Positions 1 through 64,000 of a stretch of 64,000 nt of DNA are shown here, piece by piece. A program made the translations under genes and the position numbers. This DNA comes from Sphingomonas hankyongi (GTDB taxonomy: Bacteria > Pseudomonadota > Alphaproteobacteria > Sphingomonadales > Sphingomonadaceae). How positions within the stretch are numbered: the stretch's first letter is position 1; each line of letters begins with the position of its first letter. The stretch spans positions 558,001-622,000 of the forward strand of contig NZ_JAMGBE010000003.1 of the NCBI RefSeq assembly GCF_023516575.1. Reading direction: 5' to 3'. The notes below the pieces were generated by a model. It saw nothing but the letters and a program-made list of their open reading frames with translations. It was not told where the DNA came from and made no database searches.

Positions 1-321
1 GATCAGCACCGCATATTCGCTGCTATGCTCGTGGTCGTGCTCGAACCAGCCGTGCGCCGCAATTATCGCAATGGCGGCGGCCGGAAACATGATGGCCTTG
101 CCGAAGCTGGCGAACAGGTCCGCGGCGATGAGGCCGTCGAAGACGGGACCCGCATGTGACGGCGCACCCATCAGCGCGAACGTCGCGGCGATGAGCAATG
201 CCACCGACAGCCAGCTGGTGAGGCCCGACCCACGCCGTCCGGTGAATGCCGCGACGAGCATCAGGATCGTGCCGCCGATGCTGAGGATCAGCTCGGGAAG
301 AAGTGGCGCGAAGCGGCCCAT
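1..321 (-). CDS. nuoN: NADH-quinone oxidoreductase subunit N (5' part, cut by window edge)
   Basis: This is the start of the membrane subunit NuoN, an antiporter-like proton-pumping subunit of respiratory complex I. Only the first 107 codons are present. The reading frame opens with [19 protein letters not shown] and continues as hydrophobic helices (LMLVAAF, WLSVALLIAATFAMM) with short polar loops, as expected for the NuoN N-terminus. The ATG at 321 shares its A with the nuoM stop (TGATG), which fixes the start. It is the last nuo gene visible, and the rest lies beyond base 1. The identity rests on position after nuoM and on the N-terminal sequence; the conserved core is not in the window. 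Confidence 0.9.
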   Translation of the reverse strand, partial: MGRFAPLLPELILSIGGTILMLVAAFTGRRGSGLTSWLSVALLIAATFALMGAPSHAGPVFDGLIAADLFASFGKAIMFPAAAIAIIAAHGWFEHDHEHSSEYAVLI

Positions 322-1871
322 CAGTGCGCCTCTCCATGCTGGCCCTCGGCGTCGATCACCTTGAGCTTGGGCTTGCCGGGAGTCGGCTGGGAGTCGCCGG
401 CAGGCGCAACGCGTTCCAGACGGACCAGCAGACGACCGACATCGTTGCGGATCGGCCGAACGAAGCTTTCCGGATAGATACCCATCCAGAAGACCGCGGC
501 GGCGATGGGCGCAAGCAGCCACCATTCGCGCGCGCTAAGGTCCTTCATCGCAGCGGCTTCCTTCGTGCGTGCGGTACCAAATGCGATGCGCCAGTAGAGC
601 CAAAGCATGTAGGCTGCGCCCAGGATGATGCCGGTCGTGGCGACGATCGCGGCCCAGGTGGATGCGTGGTAAGTCCCGACAAGGCTGAGGAACTCGCCCA
701 CGAAGCCGCTCGTGCCGGGAAGCCCGACGCTGGCCATCGTGAACACCATGAACAGCAGCGCATAGCCCGGCATGTTGTTGGACAGGCCGCCATATTTCTC
801 GATCTCGCGGCTGTGCAGCCGATCGTAGACAACGCCGACGCAGAGGAAGAGTGCGCCCGAGACGAGGCCATGGCTGAGCATGACGACCATGGCGCCTTCG
901 ATGCCCTGACGGTTCATCGCGAAGAGCCCGAACGTCACGAAGGCCATATGGGCGACGGAGGAATAAGCGATCAACTTCTTCATGTCGCGCTGCACCAAGG
1001 CGACAAGGCTCGTGTACACGACTGCAATCCCGGAGAGGGCAAAGACCAAGGGGATGAACTGCAGCGAGCCTTCCGGGAACATCGGCAGCGAGAAGCGGAT
1101 GAATCCGTATCCGCCCATCTTCAGCAGCACGCCGGCCAGAATCACCGAACCCGCGGTCGGCGCCTGGACGTGAGCATCGGGCAACCAGGTGTGGACCGGC
1201 CACATCGGCATCTTGACGGCGAAGCTCGCGAAGAAGGCGAGCCACAGCCACGTCTGGGCATGGACCGGGAAGTCGTACGCCATCAGGTCAGGGATGAACG
1301 TCGTCTTGGCTGTGATCACCATGTACAGCATGGCGATCAGCATCAGGACCGAGCCGAACAAGGTGTAGAGGAAGAACTTGTAGCTGGCCTTGATACGCTC
1401 CGCGCCGCCCCACACGCCGATGATCAGGTACATCGGAATGAGGCCACCTTCGAAGAAGATGTAGAACAGGAACAGGTCCTGCGCCGCGAAGACGCCGAGC
1501 ATCAACGCTTCCATGAGGAGGAAGTAGGCCATGTACTCAGGCACGCGCTTCTCGATCGCTCGCCAGCTGGCCCCGATGCAGATCGGCATCAGGAAGACGC
1601 TGAGCATGATCAACACCAGAGCGATGCCGTCGATTCCAAGCGCCCAGTTGATGCCGCCGCCGAGCGTGACGAACTCGACGAACTGCCACTGCGGGCCGCT
1701 CGGGTCGTAAAGCGCCCAAAGATAAGAGCCGAGCGCAAGATCGAGCAATGTCGCGATGAGCGCGATCCAGCGCGCGGCTTCCGCGCGTACGAATAGGCAG
1801 AGCACGGCCCCAAGGAGCGGAATGCCGACCAGGATGGAGAGCAGCGGCAACTGACTCACTGAGCCCACCAA
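321..1871 (-). CDS. nuoM: NADH-quinone oxidoreductase subunit M
   Basis: NuoM is one of the three antiporter-like subunits of the complex I membrane arm and takes part in proton translocation. The 516-residue product is the usual family length. It is hydrophobic throughout, with the conserved [16 protein letters not shown] segment and the KMGGYG and VAHMAFV helices that carry the family's essential charged residues. The chosen ATG at 1871 overlaps the end of nuoL by 16 bases. The gene ends in a TGATG junction with nuoN. Both overlaps suggest translational coupling in the nuo operon. Confidence 0.96.
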
Positions 1872-3901
1872 ATCGCCCAGCTCGCCGCGCCGATCAGGCC
1901 GAGCAGCATCACCAGCGCATAAGAGTAGAGGTAACCGTTCTGGATACGCGCCGCGACCCTGTTGCCAGCCGCCACAGCGTAAGCGGCTCCGTGCGGGCCG
2001 AAGCGGTCGATCGTTCCTTCGTCACCGCCCTTCCAGAACAAGCGTCCCAGCCAAAGCGACGGCCGGACGAAGATCAGGTCGTAAAGCTCGTCAAAGTACC
2101 ATTTGTTGAGCACGAAGCGGTGCACTGCGGGGAATTGCCGGACGAATGCGCCGGCCGCGCCCGGATTGCGGATATAGTTGTTCCAGGCGATCCATAGCCC
2201 AAGCAGCATCGCGATGGTCGCGCTCAGTTTTACGAAAAGCGGCACCTCATGCATGGCGTGAGCGAGGTGCGTGTTGAACGAGATGCTGTGCCTCCAGAAC
2301 TCCGGCGCGCGATCGGCGCCAATGAAGATGTCGTGGAACAGCTGGCCGGCGAATAGCGCGCCGACGGCGAGCAACCCGATCGGGATCAGCATGGTCAGTG
2401 GGCTCTCATGCGGATGGTAGCCGCCCGTTCCTTCGGCCGGCATGTGCTTGTCATGCGAGCTGTCGCCATGCTCTTCGTCGGGCGCTTCATGATGGCCATG
2501 GACAGCGTGCTGGATATGCTCGGAGGCTGCCCAGCGCGGCTTGCCGCAGAAGGTCAGGAACACGAGCCGCCAGCTGTAGAAGCTCGTCAGCAGGGCAGCG
2601 ATCGACCCCAACCAGAAGGCGATGGTTCCGGGCACATTGTTCGCCGCCCAGGCGCTCTCGAGGATGGCGTCCTTGGACCAGAAGCCGGCAAAGCCCAGCA
2701 CGCCGACCACTCCGACGCCCGTGATCGCGAGCGTGCCAATCATCATTACCCAGAAGGTGAAGGGAATCTCCTTCCTCAGCGAGCCGTAGAAGCGCATGTC
2801 CTGCTCGTGGTGCATGGCGTGGATGACGCTGCCCGCTCCGAGGAACAGGAGCGCCTTGAAGAAGGCGTGGGTGAACAGGTGGAACATCGCCGCGCCGTAA
2901 GCGCCGACGCCCGCCGCAAAGAACATGTAGCCCAGCTGAGAACAGGTCGAATAAGCGATCACACGCTTGATGTCGTTTTGCGCGGTGCCGACCGTTGCGG
3001 CGAAGAAAGCGGTCGCTGCTCCTACATAGGTGACCACGTGCATCGCCGTCTGCGACGTCTCGAACATCGGCGACAGGCGGCAAACCATGAACACGCCTGC
3101 TGTCACCATCGTCGCGGCATGGATGAGCGCGCTCACTGGCGTCGGGCCTTCCATGGCGTCCGGCAACCAGGTGTGGAGACCCAGCTGTGCGGACTTGCCA
3201 CAGGCGCCCACGAACAAAAGCAGGCAGAGAAGGGTCATCGTGTCGACGCGCATTCCCGCGAAGCCGATCGTCGACCCGGCCATGCCGGGCGCTGCTGCCA
3301 GGATTGCCGGAAGAGATACGGTTCCGAACACCAGGAACGTTCCGAAAATGCCGAGCGAGAAGCCGAAGTCGCCGACCCGGTTGACCACGAACGCCTTGAG
3401 CGCGGCCGCATTGGCCGACGGCTTGTGATACCAGAAGCCGATCAAAAGGTAGGATGCGAGGCCGACGCCTTCCCAGCCGAAGAACATCTGCACCAGATTG
3501 TCGGCGGTCACGAGCATCAGCATCGCGAAGCTGAACAGCGACAAATAAGCGAAGAAGCGGGGCTGGCCCGGGTCTTCTTCCATGTACCCCCAGCTGTAGA
3601 GGTGCACGAGCGCCGAGACAGTGGTCACCACGACCAACATCACTGCGGTCAGTGCATCAAGCCGGAGCGCCCAGTCCACGCTGAGATCGCCGGAACGGAT
3701 CCACGTAAGCACCGGGACCACCGTGTCCTGCGCCGATCCGCTGATGTACTGGAAGAAGATCGGCCAGCTGAGGAACGCGCCGACGAACAATGCGCCGGTC
3801 GTCACGACCTTTGCCGGGACCTTGCCGATCCAGCGCCCGCCGAGGCCAGCAATGATCGCGGCGATAAGCGGAAGGAAGACGATGAAGATCAGCGGATGCA
3901 T
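1856..3901 (-). CDS. nuoL: NADH-quinone oxidoreductase subunit L
   Basis: NuoL is the distal antiporter-like subunit of complex I, with the long lateral helix that spans the membrane arm. The 681-residue product matches the family length. Conserved pieces include [39 protein letters not shown] and [14 protein letters not shown] His/Asp/Glu-rich loop (around residues 470-500) lies between helices in the C-terminal third; such loops vary in this subunit. It starts at ATG 3901, sharing one base with the nuoK stop, and is followed by nuoM with a 16-base overlap. Confidence 0.97.
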
Positions 3902-4206
3902 CAGCCGTGCATCCTCGTTGCGTCGTCCACCGCGATTGAGCCGCGGCGGCGGAAAAAGATGACCAGGATGGCGAGGCCGATCGCGGCTTCGGCGGCGGCG
4001 ACCGTCAACACGAACATCGCGAGCACCTGCCCCGTCAGGTCACCGAGGTAGGCGGAGAATGCGACCAGGTTGATGTTCACGGCAAGCAGGATGAGCTCGA
4101 TCGCCATCAACATGAGGATCACGTTGCGCCGATTGAGGAAGATGCCGAGCACGCCGATCGTGAACAGGATCGCCGCGACGGTGAGATAGTGCGCGAGCCC
4201 GATCAC
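3901..4206 (-). CDS. nuoK: NADH-quinone oxidoreductase subunit K
   Basis: NuoK is a small three-helix membrane subunit of complex I that contributes part of the central proton path. The 101-residue length is typical. Visible hallmarks are [24 protein letters not shown], where the buried glutamate of the second helix lies, and the [13 protein letters not shown] helix with the second conserved glutamate. It overlaps nuoJ upstream by four bases and nuoL downstream by one base, so it sits in the tightly coupled nuo operon. Confidence 0.97.
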
Positions 4207-4808
4207 AATTTCATTCCTTCACCAACGCCCGGATCGAGCACCTTGACCGCCTCGTCAGGACGGCGAGCGACCTGCTTCCATACCTTCTGCGGACGTGTGT
4301 CATGCCTGCGGCGATGGGTCAGCACGATCGCCCCGACCATCGCCACGAGCAGGATCAGGCCCGCAATCTCGAACGGGAACAGGTAGCGGCTGTAGAGCAG
4401 CTGACCGAGCGCTACGATGTTCGGCTGTGTAGTCGCCGCGACATTGTGACCGCTCAGCGCCGGACCGGCTTGCCAGGCGCTCACCGCGATGATGATCTCG
4501 GCAAGCAACACGAGCGCAATGATGATCCCGAACGGAAGGTTCCTGGTGAAGCCCGATCGCAGCGACGCGAAGTCGATGTCGAGCATCATGACCACGAACA
4601 GGAACAGGACCGCGACCGCGCCGACGTAGACGATGACCACAAGCATCGCGATGAACTCTGCCCCGAGAAGCAACATGAGGCCGGCCGAATTGAAGAAAGC
4701 CACGATCAACCACAGCACGCTGTGGACCGGGTTGCGCGCGAAAATGACCGCCAGCGCCGGAGCGATGGTCAGCGTCGCGAACAGATAAAAGGCGATGGAA
4801 GCGATCAA
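4203..4808 (-). CDS. nuoJ: NADH-quinone oxidoreductase subunit J
   Basis: NuoJ is a five-helix membrane subunit of complex I whose third helix is implicated in conformational coupling. The 201-residue product contains the conserved [27 protein letters not shown] region and the [18 protein letters not shown] helix with its pi-bulge-type glycine segment. The C-terminal 35 residues are hydrophilic. The gene follows nuoI after a 24-base gap, one of the few junctions in this operon without overlap, and it overlaps nuoK by four bases. Confidence 0.96.
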
Positions 4809-4832
4809 GCTGGGGACCCTGTTGCGGCGCGC

Positions 4833-5315
4833 TTATCGGTAGGGCGCATCGGCGGCAAGATTGGCGGCAATAGCCTGCTCCCACTTGTCGCCGTTCGCGA
4901 GGAGCTTCGCCTTATCGTAGAGCAATTCCTCCCGCGTCTCGGTTGCGAATTCGAGGTTCGGCCCCTCAACGATGGCATCGACCGGACAGGCCTCCTGGCA
5001 CAGGCCGCAATAGATGCATTTGACCATGTCGATGTCGTAGCGCGTCGTGCGACGGCTCCCGTCCTCGCGCGGTTCGGCTTCGATCGTGATGGCCAGCGCC
5101 GGGCAGATCGCCTCGCACAATTTGCAGGCGATGCAGCGTTCTTCACCATTGGGATAGCGGCGCAGCGCATGTTCTCCCCGGAAGCGCGGGCTCTGCGGCG
5201 CTTTTTCATACGGATAATTGATCGTCGCCTTCGGCTTGAAGAAATATTTCAAGGTGAGCGCGTGCGCCTTGAGGAACTCCCAGAGCGTGAAGGCCTTGAG
5301 CGTGCGAGAAATCAT
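4833..5315 (-). CDS. nuoI: NADH-quinone oxidoreductase subunit I
   Basis: NuoI is the 2x[4Fe-4S] ferredoxin-like subunit that carries electrons through clusters N6a and N6b in the peripheral arm of complex I. The 160-residue protein has both binding motifs: [12 protein letters not shown] around residues 61-72 and [12 protein letters not shown] around residues 100-111. The ATG at 5315 overlaps the nuoH stop by four bases (ATGA), which fixes the start. A much longer open frame continues upstream through nuoH but has no family similarity and is a reading-frame shadow. Confidence 0.97.
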
Positions 5316-6385
5316 GCGCCCGCCCCTCCATAACGCGTGAACATCAGCCATCCGGAAACGAGGATCACAAAGAGCAACGACAGCGGCAGGAAGATCTTCC
5401 AGCCCAGCCGCATGAGCTGGTCGTAGCGATAGCGCGGCACCGTCGCCTTCACCCAGCCGAAGCAGAAGAAGAAAAAGGTCATCTTGGCGAAGAGCCAGAA
5501 CAGGCCGGTGAGCTCCGGCGTGAAGAAGAAGCTGTAGAGCGGCGCCCAGTCGATCGGCGGCATCCAGCCACCCCAGAACAGGATGGCGTTGAGCGCGCAC
5601 ATCAGGATGACATTGGCATATTCGCCGAGCCAGAAGAGCGCGAAGCTCATGGACGAATATTCCGTCTGGTGACCGGCAACGAGCTCGCTTTCCGCCTCGA
5701 CCAGGTCGAACGGCGTGCGGAAGGTCTCGGCCATCGAGCTGATGAAGAACACCACCCACATCGGGAACAGCAGCGGATTGAAGCCAAAGCCGTTCAGCAG
5801 GCCAAGCACATGCCCCTTCTGCTGGAGCACGATCGCGCTGAGGTTGAAGGACCCTGCCCAAAGCACGACCGTGATCAGCACGAAGCCGATCGAGACTTCG
5901 TAGCTGACCATCTGGGCCGCCGCCCGCAGCGCCGAGAAGAAGGGATATTTTGAGTTGGACGCCCAGCCCGCGACGATCACGCCGTAAACCCCCAGCGAGC
6001 TCGCCGCGAGGATGTAGAGTAAGCCGACGTTGACGTTTGCAAGCACGACGCCAGGCGCGAATGGCACTACCGCCCAGACAATCAGAGCGACCGTGAAGGT
6101 GACGATCGGCGCGATCAGGAACAGGCCCTTGTTCGCGCTCGTCGGAATGATCGTCTCCTTGAGGAAGACTTTCAGCCCGTCCGCGAAGCTCTGCAGGAGG
6201 CCCCACGGCCCGACGACGTTTGGTCCGCGCCGAAGCGCCATCGCCGCCCAGATCTTGCGCTCAGCGTAGATGATCATCGCCACCGCGAGCATCAGCGGCA
6301 GCGCGATTACCAGGATCCCAATGATCGTGGCCAGGAACCACGACCATTCGTAGGTCAGGCCCCAGTGGTGGAACGTCTCGGTCAC
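5312..6385 (-). CDS. nuoH: NADH-quinone oxidoreductase subunit H
   Basis: NuoH is the membrane subunit that forms much of the quinone-binding chamber at the junction of the two arms of complex I. The product from the GTG at 6385 is 357 residues, a normal length. It contains [25 protein letters not shown] and [21 protein letters not shown] segments, which are the family's conserved quinone-site and signature loops. The GTG is preferred because it forms a GTGA four-base overlap with the nuoG stop. An ATG 48 bases upstream would add residues with no family character. Confidence 0.95.
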
Positions 6386-8391
6386 TCGGCGGCCTCCTGG
6401 AAGGAAGCGCCCTGCACCAGTTCTTCCGAGCAACGCCGCATCGTCGGGCTGTTGCGGCTGATCGCATTGGTGAGGAAGAAGTCGGCGATCGGATAGCGGA
6501 TCGCACCGGACGCCTTTGCATTGAGCGCCGGCGGTGCCCAGGGCAGGTCGACGAGGCCGGATCGACCGAGCTGCGGAAATTCCGCGATCATGGCAGCGCG
6601 CAGCTCATCATAGCTGTCGAATTGCAGCGGCGACCCGAGCACGCCCGAAACGGCTCGAAGGATGGACCAATCCTCACGCGCATCGCCCGGCGGGAAGACC
6701 GCGCGCTCGCTCCACTGCACCCGCCCTTCGGTATTGACGTAGGTCCCGTGCTTTTCGGCATATGCGGCGCCGGGCAGAATGAGATCGGCCTGCTTGGCGC
6801 CATTGTCGCCGTGATGGCCAATGTAGACCTTGTACGCGCCGTTAAAGCGGTCGGCGGCCATCTCGTCTGCGCCAAGAAGAAGCACCAACTCAGGATTTGC
6901 GGCTTCAAGGTCAGCGATACCGCCCGGCTGCGCATAGCCGAGGATCAGTCCCGCCATCCGCGACGCGGCGGTATGAAGGACGTTAAAGCCGTTCCACTCG
7001 CCCTTGAGCAGACCGAGCGGCTGGAGGAGCGCCAGAGCCGCTCCAAGCCCGCCAGCCGCGAGCGCGCCCGGGCCGACGATGACTGCCGGCCGCTCCGCGT
7101 TGGCGAAAGCCTCGGTAACGTCCTTCGGCAGGTCGCCGAGCAGCTTGAGATCATCCCCGAGCCACTGGACCTTCATGCCGAGGTCGATTTCCGGTCCGAT
7201 CGCGAAGATCTTGCCCCCCTTGCGCGCAACCTTGCGGACGCGGGTGGCGATCAGCGGCGCTTCCCAGCGAATGTTCGAGCCGACCAGCAAGACGACGTCC
7301 GCGCCTTCAATCCCCGCGATGGTTGAATTGAAGGCGACGGCAGAAAGGCTGCTGGTGTCGTAGGTCATGCCGGTCTGTCGACCTTCGAGCAGCTTCGACC
7401 CCTGCCCCTCGAGAAGCTTCTTGGCCGCGTACATGGTTTCGGCGTCAAGAAGGTCACCGCCGATCGTCGCAACCTTGCTGCCTGCCTTCTTCAGCTTCTT
7501 GGCGAAGATCTGCAGCGCTTCCTGCCAGCTCGTTTCGCGCAGCTTCCCCTTCTCACGCACCCAGGGCCGGTCGAGACGGTTGCGGACCAATGCGTCGACA
7601 TGATGCCGCGTCTTGTCGCTGATCCACTCCTCGTTCACGTCCTCGTTGATGCGCGGAAGGACGCGCATCACCTGCCGCTGGCGGACGTCGAGGCGGATGT
7701 TCGATCCCACCGCATCCATCACGTCGACGCCCGGGACGCGCCGCAATTCCCACGGGCGCTGCTCGAACAGTTGCGGCTTCTGCAGCAACGCGCCGACCGG
7801 GCAGACGTCGGCGAGATTGCCGGCGAGCTCCGTCGAGACCGTGCGTTCGAGATAGGTCGTGATCTGGCTGTCTTCGCCGCGATAAAGCATGCCGATCTCG
7901 TCGACGCCGGCGACTTCCTCCGAAAAGCGGATGCAGCGCGTGCACTGGATGCAGCGGGTCATCGAGGTCTTGATGACCGGGCCCATATACTTGTCGTCGA
8001 CCGCGCGCTTGTTCTCTTCGTAGCGCGATCCGCTGCGTCCATAGGCCATCGCCTGGTCCTGAAGGTCGCATTCGCCGCCCTGGTCGCAGATCGGGCAGTC
8101 GAGCGGGTGGTTGATCAGGAGGAACTCCATCACCCCTTCGCGCGCCTTCTTGACCATTGGCGTATCGGTGCGGATCGTCTGCCCGTCCGCGGCCGGAAGG
8201 GCGCAGCTCGCCTGGGGCTTGGGAGGCCCGGGCGACACCTCGACCAGGCACATGCGGCAATTGCCGGCGATCGACAGGCGCTCGTGATAGCAGAAGCGCG
8301 GGATCTCCTTGCCCGCGAGCTCGCACGCCTGCAGCACGGTCGCGCCCTGCGGAACCTCAATCTCGACCCCGTCGACAATGACCTTAGGCAT
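6382..8391 (-). CDS. nuoG: NADH-quinone oxidoreductase subunit G
   Basis: NuoG is the large iron-sulfur subunit of the NADH dehydrogenase module and carries clusters N1b, N4 and N5. The 669-residue protein has the N-terminal [2Fe-2S] cysteines at residues 34, 45, 48 and 63, then [19 protein letters not shown] (the His/Cys ligands of N5) and [16 protein letters not shown] (N4). The rest is a molybdopterin-oxidoreductase-like domain that is degenerate and structural in this family. Its start overlaps a 44-residue small ORF by eight bases, and its end overlaps nuoH by four. Confidence 0.96.
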
Positions 8392-8518
8392 CGTCGCGGT
8401 CCTCTTTCTCGCGAGTACGGGTGATCTGCGTCACGCGTGGGCCGCCGCCGCGCGCGGCAAGAACAGCGATGATCGCGATCACGGCGACGATGGCGATGAT
8501 GATCTGGGTGTTCGTCAT
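8384..8518 (-). CDS. Small single-helix membrane protein between nuoF and nuoG
   Basis: A 44-codon ORF starts at ATG 8518 and ends in TAA at 8384. Its ATG overlaps the nuoF stop by four bases (ATGA) and its end overlaps the nuoG start by eight bases, so it is exactly fitted into the operon. The protein begins [20 protein letters not shown], one clear transmembrane helix, followed by a glycine turn and a charged tail rich in Arg, Glu and Asp. I do not recognise the family. Its position suggests that it is translated together with complex I genes; a role in assembly or in the membrane arm is only inference. Confidence 0.72.
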
Positions 8519-9825
8519 TCCGCGGCCTCCAGCAGCTTGCGGCCGGCGTGCTCTGCGATGCGGCGCTCCAGCTCGGGACGGAAATGGCGGACAAGACCCT
8601 GGATCGGCCATGCCGCGGCGTCGCCAAGCGCGCAGATGGTATGGCCTTCGACCTGCTTCGTCACGTCGAGCAATTTGTCTATGTCGGCGACGTCCGCGTC
8701 GCCGTCGCGCAGCTTTTCCATCATCCGCCACATCCAGCCGGTGCCCTCGCGGCACGGAGTGCACTGGCCGCAGCTCTCATGCTTGTAGAAATAGCTGATG
8801 CGGCTGATCGCCCGGACGATGTCGGTCGATTTGTCCATGACGATGACCGCCGCCGTGCCGAGGCCGGAACCCAGCGCCTTGAGCCCATCGAAGTCCATCG
8901 GCGCGTCGATGATCTCGGCAGCCGGGACCAGCGGCACCGAAGATCCGCCGGGGATGACCGCCAGCAGATTGTCCCAGCCGCCGCGGATTCCGCCGCCGTG
9001 CCGGTCGATCAGCTCGCGGAAGCTGATGCTCATCGATTCCTCGACGACGCACGGCGTGTTGATGTGGCCCGACAGCTGGAACAGCTTCGTGCCTTCGTTC
9101 TTTTCCCGGCCGATGCCCGCGAACCATTCGGGCGTGCGCCGGAGTATGGTCGGCACGACCGCGATGCTCTCGACATTGTTGACCGTCGTCGGGCAGCCAT
9201 AGAGTCCCGCGCCCGCAGGAAATGGCGGTTTCAGGCGCGGCTTGCCCTGCTTGCCTTCCAGGCTTTCGAGCATCGCCGTTTCTTCGCCGCAGATGTAGGC
9301 GCCGGCACCGCGGTGGACGAACAGGTCGAAGTCGTAGCCGGAGCCGGCAGCATTCTTGCCGAGCAGTCCCGCTTCATACGCCTCCGCAACTGCACGCTCC
9401 AGCACCCGGGATTCCTGGATGAACTCGCCGCGGATATAGATGTAGCCGGCTCGCGCACGCATCGCGAAGCCGGCGATCAGCGCGCCTTCGATCAGCTTGT
9501 GCGGATCGTGGCGAATGATCTCCCGGTCCTTGCACGATCCGGGTTCCGACTCATCCGCATTGATCACCAGGAAATTGGGCTTACCGGGCTTGGGCTCCTT
9601 GGGCATGAAGCTCCACTTCATCCCGGTCGGGAAGCCGGCGCCTCCGCGGCCGCGGAGGCCCGACGCCTTGATCTTGTCGATGATCGCGTCCTGGCCGATC
9701 TGAATAAGCTTGGCAGTGTCGTCCCAGTCGCCGCGCAACTGCGCCGCCTTCAGCCACGGCTCCTGGAAGCCATAGACATTGGTGAAAATGCGGTCCTTGT
9801 CCGCGAGAGGCCCGGTGTAACCCAT
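8515..9825 (-). CDS. nuoF: NADH-quinone oxidoreductase subunit F
   Basis: NuoF is the flavoprotein of complex I that binds NADH and FMN and passes electrons to cluster N3. The 436-residue protein contains [17 protein letters not shown] (FMN/NADH region), [19 protein letters not shown] and the N3 cysteine motif [15 protein letters not shown] near residue 350, with the fourth cysteine in HTICALGD. The ATG at 9825 shares one base with the stop of the preceding small ORF (TAATG). An upstream in-frame extension of 58 codons has no NuoF similarity and overlaps the small ORFs. Confidence 0.96.
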
Positions 9826-9965
9826 TAGTGCGCGACCCCGTTCGCGAAGAACCAGACGAGGACGACCGCGATCAGAGCAAGGATGGCGAACTTTACCATT
9901 CCGGTCACGAAGCGGAACGCGAGGAAGCCCAGGACCACGGCTACGATGATTGCGGCGATCGTCAT
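9825..9965 (-). CDS. Small membrane protein (46 aa) directly upstream of nuoF
   Basis: A 46-residue ORF runs from ATG 9965 to TAA at 9825. The protein is almost entirely hydrophobic: [17 protein letters not shown], a short RFVTGMVK turn, then [15 protein letters not shown]. This is compatible with two short helices or one hairpin. It is linked on both sides: its ATG overlaps the stop of the 48-residue ORF by four bases and its TAA overlaps the nuoF ATG by one base. No known family is recognised. The unbroken coupling with nuoE and nuoF makes translation likely. Confidence 0.7.
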
Positions 9966-10108
9966 TTGATGCGCTTCTGTCCGAAATGGCTCTGCGCAAG
10001 CATCAGCCCGCCGACGACCAAAGCCACGATGATCGCGAACTTGAGCAGCTTCAGCACGAGGCCGATCAGGAGGATGCCGATGACCACGGCGATGATAAGC
10101 CCGATCAT
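9962..10108 (-). CDS. Small membrane protein (48 aa) directly downstream of nuoE
   Basis: A 48-residue ORF starts at ATG 10108, overlapping the nuoE stop by four bases, and ends at 9962, overlapping the next small ORF by four bases. The sequence starts [20 protein letters not shown] and continues [20 protein letters not shown] before a basic tail ending HFGQKRIK. It reads as two hydrophobic segments separated by a Lys-Leu-Leu-Lys break. It resembles the following 46-residue ORF in general design, so an ancient duplication is possible. The function is unknown. Confidence 0.7.
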
Positions 10109-10797
10109 TGCGCGCCCTCCCCGGCGGTCGCCGTCCACTGGCCGCGATAGTCATAGTTACGCTCGGCCATCTTCTTGAGCGTCGTCGGACCGCCTTCGGG
10201 GCAGCTGGTCTGGCGATCGACCTGCGGACCAACCTTCGGCTTCTCGCCGCGGGCCAGCGCATCGAGGATCGCGGCCATGCTTGCCTCAGTCAGGTCCTCG
10301 TAATTGTCGTCGTTGATCTGGACCATCGGCGCATTGGCGCAGGCGCCGAGGCATTCGACCTCCGTCAAGGTGAACAGCCCGTCGTCGGTCGTATGGCCCT
10401 TCTTGAGGCCGCGCTTGTAGCAAGCCTCCAGCACGTCGTCCGAGCCGCGAAGCATGCAAGGGGTCGTCCCGCACACCTGGACGTGGAAGCGGCCGACCGG
10501 CGCCATGTTGAACATGGTGTAGAAGGTCGCGACCTCGAGCACGCGGATGTAGCTTGTGCCGAGCTCGTTCGCGACGAACTCCATCACCGGGATGGGCAGC
10601 CAGCCCTGCGTGTTCGTCTCAGCCCCGACCTGCCGCTGGGCAAGGTCGAGCAAAGGAATGACGGCCGAGACCTGACGCCCCTCGGGATAGCGGCCGATGA
10701 TCTCCGCCGCGCGCTTCGCATTGTCAGGCTTCCACTGGAAGCCTTCCCAGCGCGCGCGCTGCTGGGCGTCATCGACGAAAGAGCCCTGCCCGGCCAT
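10105..10797 (-). CDS. nuoE: NADH-quinone oxidoreductase subunit E
   Basis: NuoE is the thioredoxin-like [2Fe-2S] subunit (cluster N1a) of the NADH dehydrogenase module. The 230-residue protein has a helical N-terminal region, the VATFYTMFNM segment, and the cluster ligands in VCGTTPCMLRGS and ECLGACANAP, the usual CX4C...CX3C arrangement. It has a polar C-terminal extension of about 60 residues after the core, longer than the E. coli protein but common in alphaproteobacteria. It overlaps nuoD by one base and the first small ORF by four. Confidence 0.95.
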   Translation of the reverse strand: MAGQGSFVDDAQQRARWEGFQWKPDNAKRAAEIIGRYPEGRQVSAVIPLLDLAQRQVGAETNTQGWLPIPVMEFVANELGTSYIRVLEVATFYTMFNMAPVGRFHVQVCGTTPCMLRGSDDVLEACYKRGLKKGHTTDDGLFTLTEVECLGACANAPMVQINDDNYEDLTEASMAAILDALARGEKPKVGPQVDRQTSCPEGGPTTLKKMAERNYDYRGQWTATAGEGAQ

Positions 10798-12089
10798 CAG
10801 CGATCTACCTCCCCGAACACGACGTCGATAGCGGAGAGCACTGCGGTGGTGTCCGCGAGCATGTGACCCTTCATCATGAAGTCCATCGCCTGCAGGTGCG
10901 AAAAGCCGGTCGGGCGGATCTTGCAGCGATAGGGACGGTTGGTGCCGTCGGCGACGAGATAGACGCCGAACTCACCCTTGGGGCTTTCGGTCGCGACGTA
11001 AACCTCACCCGCGGGCACGTGATAGCCCTCGGTGTACAGCTTGAAGTGATGGATGAGGGCCTCCATCGAGGTCTTCATCTCGGTCCGCGACGGCGGGAAC
11101 ACCTTCTTGTCCTCGCTGCCCACCGGCCCCTTCGGCATTTCCTTGAGGCACTGGCGCATGATCTTCGCCGACTGCCGGACTTCCTCGACGCGGACCATGA
11201 AGCGGTCATAGCAATCGCCTGCCGTGCCCACGGGTATTTCGAAATCCATGCCCGCATAGACTTCGTAGGGCTGCGAGCGGCGGATGTCCCAGGGGATGCC
11301 CGAGGCGCGGATCATCGGTCCGGAGAAGCCCCATGCGATCGCATCGTCCCTGCTGACGACGCCGATGTCGACGTTGCGCTGCTTGAAGATGCGGTTGTCG
11401 GCGACGAGGCTGATCGCGTCCTCGAACAGCTGCAGCCGGTTATCGAGCCAGTCGCCAAGGTCGGCGATCATCTTCTCGGTGAGGTCGTAGCGCACGCCGC
11501 CGGCTCGGAAATAGTTGGCGTGCATGCGCGCTCCGGACGCCCGCTCGTAGAATTGCAGGGTGTCCTCGCGGACTTCGAACAGCCACAGGTTCGGCGTCAT
11601 GGCGCCGACGTCCATGATGTGGCTGCCGAGGTTCAGCATGTGATTGGAGATGCGGGTCAACTCCGCCATCAGGGTGCGGATGTACTGGGCGCGGATCGGC
11701 ACCTCGAGGCCCATCAATTTCTCGATGGCGAGCACGAAGCTGTGCTCCATGCACATCGGGGAGCAGTAATCGAGGCGGTCGAAGTAAGGCAGCGCCTGGG
11801 CGTAGGTCTTATATTCGATCAGCTTCTCGGTGCCGCGGTGAAGCAGGCCGACGTGCGGGTCCACGCGCTCGACGATCTCGCCGTCCAGCTCCATGATCAG
11901 GCGAAGGACACCGTGCGCAGCGGGGTGCTGGGGACCGAAGTTGATCGTGTAGTTGCTGATCTTGTCGTCGCCGGGCACGCGTTCATCGAGCGCTGCGCCA
12001 TGCCCGCCGGCGCCAACGTCCACCTCGACGCGGCGCGGCGACTTGGCATGCGCGCCGGTGCCGCCGCCTTCGTTGCGGACGTCGCTCAT
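10797..12089 (-). CDS. nuoD: NADH-quinone oxidoreductase subunit D
   Basis: NuoD is the 49-kDa-type subunit that forms the quinone-reduction site with NuoB; it is related to [NiFe] hydrogenase large subunits. The 430-residue protein has the N-terminal [15 protein letters not shown] loop with the conserved histidines, [14 protein letters not shown], and the C-terminal [16 protein letters not shown] region. The first 35 residues are a Gly/Ala/Glu-rich extension. nuoC and nuoD are separate genes here, overlapping by four bases; in enterics they are fused. Confidence 0.96.
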
Positions 12090-12949
12090 GACGCGCCTCC
12101 GCTCGGCCTACGCGTACGGCTGCCCTTGGGCTTGGGATCCTTCCCGGCCGCCGGCTTGCTGACCTCCTTCGCGGCTTTCGCCGCGCGCGGCTTGCGGGCC
12201 TCCTTGGTCGCCTGCTTGTCGGCCGGCGCTCCTGCTCCAGTCTGCGCGGGCGTATCGGTCGTCTTCGGCGTTTCAGCCGGGGTCTTCACATTCTCCGGCT
12301 GCTTCCCGGCTGGCGCAGGTGCCGGAGACGGTGCACCGGCCTGCTCGGGAGACGCTTTTTCGTCCCCGGGAAGCACATATTCCGCGCCTTGCCAGGGCAT
12401 CAGGAAGTCGAATGTGCGGAAGTCCTGCGGAAGAGCGACGGGCTCATAGACCACCCGCTTCTCGGCCTCCGAATAGCGCAGCTCGATATGGCCGGTGAGA
12501 GGGAAGTCCTTGCGCTGCGGATGGCCCTCAAACCCATAATCCGTGAGGATCCGACGCAAGTCGGAATTGCCGGCGAACGTGACGCCGTACATGTCGAACA
12601 CTTCGCGCTCGAGCCAGCCAGCAACCGGCCAAAGCCCGGTGACGGTCGGCACCGGCGTGACCTCATCGGTCGACACATGCACGTGGAGCCGATGATTCTT
12701 CGTCAGCGAGAGCAGGCAATAGACGACTTCGAACCGTTCGGGACGTTCCGGATAGTCGACCCCCGCAATCTCCATGAGCTGCTGATATTCGTGATCGTCC
12801 CGCAGGGTACGAAGCACTTCGACGACGTCGCCACGCTCGACATCGAAAGCCGTCTCGATGCCCGGTCGGCGGCGAGCACCCTTCAGGCCGGCGAGCGAGG
12901 CCGGCTCGTCCACGTAGGTCGGGACGTGCTTGGCAAGCTGGATGGCCAT
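12086..12949 (-). CDS. nuoC: NADH-quinone oxidoreductase subunit C with long Ala/Pro/Lys tail
   Basis: NuoC is the 30-kDa-type subunit of the complex I connecting module. Residues 1-190 are the conserved domain, with the signature [15 protein letters not shown] followed by [18 protein letters not shown]. After about residue 197 the 287-residue protein carries a low-complexity tail of roughly 90 residues rich in Ala, Pro, Lys, Thr and Gly, ending in a basic stretch. The tail is not part of the usual subunit and is probably disordered. The start ATG is at 12949, sharing one base with the nuoB stop. Confidence 0.94.
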
Positions 12950-13530
12950 CAGCGCTCGATGGTCCCTTCGCGGCGGATCTTCCGCTGGAGCTGCATGATC
13001 CCGTAGAGCAAGGCCTCGGCCGTGGGCGGGCAGCCGGGGACGTAGATGTCGACCGGCACGATGCGGTCGCAGCCGCGCACGACCGAATAGCTATAGTGAT
13101 AATAGCCGCCGCCGTTCGCGCAGCTGCCCATGGAGATGACGTAGCGCGGCTCGCTCATCTGGTCGTAGACCCTCCGAAGCGCCGGAGCCATCTTGTTGCA
13201 GAGCGTTCCCGCGACGATCATCACGTCGGACTGGCGCGGAGAAGCGCGCGGCGCGGCGCCGAACCGCTCGAGATCGTAGCGCGGCATGTTCACATGGATC
13301 ATCTCGACCGCGCAGCAGGCGAGGCCGAAGGTCATCCACCATAAGGAGCCGGTGCGCGCCCAGGTGAACAGGTCCTCGGCCGTAGTGACCATGAACCCCT
13401 TCTCATTGAGATTCTGCTGGAGCGTCTCGAGGTGCTTGCGGTCGATATCGCCAGGAACGAGACCTGCGAGGCGAGCGAGTTCTTCCTCGCTCGGCATGCG
13501 GTCCTCGTTGGGACGCAGCATCACTCCCAT
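12949..13530 (-). CDS. nuoB: NADH-quinone oxidoreductase subunit B
   Basis: NuoB binds cluster N2, the last iron-sulfur centre before quinone. The 193-residue product has the adjacent-cysteine motif [10 protein letters not shown], then [18 protein letters not shown] and [15 protein letters not shown] with the other two ligands. I chose ATG 13530 because AAAGGGG lies seven bases upstream. A second ATG at 13521 forms a TGATG junction with the nuoA stop and would give 190 residues; either is possible. The in-frame extension further upstream is a shadow of nuoA. Confidence 0.94.
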
Positions 13531-13898
13531 TCGAGCGCCCCTTTCTTCCACGCATAAGCGAGGCCCAGCCCAAGCTCGACCAGGAAGATCATCATCGCTG
13601 CCCAGCCCGACCATTTGGTGAAGTCGAGGCTCACCGCCCAGGGGAAAAGGAAGGCGGCTTCGAGGTCGAAAACGATGAACAGGATCGCGACGAGGTAAAA
13701 GCGCACGTCGAACTCCGCGCGGGCATCCTCGAAAGCCGGGAAGCCGCACTCATATTCGCTGAGTTTCGCCGGGTCGGGCCTGTGCGCGCCCGTGAGCCGC
13801 GCAACCAGCATCGGCAGCACGACGAACGCGGTGGACAAGCCCAACGCGATGAGCAGGAACAAGAGGATCGGCAGGTAGCCGGCGGCAACGCTTGCCAA
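13521..13898 (-). CDS. nuoA: NADH-quinone oxidoreductase subunit A
   Basis: NuoA is the small three-helix membrane subunit at the start of the nuo operon. The product contains [42 protein letters not shown], split here only by description, which is the conserved core of the family. No ATG is available; the best start is TTG 13898, which has GGAG eight bases upstream and gives 125 residues. The 90 bases between this start and the next upstream gene (13899-13988) are the likely site of a nuo promoter, although I see no clear consensus boxes. Confidence 0.9.
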
Positions 13899-13988
13899 GA
13901 GGGAAACTCCGGAGGTTCGAAAACTTGGCGGCGCTTTAGGACAGGGAACCCGGCCCCGCAACACCGTCCGGGGCGCAAAATCAGGCGA

Positions 13989-14882
13989 TTAGCGACTGCA
14001 GCCCGCGGGCAAGGGTATCGCGACGATCGGCGCACCCGCGCTGCGGCTTCCGTTCGGCTTCGCCGCTGCTTCCCATCCAGCATTTGCAACGACGAGCAAC
14101 CTCTTGCCGTCGAAGGATATTTGCGTCGGATCGCGGAGGCTGACGCCCTTGGCCAGGTCAACCGCTTCGATGGAGTTCTGTCCGACGTGAATGCTCAAAA
14201 TTCGGCCGGGCGCGCTGCCATTGTAGACACCCACAAAGGTCTCGCCGCATCGAACGAGCCCATCCACTCCCGAAAGCTTCCCATCGGAGCCCGGTAGCCA
14301 AGTCGTCGAAGTGGTCTTGAGATCTATCCTGCCGATGCCTCGCGAATAGTCCGCCACGATGACGCTGACCCCGTCGGGCGCCAATGCCGTGCCCTGAGCG
14401 CTGCGGCCGTCACCGGGCCGGTTGATGGCGCGCAATTCCCTGCGCCCAGGGAGAAGCCCGTAAACCAGTCCGTTGTGGCTATCGCTGACGAAAATCCCCC
14501 TTTGCGCGACGGAAACATCGCCAGGGTGAAAATCGTTCTTGGGTGCGATAGCCGCCCGAAGCTTCCCAGTGGCGTCGATCGCCACAAGTGCGCCCTTCGA
14601 ACATTTGGGAACGCCGGGAAGGTCGGGGCAGTCGGCGGCGATCCACAGGAGCTTGCGCGTCCAGTCCCATGCGATGCCGAGCGGATGAAGACCTTCCGGC
14701 AAAGTGGCGAGCGTTCGGCAAGTGGCCGCGCAGGCAATGATCTGCCGGTCGAGTACGCTCGACGCCCAGATGGTGGCTCCATTGCTCGCGACACCCTCCA
14801 CCAGCCGATGTTGCGGGGGGATGACGGCAACGACCTTAGGTTGGGCGAGCGCAGCAACGGCAGCGATCGCCAAGGCGATCAC
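13989..14882 (-). CDS. Secreted SMP-30/NHL-like beta-propeller protein
   Basis: A 297-residue protein with an N-terminal signal peptide (MIALAIAAVAALAQ). The body contains repeats typical of six-bladed propellers, such as GLHPLGIAWDWTRKLLWIA, HPGDVSVAQRGIFVSDS and GTALAPDGVSVIVADYSRG, which resemble SMP-30/gluconolactonase-like and NHL proteins. Several paired cysteines suggest a periplasmic location. No catalytic assignment is safe. It overlaps the inositol monophosphatase gene by four bases, so the two are probably co-transcribed, and it ends 90 bases before nuoA. Confidence 0.75.
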   Translation of the reverse strand: MIALAIAAVAALAQPKVVAVIPPQHRLVEGVASNGATIWASSVLDRQIIACAATCRTLATLPEGLHPLGIAWDWTRKLLWIAADCPDLPGVPKCSKGALVAIDATGKLRAAIAPKNDFHPGDVSVAQRGIFVSDSHNGLVYGLLPGRRELRAINRPGDGRSAQGTALAPDGVSVIVADYSRGIGRIDLKTTSTTWLPGSDGKLSGVDGLVRCGETFVGVYNGSAPGRILSIHVGQNSIEAVDLAKGVSLRDPTQISFDGKRLLVVANAGWEAAAKPNGSRSAGAPIVAIPLPAGCSR

Positions 14883-15694
14883 CGAAGCGCGCCTGCAATC
14901 AATTTGTGCAGCCTGGAATGAATGTCGCCGTTGCCCGCGATATACTCACCGCGTTTGAACATCTGGTCCGACCCGCGATAGTCGCTGACGAAGCCCCCGG
15001 CCTCACGCACCAGCAGGACACCCGCCGCGGTGTCCCAGATGTCGAGATCGTCTTCCCAGAAGCCGTCCATTCGACCGGCCGCCACCCAGGCGAGGTCGAG
15101 CGCCGCAGAGCCGAACCGCCGGACGCCGGATACGTGCGAGCCGATAGCCGCATAGATTTTCGCCCAGCGCGCGGGGTCGCCGCGTCCGCAATGCGGAATT
15201 CCAGTCCCGATCAGGGTTTCGCTGAGATCGCGGCGCGCGGACACGCGCAGGCGCCCGTCCTGGAGCCAGGCGCCCCTGCCCTTTTCAGCCCAAAAGCTTT
15301 CATCGGTCAGCGGCTGGTAGATCAGTGCGTGCGTCACCTCTGGCCGGCCGGCCGCGCCGCGCGGATCCTCGACAGCGATCGAGATGGCGAAATGCGGCAC
15401 GCCGTGGAGGAAGTTGGTTGTCCCATCCAGAGGGTCCACGATCCAGCGCGGCTTGTCCGGATTGCCTTCGACCTCGCCGCTCTCTTCGAGCAGCATGCCC
15501 CAGTCGGGACGGGCGTTGCGAAGCTCTTCAACGATGGTCTGCTCGGCACGCTTGTCTGCCATAGAGACGAAATCCGCCGGGCCTTTGCGGCTGACCTGGA
15601 GCTGCTCGACCTCGCCGAAGTCGCGCCTCAGCCGCGGCGCCGCCTTTCGGGCGGCCCGGGTCATGACGGTGATAAGGCCGGAGTGTGAGACCAC
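14879..15694 (-). CDS. Inositol monophosphatase family protein
   Basis: A 271-residue Mg-dependent phosphatase of the inositol monophosphatase/SuhB family. Metal-binding motifs are present: LLEESGE (first Glu), WIVDPLDGTTNFLHG around residues 83-97, and DIWDTAAGVLLVREAGG near residue 220. Family members act on inositol or histidinol phosphates, and SuhB also influences rRNA transcription; the substrate here cannot be fixed from sequence alone. The gene follows efp after nine bases and overlaps the beta-propeller gene by four. Confidence 0.88.
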   Translation of the reverse strand: MVSHSGLITVMTRAARKAAPRLRRDFGEVEQLQVSRKGPADFVSMADKRAEQTIVEELRNARPDWGMLLEESGEVEGNPDKPRWIVDPLDGTTNFLHGVPHFAISIAVEDPRGAAGRPEVTHALIYQPLTDESFWAEKGRGAWLQDGRLRVSARRDLSETLIGTGIPHCGRGDPARWAKIYAAIGSHVSGVRRFGSAALDLAWVAAGRMDGFWEDDLDIWDTAAGVLLVREAGGFVSDYRGSDQMFKRGEYIAGNGDIHSRLHKLIAGALR

Positions 15695-15703
15695 GTTCGC
15701 TAC

Positions 15704-16267
15704 TTAGTCCGCGCGGCGGACATATTCGCGATTGTAGACGTCCACTACGATGCGCGTTCCGGCCGTGATGTGCGGCGGAACCAGCACCTTCACTCCGTTG
15801 TCGAGCATTGCAGGCTTGTAGCTGGAGCTGGCGGTCTGACCTTTGACGACGGCATCGGCCTCGGTGATCGTCGCTTCCACCTGGTCGGGGAGCTGAACAC
15901 TAATCGGGCGCTCGTTGTAGAGTTCCATGATCACGTCCATGCCATCCTGCAGGAAGTCGCCCGCATCGCCCAACAGGTCGGCAGGAAGGCTGATCTGCTC
16001 GTAATTGTCCTTGTCCATGAAGGTCAGCATGTCGCCGTCATGAAACAGGAACTGGAAGTCCTTGGTGTCGAGGCGAACGCGCTCGACGGTCTCGGCGGAG
16101 CGGAAGCGGACGTTGGTCTTGCGGCCGTCGATGAGGTTCTTCATCTCGACCTGCATGTAGGCGCCGCCCTTGCCAGGCTGCGTGTGCTGGATCTTCACAG
16201 CGCGCCAGATGCCGCCTTCATATTCGATGATGTTGCCGGGACGGATGTCCACGCCGCTGATCTTCAT
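15704..16267 (-). CDS. efp: Translation elongation factor P
   Basis: EF-P is a three-domain tRNA-mimic that rescues ribosomes stalled at polyproline stretches. The 187-residue length from ATG 16267 is standard. The KOW-like N-terminal domain carries PGKGGAYMQ with Lys33 at the loop tip, the residue that is post-translationally modified in lysine-type EF-Ps. OB domains follow, with the family segment [16 protein letters not shown] at the C-terminus. No modification enzyme is visible in this window. The upstream in-frame extension lies within the M23 peptidase gene and is a shadow. Confidence 0.96.
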
Positions 16268-16307
16268 GTCTTCTCTCGGAAAGGTTGGGAAAGAGCCGCC
16301 GCGCGCT

Positions 16308-16949
16308 CTAGCCGCCGGCCTTCTTCCCGGCAAGCAGGGGATAGGGATTGATCGGTGAGCCCTGCCACCAGCGCTCCCCTTGCTGCATGCGATTGATGGC
16401 GAAGTGAAGGTGCGGACCTTCGGCATTGGCATTGCCCGTGTGCCCGACGCGTCCGAGGAACTGGCCGCGCTTGATCTGCTGACCCTCCTTCAGGCCCGGC
16501 GCATACCCCTGCAAGTGGGCATAATAGTAGCTCCAGCGGCCATCCGGCGATCGCACGTAGGCGGTGATCCCCCCGCCCCCGTCGGAGTAGAATAGTTTTT
16601 CCAGCGTTCCGTCCGCCGCGGCGAGCACCGGTGTGCCTTCGTTGGCCATGATGTCGATCGCGTCGTGACGGCGAGCCCCGCCGGCGCGCGCCTGAGTATA
16701 GGTATCGGTCAGCTGATCGGCCTTGAGTCCTTGCACCGGAATGACGAGACCGGCCGGGCCTACCTCGACTCCTTCGGCAATCGCGACAGGCGGACCCTTC
16801 GCCGGGTCAACCGTTGCGACGTCGCCCGCGGCAGTCACACGGCCGTTGGGTTCGGTCGCCGACGCGGCCGGGCTCGACGTGTAGAACCAGATCCAGAACC
16901 AGCTGGTGACGAAAGCCGTCAGCAGCGCCGTTCCGATAAGCTTGAGCAT
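16308..16949 (-). CDS. M23-family peptidoglycan metallopeptidase
   Basis: A 213-residue membrane-anchored LytM/M23 endopeptidase-like protein. It starts [19 protein letters not shown], a signal anchor. The catalytic domain shows [22 protein letters not shown], where family members normally have HxxxD zinc ligands, and [19 protein letters not shown] with the HLHF motif. The cut-site region is therefore mostly intact. It sits eight bases after an L,D-transpeptidase gene, so the pair probably acts together on the wall. ATG 16949 was chosen because it precedes the signal anchor directly. Confidence 0.87.
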
Positions 16950-16957
16950 GCTCCTCC

Positions 16958-18037
16958 CTACGCCACGAAGACGGCAGTAAAGCCGGGCTTCAGCATCAGC
17001 GACAGTCGCATCACATCCCAATTGGTGAGACGAAGGCAGCCGTGGCTTTCAGTCTTCTGGATGGTCTGAGGCTCGCTCGTTCCGTGGATGCCGTAATGCT
17101 CCTTGGTCAGGTCGAGCCAAGCGACGCCGACTGGCCCGTTGGGGCCCGGCGGCAGTTTCTGCTCGGCCTTGTCATCGCTCACATCCCAGAACAGGTCGGG
17201 CTGGAAGTTGAATGGCGGCAGGAAGGAGTAGGTCGTCGTCTTCCATGTTCCCAAAGGCAGCGGGTCATGACCTGAACCCGTCGTCACGGGGAATTGCGCC
17301 ACAAGCTGGCCCGAAGGCTTTTCGCCCTTTGCCGGCGGCGATCCGCGGTAGACCTTCAGCGTGCCGTCGCTCTTGTCGACCACAATATAATCGGCCTTCG
17401 GAGCGTTCCCTTCGACATTGAGCATCGTCAGGAGCTGCGACTGCTTGTCATTCGCGCCCGAGTAATCGGTCGATTGCGGCACGACATTCGGCAGCTTGAG
17501 GATTTGCCCAGGACCGATCAACTTGTCGGGACCGTTGAGGGCTACGATCGTGGCTGGCGTCGTGTGATAGCGTTCGGCGACCTTCTCCAGCATGTTACGG
17601 TAGCCAAGGAATTTCAGCTTGGCCTGGTCTTCGTATTTCTTCGGGAAGGGGTAGACGAATGGGCCTGAAACATCCTCGTCGGCGAGCCTGATCATCCGCG
17701 TCGACTGCCGATTTTGTTGCAGTAGGGCCTGTCTCGTCGGCGCGTCCAGCTTGCCGTTGATCTGAAGCCCCTTGGCCTCCTGAAACCCTTTGATGGCCTG
17801 GATAAGCGAGCTGCCTTTCTTGCCGTCGATCACGCCTGCGGTGAATCCTGCAGCATCAAGAAGCACTTGAGCGTGGAAGGTCTCGCCATCAATCGGCGAT
17901 CCCTTGGTTCCAGGAGCGACCCAGGCTTTGGACTTGGAGGCGCTCGAAGGCTCGGATTTCTGCGCAACGGCGGCAGCGCTGAGCGTTGCTCCGGCGGCGA
18001 TGGCAATCAGGACGGCACGCAACGCAACTCTCCTCAC
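16958..18037 (-). CDS. L,D-transpeptidase with peptidoglycan-binding and LysM-like regions
   Basis: A 359-residue exported protein. A signal peptide (MRRVALRAVLIAIAAGATLSAAAVAQ) is followed by a PG_binding_1-like repeat around residues 55-110 (GVIDGKKGSSLIQAIKGFQ, then GKLDAPTRQALL). A LysM-like stretch lies near residues 140-190 (YHTTPATIVALNG, GQILKLPN). The YkuD catalytic domain ends in YGIHGTSEP and SHGCLRLTNWD, which carries the HX(n)SHGCxR active-site motif with the nucleophilic cysteine. It forms 3-3 cross-links or attaches lipoprotein in related bacteria. It heads the M23-efp-suhB-like gene string. Confidence 0.92.
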   Translation of the reverse strand: MRRVALRAVLIAIAAGATLSAAAVAQKSEPSSASKSKAWVAPGTKGSPIDGETFHAQVLLDAAGFTAGVIDGKKGSSLIQAIKGFQEAKGLQINGKLDAPTRQALLQQNRQSTRMIRLADEDVSGPFVYPFPKKYEDQAKLKFLGYRNMLEKVAERYHTTPATIVALNGPDKLIGPGQILKLPNVVPQSTDYSGANDKQSQLLTMLNVEGNAPKADYIVVDKSDGTLKVYRGSPPAKGEKPSGQLVAQFPVTTGSGHDPLPLGTWKTTTYSFLPPFNFQPDLFWDVSDDKAEQKLPPGPNGPVGVAWLDLTKEHYGIHGTSEPQTIQKTESHGCLRLTNWDVMRLSLMLKPGFTAVFVA

Positions 18038-18150
18038 GAATGATGGTTCGGGGTTGCAACGATGGAGAGTTCAACTGTTTCCCACGCACGCCGCGGAGGA
18101 GATCACGAGGCCCGGACGCTAAGTCGATGTTCGCTCAGCTGAACCGCCGA

Positions 18151-18424
18151 TCAGCTTTCTTCGGTCGGAGCATTATCGTTCTCGCTGATCTCATCTGAAC
18201 CGAGCTGGCCATGACCATGATAGCCTGGGTTCGACTTTCCGCCGTGAAAGCCGCTTTCCTCCTTACCGCTGTGCGGGTTTGGGATAAGGCCCTCCGCCGG
18301 ACTCGCCCGAATCATCGCCAGCTTCCGCATCCGGCGATTTGCGCGCCGCTAGGTCGCCTTCCTCGGCCGGATTCGGCGTGCGTTCCCCGACATCTGTCGA
18401 TTTGGGATTCTCGTCCTGGGTCAT
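18151..18424 (-). pseudogene. Small acidic/Gly-rich protein gene split by a one-base frameshift
   Basis: Starting at ATG 18424, with AAGGAG five bases upstream, frame one encodes 53 residues ending GESGGGPYPKPAQR and a stop at 18263. If one A of the AAA run at 18278-18280 is skipped, the frame continues without a stop for another 42 codons (NPHSGKEESGFHGGKSNPGY..., ending NAPTEES) to TGA at 18151. The joined product of about 90 residues is uniformly hydrophilic, with GGPYPNPH and GYHGHGQLG segments that I recall from small sphingomonad proteins (unchecked). The second half has no start of its own. An indel, a sequencing error or programmed +1 shifting are the options. Confidence 0.6.
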
Positions 18425-18468
18425 GATCGCTCCTTCGACGATCCAACCGTCGAGGGCTGGCGTCGTTC

Positions 18469-19134
18469 CTAAAGCGCGAGCACATCCTGGAATACTGCGA
18501 CGGCCGCCGCAGGATCGTCCCTGCCCCATACAGACTGGCAGACGGCGAGGAAGTCTGCGCCGGCTTTGACGAGGGGCGCTGCATTCTCTGGCGTGATCCC
18601 GCCGATTGCCACGCACGGGATCTCGAACAGAGTGGCCCACCAGCTCAATATAGAAGGATCGGGCCTGTGGTCGGATGGCTTGGTCATCGTCGGATAGAAG
18701 GCGCCGAATGCGACATAGTCCGCTCCGGCCTCACCCGCATCCATCGCGAGATGGCGGCTATCGTGGCATGTCTTCCCTATCTGCGCCGCGGGACCGAGCG
18801 CAGCGCGCGCTTCGCGTATGTCGCCGTCACTCTGTCCGAGGTGCACGCCGTCCGCGCCGAGCCGTTTGGCGAGCGCAATGCTGTCGTTGACGATAAAGGC
18901 GGCGCCGGCATCTGAACAAAGGCGTTGAAGCGGCTCGGCAAGCCGCGCCAGCTCATGCTCGACAACGCCCTTGACGCGCAGCTGGAATGCAGTGGCCAAG
19001 CCCGGCTCGAGCGCAGCCTTCAGCCGATCGGGAAATCCGCCGCCGACGTCCTGCGGGCTGATGAGATACAGCTTCGCAGGCTCACGGCGTTCCGGGGCCG
19101 GGAAGTCGATAGGGTCGTATTCGGACTCGTCCAC
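18469..19134 (-). CDS. thiE: Thiamine-phosphate synthase
   Basis: ThiE joins the thiazole and pyrimidine phosphates to make thiamine phosphate. The 221-residue TIM-barrel protein contains LRVKG near the start of the barrel, FIVNDSIALAKRLGADGVHLGQSD (substrate pocket), IGKTCHDSRHLAMDAGEAGADYVAFGAFYPTMTK, described in two parts of the same loop, and CVAIGGITPENAAPLVKAGAD at the phosphate-binding end. The N-terminal 20 residues are an acidic extension. It is two bases after fba, placing a thiamine diphosphate pathway gene in the same operon as transketolase, which needs that cofactor. Confidence 0.92.
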   Translation of the reverse strand: MDESEYDPIDFPAPERREPAKLYLISPQDVGGGFPDRLKAALEPGLATAFQLRVKGVVEHELARLAEPLQRLCSDAGAAFIVNDSIALAKRLGADGVHLGQSDGDIREARAALGPAAQIGKTCHDSRHLAMDAGEAGADYVAFGAFYPTMTKPSDHRPDPSILSWWATLFEIPCVAIGGITPENAAPLVKAGADFLAVCQSVWGRDDPAAAVAVFQDVLAL

Positions 19135-19136
19135 CG

Positions 19137-20036
19137 TCAGGCAGGAACCCGCGCGACCGACGCTTCATGGATTTCGTCGATGGCTTGTCCGAGCGTGCGG
19201 TCGAACTCCTCGTCCGTCTGGCCGTGACGCAGGTCGGAGAGCAGGGCACGGCTAAAGCTCGCGATCATTCCGGGGTTCTTGGCGAGCTCGCGACACGCTT
19301 CGTCGCGGCTGAACCCGCCGGAGAGTGCAACGACACGCAATACCTTGGGGTGATCGACCAGCGGCTGGAACAGGCCGGGTTCGGCCGGAATGGTGAGCTT
19401 CAGCATGACCTGTTCGCCCGGGGCGATTGTATCGAGCTGCTTCAGGATTTCCTGCAGCAGGATGCGATCCGCGGCATCACGCTCCGGACTTTTGATGCTC
19501 ACCTCGGGCTCAACAATGGGCATCATGCCGTGCGCGAGCACCTGACGCGCCACCTCAAACTGCTGGGCGACAACAGCGGCGATCCCCGCCTGGTTCGCCA
19601 AGTTGATGACGGAACGTTCCTTGGTCCCGAACACACCCAGGCCCTTGGCGCGGGTCAGCAAATCGTCGAGACCGGGGTTCGGCTTCATCATCTGGACGCC
19701 GTTCGCCTCGTCTTCGAGACCCTTGTCGATCTTGATAAAGGGCACGATGCCGAGGTCGATCAGGGCCTGAGGCGTCGGCTTCCCGGCGACCTGGCCATCC
19801 ATGGTGCGTTCAAACAGGATCGCGCCAATCACCTTGCCGCTCCCGAACGACGGGGAGGTGATGATGCGCGAGCGCATCTGATGGATAAGCGCGAACATCT
19901 CCTCGTCGTTCGACCAGGCACCCTCTTCGATACCGTAACCCTTGAGCGCCTTGGGCGTGGATCCTCCGGATTGGTCGAGGGCGGCGATGAAGCCGTTCCC
20001 GTCGCGAATTTTCGTCGTCATCTCAGACTGATTCAT
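19137..20036 (-). CDS. Class I fructose-bisphosphate aldolase
   Basis: Class I (Schiff-base) aldolase that splits fructose 1,6-bisphosphate in glycolysis and makes it in gluconeogenesis. The 299-residue protein shows [21 protein letters not shown] at the N-terminus, [13 protein letters not shown] (phosphate-site lysine), [12 protein letters not shown] and [11 protein letters not shown], whose lysine is in the position of the Schiff-base residue. The ATG at 20036 lies inside the last codons of pgk (14-base overlap). The 26-codon extension upstream of it is a pgk shadow. No class II aldolase occurs in the window. Confidence 0.93.
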
Positions 20037-21252
20037 GTCTTGCCTCTTGCTGCTGTTCGAGAGCCGCGACGCCCGGAAGCGTGCGCCCTTCCATCCATTC
20101 CAGGAACGCCCCACCGGCAGTGGAAACGAACGTAAAATCTTGCGTCACGCCCGCGTGATTGAGCGCGGCAACAGTATCGCCGCCCCCCGCGACGGACACC
20201 AGAGATCCTTCCTTCGTAAGTGCAGCCGCGGTTTGCGCCAGAGCCACTGTCGCGGCATCGAAAGGCGGCGTTTCGAAGGCGCCAAGCGGGCCGTTCCACA
20301 CCAGGGTTCGGCAGGTCTTCAGCGCATCCGCGAGCGCCTCTACTGCAGCCGGACCGACGTCGAGGATCATCTCGTCGGCGCCGACTTCATGCACGTTCAC
20401 CGTACGCAGACTCGGCGGATTCGCCGCGAATTCCTTCGCGACGACAACGTCATACGGCAGATGGATCGTGCACCCCGCCGCATCTGCCTGGTCGAAGATC
20501 GCGTTGGCTTCGCCGGTCAGCTCGTGTTCGCACAGGCTCTTGCCGACGCTGATACCGCGGGCGGCGAGGAAGGTGTTTGCCATGCCGCCGCCAATGATGA
20601 GGTGATCGACCTTCGAGACCAGATGTCCGAGCACGGCGAGCTTCGTGGAGACCTTTGCTCCGCCGACGACGGCAGCCACAGGGCGCTCAGGCGAACCGAG
20701 AGCTTTCTCCAATGCTTTGAGTTCGGCCTCCATTGCGCGTCCTGCGAAGCTCGGCAGCAGGTGCGCAACGCCCTCTGTGGAAGCATGCGCGCGGTGTGCG
20801 GCAGAGAAAGCGTCATTGACGTAGAAGTCACCTAGCGCGCCGATCGCCTCGGCCAGGCCGCGATCGTTCTTTTCCTCGCCCAGGTGAAAGCGGGTGTTCT
20901 CCAGAATCCCGATATTGCCTGGCAACATCGTGGCGATCGCCCGCTGCGCCTCCGGGCCCTGGCAGTCCTCGATGAAGCGCACGGAACGCCCCGCAAGCCG
21001 GTGCAAAGGCATCACGAGCTGCGCAGTCGACATGTCCGGCCTCTTTTCGCCCTTGGGCCGGCCGAAGTGAGACAGCAGCAATACGATCGCGCCGCGGTCC
21101 GCCAACTCGAGAACGGTGGGCAGCATGGCCCGCAAACGCGTGTCGTCGGTGACGCGGGCGCCGTCCATCGGCACATTGAGGTCGACGCGGACCAGCACCT
21201 TCTTGCCGGTCAAATCCTCCGGCAGGTCGTCGAGGGTCTTGAACCCGCTCAC
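20023..21252 (-). CDS. pgk: Phosphoglycerate kinase
   Basis: Pgk transfers phosphate between 1,3-bisphosphoglycerate and ADP. The 409-residue protein has the N-terminal [22 protein letters not shown] motif, [24 protein letters not shown], and in the C-terminal nucleotide domain [17 protein letters not shown] and [12 protein letters not shown]. The C-terminal 25 residues after the WMEG segment are slightly longer than usual. It lies one base after gap and overlaps fba by 14 bases, so these glycolytic genes are clearly one operon. Confidence 0.96.
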
Positions 21253-21253
21253 C

Positions 21254-22261
21254 TTAGCCGAGCTTGGCCATCGCGCAGGCCGTATCGATCATTCGGTTCG
21301 AGAAGCCCCACTCATTGTCGTACCAGCTGACGACGCGGACGAGCTTGCCGTCGATCACGGCCGTCTCGAGGCTATCCACCGTCGAGCTGGCCGGCGTGTG
21401 CATGAGGTCGATCGAAACCAGCGGCTCATCGGTATAGTCGAGAATACCCTTTAGGCGCCCGCTCTCGCTTGCGGCCTTGAGGATCTGGTTGACCTCCTCG
21501 CGGGTTGTGTCGCGCCCAGGGGTGAATGTTAGGTCCACCAGGCTCACGTCGGGTACCGGAACCCGTATCGCCGAACCGTCGAGCTTGCCTTTCAGCTCGG
21601 GGAGAACTTCGCCCACCGCGCGCGCAGCGCCCGTCGTCGTGGGGATCATCGACATCGCCGCCGCACGGGCACGGCGCAGGTCGGAATGGATCTGGTCGAG
21701 GATCTTCTGGTCGTTGGTGTAGGCGTGGACCGTCGTCATCAGCCCGCGCTCAATGCCGAGCGCGTCGTTGAGCACCTTGGCGACGGGTGCCAGGCAGTTG
21801 GTCGTGCAGGATGCGTTGGAGACGATCGTGTGCTCGGCAGAGAGCTTGTCGTCATTGACGCCATAGACGACCGTGAGATCGACGCCTTTCGCCGGAGCAG
21901 AGATCAGGACGCGCTTTGCCCCGGCATTGGTGTGCTTCTGGGCGCTTTCGCGATCCGTGAAAAAGCCGGTGCATTCGAGCACGATCTCGATGCCCTGGTC
22001 ACGATGCGGGAGCTGCGCAGGGTCCTTTACCGCCGTGACGTGGATGCGCTTGCCGTCGACGACGATGTCATTGCCCTCGGCCGCCACCTCGCCCGGGAAC
22101 TTGCCATGCACGCTGTCGTGCTTGAACAACCAGGCGTTGGCCTTGGCATCGGCGAGGTCGTTGACGCTGACGAGGTTCAGCCCACAGTCGGGACGCTCCA
22201 GGATCGCGCGAGCGACCAACCGCCCGATGCGGCCGAAGCCGTTGATTGCAACTTTCGTCAT
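21254..22261 (-). CDS. gap: Type I glyceraldehyde-3-phosphate dehydrogenase
   Basis: NAD(P)-dependent phosphorylating GAPDH of 335 residues. The Rossmann start [19 protein letters not shown], the catalytic cysteine in [12 protein letters not shown] near residue 152 and the C-terminal [14 protein letters not shown] are all intact. The residue after the second beta strand is in [11 protein letters not shown], with Asn-Asp as in NAD-preferring enzymes; cofactor choice was not tested. The start overlaps the end of tkt by four bases. Confidence 0.96.
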
Positions 22262-24246
22262 TGAATTCCTCTTTGCTTCATGAAGTCGGTGACGCTCCGC
22301 GCCACGGCATCAGGGGTGAGCCCGAAATACTCGAATGCATCTTTCGCCGGCGCGGAGACCCCAAACCGATCGATCCCGATGCGGAGGCCGTGCAGACCCG
22401 TATAGCGCTCCCATCCGAACGTGGTCCCCGCTTCGATCGATACGCGGAGAATTTCGCGGTTGCTGACGTCGGGAAGGATATCCTCGCGATAATCTGCGGA
22501 CTGCGCGTCGAAACGCTCCGTGCAGGGCATGGACACAACGTCGGTACCAATGCCTTGCCCTTCAAGCAGCTTTGACGCTTCTAGCGCGAGGTGCACTTCA
22601 GATCCGGTCGCAATCAGGATCACCTTTCGAGGTTGCCGAGCCGGCTTGAGCCGATAGGCGCCACGAGCCGAAAGATTTTCGGCCGCGGCCTCGGTACGCA
22701 CGAGCGGCACATTCTGGCGCGTCAATGCGAGCACGCTTGGCTCTTCGCTCGCCAAGGCCAGCGCCCAGCATTCTGCGGTTTCGACTGCATCGGCAGGACG
22801 GAACACCTCCAGCTGCGGCATGGCGCGCAAGGACTGCAGATGCTCGATCGGCTGGTGCGTCGGTCCGTCCTCTCCCAATCCGACACTGTCGTGGGTCATC
22901 ACATAGATGACCCTCGCCTTTTGCAGCGCGGAAAGGCGGATCGCCGGACGCGCGTAGTCGGTGAATACGAGGAAAGTGCCGCCGTACGGGATCACGCCCC
23001 CGTGCAGGGCCATGCCGTTCATGGCGGCGGCCATCCCGAACTCGCGGATGCCGTAATAGACGTAACGGCCGCCGTAATTTTCCGGGGTCAGCGGCTCCAG
23101 CGCCTTTGTCTTCGTGTTGTTCGAGCCGGTGAGATCGGCCGACCCGCCCACCGTGCTCGGAATTGCAGCATTGATCGCGCCCAACGCCATCTCAGACGCC
23201 TTGCGGGTCGCGACGGGCTTGGGGTCCGCAAGGAGCGTATTTATGTGAGGCTTGAGCCAGCTATCGTCGACTGAGCCGGCCATCCGGGCAACGAACTCGT
23301 CCTTATGGCCGCTCTTTTCGAGCCGTTGGCGCCATTCCGCGTGCTCAGCCCCGCCGCGCTCGCCGGCCTTGCGCCACGCAGCGAGAACGTCGTCCGGAAC
23401 GGTGAACTCCCTGGGCTCCAGGCCCAGTTCCTTACGCGCCGCCTCGACCTCATCCTTGCCTAGCGCCGCTCCGTGCGTGGCCGCAGTGCCCTGCATGTTC
23501 GGTGCGCCATAGCCAATGATGGTCTTGCACCGGATTAGGGTCGGCCTTTCATCGGCAGTTGCGGCCGCGATCGCCTTGCTCACCTTGCCGGCGTCGAGAC
23601 CGTCGCATTCGATCGTGTGCCAGCCTGCAGCCGCATGTCGCGCCATCACATCTTCGCTTCGCGAAAGATCCGTGGAGCCGTCGATGGTGATGCGATTGTC
23701 GTCCCACAGGACGATCAGGCGTCCGAGCTTCAGATGCCCAGCCAGGCCGATCGCCTCGTGATTGACGCCTTCCATCAGGTCGCCGTCCCCGGCGATCACG
23801 AAGGTGCGGTGATCGACCAGATCATCGCCGTAGATGGCGTTGAGGTGACGCTCGGCAATGGCCATCCCGACCGCCATCGCCACGCCCTGTCCAAGCGGGC
23901 CGGTGGTGACCTCCACGCCGGGCAGCTCGAAATTCTCCGGATGCCCCGCGGTTGGACTGTGGAGCTGCCGGAAATGCCTTATGTCATCGAGCGTCGGGCG
24001 TTCGTAGCCGGTCAGGTACAGCAGGGCATATATGAGCATGGAGCCGTGACCGGCCGACAGGACGAAGCGGTCGCGGTCCGGCCAATGCGGGTCCTTCGGA
24101 TCGAATTTCAGATGCTTCGTGAAAAGCGCAGTCGCCGCGTCGGCCATGCCCATGGGCATGCCCGGATGGCCGCTGTTGGCGGCTTCGACCGCATCCATCG
24201 CGAGTGCGCGAATGGCGTTGGCGAGGCGGCGTTGGGTCGGCTGCAT
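22258..24246 (-). CDS. tkt: Transketolase
   Basis: Thiamine diphosphate-dependent transketolase of the pentose phosphate pathway. From ATG 24246 the protein is 662 residues, the normal size. It shows [16 protein letters not shown], the [32 protein letters not shown] cofactor site (GDG...N motif), [10 protein letters not shown], and in the pyrimidine domain [15 protein letters not shown] with the catalytic glutamate and [16 protein letters not shown]. Extending to an upstream start at 24351 adds 35 basic, proline-rich residues with no family match. First gene of the tkt-gap-pgk-fba-thiE operon, divergent from the zapA group. Confidence 0.95.
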
Positions 24247-24403
24247 CAGGGCTCCGGCAATGGGGTTCGGCGGCGCCGGGAACTCATGGCGGCCGCGCGG
24301 CCCCATTAGCCGCCCTGCCGGTGGCGTCAAATTGTGCAGCTTCCGCCGCAACGACCGAGCAGTGACGCTTGCCCGGAAACGCTAAAGTTCGTAGCGGATT
24401 GGA

Positions 24404-24580
24404 ATGGACGATGGAGGAATGTCCTCAGCATTGGATCGCGCCGACCAGGCGCTCCAGCGGATCGAGCGAGCCTTGGCTGGCCGGCAGGCGGCAGTCCCCG
24501 CGCGCGATGAAGAGCTTCGCGCCAAGGTGCGCGAAGTCGTCGAAGAGCTCGATGAATTGATTCGGGAGGCAGCGGCTTGA
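24404..24580 (+). CDS. Small coiled-coil protein upstream of zapA
   Basis: A 58-codon ORF begins at ATG 24404 (MDDGGMSSALDRADQALQRIE...). A second in-frame ATG at 24419 would give 53 residues, but the GGAGGA there is too close to be a good ribosome site. The product is charged and heptad-like (ALQRIERALAGR, EELRAKVREVVEELDELIREAA), so it is probably a short coiled coil. Its TGA shares one base with the zapA ATG (TGATG), so the two are translationally coupled. A similar small gene before zapA is common in sphingomonads, as I recall; the function is unknown. Confidence 0.72.
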   Translation: MDDGGMSSALDRADQALQRIERALAGRQAAVPARDEELRAKVREVVEELDELIREAAA

Positions 24581-24906
24581 TGGCGGCCATGATCGACCTG
24601 TCCATCGCCGGGCGCACGTACCAGGTCGCATGCCGCGAAGGAGAGGAGGAAAATCTCCGTGCCGCGGCCCGCCTGGTAGACGGAAAAAGCCGCGAGGCGC
24701 TCGCCGGGCTAGGCTCTCTTAGCGAAGCTCGCCAGTTCCTGTTCGCTTCGCTGCTGCTTGCCGATCAGCTGATCGACAATCGACCCGACGCCGAGCCGCC
24801 AGCTCAATCGGCACCGGATCCGGAGCTCGTCAGTCGCGCCGAGACACTCGCCAATCGTCTCGAGTCGCTCGCGGCACGGCTTGAGAACGAGGCATCTGCG
24901 TCTTAA
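24580..24906 (+). CDS. zapA: Cell division protein ZapA
   Basis: ZapA binds FtsZ and promotes bundling of protofilaments at the division site. The 108-residue protein starts MAAMIDLSIAGRTYQVACREGEEENL, which matches the ZapA N-terminal beta-alpha region, followed by SEARQFLFASLLLADQL and a C-terminal coiled coil (VSRAETLANRLESLAARLE). The length and order are normal. ATG 24580 overlaps the preceding small ORF stop. Directly downstream is 6S RNA, the conserved zapA-ssrS-fthC arrangement. Confidence 0.93.
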   Translation: MAAMIDLSIAGRTYQVACREGEEENLRAAARLVDGKSREALAGLGSLSEARQFLFASLLLADQLIDNRPDAEPPAQSAPDPELVSRAETLANRLESLAARLENEASAS

Positions 24907-24910
24907 ATAG

Positions 24911-25075
24911 ACCTCGACGGGCACTACCCGGTGCGCGCCTTCGGAAAATCCCTGAGGCGATATGATCCACTTGGGAGCTGTCCCTGCCCGGATTCCGGTC
25001 CGGATCACACGGCACCCACCTGACGTTTTGGCGTCAGAGGATTTTAGGGCAAACGGCCACGGTGGTCCCGTCACC
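24911..25075 (+). ncRNA. ssrS: 6S RNA
   Basis: The non-coding gap between zapA and the 5-FTHF cyclo-ligase gene has the expected context for 6S RNA, which binds RNA polymerase-sigma70 by mimicking an open promoter. The ends pair: GACGGG(C)ACTACC from 24916 with GGTGGTCCCGTC ending at 25072, a closing stem with one bulged C. A perfect CTGACG/CGTCAG hairpin with a TTTTGG loop lies at 25020-25037. Boundaries are approximate, estimated from the stem. The identification rests on synteny plus these pairings. Confidence 0.85.
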
Positions 25076-25103
25076 CCCTTTCTCTCCCGGCCCGCGGCCT
25101 GAA

Positions 25104-25691
25104 ATGGAGCCGCTGTCCAAGGAGTCGCTACGGCGGATCGCACTCGACGCGCGGAAGGCGTTCCTTTCTACGCTGTCGGACGCGGAGCGGACTCGCCTGG
25201 AGCAGAAGCTTGCCGAGCATCTCACCTGGCTATGCGCCGGAGCGCGAGTCGTTGGCGGCTATGCCCCCCTTGGGTCTGAAATCAGCCCGAAACTGGCGAC
25301 CGAGGAAGCCCGGGCCGTGGGCGCGATCGTGGGCTATCCCGCCTTCGACAACCCAGCCAAGCCGTTCAAATTCCGTGCTGGGGACCCTCTCGAACCGGGT
25401 CCGTTCGGCATTCTGCAGCCGAAGAAGTCCGCCCCGATCGTCGAGCCCGACCTTGTTCTGATCCCCTTGCTTGCAATCGATCATCGCGGAACGCGGCTTG
25501 GCCGCGGCAAGGGGCATTATGACCGGGCGCTCGTGCGCCTCAAGAAATCGAAGGCGCGACTGGTCGGCCTGGGATGGCAGCTGCAGCGCCTCGATCAGGA
25601 GATTCCAGCCGACGAGTGGGACGTGCCGCTGGATGCATTCGCCTCCCCGGAGGGGGTCGAATGGTTTCGCCAGGCCCCGCTTCCGTTCTAG
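25104..25691 (+). CDS. 5-formyltetrahydrofolate cyclo-ligase
   Basis: This enzyme converts 5-formyl-THF to 5,10-methenyl-THF with ATP. The 195-residue protein begins MEPLSKESLRRIALDARK and has the C-terminal motif LLAIDHRGTRLGRGKGHYDRAL, where the GxGxGxYDR-type phosphate-binding loop lies. I chose ATG 25104; a start at 25062 would run into the 3' stem of 6S RNA and adds proline-rich residues without family character. It sits immediately after 6S RNA, the well-known ssrS-ygfA pairing, suggesting possible co-transcription. Confidence 0.93.
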   Translation: MEPLSKESLRRIALDARKAFLSTLSDAERTRLEQKLAEHLTWLCAGARVVGGYAPLGSEISPKLATEEARAVGAIVGYPAFDNPAKPFKFRAGDPLEPGPFGILQPKKSAPIVEPDLVLIPLLAIDHRGTRLGRGKGHYDRALVRLKKSKARLVGLGWQLQRLDQEIPADEWDVPLDAFASPEGVEWFRQAPLPF

Positions 25692-25702
25692 TGCCCGCGC
25701 GC

Positions 25703-25921
25703 ATGACACCTTCGACCCGGCCGCTCATCGGAATCGCCCTGATTCTCCTTCTCATCATGCTATGGGCGGCGTTGGTCGCAAGTCTCGCCCCCTTCGTCGG
25801 AACCTGGCCTGTTCTCGTTCAGGCTCCATTCTATCTCATTATGGGAATAATATGGATCATCCCATTGAAACCGTTGGTGAGATGGGTTCAGACGGGCCAC
25901 TTCAAGGCACCTTCGAAGTGA
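25703..25921 (+). CDS. DUF2842 membrane protein
   Basis: A 72-residue protein with two transmembrane segments (LIGIALILLLIMLWAALVASL and APFYLIMGIIWIIPLKPL) and a C-terminal RWVQTGHF motif. This is the pattern of DUF2842, small alphaproteobacterial inner-membrane proteins of unknown role. ATG 25703 gives the usual length. A GTG at 25691 is in frame and shares a base with the upstream stop (TAGTG), so it could instead be the start, adding four residues. Confidence 0.85.
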   Translation: MTPSTRPLIGIALILLLIMLWAALVASLAPFVGTWPVLVQAPFYLIMGIIWIIPLKPLVRWVQTGHFKAPSK

Positions 25922-25962
25922 GCAGTTGAAGCAGCTGTATTAGAAGAGTATTACAGGCGGGC

Positions 25963-27078
25963 ATGTCCGAAGCAATGACACTTTCTCACCCCCTCGCGGG
26001 GCTCAAGGATCGTGCGGCGCAGTTGAAACTTCGCGCGGCGAAGCTTTGGCGCTCGCATCCGCGCGAGGCGGTCGGCTTCGGCGTTCTGGGCCTTGCCGTC
26101 GCCGTGGCCGTTGGCGGTGCCGCCCACTCTACTCCGGACGTCCAGCCGGCGGTGGCGCCTCCTGCTCCGCCCCCGATGCTGATACGCCAACTGGCGCCGG
26201 AGAAGGCGCTGCAGGTGAACGAGCAAATCCCGATTGCAGTGGGGCCGAATCCTGCTGCCGCACCGTTCGTGTTCAAGGGTGACAAGACGGCGCGCGCGCG
26301 CGCGCTCGAATGCCTCACGAGCGCGGTCTATTACGAAGCCGGGCAGGAAAGCACGGACGGACAGCGCGCCGTGGCGCAGGTCGTGCTGAACCGCGTCAGA
26401 CATGCGGCATTCCCGGCGAGCGTATGCGGTGTCGTCTATGAGGGATCGACCCGGGCGACCGGCTGCCAATTCACCTTTACCTGCGACGGATCGCTTTACC
26501 GAGGCCCGGACGCCGCCGGCTGGCGCCGTGCGTATCACGTCGCCGAAGCCGCGCTGGCCGGCTCCGTTTACGCGCCTGTCGGAAACGCGACGCATTATCA
26601 CGCCAACTATGTGGTGCCCTATTGGGCGTCGACGCTGGCAAAAAATGCAGTGGTCGGCGCGCATATCTTCTACCGCTGGGCAGGCGGATGGGGACAATCG
26701 GCAGCATTCACGAAAAATTATGCGGGGCGCGAGCCGAACGCTGAAGCTCTGAAAACCGCAGCCCTCGCCGCGGAGGCCGCGACTGCTTACCAGTCGCCGT
26801 CGACCGTCGCCGAAGCAGTGAACGAGATTCCAGGCGCCCAGGCCCTTCCGCTCAAGCCATCGATGCGTGGCGACAAGCAGGTTGCGGTACGCTTCAACCT
26901 CGTCGCTCGAGAAGCGTCCGAGAAGGTTGAGCACAAGGAATATGTCGAGAAGTTCAGCGCTTCCGACAACCTGCGTTGGACGCTGTCAGGCGACAGTGCA
27001 GCGAGCACGGAGCAGCCGCTCGGTAGCGCAACCTCGGCCGCCGGCGGAAGCGCAGCCGGGGCGACCGCACAGCGTTAG
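25963..27078 (+). CDS. SleB-type cell wall hydrolase (Hydrolase_2 family)
   Basis: A 371-residue protein with a cytoplasmic N-terminus, one membrane anchor around residues 36-54, a proline-rich linker and a SleB-like domain at about residues 110-240. The domain shows ECLTSAVYYEAGQES, whose glutamates match the catalytic site of this lytic transglycosylase-like family, then GQRAVAQVVLNRVRH and CQFTFTCDG. The last 130 residues are Ala/Ser/Glu-rich and probably unstructured. It converges with the J-domain gene, overlapping it by four bases. Confidence 0.88.
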   Translation: MSEAMTLSHPLAGLKDRAAQLKLRAAKLWRSHPREAVGFGVLGLAVAVAVGGAAHSTPDVQPAVAPPAPPPMLIRQLAPEKALQVNEQIPIAVGPNPAAAPFVFKGDKTARARALECLTSAVYYEAGQESTDGQRAVAQVVLNRVRHAAFPASVCGVVYEGSTRATGCQFTFTCDGSLYRGPDAAGWRRAYHVAEAALAGSVYAPVGNATHYHANYVVPYWASTLAKNAVVGAHIFYRWAGGWGQSAAFTKNYAGREPNAEALKTAALAAEAATAYQSPSTVAEAVNEIPGAQALPLKPSMRGDKQVAVRFNLVAREASEKVEHKEYVEKFSASDNLRWTLSGDSAASTEQPLGSATSAAGGSAAGATAQR

Positions 27079-27839
27079 TCGCCGACTGCGGCCTCCGGCG
27101 CCGGATGTAGGCGCGCCGCAATGGCAAGTTCGACATGTAGACGCACTCGATCGAGGCGGCTGTCCATCGCCAGGGAATCGTTCGAGAACAAGGTTGCCGC
27201 GCTCATCTGTCTGCCAGTCACGGCAAGCTCGCCGAAAGGTCCGCGATCGCGAAGCGGATCGCGGTCGAGCAATTGCACTGCCGCGTCGTCGAACGCAGCG
27301 CAGCGATCGAGAATGGCGACATCGGGGTTTGCCCGAAGCCGCGAGAAGCAGTCGCGGCTTGCGGAAGCGAGGGCCATTTCGTCGCGGTCGCGGGCCATCG
27401 CGAACGCATCGTTCACCGCACGCTCGACTGCCATTGCGTCAACCGGCGCGGAAATGGCGTCGCCAGAGGGAGATACGGTCGATCTCTTTGCCAGATTAAG
27501 GCTTGGCGGGATGGAGAGCGGCGTCGCGACGCGCACCATCGGGCCGACCAGGATTGCAACTCCGATGGCCAGCGCAGCAAAGACGACCGTGGAGCGGACA
27601 CGTCCACGACGATGGGGGTCGATGTCGCTCCAGTCCTGCAGATCCAGCGCCTCGCGCACCCTCCCTGCAAGCCGCAGCTCTCGATACGCGCGGTTGATGT
27701 CGGCAGCGCGCCGCGCGTCGCCGCCGTCGCGATCGGGATGGTGACGCTTGATGAGCCTCTTGTAGGCGCGCTGGATCGTCGCTGCGTCCGCGCCGGGTTC
27801 GACGCCGAGGGTTGCATAAGCGGACGCATCGGCGGCCAT
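27075..27839 (-). CDS. Membrane-anchored J-domain protein
   Basis: A 254-residue protein with an N-terminal J domain (residues 7-60): YATLGVEPGADAATIQRAYKRLIKRHHPDRDGG with the HPD tripeptide intact, so it can be expected to stimulate an Hsp70 ATPase. A single transmembrane helix follows at about residues 82-103. The remaining 150 residues, on the other side of the membrane, have two cysteines and no recognised domain. It overlaps the hydrolase gene convergently by four bases and is followed upstream by tRNA-Asp. Confidence 0.85.
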   Translation of the reverse strand: MAADASAYATLGVEPGADAATIQRAYKRLIKRHHPDRDGGDARRAADINRAYRELRLAGRVREALDLQDWSDIDPHRRGRVRSTVVFAALAIGVAILVGPMVRVATPLSIPPSLNLAKRSTVSPSGDAISAPVDAMAVERAVNDAFAMARDRDEMALASASRDCFSRLRANPDVAILDRCAAFDDAAVQLLDRDPLRDRGPFGELAVTGRQMSAATLFSNDSLAMDSRLDRVRLHVELAIAARLHPAPEAAVGD

Positions 27840-27875
27840 GGCGCCGTCTAGTCCAGGAGCGACAACGATGAAAAG

Positions 27876-27952
<77 letters not shown>

Positions 27953-27972
27953 GTTTTTGGCGTGGCGGCGAA

Positions 27973-29181
27973 CTAGGTGGCAGGCTTTTCAGTGTCAACC
28001 ATGGGTGGACCGATTTCCCGGCGTTCGTCCTCCTCCTCTTCGTCGGGCTCACCCACATGGGTCAAAGTCCCATGCTCGAAGAGGAATCCGGCGATATCCG
28101 GCGTGCCGGCAGCCGAGAAGACGGTCTTCATGATGATCAGGAGGGGTACGGCGAGGAGTGCGCCAGTCGTTCCCCAGACCCAAGCCCAGAACGAAAGCGA
28201 GACGAGAATCGCCAGCGGGCTGATCGTCAGTCGATGTCCCACCACCAACGGCGTAAGGACATTGGCCTCAACCAGGTGAAGGCTGATGAAGGCTGCGGGC
28301 GGAAGCATGGCAGCCCAGATGTCCGGAAAGGTCATCAGGCCGCCAAAGAATAGCAGCAATGCGCAGACGATGGGGCCGAGATACGGGATATAGTTGGCCA
28401 CAGCGACAATGCCGCCCCACATGACCGGCGAATCCATGCCGAGCTGCCACAGGAGGAGCGCCGTCAGCGCTCCGAGCCCAATGTTGATGACGGTGATCGT
28501 GCCCAGATAGGTCGAGGTCGCATCGACAACCTGCTGGATGACCCGCGCGGTCGTGAGCGCCCCTTCGAAGCTGCCGCGGCTGACGATCGTCTTCTTCCGC
28601 ATTGCGGTCCACCCCGCGAGGAAGAAGTAAATGACAAGCAAGGAGAAGAAGAGCTGGATCAGCAAGTGCGGTGCCGACGAGGTGAGCAGGCCAAGCATTG
28701 AGTTCGGCGTCTCGATCCTGACCGCTCTCGTGCGTTCCTGCGTGATCGCAATCTGCGACATCGTCCGGTCGATGAAGCGATCGAGGTTCTTGTAGAGGTC
28801 GAAGACCGGCTCGAGCGTCGACCGGACATGGCCAATCTTCTGCGGGACCTGCGCCACCCAGTCCGTTGCCGGGATGACGATCGATCCGATGGCGAAAATT
28901 GCAAATGCCAGGAATATGACGAGGCAAAGGGCGGAGGCGGCACGGGATGGGACGCCCCGCCGCTCGAACCATTCAAGCATCGGCACCAAGGCGATGGCGA
29001 CCACGAGCGCGGCCGTCACGGGCATGAAGAATTCCGCGCCTGCGCGAAGCGCGAACGGCAGCGTGATGAGAAGCCCGATACCCGCGATCAGGGTCAGGGA
29101 CGCAAGGAGGCGATCCCGCTTCGCTGGGCTAATCTCGTCGTCATTGTCCTGGGCTTGCTGCCGCTTGGTACGCGCGTCCAT
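27973..29181 (-). CDS. AI-2E family transporter (PerM-like permease)
   Basis: A protein of 402 residues from ATG 29181, with about eight predicted membrane segments. The N-terminal pair (LLASLTLIAGIGLLITLPFA and VTAALVVAIALVPMLEWFERRGV) and the C-terminal region WGGIVAVANYIPYLGPIV with VGHRLTISPLAILVSLSFWAWVWG are typical of the AI-2E/PerM family. Members export or move small molecules or ions; the substrate here is unknown. The last 30 residues are strongly acidic. An in-frame start seven codons upstream is possible. It is flanked by two tRNA genes on the same strand. Confidence 0.9.
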   Translation of the reverse strand: MDARTKRQQAQDNDDEISPAKRDRLLASLTLIAGIGLLITLPFALRAGAEFFMPVTAALVVAIALVPMLEWFERRGVPSRAASALCLVIFLAFAIFAIGSIVIPATDWVAQVPQKIGHVRSTLEPVFDLYKNLDRFIDRTMSQIAITQERTRAVRIETPNSMLGLLTSSAPHLLIQLFFSLLVIYFFLAGWTAMRKKTIVSRGSFEGALTTARVIQQVVDATSTYLGTITVINIGLGALTALLLWQLGMDSPVMWGGIVAVANYIPYLGPIVCALLLFFGGLMTFPDIWAAMLPPAAFISLHLVEANVLTPLVVGHRLTISPLAILVSLSFWAWVWGTTGALLAVPLLIIMKTVFSAAGTPDIAGFLFEHGTLTHVGEPDEEEEDERREIGPPMVDTEKPAT

Positions 29182-29230
29182 GCGAAGACCATATCCGCGC
29201 ACGGGGGCTCCGACTAGCGGTCCTTTGCGC

Positions 29231-29316
29231 TGGTGCCCCTGGTCCGACTCGAACGGACACTCCGGTGAAGGAACTCGATTTTGAGTCGAGCGCGTCTACC
29301 ATTCCGCCACAGGGGC
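29231..29316 (-). tRNA. tRNA-Leu (CAA)
   Basis: The minus strand gives an 86-nt class II tRNA: a perfect seven-pair acceptor GCCCCTG/CAGGGGC with discriminator A and encoded CCA, anticodon stem CTCGA/TCGAG with loop CTCAAAA (anticodon CAA), a long variable arm, and T-arm GTTCGAGTC. It decodes UUG. It lies just upstream of the AI-2E-family permease gene, on the same strand. Confidence 0.97.
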
Positions 29317-29370
29317 CCCGCAGCCCGCGTTAGCTAGGCGAGCGCCTGCCGCGGGGCAACCGTGAAGCGA

Positions 29371-29817
29371 TCAGCGGGCGAAGGAGAAAGCTGTCGGCGC
29401 CGCGCCGTAGCGATTTGGAACCGTCGATCCCTTCTTCATGAAAAGGGTCACGAGGTTCGCAAAGGCGAGCAACGTGATGCCCAGAAATCCGAGCGCCACG
29501 ATCTGCGGCAGGATTCCGCGGAAGCCGAGCACGAGGCCGGAGAGGAACAACATCACGCAGGGAACAACCAGTTCGCGGCCGCTCTTGCCCACGTCGTGAA
29601 GGCGCCGCACGGCGACGGCGAGTTGCGGGATGAACAACAGTGCCGCGACCAGCCCAGGCAGAGCGCCGCGCATGCCAAAGATCGCCCCAACGAAGCCGGC
29701 CAATGCATTGGCAATGATGACGAAAGCGAAGAAACACCAGAATTCCTGTCGCGACGCGCGACCATTGAATTCGGCATATTTCTTGAGCGTCTGCAGAGCG
29801 GATTCGAAGATGAACAT
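29371..29817 (-). CDS. DUF805 membrane protein
   Basis: A 148-residue membrane protein with the DUF805 hallmarks: an N-terminal FNGRASRQEFWCFFAF motif followed by a helix, and IPQLAVAVRRLHDVGKSGREL in the middle. Four hydrophobic helices are visible. The family is widespread and of unknown function. ATG 29817 begins right at the amphipathic N-terminal helix (MFIFESALQTLKKYAEF). The 89 bases upstream are AT-rich and may hold its promoter. It ends 55 bases before tRNA-Leu. Confidence 0.9.
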   Translation of the reverse strand: MFIFESALQTLKKYAEFNGRASRQEFWCFFAFVIIANALAGFVGAIFGMRGALPGLVAALLFIPQLAVAVRRLHDVGKSGRELVVPCVMLFLSGLVLGFRGILPQIVALGFLGITLLAFANLVTLFMKKGSTVPNRYGAAPTAFSFAR

Positions 29818-29906
29818 GACTGGCCCCTGTTATACGCGCACTCGGGCGCACGCGGCATGATCGGGGTACGCGCTTAATATTCTATTACAGCAATTTATTA
29901 CCGCGA

Positions 29907-31415
29907 TTAGTTCCTCGGTGCCTGGCGCCGGTAGCTGAGCGCCTCGGCCACATGGATTCGGCCGACCTGCTCAGTGCCGGCCAGGTCGGCGATCGTTCGC
30001 GCTACGCGAAGCACGCGATGAAAGCCGCGCGCCGATAATCTCATTGCAGCAGCCGCATCCGCGAGCAGCTTTCGCCCCGGATCGTCAGGCGTAGCGACGC
30101 GATCCAATAACTCGCCGTTCGCCTCGGCGTTCGTGCGTACGCCATTGCCGTTATAACGGTTGGCCTGAACCTGCCGCGCGGCTGCAACCCGGTCCGCCAC
30201 CTGTTCGCTTCCCTCTGCGGGTGGAGGCAAAGTGAGATCTGCAGCGGAAACGCCGGGTACCTCCACGTGCAGGTCGATCCGGTCCAAAAGCGGCCCTGAA
30301 ACGCGCGCCTGATAATCGGCGGCGCACCTCGGCGCCCGGCTACATGCGAGAGCCGGATCGCCGAGGTGGCCGCACCGGCAGGGATTCATGGCAGCGATGA
30401 GCTGTACCCGCGCCGGGAAGGTGACGTGGGTATTTGCTCTGGCAACGCTGACATTGCCGGTTTCGAGCGGCTGGCGAAGAGAATCCAGAACGGCCCGCTG
30501 GAATTCCGGAAGCTCATCCAGGAACAGGACGCCGAGATGCGCGAGGCTGATCTCTCCCGGACGTACGCGCAGGCCGCCGCCGACAAGAGCGGGCATAGAG
30601 GCACTATGGTGCGGCGCCCGGAACGGTCGACGCCGCCTGATCTTCCCGCCGTTGAGGTCACCGGCGATCGACGCAACCATCGACACTTCGAGCGCTCCCG
30701 AGGGCTGCAGCGGCGGCAGGATGCCCGGAAGGCAGGCCGCGAGCAGAGACTTGCCCGCGCCAGGCGGACCGCTCATCAGCAAATTGTGGCCGCCGGCCGC
30801 TGCGATCTCGAGAGCGCGCTTGGCAACCTCCTGCCCTTTCACCTGTCGAAGGTCGGGCCCGTGGTCCACGGGTTCCGCTTCAGGCGACGGCGGGGATTGG
30901 AGAAGTGCGGTGCCCTTCAAATGCGCAAGCAGCGCGAGAAGGTCGGGCGCAGCGATGACGTCGAGCTGACCGGCCCAGCTCGCTTCGCTCCCCTGAGCGG
31001 CCGGGCAGATCAGACCTCGTTCCAGAGCGGACGCGTGAATGGCTGCGAGGAGCACACCCGGCGATGCTGCAATCCGTCCGTCGAGGCAGAGCTCGCCAAC
31101 CGCGACATATTGCGCCAGCGCCTCGGCATCAGCTGCTCCAATGGCAGCAAGCAGGCACAAGGCGATTGGCAAATCGTAATGCGAACCTTCCTTCGGCAAG
31201 TCCGCCGGGGAGAGGTTCACGGTGATCCGCTTGGGCGGCAGCGCTAGGCCGATCGCGGCCAGCGCCGCTCGAACGCGCTCGCGGCTTTCGGCCACGGCCT
31301 TGTCGGGCAATCCTACGATGATGAAAGCGGGAAGGCCGGCGGAAAGCTGGACCTGGACCTCGACGGCGCGAGCCTCGAGCCCAAGATACGCAACAGTGGC
31401 GACGGTCGCAGCCAT
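29907..31415 (-). CDS. ComM/YifB-type Mg-chelatase-like AAA+ ATPase
   Basis: A 502-residue protein. The N-terminal domain (VEVQVQLSAGLPAFIIVGLPDKAV, NLSPADLPKEGSHYDLPIAL) is characteristic of ComM/YifB. The AAA+ core has Walker A GPPGAGKS near residue 220 and Walker B-type FLDELPEF. The C-terminal part carries CRCGHLGDPALACS and LDRIDLHVEVP. ComM in naturally competent species is a helicase that drives branch migration during integration of DNA. A dprA gene is also present in this window, but that does not prove competence. Confidence 0.92.
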   Translation of the reverse strand: MAATVATVAYLGLEARAVEVQVQLSAGLPAFIIVGLPDKAVAESRERVRAALAAIGLALPPKRITVNLSPADLPKEGSHYDLPIALCLLAAIGAADAEALAQYVAVGELCLDGRIAASPGVLLAAIHASALERGLICPAAQGSEASWAGQLDVIAAPDLLALLAHLKGTALLQSPPSPEAEPVDHGPDLRQVKGQEVAKRALEIAAAGGHNLLMSGPPGAGKSLLAACLPGILPPLQPSGALEVSMVASIAGDLNGGKIRRRRPFRAPHHSASMPALVGGGLRVRPGEISLAHLGVLFLDELPEFQRAVLDSLRQPLETGNVSVARANTHVTFPARVQLIAAMNPCRCGHLGDPALACSRAPRCAADYQARVSGPLLDRIDLHVEVPGVSAADLTLPPPAEGSEQVADRVAAARQVQANRYNGNGVRTNAEANGELLDRVATPDDPGRKLLADAAAAMRLSARGFHRVLRVARTIADLAGTEQVGRIHVAEALSYRRQAPRN

Positions 31416-31535
31416 CAGGCTCCGTCCCCGGCACACGAAACAGCAGTCAGCGTTCCCCCTAGCTCGGCGGCGTCACGCTAGCGCGGCGCAGTGCCAAACC
31501 GCAAGGCGCTTGCGCGAAACGCCTCGGCCAACCAA

Positions 31536-31877
31536 ATGCGTCGCATGACGAGGCGGGAGCAGTGGCGCAGATTCTTCGACAAGCCCTGGGTGGAATGGGG
31601 CCTGTTTGCCCTGGGCGTCGTCCTCGTCATCATCGGCATCATCGTCGCTCCGCTGCCCGGCCCCGGCGGCGTATTCTTCATTGCTCCTGGCGCGGCCCTG
31701 ATCCTGAGGACCAGCATGTGGGCCAAGCGCCACTATGTGAAATTCAAGCGCTGGCAGCCCAAGGCCGGGCGATGGACCGACTGGGCGCTGAGGCGGCCGA
31801 GCGCCCAACGGCGAGCAGCCCTCCGCAAGGCCGAACGCGAGGAAGTCGAACTACCATCGGAGGGTTCGAGCAATTGA
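31536..31877 (+). CDS. PGPGW-motif transmembrane protein
   Basis: A 113-residue protein with one long hydrophobic region (WGLFALGVVLVIIGIIVAPLPGPGGVFFIAPGAALIL, described in parts). The PLPGPGG segment is the mark of the PGPGW family of small putative membrane proteins of unknown function. The C-terminal half is very basic (RRPSAQRRAALRKAEREE). ATG 31536 is the first ATG; a GTG at 31491 and ATG 31545 are in frame. It is divergent from the ComM-type gene across 120 bases. Confidence 0.75.
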   Translation: MRRMTRREQWRRFFDKPWVEWGLFALGVVLVIIGIIVAPLPGPGGVFFIAPGAALILRTSMWAKRHYVKFKRWQPKAGRWTDWALRRPSAQRRAALRKAEREEVELPSEGSSN

Positions 31878-31958
31878 CTTCGCGCGCATGCTCGACTATC
31901 GGCGCGCTCGACAGCGGCTGCCTCATTTGGCGGCCCTTTTTCATTTAGAATTTGAGGC

Positions 31959-32426
31959 ATGAGCGATGAAGCGCACCTTTCAGCCGAGCAATCTCGTCCG
32001 CAAGCGCCGGCACGGCTTCCGCGCGCGCATGGCGACGGTCGGCGGCCGCAAGGTCCTGAACGCACGCCGCGCCCGCGGCCGCAAGAAGCTCAGCGCCTAA
32101 GCACGATCAAGAAGCGCGCCGATTTCCTTGCCGCCAATAGCGGCAAGCGTGCGTCCACGCCCGGCTTCATCCTGCTGGTGCGGGATCGCAAGGACACCGA
32201 CCAGGCGATGAGGGTCGGCTTCACGGTCACCAAGAAGATCGGCGGCGCCGTCATCCGCAACCGGATGAAACGGCGTTTCCGCGCTCTGGCCCGGGAAATT
32301 GTTCCAGCGCGAGGCTTTCCTGGTTCGGACCATGTGATGATCGGCCGCGCCAAAGGCATCGAGCGCGATTATGGGCAGCTGCGCGCCGAGTTGACGAGCG
32401 CGCTAGACAGGCTGCGCCAGCAATGA
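31959..32426 (+). CDS. rnpA: Ribonuclease P protein component, apparently enclosing rpmH
   Basis: RnpA is the protein cofactor of RNase P, which matures tRNA 5' ends. The conserved part starts at [20 protein letters not shown] (codons after 32105) and includes [25 protein letters not shown], the RNR signature. There is no ATG, GTG or TTG in this frame near that point. The only canonical in-frame start is ATG 31959, seven bases before the rpmH ATG, which makes rpmH completely internal and adds 46 Arg/Pro-rich residues. The alternative is a non-canonical codon just after the rpmH stop. The end overlaps yidD by four bases. Confidence 0.85.
31966..32100 (+). CDS. rpmH: 50S ribosomal protein L34
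   Basis: L34 is the smallest large-subunit ribosomal protein. The 44-residue product ([20 protein letters not shown]... ending KKLSA) matches the family completely. GAGG at 31954-31957 is eight bases before its ATG, an ideal ribosome-binding spacing, whereas the same GAGG is only one base from the rnpA-frame ATG at 31959. It is the first gene of the conserved rpmH-rnpA-yidD-yidC string. The possible promoter region (31878-31953) shows a TTGACT hexamer at 31875 but no convincing -10. Confidence 0.97.
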
Positions 32427-32635
32427 TCGCGCGGCTGCTCGTAATGGTTGCGCGCGGCTGGCAGCGCGGCCCGTCACAGATACTCCCCCCAAGTTGTCGT
32501 TATCAGCCGAGCTGCTCGGCCTATGCGATCACAGCGATTGAACGCTATGGCGCAGCCCGGGGCAGCTGGCTCGCGCTCAAGCGCATCCTGCGTTGCCATC
32601 CCTGGGGCGGCCAAGGCTACGACCCCGTACCGTGA
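32423..32635 (+). CDS. yidD: Membrane protein insertion efficiency factor YidD
   Basis: YidD is a small amphipathic protein that helps YidC insert membrane proteins. The 70-residue product has the conserved CRYQPSCSAYAITAIERYGAARG segment with three cysteines in the family pattern and LKRILRCHPWGGQGYDPVP at the end. Its ATG overlaps the rnpA stop by four bases (ATGA). The next gene is yidC, nine bases downstream, the usual arrangement. Confidence 0.95.
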   Translation: MIARLLVMVARGWQRGPSQILPPSCRYQPSCSAYAITAIERYGAARGSWLALKRILRCHPWGGQGYDPVP

Positions 32636-32643
32636 GGATTTAA

Positions 32644-34350
32644 GTGAACGACAGCAAGAACATGATCCTCGCGGTGGTGCTGAGCGCGCTCGTCCTGCTC
32701 GGATGGAGCTGGGCGGCCAACCGCTTCTTCCCGACCGCTCAGCCGCAGAGTACGAAGATAGAGAACGGCAAGCAGCAGCCGGTTTCCCAGCCGACGGCAC
32801 AGCCCCAACCGACTGCGGCAGCGCCAAAGGCCATGCGTGCTCGGAATGTGGTGCTCGCATCGACGCCTCGAATTCGCATCGTCACTCCGTCACTGCAGGG
32901 CTCGATCAACCTGAAGGGCGCACAGATCGACGACCTCACGCTCGTGACTCAGCGCCAGACGATTGCGAAGAATTCGCCGCCCGTCCGGTTGCTGTCACCG
33001 CTCGGCGCGCCGGGCGCCTATATCGCCTCGTTCGGTTGGACCGTGGAAGGCGCGCCCGCGCCCAATCTCGATACCGTTTGGACGGCGAGTAATCAGGTTC
33101 TCACTCCCGGCCGGCCCGTTACGCTGACCACAGAGATCAGCGGTGTCCGCTATGAGCAGCGGATCAGCATCGATGACGGCTATCTTTTCACGGTCGAGCA
33201 GCGGGCGACCAACGCATCTGGTCATCCGGTGATCGTCCGCCCGATCGGACTTGTCAGCCGCGCAAGCAAATCGAACGACCGCGACAGCTGGACGATGCAC
33301 GTCGGTCCGATCAGCGTCTTCGACGAAAAGGCCGATTATGACGTCGACTACAAGACCCTCGACGAGGGAGCGCAGAGCTTTGCAAATGTCAAAGGCTGGC
33401 TCGGCTTCACCGATCACTTCTGGCTGACCGCACTCGCCCCCGTCGACGCTCAAATGGCCGCGGATTTCCGGCGGTCGCCGAGCGGCGGCTACCAGGCCGA
33501 TTACGCGCTGCAGCCATCGACTCTTGGGCAGGGCCAGACCGTCACGTCCAAGGTCAACCTATTCGCGGGCGCGAAGGAGAAGACCTGGCTCGACCGTTAC
33601 GAAGACGCCGGGACCGTGAAGATCTCCAAGTCGATCGACTGGGGCTGGTTCGAATTCTTCATGCGGCCGATCTTCGACCTGCTGATGTTCCTCTTCCGCA
33701 CCGTCGGGAACTTCGGAGTGGCGATCATCTGCCTGACGCTGATCGTAAGGCTGATCATGTTTCCGATCGCCCAGAAGCAGTTTCAGTCGATGGCGGCGAT
33801 GCGCAAGCTGCAGCCCAAGATGAAGGCCGTTCAGGAGCGGTGGAAAGACGACAAGGCGCGTCAGCAGCAGGAAATCCTGAAGCTGTACCAGGAAGAGAAG
33901 ATCAACCCGGCGGCCGGATGCCTCCCCCTCCTCCTCCAGATCCCCGTCTTCTACGCGCTTTACAAGGTCCTGCTCGTCTCCGTCGAAATGCGGCACCAGC
34001 CCTTCGTCGCCTGGATCAGGGACCTTTCGGCGCCCGATCCGCTCACACCGGTCAACCTGTTCGGCCTGCTCCAATTCACGCCGCCCGCATTTCTCGCGAT
34101 CGGCGTCCTGCCGATCATGGTCGGAGCCACCCAGTGGCTGTCGATGAAGCTGAACCCGCAGCCGATGGACTCGGCGCAGGCGCAGATTTTCGCGATCATG
34201 CCGTGGGTGCTGATTTTTGTGATGGCGCCGTTCGCGGCCGGACTGCAGCTTTACTGGATGACGAACAACATCCTCACGATTGCTCAGCAATGGTGGCTAT
34301 ACCGCAGGTACGGCTTGCACCTGTCGGATACGCATCCGGTCCACACATGA
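32644..34350 (+). CDS. yidC: Membrane protein insertase YidC
   Basis: YidC inserts and folds inner-membrane proteins, alone or with SecYEG. The 568-residue length fits the Gram-negative type: an N-terminal signal-anchor helix (MILAVVLSALVLLGWSWAANRFF), a Q/P-rich linker, a large periplasmic domain (about residues 60-330) and the 60KD_IMP core with IKVSKS-like ISKSIDWGWFEFFMRPIF, then RKLQPKMKAVQERWKDDKARQQQEILKLY, and helices to residue 560. GTG 32644 is used as start (GTGAACGACAGC). It overlaps engB by four bases. Confidence 0.96.
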   Translation: MNDSKNMILAVVLSALVLLGWSWAANRFFPTAQPQSTKIENGKQQPVSQPTAQPQPTAAAPKAMRARNVVLASTPRIRIVTPSLQGSINLKGAQIDDLTLVTQRQTIAKNSPPVRLLSPLGAPGAYIASFGWTVEGAPAPNLDTVWTASNQVLTPGRPVTLTTEISGVRYEQRISIDDGYLFTVEQRATNASGHPVIVRPIGLVSRASKSNDRDSWTMHVGPISVFDEKADYDVDYKTLDEGAQSFANVKGWLGFTDHFWLTALAPVDAQMAADFRRSPSGGYQADYALQPSTLGQGQTVTSKVNLFAGAKEKTWLDRYEDAGTVKISKSIDWGWFEFFMRPIFDLLMFLFRTVGNFGVAIICLTLIVRLIMFPIAQKQFQSMAAMRKLQPKMKAVQERWKDDKARQQQEILKLYQEEKINPAAGCLPLLLQIPVFYALYKVLLVSVEMRHQPFVAWIRDLSAPDPLTPVNLFGLLQFTPPAFLAIGVLPIMVGATQWLSMKLNPQPMDSAQAQIFAIMPWVLIFVMAPFAAGLQLYWMTNNILTIAQQWWLYRRYGLHLSDTHPVHT

Positions 34351-34991
34351 GCGGCGAGGTTGACGAGGAACTGGCCGAGCGTGCGCGAAAGCTTTTCGCC
34401 GGGCCGATTGAATTCCTGAAGTCAGCGCCCGGGCTCCAGTTCCTCCCGGACCCGACCGCGCCGGAGATTGCCTTCGCTGGCCGGTCGAACGTCGGCAAGA
34501 GCTCGCTGCTCAACGCGCTTACAAACCGCAAGACTCTCGCCAGGACGTCGAACACGCCCGGACGGACCCAGGAGCTCAACTTTTTCGATGTGGGAACCCC
34601 GTTACAGTTCCGGCTCGTGGATATGCCGGGCTATGGTTTCGCCGAGGCGCCAAAGGACATGGTCAAGCGCTGGCGTTTCCTAGTGAACGACTATCTGCGC
34701 GGTCGCGCCGTCCTCAAGCGTGCCCTCGTCCTCATCGATTCCCGGCACGGCCTCAAGGACGTCGATCGCGATATCATGAAGATGCTCGACGATGCTGCGG
34801 TCAGCTACCATCTGGTGCTCACGAAAGGCGACAAGGTGAAGCCGACCGAGCTGACCAGGACGTTGGACGCGCTGAGCGCCGAAGCAGCGCGGCATCCCGC
34901 AGCCCATCCGCTCATCTTCACGACGTCGAGCGAAACGGGTAGCGGCATTGCCGAGTTACGGACGGCTGTTCTCGAAGCAGCCACCGCCTAA
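34347..34991 (+). CDS. engB: Ribosome biogenesis GTP-binding protein EngB (YihA/YsxC)
   Basis: EngB is an essential small GTPase needed for late large-subunit assembly. The 214-residue protein has G1 GRSNVGKSSLLNAL, G2 region TSNTPGRTQELNFF, G3 DMPGYGFAEAP, and G4 LTKGDK. The ATG at 34347 overlaps the yidC stop (ATGA). A longer in-frame ORF reaching back to 33840 is a yidC shadow. GTP-site motifs are all intact. Confidence 0.95.
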   Translation: MSGEVDEELAERARKLFAGPIEFLKSAPGLQFLPDPTAPEIAFAGRSNVGKSSLLNALTNRKTLARTSNTPGRTQELNFFDVGTPLQFRLVDMPGYGFAEAPKDMVKRWRFLVNDYLRGRAVLKRALVLIDSRHGLKDVDRDIMKMLDDAAVSYHLVLTKGDKVKPTELTRTLDALSAEAARHPAAHPLIFTTSSETGSGIAELRTAVLEAATA

Positions 34992-35001
34992 GGAGTCCAT
35001 C

Positions 35002-35670
35002 TTGCTCAAGCTGATCATCGGCAATCGCGCTTACTCCAGCTGGTCCTTTCGCGGCTGGCTCGCCTGCAAGCAGTCCGGCCTCGACTTCGAGGAGCTGGTC
35101 GTGCCGATGTTCGACGCCGACTGGGAAAAGCGTCGTGAGGGCGACGAATTCGCGCCGTCGCTAGGCAAGGTTCCCATCCTCTGGGACGGCGAGTGCGTCG
35201 TCTGGGACAGTCTGGCGATCATAGAGTTCCTTGCCGATCGTGTCGGCGGCGACGTCTATTGGCCTGAAGAAGAAAGTGCCCGGGGCATGGCACGATCAAT
35301 GGCTGCCGAGATGCATTCCAGCTTCACCAACCTGCGGCGCGAGCTTCCCATGAACGTCCGCCGAAGCTTCTCTCCCAAAGAGCTGAGCGATCCGGTCCGC
35401 GAAGAGATCGACCGGATCCTCCAGCTTTGGGCGCAGGCTCGCGCGCGGTTCGGCGGAACGGGCGACTACCTCTTTGGCCATTGGTGCGCGGCGGACATGA
35501 TGTTCGCCCCCGTGGTCACGCGCCTGATCACCTACGGCGTCGCGGTTCCGTCGTTCGCGGGTGTCTACATGAAGGCCGTGCTTTCGCATCCGCATGTCAT
35601 GGAATGGATCGACAAGGCACAGGACGAGCCCTGGGTCATCGAGCAATATGAGGCGGACAAGGCCGCCTAG
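35002..35670 (+). CDS. Glutathione S-transferase family protein
   Basis: A 222-residue cytosolic GST. The thioredoxin-like N-terminal domain (LIIGNRAYSSWSFRGWLACKQSG) has Ser/Arg at the glutathione site, LGKVPILWDGECVVWDSLAI carries the cis-Pro and the Glu/Asp-Ser glutathione contact. The helical C-terminal domain follows from about residue 90. The start is TTG 35002, chosen because AAGGAG at 34990-34995 is six bases upstream. The gene follows engB by ten bases and converges on the cupin gene with a four-base overlap. The substrate is unknown. Confidence 0.88.
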   Translation: MLKLIIGNRAYSSWSFRGWLACKQSGLDFEELVVPMFDADWEKRREGDEFAPSLGKVPILWDGECVVWDSLAIIEFLADRVGGDVYWPEEESARGMARSMAAEMHSSFTNLRRELPMNVRRSFSPKELSDPVREEIDRILQLWAQARARFGGTGDYLFGHWCAADMMFAPVVTRLITYGVAVPSFAGVYMKAVLSHPHVMEWIDKAQDEPWVIEQYEADKAA

Positions 35671-36134
35671 CCTGGCCGCTTCGTGCCGCCGTAAGGCGTT
35701 CCGTCCCGGTGGGCATAGGTGCCTTGAGGCGTGAAGATCAGGTCTATGTCCGAATAGCCGCCGCCGGTGTTCGTCCCGCCTCCGATGACAACGAACGTGC
35801 AGTCATGCGCGCTCTCGTTGATCAGGTGATGTCCGTTCGTGCTGCCTTTGGGCCAGGAGGCGCAGTCGCCCGGGCGAAGCACTGTCCGGCCGTCGTCTTC
35901 GACCAGCACGGCCTCCCCATCGAGCATCACGAGGAACTCGTCTTCGCCATTGTGCCAGTGGCGTTGCGAAGACCATGAACCGGGCTTCAGCGTGACGTGG
36001 CTCACCCCGAAATCCGACAGTCCCGTCGCCGGCGCGAGCCGCCTGTACCATCGGCCTCCGACTTGCTCGTCGAACGGCGGCGGATAACCCGTTCTATTCA
36101 CCTGCTCGATTGCGTCCAGGTCGACCTTGGGCAT
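35667..36134 (-). CDS. Cupin-domain protein
   Basis: A 155-residue single-domain cupin. Motif 1 is SQRHWHNGEDEFLVMLDGEAVL (two His, one Glu as likely metal ligands), and motif 2 includes PGDCASWPKGSTNGHHLIN with the last His. It is therefore likely to bind a divalent metal, with a dioxygenase, isomerase or sugar-binding role that cannot be chosen from sequence. AAAGGAG lies six bases before ATG 36134. Only 27 bases separate it from the divergent dapE. Confidence 0.85.
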   Translation of the reverse strand: MPKVDLDAIEQVNRTGYPPPFDEQVGGRWYRRLAPATGLSDFGVSHVTLKPGSWSSQRHWHNGEDEFLVMLDGEAVLVEDDGRTVLRPGDCASWPKGSTNGHHLINESAHDCTFVVIGGGTNTGGGYSDIDLIFTPQGTYAHRDGTPYGGTKRPG

Positions 36135-36161
36135 CGGATGCTCCTTTGCTACGCCGCCCTT

Positions 36162-37292
36162 ATGACTGATCCCGTCGACCCCATTGCGCTCGCACGCGCT
36201 TTAATCAACTGCCCCAGCGTCACGCCCGCCCGCGGCGAGGTCTTTGACGTGTTGGACAGCGCGCTTTCCGCGCTCGGTTTCACGATTCATCGATGGGTGA
36301 TGGGCGGGGCTCCGGACGGCCCGACGGAGAATATGGTCGCCACTCGAGGTTCGGGATCACCCCATTTCGGCTTTGCCGGCCACCTAGACGTGGTCCCGCC
36401 CGGCGAAGGCTGGAGCGGCGATCCCTTCGATGCCCACATCGATAACGGCGTGCTGGTTGGGCGCGGCGCGAACGACATGAAGAGCGCGATCGCCGCCTTC
36501 GTGGCCGCCGTGTCGAGAGTCGAGCAGGACAAGGGCACGATCTCCTTCCTGATCACCGGAGATGAAGAAGGCTATGCGACCTACGGCACGCCGCGCATCA
36601 TCGATTGGCTGAACGAGCGGCAAATCCGCCCCGACGTGATCTTGATCGGTGAGCCGACATCGGTCGATCGCCTCGGTGACACGGTGAAGATCGGGCGCCG
36701 CGGCTCGGTGAACATGTGGATCGAGATTCCCGGAGTGCAGGGACATGTTGCCTATCCTCACCGGGCAACCAATCCGATCCCCGCGATCGCGCGCGTCGTG
36801 TCGGCGCTGGACGCCATTCATCTCGACGACGGCAATGACGCCTTTCCTCCTTCAAACCTCGAGTTCACGGCAATCTCCGTCCCGACTCAGGCGAGCAATG
36901 TGATTCCGGGCTCGGCGACCGCGCAGCTCAACATCCGCTTCAACAATCTCCAGTCCGGGGCCGAGCTCGTTCGAATGGTGGAGGGGGTGGTCGAACGAGA
37001 AGCCCCAGGCGCCGTCGTCAAGGCGCGAATCTCGGGCGAAGCATTCCTGACGCCACCCGGAAGGCTGTTCGACGTCGTTGTGGAGAGCATAAGCGAGGAG
37101 ACCGGCCTCCAACCCGAACTGTCGACTAGCGGCGGGACGTCCGACGGGCGGTTTCTCATCCAGCTTTGCCCCGTGGTCGACTTCGGCCTGCCGAACGCAT
37201 CAATGCACAAGCTCGACGAGCATGCGGCTGTAGAAGATATCGAAGCGCTTGCGCGGATTTACGAGCGCGTCGTTCGGAAGGCTTTGGGCTAG
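36162..37292 (+). CDS. dapE: Succinyl-diaminopimelate desuccinylase
   Basis: DapE removes succinate from N-succinyl-LL-DAP in the lysine/meso-DAP pathway, feeding peptidoglycan synthesis. The 376-residue M20 enzyme has the two-zinc ligands in FAGHLDVVPPG, GRGANDMKS, TGDEEGYATYG, IGEPTS and, near the C-terminus, SMHKLDEH. From ATG 36162 the length is standard; the upstream in-frame ORF reads through the cupin gene antisense and is a shadow. No Shine-Dalgarno is visible before the ATG. The gap to the divergent cupin gene is too short for two separate promoters. Confidence 0.95.
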   Translation: MTDPVDPIALARALINCPSVTPARGEVFDVLDSALSALGFTIHRWVMGGAPDGPTENMVATRGSGSPHFGFAGHLDVVPPGEGWSGDPFDAHIDNGVLVGRGANDMKSAIAAFVAAVSRVEQDKGTISFLITGDEEGYATYGTPRIIDWLNERQIRPDVILIGEPTSVDRLGDTVKIGRRGSVNMWIEIPGVQGHVAYPHRATNPIPAIARVVSALDAIHLDDGNDAFPPSNLEFTAISVPTQASNVIPGSATAQLNIRFNNLQSGAELVRMVEGVVEREAPGAVVKARISGEAFLTPPGRLFDVVVESISEETGLQPELSTSGGTSDGRFLIQLCPVVDFGLPNASMHKLDEHAAVEDIEALARIYERVVRKALG

Positions 37293-37347
37293 GCGGCCAA
37301 TCGGGTGTATAGGGGTGCAGGGGGACAGGTCCAGGAGGAGGACCCCT

Positions 37348-37584
37348 ATGCGCAAACATCGCGGAGCCCAGGCCGCCGTAGTGCTTTTGCTGCTTCTCGC
37401 GCCCGCCTCGTCGGTGGCAGCGCAGGATCGCGGCGGAGTTCGCAGCGAGACCGAGGAACGCCTGCGGAACAAGGTAGACTCAAGCTATCTGTGGAACCTG
37501 ATCGGGCTGCTTGGCCTAGTAGGCCTCGCTGGTCTCCACCGAGGCCATGATGAAGATAGCTACCACCCGGCAAGTTTTGAGTAA
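37348..37584 (+). CDS. Small exported protein with WGxxGxxG-like segment
   Basis: A 78-residue protein with GGAGGAG well placed upstream of ATG 37348. A signal peptide (MRKHRGAQAAVVLLLLLAPASSVAAQ) is followed by a short charged linker and the hydrophobic YLWNLIGLLGLVGLAGLHRG, which resembles WGxxGxxG family proteins (short secreted or anchored peptides of unknown role), with Asn in place of the first Gly. An acidic tail follows. It lies 55 bases after dapE on the same strand and converges with the GGDEF-EAL gene. Confidence 0.72.
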   Translation: MRKHRGAQAAVVLLLLLAPASSVAAQDRGGVRSETEERLRNKVDSSYLWNLIGLLGLVGLAGLHRGHDEDSYHPASFE

Positions 37585-37626
37585 GCGCTCATCGCCGGTC
37601 GCAGCGGCCGCGAGCATCATCGTCAA

Positions 37627-39306
37627 CTAGGCCACCGACTTCGAGCTTCGGACAGCGTTGCTCGTCCAGTTGACGAATTCGTCTTCGAACATCGCAGGGG
37701 CGAAGACGAACCCCTGGACGGTGTCGCAACCCATTGCGCGCAGGATGTCCGCTTGAGCTGCGGTCTCCACCGCTTCGGCCACCACTTCGCAGCCTATGCC
37801 CTTGATCAGCTGAATGACCGCCTGCAGGATCACCCGGGCCTTCTCGGAGCTTTCGATGCCCAAGATCAGGGAAGGATCGATCTTTACCCGATCCAGGGGG
37901 ATCGTGCGCAGGCGCGCCAGATTGGAATAGCCCGTCCCGAAATCATCTAGTGCGATTCGAGCCCCATCGAGCCGTAGTGCGCCGATCTCAATGAGCACGG
38001 TGTCGCTCGCTTCCATGGCGGCGCTCTCCGTGAATTCGAGCTCCACCAGGGAAAGCGGAACATCCGCCTGCGCAAAGGTTGAACGAAGCTTTGCGAAAAA
38101 GTCCGCACGATCCAGCTGACGCGGGCTGATATTTATTGCGATCCGTCCATCGAAGCCCTCTCGGCTCCAGGCGCTTAGAGTTGCTGCCATTTCCGCAAGA
38201 ACCCAGTCACCGATCTCGGCGATAATGCCGCTCCGCTCGGCAACCGGGATGAAGCTCGAGGGAAGCCGCATTCCATCAACCGGGTGGTTCCAGCGCAAGA
38301 GCGCTTCGGCTCCCGCCACTTCTCCAGTCAACAGGCTCATCTGGGGTTGGAAGGCGAGCAGGAACTCGCCGCGTTGCACCGCTTGAGATAGCGCAAGCTC
38401 CGTTTGCAGTTTCTCTTGATGCTCGGCAGCAAGCTCCTTGTTGAAGATACAATGTTGGCCGCCGCCGTTGGATTTTGCGCGGTACATGGCGACGTCTGCA
38501 GACCGCATGAGAGCCTCGACGGTGGTTCCATGGTCAGGCGCTAGGGCGACGCCGATCGAAGCACCGATGTCGACGCTATGCGACGAGATCTCGAAAGGCT
38601 CCGCAATTTCCAGCGCGATGCGTCGTGCAATCCGCTCGACGCGAGCGCGTTCGGCTTCCGGGAAGAAGATTGTGAACTCGTCGCCGGCGAGACGGGCCAG
38701 CAATGGGCGCATGCTCGCCTTACCCGCGAACTCCGCGTTGACGACGACTCGCAGGCGGTTGCCAACCATGATCAGAAGCTGGTCGCCCCGGGCGTGGCCG
38801 AGGCTGTCGTTGACCATCTTGAATCGATCCAGGTCGACGAAGAGCATCGCGCTGCGCTGATCGGGCTTGCGCTCACTCAGAAGCTTGTCGGCTTCGGACC
38901 GGAAATGAAGGCGATTGGGAAGCGACGTCACCGGGTCGTACATGCCGAGCGCATGGGCATTCTCGATCGAAGCTCGGACCTCAGCGAAAAGCGTGTCGAC
39001 CGCGGACGCGAGGACCGGCATAGCGCGCCGCAGGGGTGCAGGCGCCGGTGAAACCAGGTCGCCGGCTTCGACCGCCATCAGACGCTCGCTCAACGCCGAA
39101 AGGGCTCGTGCGCTCTCGCTATTGGGGCGCTCGGAGGCAATGTAGCTGACCAGCAGGCAGAAAGCGCCGGCGACAATCGCAGCGAGAAGCTTTTCGTCAA
39201 ACTCCGTGACGTAGAGCAGTGCGCCCAGCGAAAAGACGAAGGACGCAAACCCTGCCATACACGACAAAATCGCGTTGCTGAGCTGTTGGGCCGTCCCGGC
39301 TTTCAT
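37627..39306 (-). CDS. GGDEF-EAL domain protein (cyclic di-GMP turnover)
   Basis: A 559-residue protein with two membrane helices at residues 10-55, then a GGDEF domain (about 125-275) and an EAL domain (about 310-545). The GGDEF signature reads LAGDEF at residues 206-211, so the first Gly is Ala. The EAL domain has AEALLRW, INISPRQL, ELEFTES, ALDDFGTGYS, VKIDPS and AEAVET, all residues of active phosphodiesterases. I chose ATG 39306 because the longer ORF to 39447 would overlap the smr-like gene by 89 bases. Confidence 0.92.
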   Translation of the reverse strand: MKAGTAQQLSNAILSCMAGFASFVFSLGALLYVTEFDEKLLAAIVAGAFCLLVSYIASERPNSESARALSALSERLMAVEAGDLVSPAPAPLRRAMPVLASAVDTLFAEVRASIENAHALGMYDPVTSLPNRLHFRSEADKLLSERKPDQRSAMLFVDLDRFKMVNDSLGHARGDQLLIMVGNRLRVVVNAEFAGKASMRPLLARLAGDEFTIFFPEAERARVERIARRIALEIAEPFEISSHSVDIGASIGVALAPDHGTTVEALMRSADVAMYRAKSNGGGQHCIFNKELAAEHQEKLQTELALSQAVQRGEFLLAFQPQMSLLTGEVAGAEALLRWNHPVDGMRLPSSFIPVAERSGIIAEIGDWVLAEMAATLSAWSREGFDGRIAINISPRQLDRADFFAKLRSTFAQADVPLSLVELEFTESAAMEASDTVLIEIGALRLDGARIALDDFGTGYSNLARLRTIPLDRVKIDPSLILGIESSEKARVILQAVIQLIKGIGCEVVAEAVETAAQADILRAMGCDTVQGFVFAPAMFEDEFVNWTSNAVRSSKSVA

Positions 39307-39358
39307 CAAATATCGCGCCCCTACCCGCCCGCGGTACGGGATCGGGGTTAACAAACCG

Positions 39359-39886
39359 TCAGCGTGCGCGACGAAGAACGATATAAAGGCTGCCGCCCCC
39401 GCCATGACGGCGATGCGCGTCGCGAACGGCGGCGATGTGCGACGCATGGCGCGACGCTGCGAGCCAATCGTGCACGGCAGCGCGGATGCGCCCGCGCGCG
39501 ACGGGCGGATGTCCAGGCCGGTGATGCCCGGTGATGAGCAGCATCAATCGGTCGCCTTGCCGGATTGCGCGGTCCAGTTGGGCGTCGATGGTTTGCCAGG
39601 CCCGATCCAACGTCATCCCGTGCAGATCCACTGTGCGATCGGGCTCGACCGAGCCGGACCGGAGCCGTTTGTCCCAGCTACCGTCCAGAGTCGCGGATGC
39701 ATGCGGACGCGGCGTCGACTTTTCGATTGCTGTTGGCCGTAAGGGCGGGATTCGCTTCGCGGTCGCGGAGGCCGGAATCGCCCTTTCGGCTGGAGCCTCG
39801 CGCTCCGGCGCGTCCCGGGACAGCGGCCTGATGCTCGCCGTCACCCGTGCCCACAGTGACGCCTCTTCAGGGTTGAGCGAGCGCAC
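39359..39886 (-). CDS. Smr/MutS2-type domain protein
   Basis: A 175-residue protein. Residues 1-85 form a charged linker with a SLNPEEASLWARVTASI start that is common in alphaproteobacterial Smr proteins. Residues 88-175 are a Smr domain: VDLHGMTLDRAWQTIDAQLDRA, LLITGHHRPG (the usual TGKG motif reads TGHHRPG) and GGGGSLYIVLRR. Smr domains are nucleases or nucleic-acid-binding units. It starts at GTG 39886 and overlaps mltA by 20 bases. The longer frame upstream is an mltA shadow. Confidence 0.85.
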   Translation of the reverse strand: MRSLNPEEASLWARVTASIRPLSRDAPEREAPAERAIPASATAKRIPPLRPTAIEKSTPRPHASATLDGSWDKRLRSGSVEPDRTVDLHGMTLDRAWQTIDAQLDRAIRQGDRLMLLITGHHRPGHPPVARGRIRAAVHDWLAASRHASHIAAVRDAHRRHGGGGSLYIVLRRAR

Positions 39887-41063
39887 GGGCAGCGACGCCC
39901 TTGGGCAGCAGGATGAGTGCTTGGCCCGACGCCGACATTCCGCCAGCGATTCGCGTGGCGTCGTCACCGGCGCCCCAATAAGTATCGAAGCGATTAGGGC
40001 CTTTGATGGCACCGCCGACATCCTGAGCAATCCAGAGCCCTGTCGCCTCTGGACGGTCCATGGTGAGGAGGACCGGAGCCCCAAGCGGAATGAACTTTGG
40101 ATCCGCCGCCACGGTGCCGCGCGGAGTGATCGGAAGCCCGAGCGATCCGAGTGGCGGGCCTGGCAGCTCCTTGAAGAAGATGTAGGAGAGGTTTTCGCGC
40201 ATGAGCGCCCGTCCCTCGTCGGGATTGGCACGGATCCAATCCTTTATCGCCTGCATGTTGGCTCCGCCGGGAGGCAGGACGCCGCGCTCACGAAGCAGGC
40301 GGCCGATCGCGACATATTCGCGGCCGTTTTGATTGTCGTAACCGATCCGCATGACGGTCCCGTCGGGAAGCCTCAGCTCGCCGGAACCCTGGATCTCAAT
40401 GAAAAAAAGGTCGACCGGGTCCGCTGCCCAGCCGATTTCCAAGCCCTTGTTGGCAAGCGCACCGTCATCGATCTCGGCACGTGTGTAGTAGGGCACGCAA
40501 ACGCCGCTCGCATCGAGTCTGCCGCGGCCGGTCGACCCGTCCGCGCGGGTGCAGCGCACCAGGTCCGGCGGAGTCCGATAAATCGGTATCGTATATCCGG
40601 CCCCTGCCGTTCGAGAGCCGGCTGTCTCGGGGATGTAATAGCCCGTGGCAAAGGCCTGGCCGTTAGCCACTTGCACCCAGTCGAAACGGTAGAAGAAGAA
40701 ACCCGGCGCATACTCCGGCTGCAGGGTGGCTGCCTCGCGGCACACGGCGCTCCAGTCCGCGGGCTGGGTCAGCAAGGATGAGTCTTGCCTGCGGGTCAGC
40801 GCGGAGCAACTCGTACGGAATGCCTGGAGCGCTCTCACCGCGTCCTCCGCCTTGAGCAGCTTGGGCTGGCCGATAGCGACTCCTGCAGCGCGCGCGTTAG
40901 GCGCCGTCGTCGGGGGCGCAGGCGATGGCGTCGGAACAGGCGCAGGAGTTGGTTTGGGCGCGGGCGCGGGCGGCGGAGGTGCCGGCGCGGGAGTGGGTTG
41001 CGTCGCGCAAGCGGCCAATGTCGCAAGGGAAGCGAGCGTCAGCGCCCGCGCAACGAATCTCAC
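39867..41063 (-). CDS. mltA: Membrane-bound lytic murein transglycosylase A
   Basis: MltA cleaves peptidoglycan to 1,6-anhydromuropeptides. The 398-residue protein starts at GTG 41063 (GTGA overlap with the Tim44-like gene). It has a lipoprotein signal (FVARALTLASLATLAAC), then a Pro/Ala-rich linker, the MltA double-psi beta-barrel domain (about residues 115-270) with FIEIQGSGELRLPDG, and the 3D domain with GLWIAQDVGGAIKGPNRFDTYWG, whose Asp residues are the catalytic site. The family architecture is complete. Confidence 0.93.
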   Translation of the reverse strand: MRFVARALTLASLATLAACATQPTPAPAPPPPAPAPKPTPAPVPTPSPAPPTTAPNARAAGVAIGQPKLLKAEDAVRALQAFRTSCSALTRRQDSSLLTQPADWSAVCREAATLQPEYAPGFFFYRFDWVQVANGQAFATGYYIPETAGSRTAGAGYTIPIYRTPPDLVRCTRADGSTGRGRLDASGVCVPYYTRAEIDDGALANKGLEIGWAADPVDLFFIEIQGSGELRLPDGTVMRIGYDNQNGREYVAIGRLLRERGVLPPGGANMQAIKDWIRANPDEGRALMRENLSYIFFKELPGPPLGSLGLPITPRGTVAADPKFIPLGAPVLLTMDRPEATGLWIAQDVGGAIKGPNRFDTYWGAGDDATRIAGGMSASGQALILLPKGVAARALAQP

Positions 41064-41713
41064 TCTTCCTCGTCGGTCTCGATCAGCAGCCAATTCGGAT
41101 CGCGCGAGGAAATGTCGCGACGGAAAGTCCAAAGGTCTCGGGTCTGAACGGCATCGCTCAACGAGCCCGCAACGACCTCGTTGTCGCTGTTGCGGGTCAC
41201 CGCTGCAATGTCCGCTTCAAAACGTACCGTGACGACCGCTGCCTGCCGCTCGATTGCCGCCTCGGCGATCACGACCTGGTCCATCGCGACCAGGCGATTG
41301 TCGAGGACAAGCCCGTCCTTCGAGCGCTGCTCGATCGCACCGGCAAATGTCTCATACACATGATCATCGACGAACGGGCGGAGTGCGGCAGCGTCGCCCC
41401 TCCAGAATGCCTCGAGGATAATGCGATATGCCGCTGAAGCACCTTCGAGGAACTTGGCGACGTCGAAGCTCGGGTCGGCAGCAAGCAATGCCCTGACGCC
41501 CGGTCCGGCGGTCGGGAGAAACGCCATGTCGCCGGCATCCATGCTTGGGGCGGCCGGCGCCGCGGGTTGCGCGGGTCGAGTCTCGACACGGCCATCGGTG
41601 TCAGCCGGCCTCAAGATAGGCTGCTGCTCATGCCCGGTGCGCTCCCCGAGAACGCTGTAGAGCCGAAGCCCAATGAATAGCGCGACGAGCGCAAGGATGA
41701 CGATAACGGTCAA
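41060..41713 (-). CDS. Tim44/TimA-like inner-membrane protein
   Basis: A 217-residue protein with an N-terminal helix (VIVILALVALFIGLRLYSVLG), an Ala/Pro-rich linker and a Tim44-like domain from about residue 80 (FDVAKFLEGASAAYRIILEAFWRGDAAALRPFV). It is related to the mitochondrial import motor subunit Tim44; bacterial relatives are membrane-associated with unclear roles. The start is TTG 41713, as no ATG precedes the helix. It is divergent from secB across 183 bases, an arrangement I recall as conserved in alphaproteobacteria. Confidence 0.87.
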   Translation of the reverse strand: MTVIVILALVALFIGLRLYSVLGERTGHEQQPILRPADTDGRVETRPAQPAAPAAPSMDAGDMAFLPTAGPGVRALLAADPSFDVAKFLEGASAAYRIILEAFWRGDAAALRPFVDDHVYETFAGAIEQRSKDGLVLDNRLVAMDQVVIAEAAIERQAAVVTVRFEADIAAVTRNSDNEVVAGSLSDAVQTRDLWTFRRDISSRDPNWLLIETDEEE

Positions 41714-41896
41714 GCTGTTTCAATCCTGGTCCAAGTTGCCTGACAACATAATGCGCCACTCGTAAAGATTCCAACACTGGGGTAACGCATGAGGCGGCAT
41801 TGCGCCCCATTTCCGCGACTGCTAGTCGCCGGGCCGCGTAACGCCGCTTCACCAGCGGCTTCCACGACAGCTCAACGTTTTGCAAGGACAGCATTA

Positions 41897-42436
41897 ATGG
41901 CGGACCAGGATCCGAACACCGGCGGCAATGGCGCAGCCGCCCCGGCGGATGGCGCACAGTTTTCCGTACTCGCCCAGTATATCAAGGATTTGTCGGTCGA
42001 GAATCCGAGCGCGCCGCAAGTCTTCCAGTGGCAGGCGCAGCCGAGCCTCGACGTCCAGTTCCACATCAACGTCGATAAGGTCGCGGACGACGTGCACGAA
42101 GTGGCGCTCAAGATCGACGTGACCGCAAAGTCGGAGAACGGCGTACATTTCGTCGTGGATCTCAGCTACGCGGGGCTTTTCGGCATCCGTGGGCTGCCGG
42201 ACGAAGCGCTGGCCCCGATCCTGCTGGTTGAAGCGCCGAGATTGGTCTTCCCGTTCGCTCGCCAGATCGTCGCCGACGCGGTCTCCAATTCCGGATTCCC
42301 GCCGCTGCTGCTCGATCCGATCGACTTCGCCGGAGCTTATGTCGCGCAGGTCGAAGCCGCGCAGCGTGGGGCCGAAGGGAACGGCGGCAACGGTTCGGGC
42401 GAACTGCCCGCGACCGAAGGCCCGCAGCAAGCCTGA
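41897..42436 (+). CDS. secB: Protein-export chaperone SecB
   Basis: SecB keeps preproteins unfolded and passes them to SecA. The 179-residue protein begins MADQDPNTGGNG, with the conserved core FSVLAQYIKDLSVENPSAPQVF, ILLVEAPRLVFPFARQIVADAVSNSGFPPLLLDPIDF, given in parts of the same C-terminal helix region. The tail is Gly/Glu/Pro-rich, as often in alphaproteobacteria. ATG 41897 follows the Ala-rich leader of an in-frame shadow. It is 22 bases before murJ. Confidence 0.95.
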   Translation: MADQDPNTGGNGAAAPADGAQFSVLAQYIKDLSVENPSAPQVFQWQAQPSLDVQFHINVDKVADDVHEVALKIDVTAKSENGVHFVVDLSYAGLFGIRGLPDEALAPILLVEAPRLVFPFARQIVADAVSNSGFPPLLLDPIDFAGAYVAQVEAAQRGAEGNGGNGSGELPATEGPQQA

Positions 42437-42458
42437 CGAAACCGGCCGAAGCGGGCGC

Positions 42459-44018
42459 ATGAACCTCTTCAAGGCGACCGGCACGATCGGCGGCCTCACG
42501 CTTGTGAGCCGCATCGCCGGATTCGCGCGCGAGATGCTGATGTCTCGCGTGATGGGTGCGAGTTGGCAGGCAGATGCCTTCTTCGTCGCCTTCCGCCTGC
42601 CCAATACCTTTCGTCGGCTGTTCGGCGAGGGCGCGTTCTCGGCGGGGTTCGTGCCGCTCTATGCGCAGAGACTTCAGGGTCAGAATGGCGAGACGGAGGC
42701 GAAAAACTTCTCCGAGGAGATCCTGGCCGTCTTCGTCCCTACGTTGATCCTGTTCACCATCGTTTTCGAGATCATAATGGGACCGTTCGTGTTCCTGATC
42801 TCGGGCTATCACGGCGAGAAACTGGCGCTTGCCAGCTTCCTTACGCGGATCACGTTCCCGTACCTGCTGTTGATCAGCCTCGTCTCGCTGTTCTCGGGCA
42901 TCCTCAACAGCATTGCGCGCTTCACGGCCGCCGCCTTCGCCCCTGCCCTGCTTAACCTCGCGATGCTCACCGCTCTCATCGTCGTCCCGGTCGGCGGGAC
43001 CACGACAGCCGTGGCCTTGTCCGCCGCCGTCACCGCCGGTGGCGTGCTGCAGCTGTTCCTTCTTCTTGGCGCATGCAAACGCGCTGGGATCGTGCTCAAG
43101 CTGCGCAAGCCCAGGATGACCCCGGGTGTCAGGCAGTTCGTCCGCGTGGTCATCCCGGCGACGCTCGGCGCGGGCGTCTATCAGATCAGCGCGTTCATCG
43201 ACACTTTCTTCCTCGCTCGCATCGGCACCGGATCGCTCAGCTACTTCAACTATGCGGATCGTCTGAACCAGCTTCCCCTTGGGGTGATCGGAGCAGCGCT
43301 GGGCACGGCCATTCTTCCCCAAATCAGCAAGCACGTCGGAGCGAACGAGCCCGACAAAGCCGCCCACGTGCAGAGCCAGGCGGCCGAGCTTGCCATGCTG
43401 CTCTGCCTGCCCGCGGCACTCGCGCTGGCGGTCAGTGCGGGTCCCCTGGTGTCCGCGCTGTTCCAGGGCGGGCGGTTTACTCCTGAGGATGCGCATCTCA
43501 CGGCGGTTACCCTGTCCATCGTCGTCCTGGGTCTTCCTGCTTATGTGCTCGTGAAAGTTCTGACCCCGGGCTTCTACTCGCGGCAGGACACTGCGACCCC
43601 GGTCAAGATCGCCTGCATCGTGCTCGTCGCCACGGTGGTGCTCAACTTCCTGCTGATCCCGCCCTTCGGGATTGCCGGACTGGCTTCTGCAATCGCGATT
43701 TGCTCATGGCTCAACTGCCTGATGCTCTACGTCATCCTGCACCGACGCGGGCATTTCCGGATCCCCCGCTGGCTCGCTTCGCGCGTCGCTCGGCAGATGA
43801 TCGCCTGCCTAGGCATGGCGGCAGCGCTCTACGCAATTAAGCTCGTAGTAGGCGACTGGTTCAGCGCGTCCCCGGGCAAGCGCCTCATCGGGGTCGTGGC
43901 GCTCGTGGGCGGGGGAATGGCCGTATATTTCCCCCTCGTCTGGATTCTCGGCGGAACTGATCGCGAAGAACTCAAAGCCCTGTTCAAGCGGCGGAGGCCA
44001 TATACCGATGCCGGCTGA
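42459..44018 (+). CDS. murJ: Lipid II flippase MurJ
   Basis: MurJ (MviN) moves lipid II across the inner membrane for peptidoglycan synthesis. The 519-residue protein has about 14 helices of the MOP superfamily. It includes SRIAGFAREMLMSRVMGASWQADAFFVAFRLPNTFRRLFGEGAFS, described in parts, which contains the conserved arginines and Asp of the central cavity, and PATLGAGVYQISAFIDTFFLA. ATG 42459 is the natural start. The gene overlaps trpS by 11 bases. Confidence 0.95.
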   Translation: MNLFKATGTIGGLTLVSRIAGFAREMLMSRVMGASWQADAFFVAFRLPNTFRRLFGEGAFSAGFVPLYAQRLQGQNGETEAKNFSEEILAVFVPTLILFTIVFEIIMGPFVFLISGYHGEKLALASFLTRITFPYLLLISLVSLFSGILNSIARFTAAAFAPALLNLAMLTALIVVPVGGTTTAVALSAAVTAGGVLQLFLLLGACKRAGIVLKLRKPRMTPGVRQFVRVVIPATLGAGVYQISAFIDTFFLARIGTGSLSYFNYADRLNQLPLGVIGAALGTAILPQISKHVGANEPDKAAHVQSQAAELAMLLCLPAALALAVSAGPLVSALFQGGRFTPEDAHLTAVTLSIVVLGLPAYVLVKVLTPGFYSRQDTATPVKIACIVLVATVVLNFLLIPPFGIAGLASAIAICSWLNCLMLYVILHRRGHFRIPRWLASRVARQMIACLGMAAALYAIKLVVGDWFSASPGKRLIGVVALVGGGMAVYFPLVWILGGTDREELKALFKRRRPYTDAG

Positions 44019-45018
44019 TGCAAGCATGCGCGTGGTCTCAGGGATCCAGCCTACCGGCGACTTGCACCTCGGAAACCTTCTCGGCGCGATCCTCCGCTGG
44101 GTTCGGATGCAGGACGAGGCTGAGTGCCTCTATTTCCTCGCCGATCTTCACTCATTGTCCGAATATATCGAGCCTGATGTCCGGCGCTCCAGCATTCGCG
44201 AAATGGCGGCCGCCCTTTTCGCGAGCGGTATCGATCCTTCGAAATCGATTCTCTTCGCGCAAAGCGCTGTCCCGGAACACGCCGAGCTGTGCTGGATCCT
44301 CAATGGAACCGCCCGCATGGGCTGGCTGAACCGGATGACGCAATGGAAGGACAAAGCCGGCAAGAATCGGGAAGGCGCGTCTGTCGCCCTGTTTGACTAT
44401 CCGGTGCTCCAGGCGGCCGATATCTTGCTCTATCGTGCAACGCACGTGCCTGTCGGCGAGGATCAGAAGCAGCATATCGAGCTCACCCGCGACATCGCGC
44501 TCAAGTTCAATACCGACTTCGATGTCGACCTCTTCACCCCGCCCGAACCGTTCATTGGCGGCGGTGCCGCGGCCCGCATAATGAGCCTTCGAGACGGCCG
44601 ATCGAAGATGTCGAAGTCGGACCCGTCGGAGATGAGCCGCATACATCTAACGGACGACGACGACGCTATCGCTCAGAAGGTTCGCAAGGCGAAGACTGAC
44701 CCGGACCCGCTTCCGGAAGATCCAACTCTTCTCGAGCCGAGGCCCGAAACGAAGAACCTCGTCGGCATCTACGGCGCGGTGACCGGCGAAACGGTCGAAC
44801 AAGTGCTGGCGCGCTTCGCGGGCCAGGGCTTCGGAGAGTTCAAGCCGGCGCTCGCCGACGCGCTCATCTCGCTCCTTGGTCCGCTCCGCTCGAGGCTCGA
44901 GGAATTCCGCCGCGATCCTGACGAGCTCGACCGGATATTGCTGAGTGGCGCCGAACGGGCTCGTGAGCTGGCGGCACCCACCCTTGCGGAAGCATATCGG
45001 GCTGTCGGGCTAAAATAA
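44008..45018 (+). CDS. trpS: Tryptophan--tRNA ligase
   Basis: Class I aminoacyl-tRNA synthetase for tryptophan. The 336-residue protein has the HIGH-like GDLHLGNLLGAILRW near residue 20 and KMSKSDPSEMSRIHLTDD near residue 210. GGAGG lies ten bases before ATG 44008, which supports this start even though it lies in murJ; a second ATG at 44026 is six codons in. Two bases differ from a simple reading of the typical GNYLG in the HIGH region (GNLLG here). Confidence 0.95.
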   Translation: MPADASMRVVSGIQPTGDLHLGNLLGAILRWVRMQDEAECLYFLADLHSLSEYIEPDVRRSSIREMAAALFASGIDPSKSILFAQSAVPEHAELCWILNGTARMGWLNRMTQWKDKAGKNREGASVALFDYPVLQAADILLYRATHVPVGEDQKQHIELTRDIALKFNTDFDVDLFTPPEPFIGGGAAARIMSLRDGRSKMSKSDPSEMSRIHLTDDDDAIAQKVRKAKTDPDPLPEDPTLLEPRPETKNLVGIYGAVTGETVEQVLARFAGQGFGEFKPALADALISLLGPLRSRLEEFRRDPDELDRILLSGAERARELAAPTLAEAYRAVGLK

Positions 45019-45100
45019 CGCTTCATCGACGGTTCAGCGCTAATTGTGCAATAAACGGAAGATCTTCAACCGTTTATCCCGAGTTCCAGGGGACTGAACC

Positions 45101-45820
45101 ATGCGTATCAAAAAACTCGCAACCGCGCTCGCGCTCGGTGTCGCCGCGGTCGGCGTCTCCGGCTGCGCCACCGGACTGAACACCAAGGTCTCACGCTATC
45201 AGGCGGCAAGCATTCCGCTTGGCCAGACGTTCTACGTCGTCTCCGACCAAGGGCCGGCAACGCCCGAATTCTATCATTATGCGTCGATGGTCTCGCAGCA
45301 GCTGCAGGCGCAGGGTTATCGCCCGGCCGGTGCACCAAGCGTCGCCGACATGCTCGTCAAACTGGATTATGGCGTCGACGAGGGCCGCAAGGAATATGTG
45401 GATCAGCCGTACATGGGCGGCTCGCGCTACGGTTGGGGTTCCTACGGTTATGGCTGGCGCGATCCCTTCTTCGATCCGCGCTGGGGCGTTTATTATGGCC
45501 GCCCTTATTGGTCGAGCTGGGGCCGCAGCCCCTTCTATTACGGCTGGAACGATCCGTTCTGGTATGCCTCTCCTTATGCCGGTTACGGCCCGTATGGGTA
45601 TGACCGGATCCGCGAATATACGGTTTACAAGAGCTTCCTCGACATGGACATCGTGCGCCGCGCCGACAACGCGCAACTGTTCGAAGGCCACGCGCAGGCA
45701 CGATCTCAGACCGACGAGCTTGAGAAACTCGTGCCGAACCTCGTCACGGCCATGTTCACCGGATTTCCGGGAAAGAACGGCGAGACGGTGAAGATCACGG
45801 TCCCGGCACGAAAGAACTAA
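45101..45820 (+). CDS. DUF4136 lipoprotein with an aromatic/Gly-rich insert
   Basis: A 239-residue exported lipoprotein: signal MRIKKLATALALGVAAVGVS followed by the lipobox GC at Cys22. DUF4136-like features (SIPLGQTFYVVSDQGP, QLQAQGYRPA near residues 38-76) lie before a segment at residues 104-168 packed with Tyr, Trp, Phe and Gly. The rest (residues 175-239) returns to ordinary composition, ending TVPARKN. The function of DUF4136 is unknown. It is followed by a strong terminator. The DNA of the insert is codon-balanced and not an obvious repeat. Confidence 0.83.
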   Translation: MRIKKLATALALGVAAVGVSGCATGLNTKVSRYQAASIPLGQTFYVVSDQGPATPEFYHYASMVSQQLQAQGYRPAGAPSVADMLVKLDYGVDEGRKEYVDQPYMGGSRYGWGSYGYGWRDPFFDPRWGVYYGRPYWSSWGRSPFYYGWNDPFWYASPYAGYGPYGYDRIREYTVYKSFLDMDIVRRADNAQLFEGHAQARSQTDELEKLVPNLVTAMFTGFPGKNGETVKITVPARKN

Positions 45821-45847
45821 TCGGCGCCTTCGCGATACGAAAAAGAC

Positions 45848-45885
45848 GAGGCCCGTCCGAAGCAGGTTCGGGCGGGCCTCTTTTT
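45848..45885. terminator. Bidirectional rho-independent terminator between DUF4136 gene and dnaA
   Basis: A 14-pair stem, GAGGCCCGTCCGAA with TTCGGGCGGGCCTC (one G-U pair), has a five-base loop and is followed by TTTTT on the plus strand (45881-45885). On the minus strand the same stem is followed, after GTC, by another run of five T (bases 45840-45844). It therefore can stop transcription from the lipoprotein gene and, in the other direction, from dnaA. Confidence 0.92.
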
Positions 45886-45916
45886 CCGGCGCTCGGGACG
45901 CCTGGAAATTGTGATC

Positions 45917-47287
45917 TCAGCCTTCGAGCTGGCGTGTCAGCAGCCGAATGTCGGCATCCAGCTCGGCATCGCTTGCCCGCAACTTCTCAATCTGGCGCAC
46001 CGCATGGATCACCGTGGTGTGATCCCGCCCGCCGAAGCGCCGACCGATGTCCGGCAGCGACTTCGGCGTCAGCTGCTTGGACAGGTACATGGCGACCTGG
46101 CGCGGGCGCGCCACCTCCCGCGCGCGCCGCGCCGAGGTCATCTCGGCTTTCCGGATCCGATAATGCTCCGCGACCTGTGTCTGGATCTCGTCGATCGAGA
46201 TCCGCCGCTGGTTCGCGCGAAGGACGTTGGCCAGCACTTCCTCGACGAACGCTACGTCGATCGTGCGCCCGGTCATCATCGCATAGGCGCCGATGCGATT
46301 GAGCGCACCTTCGAGCTCACGGACCGACGAGGTCACTCGCCGCGCAAGGAAATCGATGACATTGCGCGGCATTTCGACGCCCGGAAGCGTCTCCAGCTTG
46401 GATACGATGATGTTGAAGCGAAGCTCGTAATCCGCGGCATTGATGTCGGCGACGAGGCCCCAGGAGAGGCGCGACAGGATGCGCGGTGCGATGCCGTCGA
46501 GGTCCTGCGGCGCGCGGTCGGACGTGATCACCAGGCGCCGGCCGGCGGTGATGATCTCGTTCATAGTGTGGAAAAATTCTTCCTGAGTAGAATCCTTGCC
46601 GGCGATGAACTGGACATCGTCGATGAGCAGCAGGTCCGCGTTGCGAAGGCGCTGCTTGAAACCGATGGTATCGTTTTCCTTCAGCGCGCGAATGAACTCG
46701 ACCATGAACTTTTCGGCCGACATCGACACCACGCGCGATCCGCGGTTTTGAGCCAGGAAAGCGTGACCGATGGCGTGAAGCAGGTGAGTCTTGCCGCGCC
46801 CCGTGCCACCGTGGATGAACAACGGATTGAAGCTGACCGTCTGGGACGTGGCCAAAGTCCGGGCGGCGGTTGCGGCGACTTCGTTCGCCTTGCCCACCAC
46901 AAAAGTCTCGAACCGATAGCGAGGATCGAAGTTGGGTGTATTCGGATCCCGCTCCGACGGCGCCGGCCCTTCTTCTAGAATCAACAACGGAGCCGGGCGT
47001 GGTGCGTCCGCCGCGGCAATCACGCGCACGTCACGAACAATCGGGAGGACCGTCTTCCAGGCAAGCCCGAGACGCTCACCGAAGTGCGAACGCACCCAGT
47101 CGGCCATGAACTGGCTCGGCATGACAACATCGAGCGTCCCGCTGTCCGGCTCAAAGGCGCCGAGCTCGGCGGGCTTCAGCCATCCATCGAAGGTTCGCGC
47201 CCCGAGATCCTTGCGCAGTCCAATGCGGATCGAGTCCCAAGCTGCCTCGAGGGGAGCCGCGACCGTTGCCGGCTCAGCGACCTCCAT
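45917..47287 (-). CDS. dnaA: Chromosomal replication initiator protein DnaA
   Basis: DnaA opens oriC and is also a transcription regulator. The protein of 456 residues (from ATG 47287) has domain I ([24 protein letters not shown]), the AAA+ domain with Walker [17 protein letters not shown] and Walker [14 protein letters not shown], and domain IV with the DnaA-box motif [18 protein letters not shown]. An in-frame TTG at 47353 could extend it by 22 residues; I judge ATG more likely, but its GGAGG is 13 bases upstream. The upstream non-coding region is described separately. Confidence 0.94.
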
Positions 47288-47375
47288 AGACGAATTCGTC
47301 CCTCCGCCCTGCACTGGCACGCGCCTCCCTCGAACAGCCCCCAGCCGAGACAAAAGGTTCCTGTTGCCCGCGAAC

Positions 47376-47590
47376 GAGTCGCGCGCCCGAGGTTTCTTTT
47401 CTCTCTTGCCCCCGGCGCGGATTCGCGCCTGGAACGTTGTTTTTGAGATTGTATGCGGCAGCTTTCAAGTGCCGTTTTTTCATCCAAGTGAAATAATGCG
47501 TCTTGACATAGGAATCGCGCCGAAAGTGCGCAAAAATGGCTTCAAACCGCCATTTTCATGGTTATTTTGCCGTTAACTATTGCGCGAATC
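47376..47590 (-). promoter_or_regulatory. dnaA upstream region with four GANTC sites
   Basis: Between dnaA and rpsT about 330 bases (47354-47682) are non-coding and relatively AT-rich. This stretch has GANTC (CcrM methylation) sites at 47376, 47420, 47512 and 47586, four in 215 bases where about one is expected by chance. A perfect inverted repeat lies at 47533-47556. In Caulobacter, GANTC methylation in the dnaA promoter affects its timing of expression. No clear -35/-10 was found on the minus strand, so the promoter location is unknown. Confidence 0.5.
47533..47556. repeat. Perfect inverted repeat upstream of dnaA
   Basis: AAAATGGC and GCCATTTT, eight bases each, flank an eight-base spacer (TTCAAACC). 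It lies in the AT-rich stretch of the dnaA upstream region between two GANTC sites. It could be a protein-binding site or a weak RNA hairpin in the dnaA leader. There is no other copy that I noticed nearby. Confidence 0.6.
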
Positions 47591-47616
47591 GCCGGAATTG
47601 CTGCATTTTTTTTACG

Positions 47617-47655
47617 GTCCCGATACGGGACGAGCCGCCGGTCGCCCGGCGGCTC
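47617..47655 (-). terminator. Two tandem hairpins downstream of rpsT
   Basis: On the minus strand, 27 bases after the rpsT stop, a ten-pair GC-rich stem (GAGCCGCCGG / CCGGCGGCTC, four-base loop, 47632-47655) is followed at once by a six-pair hairpin (GTCCCG-ATA-CGGGAC as read on the plus strand, 47617-47631). A run of A, not T, follows on the minus strand, so this is not a classical rho-independent terminator. It may still halt or protect rpsT transcripts, or be the dnaA leader structure. Confidence 0.45.
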
Positions 47656-47682
47656 GCATTAGACCCGACTTCGCGGCTGTCT

Positions 47683-47946
47683 TTAGCCGAGAGAAGCAAC
47701 CCTCTTGGACAAACGGGAAAATTTCCGCGCGGCCGTGTTTTTGTGGATAACCCCGCGAGCGACTCCGCGCGCCATCTCTGGCTGAACTTGCTTCAGCGCC
47801 TCGGCGGCTTCCGCCTTCTTGCCCGCCGCAATCGCCGACTCGACGGCCTTGATGAAGGTGCGGACGCGGCTGATGCGCGAATGGTTGATCGTGGCGCGGG
47901 TGGCGTTGCGACGAATGCGCTTCTTGGCCTGCGGCGTGTTCGCCAT
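47683..47946 (-). CDS. rpsT: 30S ribosomal protein S20
   Basis: S20 is a helical primary 16S rRNA-binding protein. The 87-residue protein ([17 protein letters not shown]..., with [23 protein letters not shown] and [18 protein letters not shown]) matches the family end to end. It lies upstream of dnaA on the same strand, as in many alphaproteobacteria. A DnaA-box-like TGTGGATAA at 47742-47750 falls within the codons for the conserved IHKN and is likely coincidental. Confidence 0.97.
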
Positions 47947-48043
47947 GATATTCCTCTAGCTCAATGAAAAAGCGGCGCGGCTCGCCCATAACAGGCTGGC
48001 TCGCACCGACGTGGCGTCCCCCTAACCGCAAGCGCCTTGAAGG

Positions 48044-48850
48044 TCAACGCTGACACCGGGGGCAATAGAATGTCGATCGTCCGCCCTGCACGATTCGCCT
48101 GACCGTGCCGCCGCACGCGCACGATTTGCCTTCGCGGCCATAGACCGCGAACGACTTCGAAAAATAGCCCAGCTCCCCTTCCGGACTGGCGAAGTCGCGA
48201 AGCGTCGAACCGCCTGCGTCGATCGCTTCCTCAATGACTTGCCTGATCGCAGGGACAAGGCGTCGCACCCGTTCGAGCGATAACGACCCACCAGCGCGAC
48301 GCGGATGGATTCCTGCGCGGTACAAAGCCTCGCACACATAGATGTTGCCGAGCCCCGCTACGATGGTCTGGTCGAGGAGGAGGAGCTTGATCGCAGCGGT
48401 TCGGCCCCGAAGATTCTTGCGGAGATTATCTGGCGTAAGCTCGAGGGGCTCCGGTCCGAGGGCCTTGAAGGGCGGCCATTCGCCAACCTGCTCCGTAGGC
48501 ATCAGATCGAGCGAACCGAAGCGGCGCGCATCATTCAGCGTTAGCCTCGTCCCCTCGTCTGTCTCCATCAGCAAGTGGTCGTGCTTTTCGACCTCCTGCG
48601 GGTCGATGCGCCACCTTCCGGACATGCCGAGGTGGAAGATCAAAGTGTCGCCGCGATCGGTATCGATGAGCCCGTATTTCGCGCGCCTTCGAAGTCCGAT
48701 GACGCGCGCGCCGGTCAGCCGCTGGCCTAGGTCGACTGGCAGCGCGCGGCGAAGGTCTGGCCTACGCGCTTCGACCCTCGCAATCCGTCGCCCTCGGAGG
48801 ACGCGCTCCAGACCGCGAACGGTCGTTTCGACTTCGGGAAGCTCTGGCAT
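48044..48850 (-). CDS. mutM: Formamidopyrimidine-DNA glycosylase (Fpg/MutM)
   Basis: Bifunctional glycosylase/AP lyase that removes 8-oxoguanine and formamidopyrimidines. The 268-residue protein starts MPELPEVETTVRGLE, where the processed N-terminal Pro2 and Glu3 are catalytic. It has the H2TH segment LDQTIVAGLGNIYVCEALYRAGI and a C-terminal zinc finger (CACGGTVRRIVQGGRSTFYCPRC, described by its four cysteines). The family's conserved Lys and Arg positions appear intact. It is divergent from ubiE. Confidence 0.96.
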   Translation of the reverse strand: MPELPEVETTVRGLERVLRGRRIARVEARRPDLRRALPVDLGQRLTGARVIGLRRRAKYGLIDTDRGDTLIFHLGMSGRWRIDPQEVEKHDHLLMETDEGTRLTLNDARRFGSLDLMPTEQVGEWPPFKALGPEPLELTPDNLRKNLRGRTAAIKLLLLDQTIVAGLGNIYVCEALYRAGIHPRRAGGSLSLERVRRLVPAIRQVIEEAIDAGGSTLRDFASPEGELGYFSKSFAVYGREGKSCACGGTVRRIVQGGRSTFYCPRCQR

Positions 48851-48903
48851 GTCGACCGGCGATATGGCGGAGCCGCATCAAGCCCGCTAGAGCCGCCAGC
48901 GCT

Positions 48904-49635
48904 ATGGAAGAACGGGTCAATTTCGGAGACGAGCTGGTCACCCGCGACGAGAAGACCCGGCGCGTCAGCGCCGTGTTCAGCTCCGTCGCCCGCAGCTACG
49001 ACATGATGAACGACCTGATGTCCGGCGGCATGCACCGGCTCTGGAAGGATCGGTTCGTGGCGCGCGCGAAGCCTCGCATCGGCGAGCATGTCCTGGACAT
49101 GGCCGGAGGCACCGGAGACGTCGCATTCCGCATGGCTCGCCGAGGAGCGCATGTGACCGTGGCGGACATCAATGCCGACATGCTGGAGGTCGGCAAGCAC
49201 CGAGCCGAAGCGCAAGGCCTTCGAGGCCTCAGCTGGGAAGTCCAGAACGCGGAGGCGCTGACCTTCACTAGCGGGAAGTTCGACGCGTACACGATTGTAT
49301 TCGGAATTCGGAACGTGACCGACATCCCTGCAGCCCTTCGGGAGGCCCATCGCGTGCTCAAACGCGGGGGGCGCTTCTACTGCATGGAGTTCTCCACCAG
49401 CGATTGGCCAGGCTTTTCGAAAGCCTACTCCCTGTGGGCAGACAATGTGATCCCCAAGCTCGGCAAGGCCTTCGCCGACGATGAGGAAAGCTATCGCTAC
49501 CTGGTGGAAAGCATCCGCCGCTTCCCGCGGCCCGAAGCGTTTCGGCGAATGGTCGGCGAAGCTGGCTTCACGCGGGCTTCCGCCGAGCCGATGCTGGGCG
49601 GACTGGTGACCATACATTCGGGTTGGAAGATTTGA
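48904..49635 (+). CDS. ubiE: Demethylmenaquinone/2-polyprenyl-1,4-benzoquinol methylase
   Basis: UbiE is the SAM-dependent C-methyltransferase of ubiquinone (and menaquinone) synthesis. The 243-residue protein has VFSSVARSYDMMNDLMSGGMHRLWKD, the SAM-binding DMAGGTGDVAFRMARRGA, and FGIRNVTDIPAALREAHRVLKRGG. All are family hallmarks. It shares the TTGA junction with ubiB and is separated by 53 bases from the divergent mutM. Confidence 0.96.
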   Translation: MEERVNFGDELVTRDEKTRRVSAVFSSVARSYDMMNDLMSGGMHRLWKDRFVARAKPRIGEHVLDMAGGTGDVAFRMARRGAHVTVADINADMLEVGKHRAEAQGLRGLSWEVQNAEALTFTSGKFDAYTIVFGIRNVTDIPAALREAHRVLKRGGRFYCMEFSTSDWPGFSKAYSLWADNVIPKLGKAFADDEESYRYLVESIRRFPRPEAFRRMVGEAGFTRASAEPMLGGLVTIHSGWKI

Positions 49636-51164
49636 CGACCAGCGCAACCCATTTGTGGCGTTTGTTGAAGTGGGGCCGGACGCTGGCTCGGCATGGCGCG
49701 TTGCGCGGTATCGAGGAAGATCCGATGACGCCGCCCCCGGTGCGCCGGCTCGCCCGGATTGCACGGTTCGGCGCCAGGATACCGCCCACTCCGGATTATG
49801 CCGCGGCGCTTGTTGCCATCGGCCCAGCCGCGATCAAGCTGGGCCAGGCCCTGTCCACACGTCCGGACCTGGTCGGCGACCGGGCGGCCGAAAACTTATC
49901 CCAGCTCCAGGACGACCTTCCGCCCGCCCCCTTCGCAGCAATCAAGCAAACGATCGAAAGCTCCTTCGGCGCGAAGCTCGAGGAGCTTTTCACCAAATTC
50001 GACGAAGTCCCCGTCGGAGCTGCATCCATCGCCCAGGTCCACCGCGCCGTTACGACAGAGGGACGTGAAGTCGCCGTCAAGGTTTTGCGACCCGGCATCG
50101 AAGAGGAATTCGCAAAGGCGATCGAGACCTACGAATGGGCGGCAGCCCACGTCGAGCGTTACGGCGGAGAGGCTCAGCGGCTGAGGCCGCGAATGGTGGT
50201 TGCTCAGTTTCGGGTTTGGACCGCGCGCGAACTCGACCTCCAGCGTGAAGCGGCATCGGCGTCTGAGCTTCGGGAAAACATGGTCGCCGAGCCGGGCTTT
50301 TACGTACCGGAAATCGACTGGCGGAGAACCGCGCGGCGAGTCCTCACGCTGGAATGGCTGGACGGCATCAAGCTCAACGAGCGCGAGGCGCTGATCGAGG
50401 CCGATCAGGACTGCAAGACGCTCGCAGCGACACTGGTCCGCGCCTTCCTCCGCCAGGCCGTGGTCGACGGCTTCTTCCATGCAGATTTGCATCACGGGAA
50501 TCTTTTCGCGCTCCGAGACGGCCGGATCGCCGCGATCGACTTCGGGATCATGGGCCGGATCGACCGCCGCGCCCGCGTCTGGCTCGCGGAGATCCTCTAC
50601 GGTCTCATTACCGGCGATTACCGGCGCGTCGCCGAAATCCATTTCGAAGCGCAATATGTTCCGGCTCATCACAATGTCGAAGAATTCGCCACCGCCCTTC
50701 GCGCTGCAGGCGAGCCCATCAGGGGCCTTCCAGTGAAGGACATCTCGGTCGGGCGTATGCTGGAAAGCCTGTTCTCTATCACCCGCGATTTCGACATGCC
50801 GACCCAGCCGCATCTCCTTCTTCTGCAAAAGACAATGGTGATGAACGAGGGCGTCGCGACCGCGCTCGATCCGGACATCAACATGTGGGAGACCGCGGAG
50901 CCGTTCCTTCGCGAGTGGCTCCGCTCCGAGCTCGGACCCGAAGCATATTATGCCGACCGCATCATCGAGATCGTGCGTGCTGCGAAGAAGCTGCCAGAGC
51001 TGGTCGAGCGTATCGACTATTACTATCCGCCTCCGGGGGCTGCACCGCCTGCTCCTCCTCTCCCCGATATCGCTGTCATGGAGCAAAGGCACGGATGGGG
51101 CTACGCCCTGGCAGCGGTCGCGGGCGCCATTGTCGCCGCACTGCTGATGATTGTGCTAGGCTGA
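49632..51164 (+). CDS. ubiB: Atypical kinase-like ubiquinone biosynthesis protein UbiB
   Basis: UbiB is an ABC1/ADCK-type ATPase needed for ubiquinone synthesis, probably by handling lipid intermediates. The 510-residue protein has the family KxGQ motif in AIKLGQALSTRPDLV, ASIAQVHRA, VAVKVLRPG (Ala-rich loop and Lys), HADLHHGNLFA and DFGIMGRID. Two C-terminal helices (about 480-510) anchor it. The start is TTG 49632, overlapping the ubiE stop (TTGA). An in-frame TTG nine bases upstream is possible. Confidence 0.93.
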   Translation: MTTSATHLWRLLKWGRTLARHGALRGIEEDPMTPPPVRRLARIARFGARIPPTPDYAAALVAIGPAAIKLGQALSTRPDLVGDRAAENLSQLQDDLPPAPFAAIKQTIESSFGAKLEELFTKFDEVPVGAASIAQVHRAVTTEGREVAVKVLRPGIEEEFAKAIETYEWAAAHVERYGGEAQRLRPRMVVAQFRVWTARELDLQREAASASELRENMVAEPGFYVPEIDWRRTARRVLTLEWLDGIKLNEREALIEADQDCKTLAATLVRAFLRQAVVDGFFHADLHHGNLFALRDGRIAAIDFGIMGRIDRRARVWLAEILYGLITGDYRRVAEIHFEAQYVPAHHNVEEFATALRAAGEPIRGLPVKDISVGRMLESLFSITRDFDMPTQPHLLLLQKTMVMNEGVATALDPDINMWETAEPFLREWLRSELGPEAYYADRIIEIVRAAKKLPELVERIDYYYPPPGAAPPAPPLPDIAVMEQRHGWGYALAAVAGAIVAALLMIVLG

Positions 51165-51168
51165 GCCC

Positions 51169-51702
51169 ATGGCCCATGTTCTGCTGGTCGTTGGCGGAGG
51201 CATCGCTGCCTACAAGTCGCTCGAATTGGTGCGGCTACTGAAAAAGGCCGGTCATCAAGTGACGCCCGTCCTCACCAAGGGCGGCGAGCATTTCGTCACG
51301 GCGATGAGCCTGGGAACGCTAGCCGAAAGTCCCGTCCATTCTTCGCTTTGGGAGCTGAAGGACGAGGTTGAGATCGGGCACATCCAACTTTCGCGATCCG
51401 CGGACTTCATCCTCGTCTGCCCGGCCACCGCCGATCTGCTCGCCAAGATGGCGGCGGGCATGGCCGACGATCTTGCGACGACGCTCCTGCTCGCGACCGA
51501 TAAGCCCGTCGTGGTTGCGCCGGCGATGAACGTGCGCATGTGGCTTCATCCGGCCACGCTGAGGAATATCGCCCAGCTTAAAGCTGATGGGGTGCGCGTG
51601 CTCGATCCGGACGAAGGCGAGATGGCCTGCGGAGAGTTCGGACCCGGGCGCTTGCCCGAACCGCAGGACATATTCGATCGCCTGGCCGACCTGCTGAAGT
51701 GA
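51169..51702 (+). CDS. coaC: Phosphopantothenoylcysteine decarboxylase (CoaC, separate gene)
   Basis: Flavoprotein that decarboxylates phosphopantothenoylcysteine to phosphopantetheine in CoA synthesis. The 177-residue product has GGGIAAYKSLELVRLLKKAGHQV, ADFILVCPATADLLAKMAAGMADDL, VAPAMNVRMWLHP and GEMACGEFGPGRL (catalytic Cys). In most bacteria this is the N-terminal half of fused CoaBC. Here it ends in TGA at 51702, four bases into coaB (GTGA), so the two halves are separate genes. Confidence 0.93.
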   Translation: MAHVLLVVGGGIAAYKSLELVRLLKKAGHQVTPVLTKGGEHFVTAMSLGTLAESPVHSSLWELKDEVEIGHIQLSRSADFILVCPATADLLAKMAAGMADDLATTLLLATDKPVVVAPAMNVRMWLHPATLRNIAQLKADGVRVLDPDEGEMACGEFGPGRLPEPQDIFDRLADLLK

Positions 51703-52334
51703 CTCTCGTCGGGAAGCATATTCTTGTCACGGCTGGGCCGACCCATGAGCCGATCGATCCGGTTCGCGTGATCGCAAATCGATCCTCCGGCCGCCAAGGG
51801 TTCGCAATCGCCGAGGCAGCCGTAGAGTTGGGCGGACGGGTCACGCTGGTGGCGGGTCCAGTCGCCCTCGTCACTCCGCCAGGAGTCGATCGGGTGGATG
51901 TAGAGACCGCCGAACAAATGGCGGATGCCGTCATGACGTCATTGCCGGCCGACGCGGCAATCCTCGTCGCAGCCGTCGCCGACTGGCGGGTCGAGCCAGC
52001 AACTACGAAGCTCAAAAAGGGCGACGGACCGCCGAAGCTGAAGTTCGTGCCTACTCGCGACATTCTGGCGGAGCTTGGCAGTAGCGATCGACGTCCTCGC
52101 CTTCTCGTCGGCTTTGCTGCCGAGACCGAGAGGGTGGTCGAACGGGCGATTGCGAAGCAGATTGCGAAACGGGCGGACTGGATCGTGGCCAACGACGTGT
52201 CGGGCGACGTTATGGGCGGACGTCGCAACCGCGTTCACCTCGTGACTTCCGACGGCGTCGAGGATTGGCCCGAAGCAAGCAAGGAAGAGGTTGCACGGCG
52301 GCTGATCGCGCGCGTGGCCGCCGCGTTAGGCTGA
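51699..52334 (+). CDS. coaB: Phosphopantothenate--cysteine ligase (CoaB, separate gene)
   Basis: CTP-dependent ligase that joins cysteine to phosphopantothenate. The 211-residue protein starts GTG 51699 and has ILVTAGPTHEPIDPVRVIANRSSGRQGFAIAEAA, VAAVADWRVEP, LKKGDGPPKLKFVPTRDIL and VANDVSG. The lysine-rich KLKK region and nucleotide-binding loops are intact. It corresponds to the C-terminal half of the usual CoaBC. It is offset by -1 frame from coaC and converges with moeB, overlapping its stop by nine bases. Confidence 0.93.
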   Translation: MTLVGKHILVTAGPTHEPIDPVRVIANRSSGRQGFAIAEAAVELGGRVTLVAGPVALVTPPGVDRVDVETAEQMADAVMTSLPADAAILVAAVADWRVEPATTKLKKGDGPPKLKFVPTRDILAELGSSDRRPRLLVGFAAETERVVERAIAKQIAKRADWIVANDVSGDVMGGRRNRVHLVTSDGVEDWPEASKEEVARRLIARVAAALG

Positions 52335-53072
52335 GCCGCAGCTCTTGCACGCCGGGTCCGCCGGTATGCGAATCGCGCGCCAACCCAGCGTGTCGCCCTG
52401 GAACAGGTGCAGCGTGCCAGCCTGGTCGCCGCCGATCCCGACGAGAAAGTTGATGGCGAGAAGCGCCGCGAAGCCACCGACAGTGGCGGTCAGCGCTCCG
52501 AGCACGCCAAGCTCCGCGCAATTGTCGCAATTTTCAGTGTCAAAGGCATCGCCGACAAAGCAGCGATAGCAAGGCCGTGCGTGAAATAGTCCGACCTGCC
52601 CCTGGAACTGCACCGCAGCGGCGGCGAGCAACGGGATGCCGAGTTGCACGCAAGCGTCGTTGACGGTCAGCCGCGTAGCGAAATTATCGCTGCCGTCGAT
52701 GACGAGGTCGTGCGCGGCGATCAGGTTCTTAGCATTGTCGCGGTCGATCCGCGCGCAAACCGCTTGAGCCGCGACGAAGTGGTTGAGTTCATGCACGAAC
52801 TCAGCGGCAACTTCCGCCTTGCGCTTTCCCTGGTCGCTCTCCGAGTAAAGCGGCTGCCGATGCAGATTGGCAATTTCGACGCTATCGTCGTCGACAATGG
52901 TAATCGTCCCGACGCCTGCGCCGGCGAGCGCCGGGATCACCGCACTTCCGATCCCGCCCGCGCCGATCACCGCAACTTTCGCCGCCTTGAGCCTTCGCTG
53001 GCCGATGCCGCCGACTTGCGGCAGCACGATGTGCCGCGCGTATCGCTCCAGTTCCTCGTCCGAGAGGCTCAC
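52326..53072 (-). CDS. HesA/MoeB/ThiF family adenylyltransferase
   Basis: A 248-residue E1-like protein that adenylates a ubiquitin-like sulfur carrier (MoaD or ThiS type). It has [31 protein letters not shown] (ATP-site Rossmann), [16 protein letters not shown], and two zinc CXXC pairs (CYRCF near residue 170 and CKSCG at the C-terminus), between them DTENCDNC. No MoaD or ThiS gene is near, so the partner is unknown. It overlaps dut by four bases and coaB convergently by nine. Confidence 0.9.
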
Positions 53073-53506
53073 CGGCCCGTGGAACCGAAGCCCCCTGCGC
53101 CCCGGCTCGTCTCGCTGAGTTCTATGACTTCGCTGAAATGCGCCTTCGTGACGACGGCGGGCACCAGTTGGGCGATCCGCTCCCCGCGCCGCACTTCGAA
53201 GGCCTCGCTGCCAAGATTCGCCAGGATGACCTTCACCTCGCCGCGGTAATCGTGATCGATCGTGCCGGGCGTGTTGAGGCAGGTGATGCCATGCTTCAGC
53301 GCAAGGCCAGACCGGGGTCGCACCTGCACTTCATATCCCTCCGGGATCGCAATCGAGAAACCGGTGGCCACTGCGTGCCGTTCGCCCGGGTGAAGCGTCC
53401 GGTCTTCGGCAGCCACGACATCGAGACCGGCGGCGCCTTCCGTTGCATATCCCGGGATCGGCAGGCCTTCGCCGTGCGGCAGTCGCTGAAGCTGGATTTC
53501 GATCAC
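53069..53506 (-). CDS. dut: dUTP diphosphatase
   Basis: Trimeric dUTPase that keeps uracil out of DNA and supplies dUMP. The 145-residue protein has all five motifs: [44 protein letters not shown] and [11 protein letters not shown] (the C-terminal P-loop-like arm). It sits between topA and moeB, overlapping each by four bases, so the three genes are translated together. Confidence 0.96.
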
Positions 53507-55977
53507 TTCGTCTTCTTCCGTGTGGGTTTGCGTCCGCCCTTCTTCTTTGGCGGACCTTTCGCAGCCCGCTCATCGATCAGGCGAACGGCTTCGTCCAGCG
53601 TGACCGCCTTCGGATCGGCGCCCCGCGGAAGCGTCGCGTTGGTCGTTCCATCGGTGACGTACGGGCCATAGCGGCCCGCCATGACCTTGATCTCACCGCC
53701 GCTAGTGGGATGGGCGCCCAGAACCGCTACGGGCTCGCGCGAAGCTCCGCGCTGCCGCCCGCCACCGGTAGCCGCGTCGGCAAGCTTGGAGACGGCCGCG
53801 TTCATGCCGGTTTCAAAGACCTCGGCGGTCGAGCCCAGCTTCGCATATTTACCGTCATGGGCGAGGTACGGACCATAGCGGCCGATCGACGCAGTGATCG
53901 GCTTTCCAGTCTCCGGATGGGGGCCGATCTCACGGGGTAGCGAGAGCAGGCGCTCGGCAATCTCGGCATCGACATCCGAAAGCGGCACATCCTTCGGGAT
54001 CGAGGCGCGTTTATCGTCGCGCTCGACATAGGGGCCGAAGCGTCCGCTCTTGAGCATGATGCCGTCCCCGAGGTCCGTCGGACCGTCGTTTTGTGCCTGA
54101 TCGCCCGACTGCCCAAACTTCTGGGTGTACTTGCAGTCGGGATAGTTGGAGCAGGCGATGAAGGCTCCGAACTTTCCGCCACGAAGCGAAAGCTTCCCAT
54201 TGCCGCATTGCGGGCAGATGCGCGGATCGCTGCCGTCGGCACGGGCGGGGTAGAGCCAGGGCGCAAGAAACTCGTCCAGAGCCTGCGTGATCTCGCTCGG
54301 CTTTTGGTCCATGACTTCGCCGGCCTTCGGCTTGAAGTCGCGCCAGAAGTCATCGAGCAGCTTTTCCCAATTCAGCCTTCCGCCGGAAACGTCGTCGAGC
54401 TCTTCTTCCAGCTCAGCAGTATAATCGTAGCTCACGTATCGCTCGAAGAATCGCTCGAGGAAGGCAGTCACCAGTCGGCCGCTCTCCTCGGGCACGAAGC
54501 GCCCCTTGTCGACGCGGACATATTCACGGTCCTTGAGCGTCTGCAGCGTTGCCGCGTAGGTGGAGGGCCGGCCGATACCCAGCTCCTCGAGGCGCTTGAC
54601 CAGGCTCGCTTCGGAATAGCGCGGCGGCGGCTGCGTGAAATGCTGCGTCGCGTCGACCCCCGTCTTCGCCGGCGTATCGCCTTGCCGTAGGACGGGCATC
54701 CGGGCGCCGTCCTCATCGTCGCCCCTGTCGTCACGGCCTTCTTCGTAGAGCGCGAGATAACCAGGGAAGAGCACCACCTGGCCGGAAGCGCGAAGCACCG
54801 CCCTGCCCGCTCCATCGCTGAGCTCCACGGTCGTCCGCTCGAGGCGCGCAGACGCCATCTGGCTTGCGAGCGCACGGTTATAGACCAGCTCATATAGACG
54901 CCCATGGTCGCCGGAAGCTGCACGAGCGCGGCTGAAATCCGTGGGACGGATTGCTTCGTGGGCCTCTTGCGCGTTTTTCGCCTTCGTTTGGTAGACCCGC
55001 GGCTTGTCGGGAACGAAGCCGGAATCGTAGCGGCTTGCGATCGCCCGGCGGGCGGCGCTGACCGCCTCAGGCGCCATGTCGACCCCGTCGGTTCGCATGT
55101 AGGTTATCAACCCTTCCTCGTAGAGGCTCTGGGCAACTCGCATCGTATGGCTGGCGGAAAAGCCCAGCTTGCGCGCTGCCTCCTGCTGCAGGGTCGACGT
55201 CGTGAACGGTGGCGGAGGGTTCTTGGCGAATGGCTTCGTCTCGACCGCGGACACGCTGAATCGACCGGCTTCGACGGCAGCCTTGGCGGCGTCGGCGTCA
55301 GCCCTGGTGCCGATCGTCAGGCGATCGATCTTCTGTCCGTCGAGATGAACCAGCCGCGCTGTGAAATGCTGCCCATCCGTTTCGAACGTAGCGCTGACCT
55401 GCCAATATTCCTGCGGTCGGAAGATTTCGATCTCACGCTCGCGATCCACGATCAGGCGCAGTGCAACCGATTGAACGCGGCCGGCCGATTTCGCGCCGGG
55501 AAGCTTGCGCCAGAGGATCGGCGACAATGTGAATCCGACGAGATAATCGAGAGCGCGGCGAGCCCGATAGGCGTCGATCAAATCCTCATCGAGGCCACGC
55601 GGGTTCTTCATCGCTTCGCTGACGGCAGAATTGGTGATCGCATTGAAGGTCACCCGCTGCACTTCGGGCGGTAGCGCCTTCTTTTGCCGCAGGACCTCCT
55701 GGACATGCCAGCTGATCGCTTCGCCCTCGCGATCGGGGTCGGTCGCCAGGATGAGTGCGTCGGCCTTCCTGGCCTCCTCGGTAATTGCCTTCAGCTGCTT
55801 CGACCGATCAGGCGATACCTGCCATTGCATGGCAAACCCTTGATCCGGATCGACCGAGCCGTCCTTGGGAGGCAGGTCGCGCACATGTCCAAAGGACGCG
55901 AGCACACGATGCCCGCTTCCGAGATACTTCTCGATTGTCTTCGCCTTGGCCGGCGATTCCACGACGACCAGCTTCAT
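53503..55977 (-). CDS. topA: DNA topoisomerase I (type IA)
   Basis: TopA relaxes negative supercoils. The 824-residue protein has the Toprim start [18 protein letters not shown], the acidic [15 protein letters not shown], active-site tyrosine in [13 protein letters not shown] and RPSTYA-like [13 protein letters not shown]. The C-terminal part has one four-cysteine finger (CPQCGNGKL...CSNYPDCKY, around residue 595) and three topoisomerase C-terminal repeats ([33 protein letters not shown]), ending in a Lys-rich tail. These repeats replace additional zinc fingers in alphaproteobacterial enzymes. Confidence 0.97.
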
Positions 55978-56027
55978 GCATTTCCCTCACGCATACGCGT
56001 AAAGGTGGGGCTTCCGGATTCGCCCCG

Positions 56028-57086
56028 TCAAGCGGCCCTCAAGCTGACCTGGTTGCCGGCATGGCGGTCGAGGCGGCCGGCAAGGTCAAGCTCGAGCAGT
56101 GCCATCTGCACCGCGCCGCTGGTTGCTCCAGACAGCCTGATGAGTTCATCGACCGGCACCGGCGACGGGCCGAGGAGGTCCTCGACATCGCGGAAGGCAT
56201 CGTCGCCATTCACTGGATCCGGAGCGGGACTGAACGTGGATCGGGTCATGTGAACGCGCGACTGGAGTGGCCGAACCGCTTCCAGCACGTCCGCGGCATC
56301 TTGGACTAAGGTCGCCCCATCCCGGATAAGCTGGTTACAACCGCGCGCTCGAGGGTCGAGGGGCGAGCCGGGGACGGCCATCACCTCCCGTCCGGCCTCT
56401 GCCGCGAGGCGGGCCGTAATCAGGGAGCCGGATCTCGGCGCGGCTTCCACTACCACAGTGCCGGCGCTCATCCCGGCGATGATCCGGTTCCGGTACGGAA
56501 AGTGTCGGGCCCGTGGCTCCGTGCCGGGCGGCATTTCTGCAATCACCAGCGCTCTTTCGAACATGGCACTCTGCCTGTCCTCGTTTTCCGGCGGATAAAA
56601 GACATCGATCCCGCCCGCGACGACGCCCACGGTGCCATTGTCGAGCGCGCCATCATGCGCCGCGGTGTCTATGCCTCGCGCAAGGCCCGAGACCACCACC
56701 ATTCCATCCTCGCTGAGGCCGTGCGCCAGGCCCCGTGCAAACCGGCAGGCCGACGCCGATGCATTGCGCGCGCCGACGATTGCGACGGCCTGCCTGTCCA
56801 GCAGATTGATGTTCCCCTTCGCGACAAGCAGTGGCGGGGCGTCTTCGAGCTCCGCAAGGAGTCTGGGGTAAAGGCCCTGACCCAGGACAAGATATCGAGC
56901 GCCTAACTTCTCCACCCTCGCAATCTCGCGTTCGGCTGTCTCTCGCGTGCAGATGGCCGGCGCCTTTCCGCCGCCCCGTCGGGCAAGCTCGGGGACTGCG
57001 GCCAGCGCGGCCTGAGCGCCTCCGAAACGGGACACAAGCTGTCGAAATGTGACCGGTCCAATGCCCGGCGTTCGAACGAGCCTCAG
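56028..57086 (-). CDS. dprA: DNA-processing protein DprA (start codon uncertain)
   Basis: DprA loads RecA on incoming single-stranded DNA. The domain is complete: VAIVGARNASASACRFARG, VVSGLARGIDTAAHDGAL, VGVVAGGIDVFYPPEN, FPYRNRIIAGMSAGTVVVEAAPRSG, and a winged-helix C-terminus ending in NQVSLRAA. The N-terminal consensus reads RLRLVRTPGIGPVTFRQLVSRFG, but no ATG, GTG or TTG occurs there. I propose CTG 57086, which overlaps the plsY stop as CTGA (352 residues). Longer frames upstream are plsY shadows; the next canonical in-frame start, GTG, would cut into the conserved helix. Confidence 0.85.
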   Translation of the reverse strand: MRLVRTPGIGPVTFRQLVSRFGGAQAALAAVPELARRGGGKAPAICTRETAEREIARVEKLGARYLVLGQGLYPRLLAELEDAPPLLVAKGNINLLDRQAVAIVGARNASASACRFARGLAHGLSEDGMVVVSGLARGIDTAAHDGALDNGTVGVVAGGIDVFYPPENEDRQSAMFERALVIAEMPPGTEPRARHFPYRNRIIAGMSAGTVVVEAAPRSGSLITARLAAEAGREVMAVPGSPLDPRARGCNQLIRDGATLVQDAADVLEAVRPLQSRVHMTRSTFSPAPDPVNGDDAFRDVEDLLGPSPVPVDELIRLSGATSGAVQMALLELDLAGRLDRHAGNQVSLRAA

Positions 57087-57682
57087 GCGGCTGAGGAGGT
57101 CTTCGTACCTATTCGTGGCTCGGTTCCTTTCCGTAGACGAAGGATATTTTCGCGATGCTTCCAGAGGACCAGCACCGCGAAACCGAGCAACATGAGAAAG
57201 AGGGAAGAATGAAGCAGATAGGCACTGATCGGCGCGCTTACTGCGGCTGCCATGCCCGCGACCGACGAGATTCGGATCGTCAGGAGCAGGAGGATCCAGA
57301 TGCCGGCATAGACCAGCGACGCCGGCCATAGCAGGGCAATGAGGACGCCAAGGAAGGTCGCGACGCCTTTTCCACCGCGGAACTTCAGCCAGAGCGGGTA
57401 CAGATGACCGATCATCGCACCGGCTGCTGCGATCATTCCGGTAAGCTGGCCGAACAGCAACTGCGAGAGCAGAATTGCGGTCGTAGCCTTTAGGCAGTCG
57501 AGGACGAGCGTGAGCGCAGCGAGAGGCTTGCTGCCAGTCCTCAGCACGTTTGTCGCGCCGATATTGCCGGATCCGATTTCCCGGACGTCGCCCTTCCCCG
57601 CCAAGCGAGTCAGCAGCAGGCCGAAGGGAATCGACCCGAACAAATATCCAAGCAACAGGGCGAACAGTATCTCTCGGGTCAC
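57083..57682 (-). CDS. plsY: Glycerol-3-phosphate acyltransferase PlsY
   Basis: PlsY transfers an acyl group from acyl-phosphate to glycerol-3-phosphate in phospholipid synthesis. The 199-residue membrane protein begins VTREILFALLLGYLFGSIPFG, with GKGDVREIGSGNIGATNVLR (motif 1) and GHLYPLWLKFRGGKGVATFLG (motif 2). The start is GTG 57682; the in-frame upstream extension covers the divergent murI gene and is a shadow. It is probably co-transcribed with dprA. Confidence 0.94.
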   Translation of the reverse strand: MTREILFALLLGYLFGSIPFGLLLTRLAGKGDVREIGSGNIGATNVLRTGSKPLAALTLVLDCLKATTAILLSQLLFGQLTGMIAAAGAMIGHLYPLWLKFRGGKGVATFLGVLIALLWPASLVYAGIWILLLLTIRISSVAGMAAAVSAPISAYLLHSSLFLMLLGFAVLVLWKHRENILRLRKGTEPRIGTKTSSAA

Positions 57683-57752
57683 CCGCGATTGGTAGCAAAC
57701 CGGAACAGCCGTGCAACTTGCGGCTAAGGCCGGCCCGCGCCACAGAGCCGCC

Positions 57753-58541
57753 ATGGATGCCGACGCACCAATCCTGTTCTTTGATTCCGGCGTCGGCGGA
57801 TTGTCGGTGCTGGCGCCCACGCGCGAATTGCTTCCGAATGCGCCGATCATCTACGCCGCCGACAGCGCCGGCTTCCCGTACGGCAAGCGCAGCGAGGCGG
57901 AGATCGCGAGCCGCGTGCCCGCGCTGCTGGGTCGGTTGGTTGAGCGATTTCACCCGAGGCTCGCGGTAATCGCCTGCAATACCGCGTCTACCATCGCCCT
58001 GGATCATGTCCGATCGGCCCTCGACCTACCGGTTGTCGGAACGGTACCTGCGATCAAGCCTGCGGCAAAGATTTCGCAGACACGCGTGATCGGAGTGCTC
58101 GGCACTGAGGCTACGGTCCGCCAGCCTTACGTGGAGAATCTCGCCGCCGACTTCGCAGCCGATTGCACGATCATTCGGCACGGTTCGCCCGAATTGGTCG
58201 AGCTTGCCGAGGCCAAGCTCGCGGGCGAAGAGGTAAGCACCGAGGCCGTCCGCGCAGCCGCTCAGGCGATGTTCGATGCCTCATCCGGAGAGAGCATCGA
58301 TACCGTCGTGCTCGCCTGCACGCACTTTCCTCTCCTCGATGCCGAGCTTCGGGCGGCATTCCCGGACGTTAGCTATGTAGACGGGGGTCCCGGCATTGCG
58401 AGACGGATCGCGCAGTTGACCCGCGGGCAAGTCTGGCCAAATGACCGGCCTTCCGGATTAGCCGTCTTCACCGGCGCAGTCGGCAGGCCGCTAGAAAGTG
58501 CGCTCGCCCGGTACGGGCTGGACGAGGTGTTGACGCTCTAA
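57753..58541 (+). CDS. murI: Glutamate racemase
   Basis: MurI makes D-glutamate for peptidoglycan. The 262-residue protein starts MDADAPILFFDSGVGGLSVLAP and has AVIACNTASTIAL and VVLACTHFPLLDAEL, which hold the two catalytic cysteines in their usual Asn-Thr and Thr-His contexts. ATG 57753 is preferred to an upstream GTG/ATG-like frame with proline-rich residues. It is divergent from plsY across 70 bases. Confidence 0.96.
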   Translation: MDADAPILFFDSGVGGLSVLAPTRELLPNAPIIYAADSAGFPYGKRSEAEIASRVPALLGRLVERFHPRLAVIACNTASTIALDHVRSALDLPVVGTVPAIKPAAKISQTRVIGVLGTEATVRQPYVENLAADFAADCTIIRHGSPELVELAEAKLAGEEVSTEAVRAAAQAMFDASSGESIDTVVLACTHFPLLDAELRAAFPDVSYVDGGPGIARRIAQLTRGQVWPNDRPSGLAVFTGAVGRPLESALARYGLDEVLTL

Positions 58542-58612
58542 CTTATTGCGAGTCGTTCGCAATGGAATTGACTGAGAGGCGCGGTTAAAGGCCCGTCGAG
58601 CGAGAGTAAGCT

Positions 58613-59824
58613 TTGAACTACGACGAGATTTTCAAATCGGCGATCGACCGGCTCCACGAGGAAGGCCGGTACCGTGTATTCGTCGATATCCTTCGCCACA
58701 AAGGCCAATTCCCGAACGCGCATTGCTTTGGAGGCAATGGCCCCAAGCCGATCACCGTCTGGTGCTCGAACGACTATCTCGCAATGGGCCAGCACGCGTC
58801 CGTCATCGAAGCGATGGAGAAAGCGCTTCACAAGGTCGGCGCGGGTTCCGGCGGCACCCGCAACATCAGCGGCAACACCCGCTATCATACGGAGCTCGAA
58901 GCCGAGCTCGCCGACCTCCATGGCAAGGAGGGCGCGCTCCTCTTCACCTCGGGATATGTTTCCAACGAAGCCGCGCTTTCGACGCTGGGCAAGCTCCTGC
59001 CGGGATGCGTGATCTTCTCCGACGAGCTCAATCATGCTTCGATGATCGCCGGCATCAAGAGCTCTGGCTGCGCTAAGCGTGTTTTCCGCCACAATGATCT
59101 CGAACATCTTGAAGAGCTCCTGGCGGCGGAGGATGCCGGCACGCCAAAGCTCATCGCCTTCGAGAGCGTCTATTCGATGGACGGGGACGTCGCTCCTATT
59201 GGGGCGATCTGCGACCTCGCCGACAAATATAATGCCATCACCTACCTCGACGAGGTCCACGCCGTAGGCATGTACGGTCCGCGCGGCGGTGGGATTTCGG
59301 AGCGCGACCTGGTGGCCGACCGGCTGACCCTTATTGAAGGCACGCTCGGCAAGGCTTTCGGCGTGATGGGCGGCTATGTTGCCGCGTCAAAGACGCTGAT
59401 CGACTGCATCCGCAGCTATGCGCCGGGCTTCATATTCACGACTTCGCTATCGCCGGTGCTGGTTGCAGGAGCGCTCGCCAGCGTTCGCCATCTCAAGGTC
59501 TCGTCGGAAGAGCGGGACGCCCAGCAGCAGGCGGCAGCCATGCTCAAGGGTAAGTTCACGGCGGCGGATTTGCCGTTGATGCCGAGCGTGACACATATCG
59601 TCCCGCTGCTGGTAGGATGTCCGGTGAAGGCGAAGCGGATCAGCGACATCCTGCTGGCCGAATATGGTCTCTACGTCCAGCCGATCAATTTCCCCACCGT
59701 TCCCCGCGGCACCGAGCGCCTGCGGTTCACGCCGGGACCGCAGCATAGTGCCGAGATGATGGACGAGCTGACCGCCGCCCTGGTCGAGATCTGGAGCCGC
59801 GACGAGATCCAGCTCGCCGCCTAG
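58613..59824 (+). CDS. hemA: 5-aminolevulinate synthase (C4 pathway)
   Basis: PLP enzyme that condenses glycine and succinyl-CoA in the first step of heme synthesis in alphaproteobacteria. The 403-residue protein starts at TTG 58613 ([22 protein letters not shown]). It has [32 protein letters not shown] and [16 protein letters not shown], where the Lys forms the Schiff base. The C-terminal 30 residues match the family. No Shine-Dalgarno of good quality precedes the TTG. Confidence 0.95.
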
Positions 59825-59866
59825 TTGCCGCTTGTCAGCAGTTCGATCGCGCGATGAATGGCGGCG

Positions 59867-60706
59867 CTATTTCGCCGTCGCGGCGGCCTTGGCGAGATAT
59901 GGAAGCGGATCCACCAGTCGGTAACCCGGCGTGCTTTCAGCGAAATGGCGGAGCCAATAAGCGTGGCCCGCACCGACGAGCACGAGAAGCCTGTCACCCG
60001 GCTTTCCTATGAGCCCTATCTTCGCGAACATCTTGGCATTGCGCATGTACCAGTAGGCGTTGAGCTCGGCGCCCGGCTGCTGTTCGGCGTCTCCGATCGC
60101 GAGCAGCGCGTAATACCCGCGCCTGTGATCGGCTTTGATCCGCTCGGGGTTGTTGTGAAGCGCGAGCAGGTCGGCGATCGATAGCGTCGCCTGAACCTTT
60201 TCTTGCTGCGCAGCCTGGTTCTTGAAGAAGCCGATCTGCTGGTCGAGCAGCGGCATTTGCCCATGCGCCTTGGCGTAGTCTTCCACCTTTCCGTACGGAA
60301 AGTAGTCGGGCTCCCCCTCACCGCCCTGCTCGTCGAACCCGTAAACATCGAGATGGTGCATCTCGAGCGCGATCCGATAGCCGATTTGATAAACCTCGTT
60401 AGGATTGGTTTTCAGCATGTCGGGCGTGAATGCCCGGTAAGAGGCCATTGTGAAGGGCGCGGGCCGCTCCGCTTCGACCAGCACCTTCGTCGGCTTCCAG
60501 GCGGCAATCGCATCGGCAACCGCCTGCAACTCCGCTTGCCGCTTCGGCGCTGTAACGTCGTCGGCCCTGACGTTGACGAGGTCCCTGCCCGGATTGCCCA
60601 TGTGATAGGTGCCCAGCACCATCACTTCGATCGGGTCTGCGGCTTGCGAATGAGCGGGTACGGCAAATCCCGCCAGGGCAGCGACTGGCAATAGAGACTT
60701 CAGCAT
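59867..60706 (-). CDS. Exported DUF5694 protein
   Basis: A 279-residue protein with a signal peptide (MLKSLLPVAALAGFAVPAHS). The body starts IEVMVLGTYHMGNPGRDLVN, then VLVEAERPAP, and ends with RLLVLVGAGHAYWLRHFAE. The HMGNPG and GAGH motifs are typical of DUF5694 and related TraB/GumN-like domains, but the catalytic activity is not established. A palindromic operator-like sequence and the promoter lie in the 110 bases upstream, which it shares with the divergent rpiB. Confidence 0.8.
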   Translation of the reverse strand: MLKSLLPVAALAGFAVPAHSQAADPIEVMVLGTYHMGNPGRDLVNVRADDVTAPKRQAELQAVADAIAAWKPTKVLVEAERPAPFTMASYRAFTPDMLKTNPNEVYQIGYRIALEMHHLDVYGFDEQGGEGEPDYFPYGKVEDYAKAHGQMPLLDQQIGFFKNQAAQQEKVQATLSIADLLALHNNPERIKADHRRGYYALLAIGDAEQQPGAELNAYWYMRNAKMFAKIGLIGKPGDRLLVLVGAGHAYWLRHFAESTPGYRLVDPLPYLAKAAATAK

Positions 60707-60730
60707 CGAGCGACTCCTTGTGCGCTACAT

Positions 60731-60749
60731 ATGTAACTCTGTGTTACAT
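60731..60749. promoter_or_regulatory. Perfect 7-5-7 palindrome, probable operator
   Basis: ATGTAAC and GTTACAT flank TCTGT between the divergent DUF5694 and rpiB genes, 25-43 bases upstream of the DUF5694 ATG. The exact 14-base match and the location suggest a dimeric regulator site (TetR- or GntR-like size). The surrounding sequence (CTACATATGTAACTCTGTG, TATAAC) is AT-rich, as at a promoter. No regulator gene lies nearby. Confidence 0.6.
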
Positions 60750-60816
60750 CTATAACTCACTTGCAAGGATTTTCGACAGACTGGCGAATCCGGTCGCGCT
60801 GCCGTAGGCATCAACC

Positions 60817-61263
60817 ATGCGCATCGCCGTTGCCGCCGATCATGCAGGCTACAAGCTGAAGGACGAGGTTGCTGCCTGGCTGAGGGAGCTTGGCCATGAC
60901 GTCGACGACCTTGGGACGAACGGCCCTGAAAGCGTCGACTATCCCGAATATGGCGGAAGGCTCGCAAAAGCGGTCGGTAGCGGAGAGGCCGAGAGGGGCA
61001 TCGTCATATGCGGCTCCGGGATCGGTATCTCTATTGCCGTGAACCGCGAGCCGAATTGTCGCTGCGCGCGGGTCGACGAGCCGCTCTCCGCCGCACTGGC
61101 TCGTGAACATAACGACGCCAACGTGCTCGCGCTCGGAGCTCGCCTGATCGGTCCCGACATGGCGAAGGCATGCGTGTTGGCGTTCCTCGGGACTGAGTTC
61201 GCTGGCGGCCGCCACCAGCGCCGCGTCGACCAGCTTTCTAACCTTCTTCAGGACAGCGATTAA
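60817..61263 (+). CDS. rpiB: Ribose-5-phosphate isomerase B
   Basis: RpiB interconverts ribose 5-phosphate and ribulose 5-phosphate. The 148-residue protein has the start [18 protein letters not shown] (Asp-His), [37 protein letters not shown], described in two parts, with the catalytic Cys in ICGSGIG, and the C-terminal RHQRRVDQL. It is translationally coupled to glyA by TAATG. Confidence 0.95.
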
Positions 61264-62579
61264 TGGCTACAGTCGAGATCGAGCACGACCACGACTACCG
61301 GGTCCCTCGTGGCTTCTTCACCAGCGGATTGAGCGACACGGATCCCGCCGTCGGCGAAGCGATCCGCTCCGAGCTCAGCCGAGAGCAGATGCAGATCGAG
61401 CTGATCGCGTCGGAGAACATCGTCAGCAAGGCGGTGCTGGAAGCCCAAGGCTCGGTCCTCACCAACAAATATGCGGAAGGCTATCCCGGTCGCCGCTATT
61501 ACCAGGGCTGCGCGCCGTCCGACGCGGTCGAGACCCTCGCGATCGAACGGGCGAAGAAGCTCTTCGGCTGCCAGTTCGCCAACGTCCAGCCGCATTCAGG
61601 AGCACAGGCGAACGGAGCTGTCATGCTGGCGCTCCTCCAGCCGGGCGACACGATCATGGGCCTGAGCCTCGCCGCCGGAGGCCACCTCACGCACGGCGCT
61701 CCGCCGGCCCAGTCGGGAAAATGGTTCAACGCTGTCCAATATGGAGTCCGCCAGGACGATCATCTGGTCGACTTCGACGAGGTGGAGCGGCTCGCGAAGG
61801 AACATCGGCCGAAGCTGATCATCGCCGGCGGGTCCGCCTATCCAAGGCATTTCGATTTCGCGCGGTTCCGGCAGATCTGCGATGAGGTAGGAGCACTGTT
61901 CCTCGTCGACATGGCGCACTTCGCCGGCCTGGTCGCGGCCGGAGAGCATCCCTCGCCCTTCGGGCATGCGCATGTTGTCACAACCACCACCCACAAGACG
62001 CTACGGGGCCCCCGAGGCGGAATGGTGCTCACGGATGACGAGGCCATCGCCAAGAAGATCAATTCAGCGGTCTTTCCGGGACTTCAGGGCGGCCCGCTAA
62101 TGCATGTCATTGCAGCCAAGGCCGTTGCATTCGGCGAGGCGCTGCAACCCGAATTCAAGGCCTATGCGAAAGCCGTCATCGCCAACGCGCAGGCGCTCGC
62201 CAACCGGCTGAAGGAACGTGGCGCGGACCTGGTCGCCGGGGGCACGGACACCCACCTCGCTCTCGTCGACCTCCGACCCCTCGGACTGACCGGCAAGGAT
62301 GCCGACGAAAGCCTCGAGCACGCGGGGATCACTTGCAACAAGAATGGCGTGCCGTTCGACCCCCTTCCGCCAGTGAAAACGAGCGGAATCCGTGTCGGAT
62401 CGCCAGCCGGGACGACCCGCGGTTTCGGCGAGTCAGAGTTTCGGGACATCGCGGACATGGTCGCGGACGTGCTCGATGGCCTCAAAGCCAATGGCGTGGA
62501 GAACAACGGTTCCGTTGAGCATCAGGTCAACGAGCGCGTTCGCGAACTCTGCTCGCGCTTCCCGATTTATCAGGGCTAG
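61263..62579 (+). CDS. glyA: Serine hydroxymethyltransferase
   Basis: PLP enzyme that converts serine to glycine with tetrahydrofolate, the main one-carbon source. The 438-residue protein has [39 protein letters not shown], in parts, [19 protein letters not shown] (Schiff-base Lys in THKT) and [15 protein letters not shown]. The N-terminal 20 residues are polar ([11 protein letters not shown]). It sits between rpiB and nrdR. Confidence 0.97.
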
Positions 62580-62591
62580 TCAGGCGGAAGG

Positions 62592-63071
62592 ATGCGCTGC
62601 CCCTTCTGCGCGCACGAGGACAGCCAGGTTAAGGACAGCCGTCCGAGCGAGGACGGCGCCGCGATCCGCCGCCGTCGGCAGTGCGAGGCCTGCGGCGCGC
62701 GCTTCACGACCTTCGAGCGCGTTCAGCTTCGTGAGCTGACGGTCGTCAAGAAGGACGGCAAGCGCGAACCGTTCGACCGCGCGAAGCTCGAGCGGGCCAT
62801 CGGCCATGCGACACGCAAGCGCGATATCGCTGCGGAGAAGATCGACAGGCTGATCTCCGGAGTCCAGCGGCAGCTCGAAACCCGCGGCGACGAGGTGAAG
62901 ACAGCGCAGATCGGCGAAGCCGTGATGGCCGGGCTCAAGGCGCTGGACCATGTCGCGTACATACGCTTCGCGAGCATCTATAAGGATTTCAGCGATCCGG
63001 GTGACTTTGCGGAGATCGCCGAGCGCGTCGAGAAGGAAGCAGCCCCGACGGACCACGACAAATTGCTGTGA
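62592..63071 (+). CDS. nrdR: Transcriptional repressor NrdR
   Basis: NrdR represses ribonucleotide reductase genes. The 159-residue protein starts [17 protein letters not shown] and has the zinc ribbon (CPFC...[14 protein letters not shown]) followed by an ATP-cone domain ([20 protein letters not shown]). It lies after glyA, an arrangement that is common in alphaproteobacteria. No NrdR box was looked for systematically in this window. Confidence 0.96.
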
Positions 63072-63784
63072 CCGCGCCAGTAATTGTCCTCGTGCGCCCG
63101 CAACTGGGCCAGAATATCGGCAAGGCCGCACGCGCGATGCTCAATTTCGGGCTGACCGAGATGCGCCTGGTAGCCCCGCGGGATGGCTGGCCTAACCCGG
63201 ATGCGGGACCATCGGCGAGCGGAGCAAACATCGTGCTCGAGCAGGCCGAGCTCTTCGACACCGTTGAAGCGGCGATTGCCGATTGCTCCACGGTCTATGC
63301 GTCGACGGTGCGGCGGCGCGATCTAGTTATGCCCGTGGTGACGCCCGAACTTATGGCGGAGGGTATCGCCAGCGATTCAGGCCGCTCGGCTATCCTCTTC
63401 GGTCCCGAGCGCTCCGGGCTTGAGACCGACGATGTCGCCCTCGCCAACGCCATCGTCACCGTCCCAATCAATCCCGAATTCGGTTCGCTGAATCTGGCCC
63501 AGGCCGTGATCCTCCTCGCTTATGAGTGGTCGAAGAGGTCCGCCCTGGCGGTGCCGCCCGCCAAGGAGCTGGAGCCTGTCGCACCGCACGGCGAGCTCGA
63601 AGGACTGATCGAACAACTTGACGAAGCTCTCGTCGAAAGGGGCTATTTCCATCCGCCCTCCCGGACACAGGCTACGAGAAACACGATCCGCACCATCTTC
63701 ACGAAAACGGGCTGGTCGTCGCGCGAGGTGAAGGCGGTCAGAGGAATTTTGCGGGCCCTGGTTTCGCCGGCAAGGAAACGCTGA
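63068..63784 (+). CDS. trmJ: TrmJ-like tRNA/rRNA methyltransferase (SPOUT)
   Basis: A 238-residue SpoU-type methyltransferase resembling TrmJ, which methylates the 2'-OH of tRNA position 32. It has [24 protein letters not shown] (motif 1), [39 protein letters not shown], in parts (knot motifs 2 and 3), and a helical C-terminal region. GTG 63068 overlaps the nrdR stop (GTGA). Assignment to TrmJ rather than another SPOUT enzyme is by overall similarity. Confidence 0.88.
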
Positions 63785-63799
63785 GCGCTACCAATTTTT

Positions 63800-63815
63800 C
63801 ATAACCCGTGTTATG
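63800..63815. repeat. Short inverted repeat after trmJ
   Basis: CATAAC-CCGT-GTTATG, six-base arms with a four-base spacer, lies 16 bases after the trmJ stop in a 129-base intergenic gap (63785-63913). A T-run precedes rather than follows it, so it is not a classical terminator. It could be an operator or part of the promoter for the downstream gene. Nothing else was recognised in the gap. Confidence 0.4.
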
Positions 63816-63913
63816 GAGTCGCCGACGCGCATCGGGGGCTTGCCGGGGCGTTTTCTCCCTTCGCCGCATCACGCGCGCCGCGTTTCCTTCGAAATATCGT
63901 CGGGAGGAAATTG

Positions 63914-64000
63914 ATGATCACGAGCTTCTTGCTGCTTGCGGCTCAAGCGGTTCCACCGCCTAGCGTCATGGCGAAGTCCGACGACGACAAGGTCAGGTGC
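63914..64000 (+). CDS. Secreted small protein, 5' part (cut by window edge)
   Basis: ATG 63914 has GGAGG about seven bases upstream. The 29 codons seen encode MITSFLLLAAQAVPPPSVMAK followed by a short acidic run and KVRC, which looks like a cleavable signal peptide and the start of a mature secreted chain. The gene continues past 64000. The short Lys/Cys end is reminiscent of small exported sphingomonad proteins, but that is weak evidence. Confidence 0.6.
   Translation, partial: MITSFLLLAAQAVPPPSVMAKSDDDKVRC

Follow-up and report, generated by a model that had tools for sequence, protein, structure and literature searches.

A putative nest of rpmH inside rnpA, with two starts behind one Shine-Dalgarno sequence, in Sphingomonas hankyongi and other Sphingomonadaceae

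Where translation of rnpA begins is the question raised by a short operon in the 64,000-nucleotide stretch of Sphingomonas hankyongi DNA analysed here (the window; contig NZ_JAMGBE010000003.1, positions 558,001 to 622,000). Its genes stand in the order rpmH, rnpA, yidD and yidC (32644-34350), and the first two products are recognised above curated cut-offs, that of rpmH by PF00468 (83 bits against 25) and TIGR01030 (83.6 against 37.65), that of rnpA by PF00825 (72 bits against 22.3) and TIGR00188 (59.9 against 38.35). The RnpA domain match in the 155-aa open reading frame begins at residue 47 (Pfam) or 50 (NCBIfam). The first codon of the RnpA core shares the last base of the rpmH stop codon, and the rnpA frame reads GCT CAG CGC CTA AGC ACG ATC AAG across this junction. 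Upstream, the frame is closed by a stop codon 13 bases before the rpmH ATG, two codons above ATG 31959. Between that stop and the core, ATG 31959 is the only ATG, GTG, TTG or CTG, seven bases before the rpmH ATG (AUGAGCGAUG); a preliminary description of the locus had claimed this, and our recount agrees. It had also claimed an N-terminal extension on RnpA, which a start at ATG 31959 does create, although by our recount it has 47 residues and not 46. RnpA and L34 have one match each in this 99.96%-complete genome, and the RNase P protein is called indispensable in bacteria (PMC10941002), so the nested locus must supply it. The features of the region are collected in Table 1.

Table 1. Features of the rpmH-rnpA region in window coordinates, with the rnpA start, promoter and leader elements as proposed here
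Feature	Position	Strand	Remarks
Candidate rpmH-rnpA promoter (TTGACT, 17 nt, TATCGG)	31874-31902	+	TTGAC and TA invariant in 10 aligned family members
Terminator-like hairpin and T run in the leader, 5' of the putatively shared Shine-Dalgarno	31916-31940	+	Also in non-nested loci
Shine-Dalgarno GAGG	31954-31957	+	Spacer of 8 nt to the rpmH ATG and of 1 nt to that of rnpA; presumably shared by both starts
rnpA, 155 aa, proposed start ATG 31959	31959-32426	+	Includes a 47-residue N-terminal extension, out of frame across all of rpmH
rpmH (ribosomal protein L34, 44 aa)	31966-32100	+	Wholly within rnpA; start 7 nt 3' of the rnpA start
Conserved RnpA core (RNase P protein fold)	32100-32423	+	PF00825/TIGR00188; AlphaFold; RnpA matches in the PDB
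yidD, next gene of the operon	32423-32635	+	Own ATG overlaps the rnpA stop (ATGA)

The junction was compared across relatives. RnpA was searched for in 61 genomes with the window's genus code, of which 59 gave a match, and in 149 with its family code, of which 145 did; 59 + 141 loci were scored, and L34 was found upstream in 195. Left out were the genomes without a match (2 of 61 and 4 of 149), a same-genus locus with no L34 on a short contig (L166), and from the family sample G067, three own-genus matches counted already and four loci in which the pattern found no L34 (L123, L126, L170 and L200). The best 30 of 275 matches from the class, 25 of them with L34, served as controls. A locus is called nested when, at -7 of the rpmH ATG, it has a start codon in the rnpA frame and this frame stays open into RnpA, openness being part of the definition; it is strictly nested (88 loci) when, in addition, no ATG, GTG or TTG lies between the rpmH start and the RnpA core.

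Nested loci make up 100 of the 195 scored in the family and come from 29 of 90 genus codes, with ATG at -7 in 93, TTG in five and GTG in two. The preliminary description had expected such a nest to be unusual in an alphaproteobacterium, an expectation that fails for this family, in which the nest is common. It had also proposed comparing related sphingomonads, and in 88 of the 100 nested loci the frame inside rpmH is indeed kept open with no ATG, GTG or TTG before the core; the other 12 have another canonical start. The window's genus contributes 57 of the 100 and is nested at 57 of its 58 scored loci, with ATG (56) or TTG (1) at -7. A simple start loss would have been indicated by an ordinary ATG right after rpmH in close relatives; this is not the pattern in the genus, as 56 of the 57 lack any ATG, GTG or TTG 3' of the rpmH start. 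The other genera are represented by 43 nested loci among 137. The 95 non-nested loci fall into 62 genus codes, and both states occur only in the window's genus, through a single locus (L168) with ATG at -7, an RnpA match in two pieces and a genome 86% complete; we take it for a frameshifted assembly and not for a true out-of-frame locus. A sequence or assembly error in the window itself is ruled out by the same state in 57 same-genus loci, its own copy (L001) included.

Where ATG stands at -7, the frame is in register and open into RnpA in 93 of 94 loci, against 28 of 101 without it (Fisher 7e-29, kinship ignored), and seven of those 28 carry TTG or GTG at this place. The common start sequence of nested loci is ATGAGCGATG, its AGC replaced in relatives by ACC, AAC, AGT or TCC; this second codon of the extension, which lies outside rpmH, encodes Ser in 85, Thr in 9, Asn in 4 and Pro in 2 of the 100 loci, serine being written both as AGY and as TCC. 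A further set of named loci (L032-L111, the best 80 of 437) lies outside the 195 and is biased, having been found partly with extension peptides, and some of its members probably come from the same genomes as other sampled loci. These best 80 of 437 include Sphingomonas, Sphingobium, Novosphingobium, Parasphingopyxis, Sphingomicrobium, Allosphingosinicella, Sphingosinicella and Hephaestia, which suggests that the family sampled is Sphingomonadaceae taken broadly. ATG is at -7 in 79, all open, and 47 of these have no downstream ATG, GTG or TTG. In the same biased set ATGAACG occurs at 26 loci, 22 of which possess a further canonical start, and where a second such start exists the one at -7 need not be the one used.

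Five loci of the sample (L113, L205, L224, L268 and L280) have no start at -7, a frame open through rpmH and no downstream ATG, GTG or TTG. In the first three the frame has starts elsewhere, 16 to 22 nt ahead of rpmH, and these loci are perhaps nests with another spacing.

Whether the open frame is also read can be asked of the wobble positions of rpmH. Each rnpA codon in the overlap would be made of the wobble base of one rpmH codon and the first two bases of the next, and a wobble T before a codon starting with AA, AG or GA gives a stop in the rnpA frame. In nested loci, T was found at 0 of 627 such stop-creating sites against 460 of 3059 other, harmless wobble sites; in non-nested loci the figures are 22 of 538 and 685 of 2954. 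Because non-nested loci also have a deficit of T at stop-making sites, part of it must be attributed to codon context, and by a fair estimate nested loci should show about 17 stop-creating Ts (0.041 x 0.150/0.232 x 627), not 94. Parsimony counts of changes were also taken from a tree built on L34, RnpA and YidD (220 rows and 233 columns; 95 of 217 inner branches below 80% support). For nested loci, 0 of 34 changes at risky sites involve T, compared with 303 of 692 changes at safe sites (Fisher 7e-9); for non-nested loci the counts are 22 of 62 and 485 of 797. At risky sites the two groups differ with Fisher 2e-5. A stop in the rnpA frame within rpmH occurs in 17 of 95 non-nested loci and in 0 of 100 nested ones, although openness partly defines the latter, and the remaining alternative frame of rpmH contains a stop in 195 of 195 loci.

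The distance from the rpmH stop to the RnpA core takes 13 values in nested loci, from 2 to 86 nt. Each of them is 2 mod 3, although the tree requires this length to have changed at least 22 times, whereas in non-nested loci it is spread 48/28/19 across the three frames. An open frame in register belongs to the definition of a nested locus, but of all 94 loci with ATG at -7 L168 alone is out of frame. From rpmH codon 40 on, non-nested loci mostly offer a local ATG, GTG or TTG (80 of 95), and nested loci seldom do (11 of 100). In Sphingobium fontiphilum (L080), where -7 is occupied by TAG, there are two local ATGs, and three loci (L060, L082 and L095) retain both the -7 and the local starts. At four-fold sites the ratio of changes in rpmH to those in the rnpA core is 0.67 for nested and 0.80 for non-nested loci, a weak difference; openness appears to be the only clearly selected property of the extension sequence. 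Stop avoidance, the frame kept over 13 spacings and the local starts of non-nested loci say, as far as sequence comparison can, that the frame would be read from the -7 start. We consider it very probable that rnpA starts at ATG 31959 and runs through all of rpmH in another frame, on one mRNA and with one Shine-Dalgarno sequence.

The alternative that survives best, improbable as we judge it, is that rnpA starts by termination-reinitiation at a non-canonical codon just after rpmH and that the open upstream frame is incidental. The codon would be ATC 32106 or ACG 32103 in the window, as the preliminary description had considered, and CTG, ATC, ATT or ATA in relatives. One RefSeq record, from Sphingomonas parapaucimobilis, does place the rnpA start at an ATC that shares the final base of the rpmH stop, although there too ATG is present at -7 and the frame is open, and the junction holds a table-11 start codon in 68 of the 88 strictly nested loci (the first being CTG in 34, ATC in 26, ATT in 7 and ATA in 1). 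In the other 20 of 88, however, the junction is without ATG, GTG, TTG, CTG, ATT, ATC or ATA, and none of the candidate junction starts is kept throughout the 51 same-genus loci that share one spacing, where the position of the window's ACG reads ACC in 18 and ACG in 16 and that of its ATC reads CTT in 16 and ATC in 10. A junction start would, moreover, give no reason for a start conserved at -7, for the avoidance of stops along rpmH or for a frame kept over 13 spacings. Codon conservation and codon counts thus weaken this reading in favour of a start at ATG 31959.

It is very unlikely, in our estimate, that the open frame arose by chance from high G+C and a constrained L34, with shared ancestry mimicking conservation. 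Third-position G+C of rpmH is 0.865 in strictly nested against 0.776 in non-nested loci, and 78 of 95 non-nested loci are likewise stop-free in the rnpA frame within rpmH, both of which chance would accommodate; yet within these same nested genes T is frequent where a wobble T does no harm and missing where it would make a stop, which holds for changes counted on the tree as well, and a single-copy rnpA would be left without a canonical start. Hardly credible is an L34-RnpA fusion arising close to the rpmH stop through programmed -1 frameshifting. Although the same -1 frame relation holds in 100 of 100 nested loci, openness would be needed only near the 3' end of rpmH, whereas the risky sites without any T in nested loci include rpmH codons 7, 8, 12 and 28, the upstream start codon is kept all the same, and the window junction AGC GCC TAA has, judged by eye, no obvious slippery run.

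Some side loci deserve mention in their own right. In five non-nested loci (L176, L225, L226, L233 and L278) the stretch from the nearest in-frame stop to the RnpA core contains neither ATG nor GTG nor TTG, and in L278 no CTG either; these are candidates for real non-canonical rnpA starts. In Sphingomonas parapaucimobilis YK209 (L325), rpmH, rnpA, yidD, yidC and yihA lie on a plasmid-labelled record of 384975 bp (NZ_CP155753.1), which may represent a chromid, or else a part of the chromosome under a wrong label.

Upstream of the two starts, transcription may begin near 31909. The TATCGG of the candidate promoter matches TATAAT only in part, and the promoter is absent from the consensus-scan list; a loose TTGAC test was positive at every locus tested, class controls included, and gave no discrimination. 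A G+C-rich stretch follows the candidate -10 element in the window (31897-31910) and in relatives, with the consensus GGCGCCCCCAAC in 10 aligned loci, and presumably resembles the discriminators of stringently controlled promoters. Of the nested loci tested, 54 of 56 in the window's genus and 32 of 43 elsewhere have the leader hairpin with its T run, as have 66 of 95 non-nested loci and 2 of 25 class controls; the hairpin could act as an attenuator, or else terminate transcription of the gene upstream. Changes in its stem are mostly one-sided and the finder demanded pairing, so that covariation lends it thin support; leader folding was no more stable than in shuffled sequences (z 0.85), and an Rfam search over 31500-32800 gave nothing relevant, with one sub-threshold chance match on the other strand.

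The GAGG of the window ends 8 nt before the rpmH ATG and 1 nt before that of rnpA, which upholds the earlier remark that it suits the former and is too near the latter. A match of at least four bases to the Shine-Dalgarno sequence precedes the rpmH ATG by 5-10 nt in 72 of the 88 strictly nested loci and by 4-10 nt, with three outliers, in 81 of the 95 non-nested ones. The spacing distributions of nested and non-nested loci overlap and we claim no shift between them; as the register is about the same in strictly nested and non-nested loci, the element appears to be placed for rpmH, with rnpA second. A start codon 1 nt from a Shine-Dalgarno sequence should initiate poorly. Most likely, one Shine-Dalgarno sequence spaced for rpmH serves both starts. 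We propose that on a single mRNA, whose single Shine-Dalgarno is set for rpmH, the rpmH AUG would take most of the initiation, and that the rnpA AUG, lying in the spacer and nearly touching the Shine-Dalgarno, would be used less often; such unequal use would suit a far greater need for L34 than for the RNase P protein. What the sequences show is a conserved start, an open frame that avoids stops and keeps its register, and a lack of other canonical starts; the use of ATG 31959 by ribosomes, the sharing of the Shine-Dalgarno and the ratio of L34 to RnpA expression are inferred.

For the protein itself, the AlphaFold model (62 sequences) gave block-mean pLDDT values of 50-57 for residues 1-40 and of 93-98 from residue 51 on. 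The model has the RnpA fold, matching RnpA entries of the PDB in a Foldseek search, the best being 6d1r (E 1.8e-9), with chain 7uo0_A of the E. coli holoenzyme at E 1.2e-4. The sequence of the extension is mostly dictated by L34 and varies at wobble sites, which gives it the look of a tolerated tail. This Arg/Pro-rich stretch of 47 residues is probably a disordered by-product, tolerated and selected mainly against stops, and would have no function of its own.

Beyond the family, genomes were searched with exact rpmH-start patterns, which miss rpmH genes beginning otherwise. For ATG-start rpmH, the class sample of 385 genomes gave ATG at -7 in two, each a member of this family. The phylum sample of 398 gave it in nine genomes, eight of which belong to the family; in the ninth (L319), from outside it, the frame does not lead into RnpA. 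GTG-start rpmH with ATG or GTG at -7 was found in 5 of 385 class genomes, four open into RnpA and one closed (L320); of the open ones, three (L321-L323, all of one genus) carry an ATG further on. A locus from another family of the class (L324) has GTG at -7 of a GTG-start rpmH, is open into RnpA and has later only CTG; it is possibly another separate nest. Among the class control loci ATG at -7 occurs in 0 of 25.

No strict ATG nest was found in the sampled genomes of the rest of the class, which suggests that the nest of this family probably had an origin separate from that of Thermus. On the tree, nesting changed at least 14 times, and a few nested loci stand near the family base; the large non-nested group looks like loss of the nest, with weak tree support. 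We lean towards a second, convergent dual-start nest, old in Sphingomonadaceae and partly lost, in which the choice of start at one Shine-Dalgarno sets the ratio of L34 to RnpA.

The same two genes would then be nested, with a different start spacing, in dozens of sampled species of one alphaproteobacterial family. Loci with both kinds of start, together with the apparent losses, offer a comparative series for the nesting and un-nesting of genes, and the family should provide easily grown hosts in which to study how one ribosome-binding site feeds two frames. The annotation of rnpA starts deserves checking family-wide, since the one annotated record in this comparison uses ATC despite an in-frame ATG at -7. 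If the account given here is true, nesting of rpmH in rnpA is a repeatable and reversible evolutionary solution and not an oddity of Thermus. No report of such a nest in sphingomonads was found in titles and abstracts of the open-access literature.

The rnpA/rpmH overlap of Thermus was reportedly described by Feltens et al. in 2003, and to our knowledge the absence of a canonical rnpA start after rpmH is among its defining features; in the window, too, rpmH lies within the rnpA frame and no canonical rnpA start follows it. As described in PMC9841429 and PMC4892627, where Thermus is the named case of rpmH inside rnpA, the same two genes are concerned, rpmH is wholly nested, and two AUGs stand behind one Shine-Dalgarno in the same relative frame (offsets of 4 and, in the window, 7, both 1 mod 3). 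The likeness to Thermus drawn in the preliminary description is therefore good for the full nest and the relative frame and not for the start spacing, which is 4 nt in Thermus (AUGGAUG, PMC9841429) and 7 nt here; the window nest, moreover, belongs to an alphaproteobacterial family and is predicted to yield both proteins. The ordinary operon, given as rpmH-rnpA-yidD-yidC in PMC10941002, has the gene order of the window, and 80 of 95 non-nested family loci have a canonical rnpA start at or after the end of rpmH, unlike the nested ones. According to a 2022 paper (PMC9841429), Thermus rnpA-rpmH was the only ambiguous start described in bacteria before those of E. coli, AUGUG and GUGUG in pqiA, tamA and narQ. 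These likewise open two frames from neighbouring codons; there, by the same account, the start codons overlap and the alternative reading frame is short, at least for pqiA, whereas in the window both products are core cellular proteins and one gene would lie complete inside the other.
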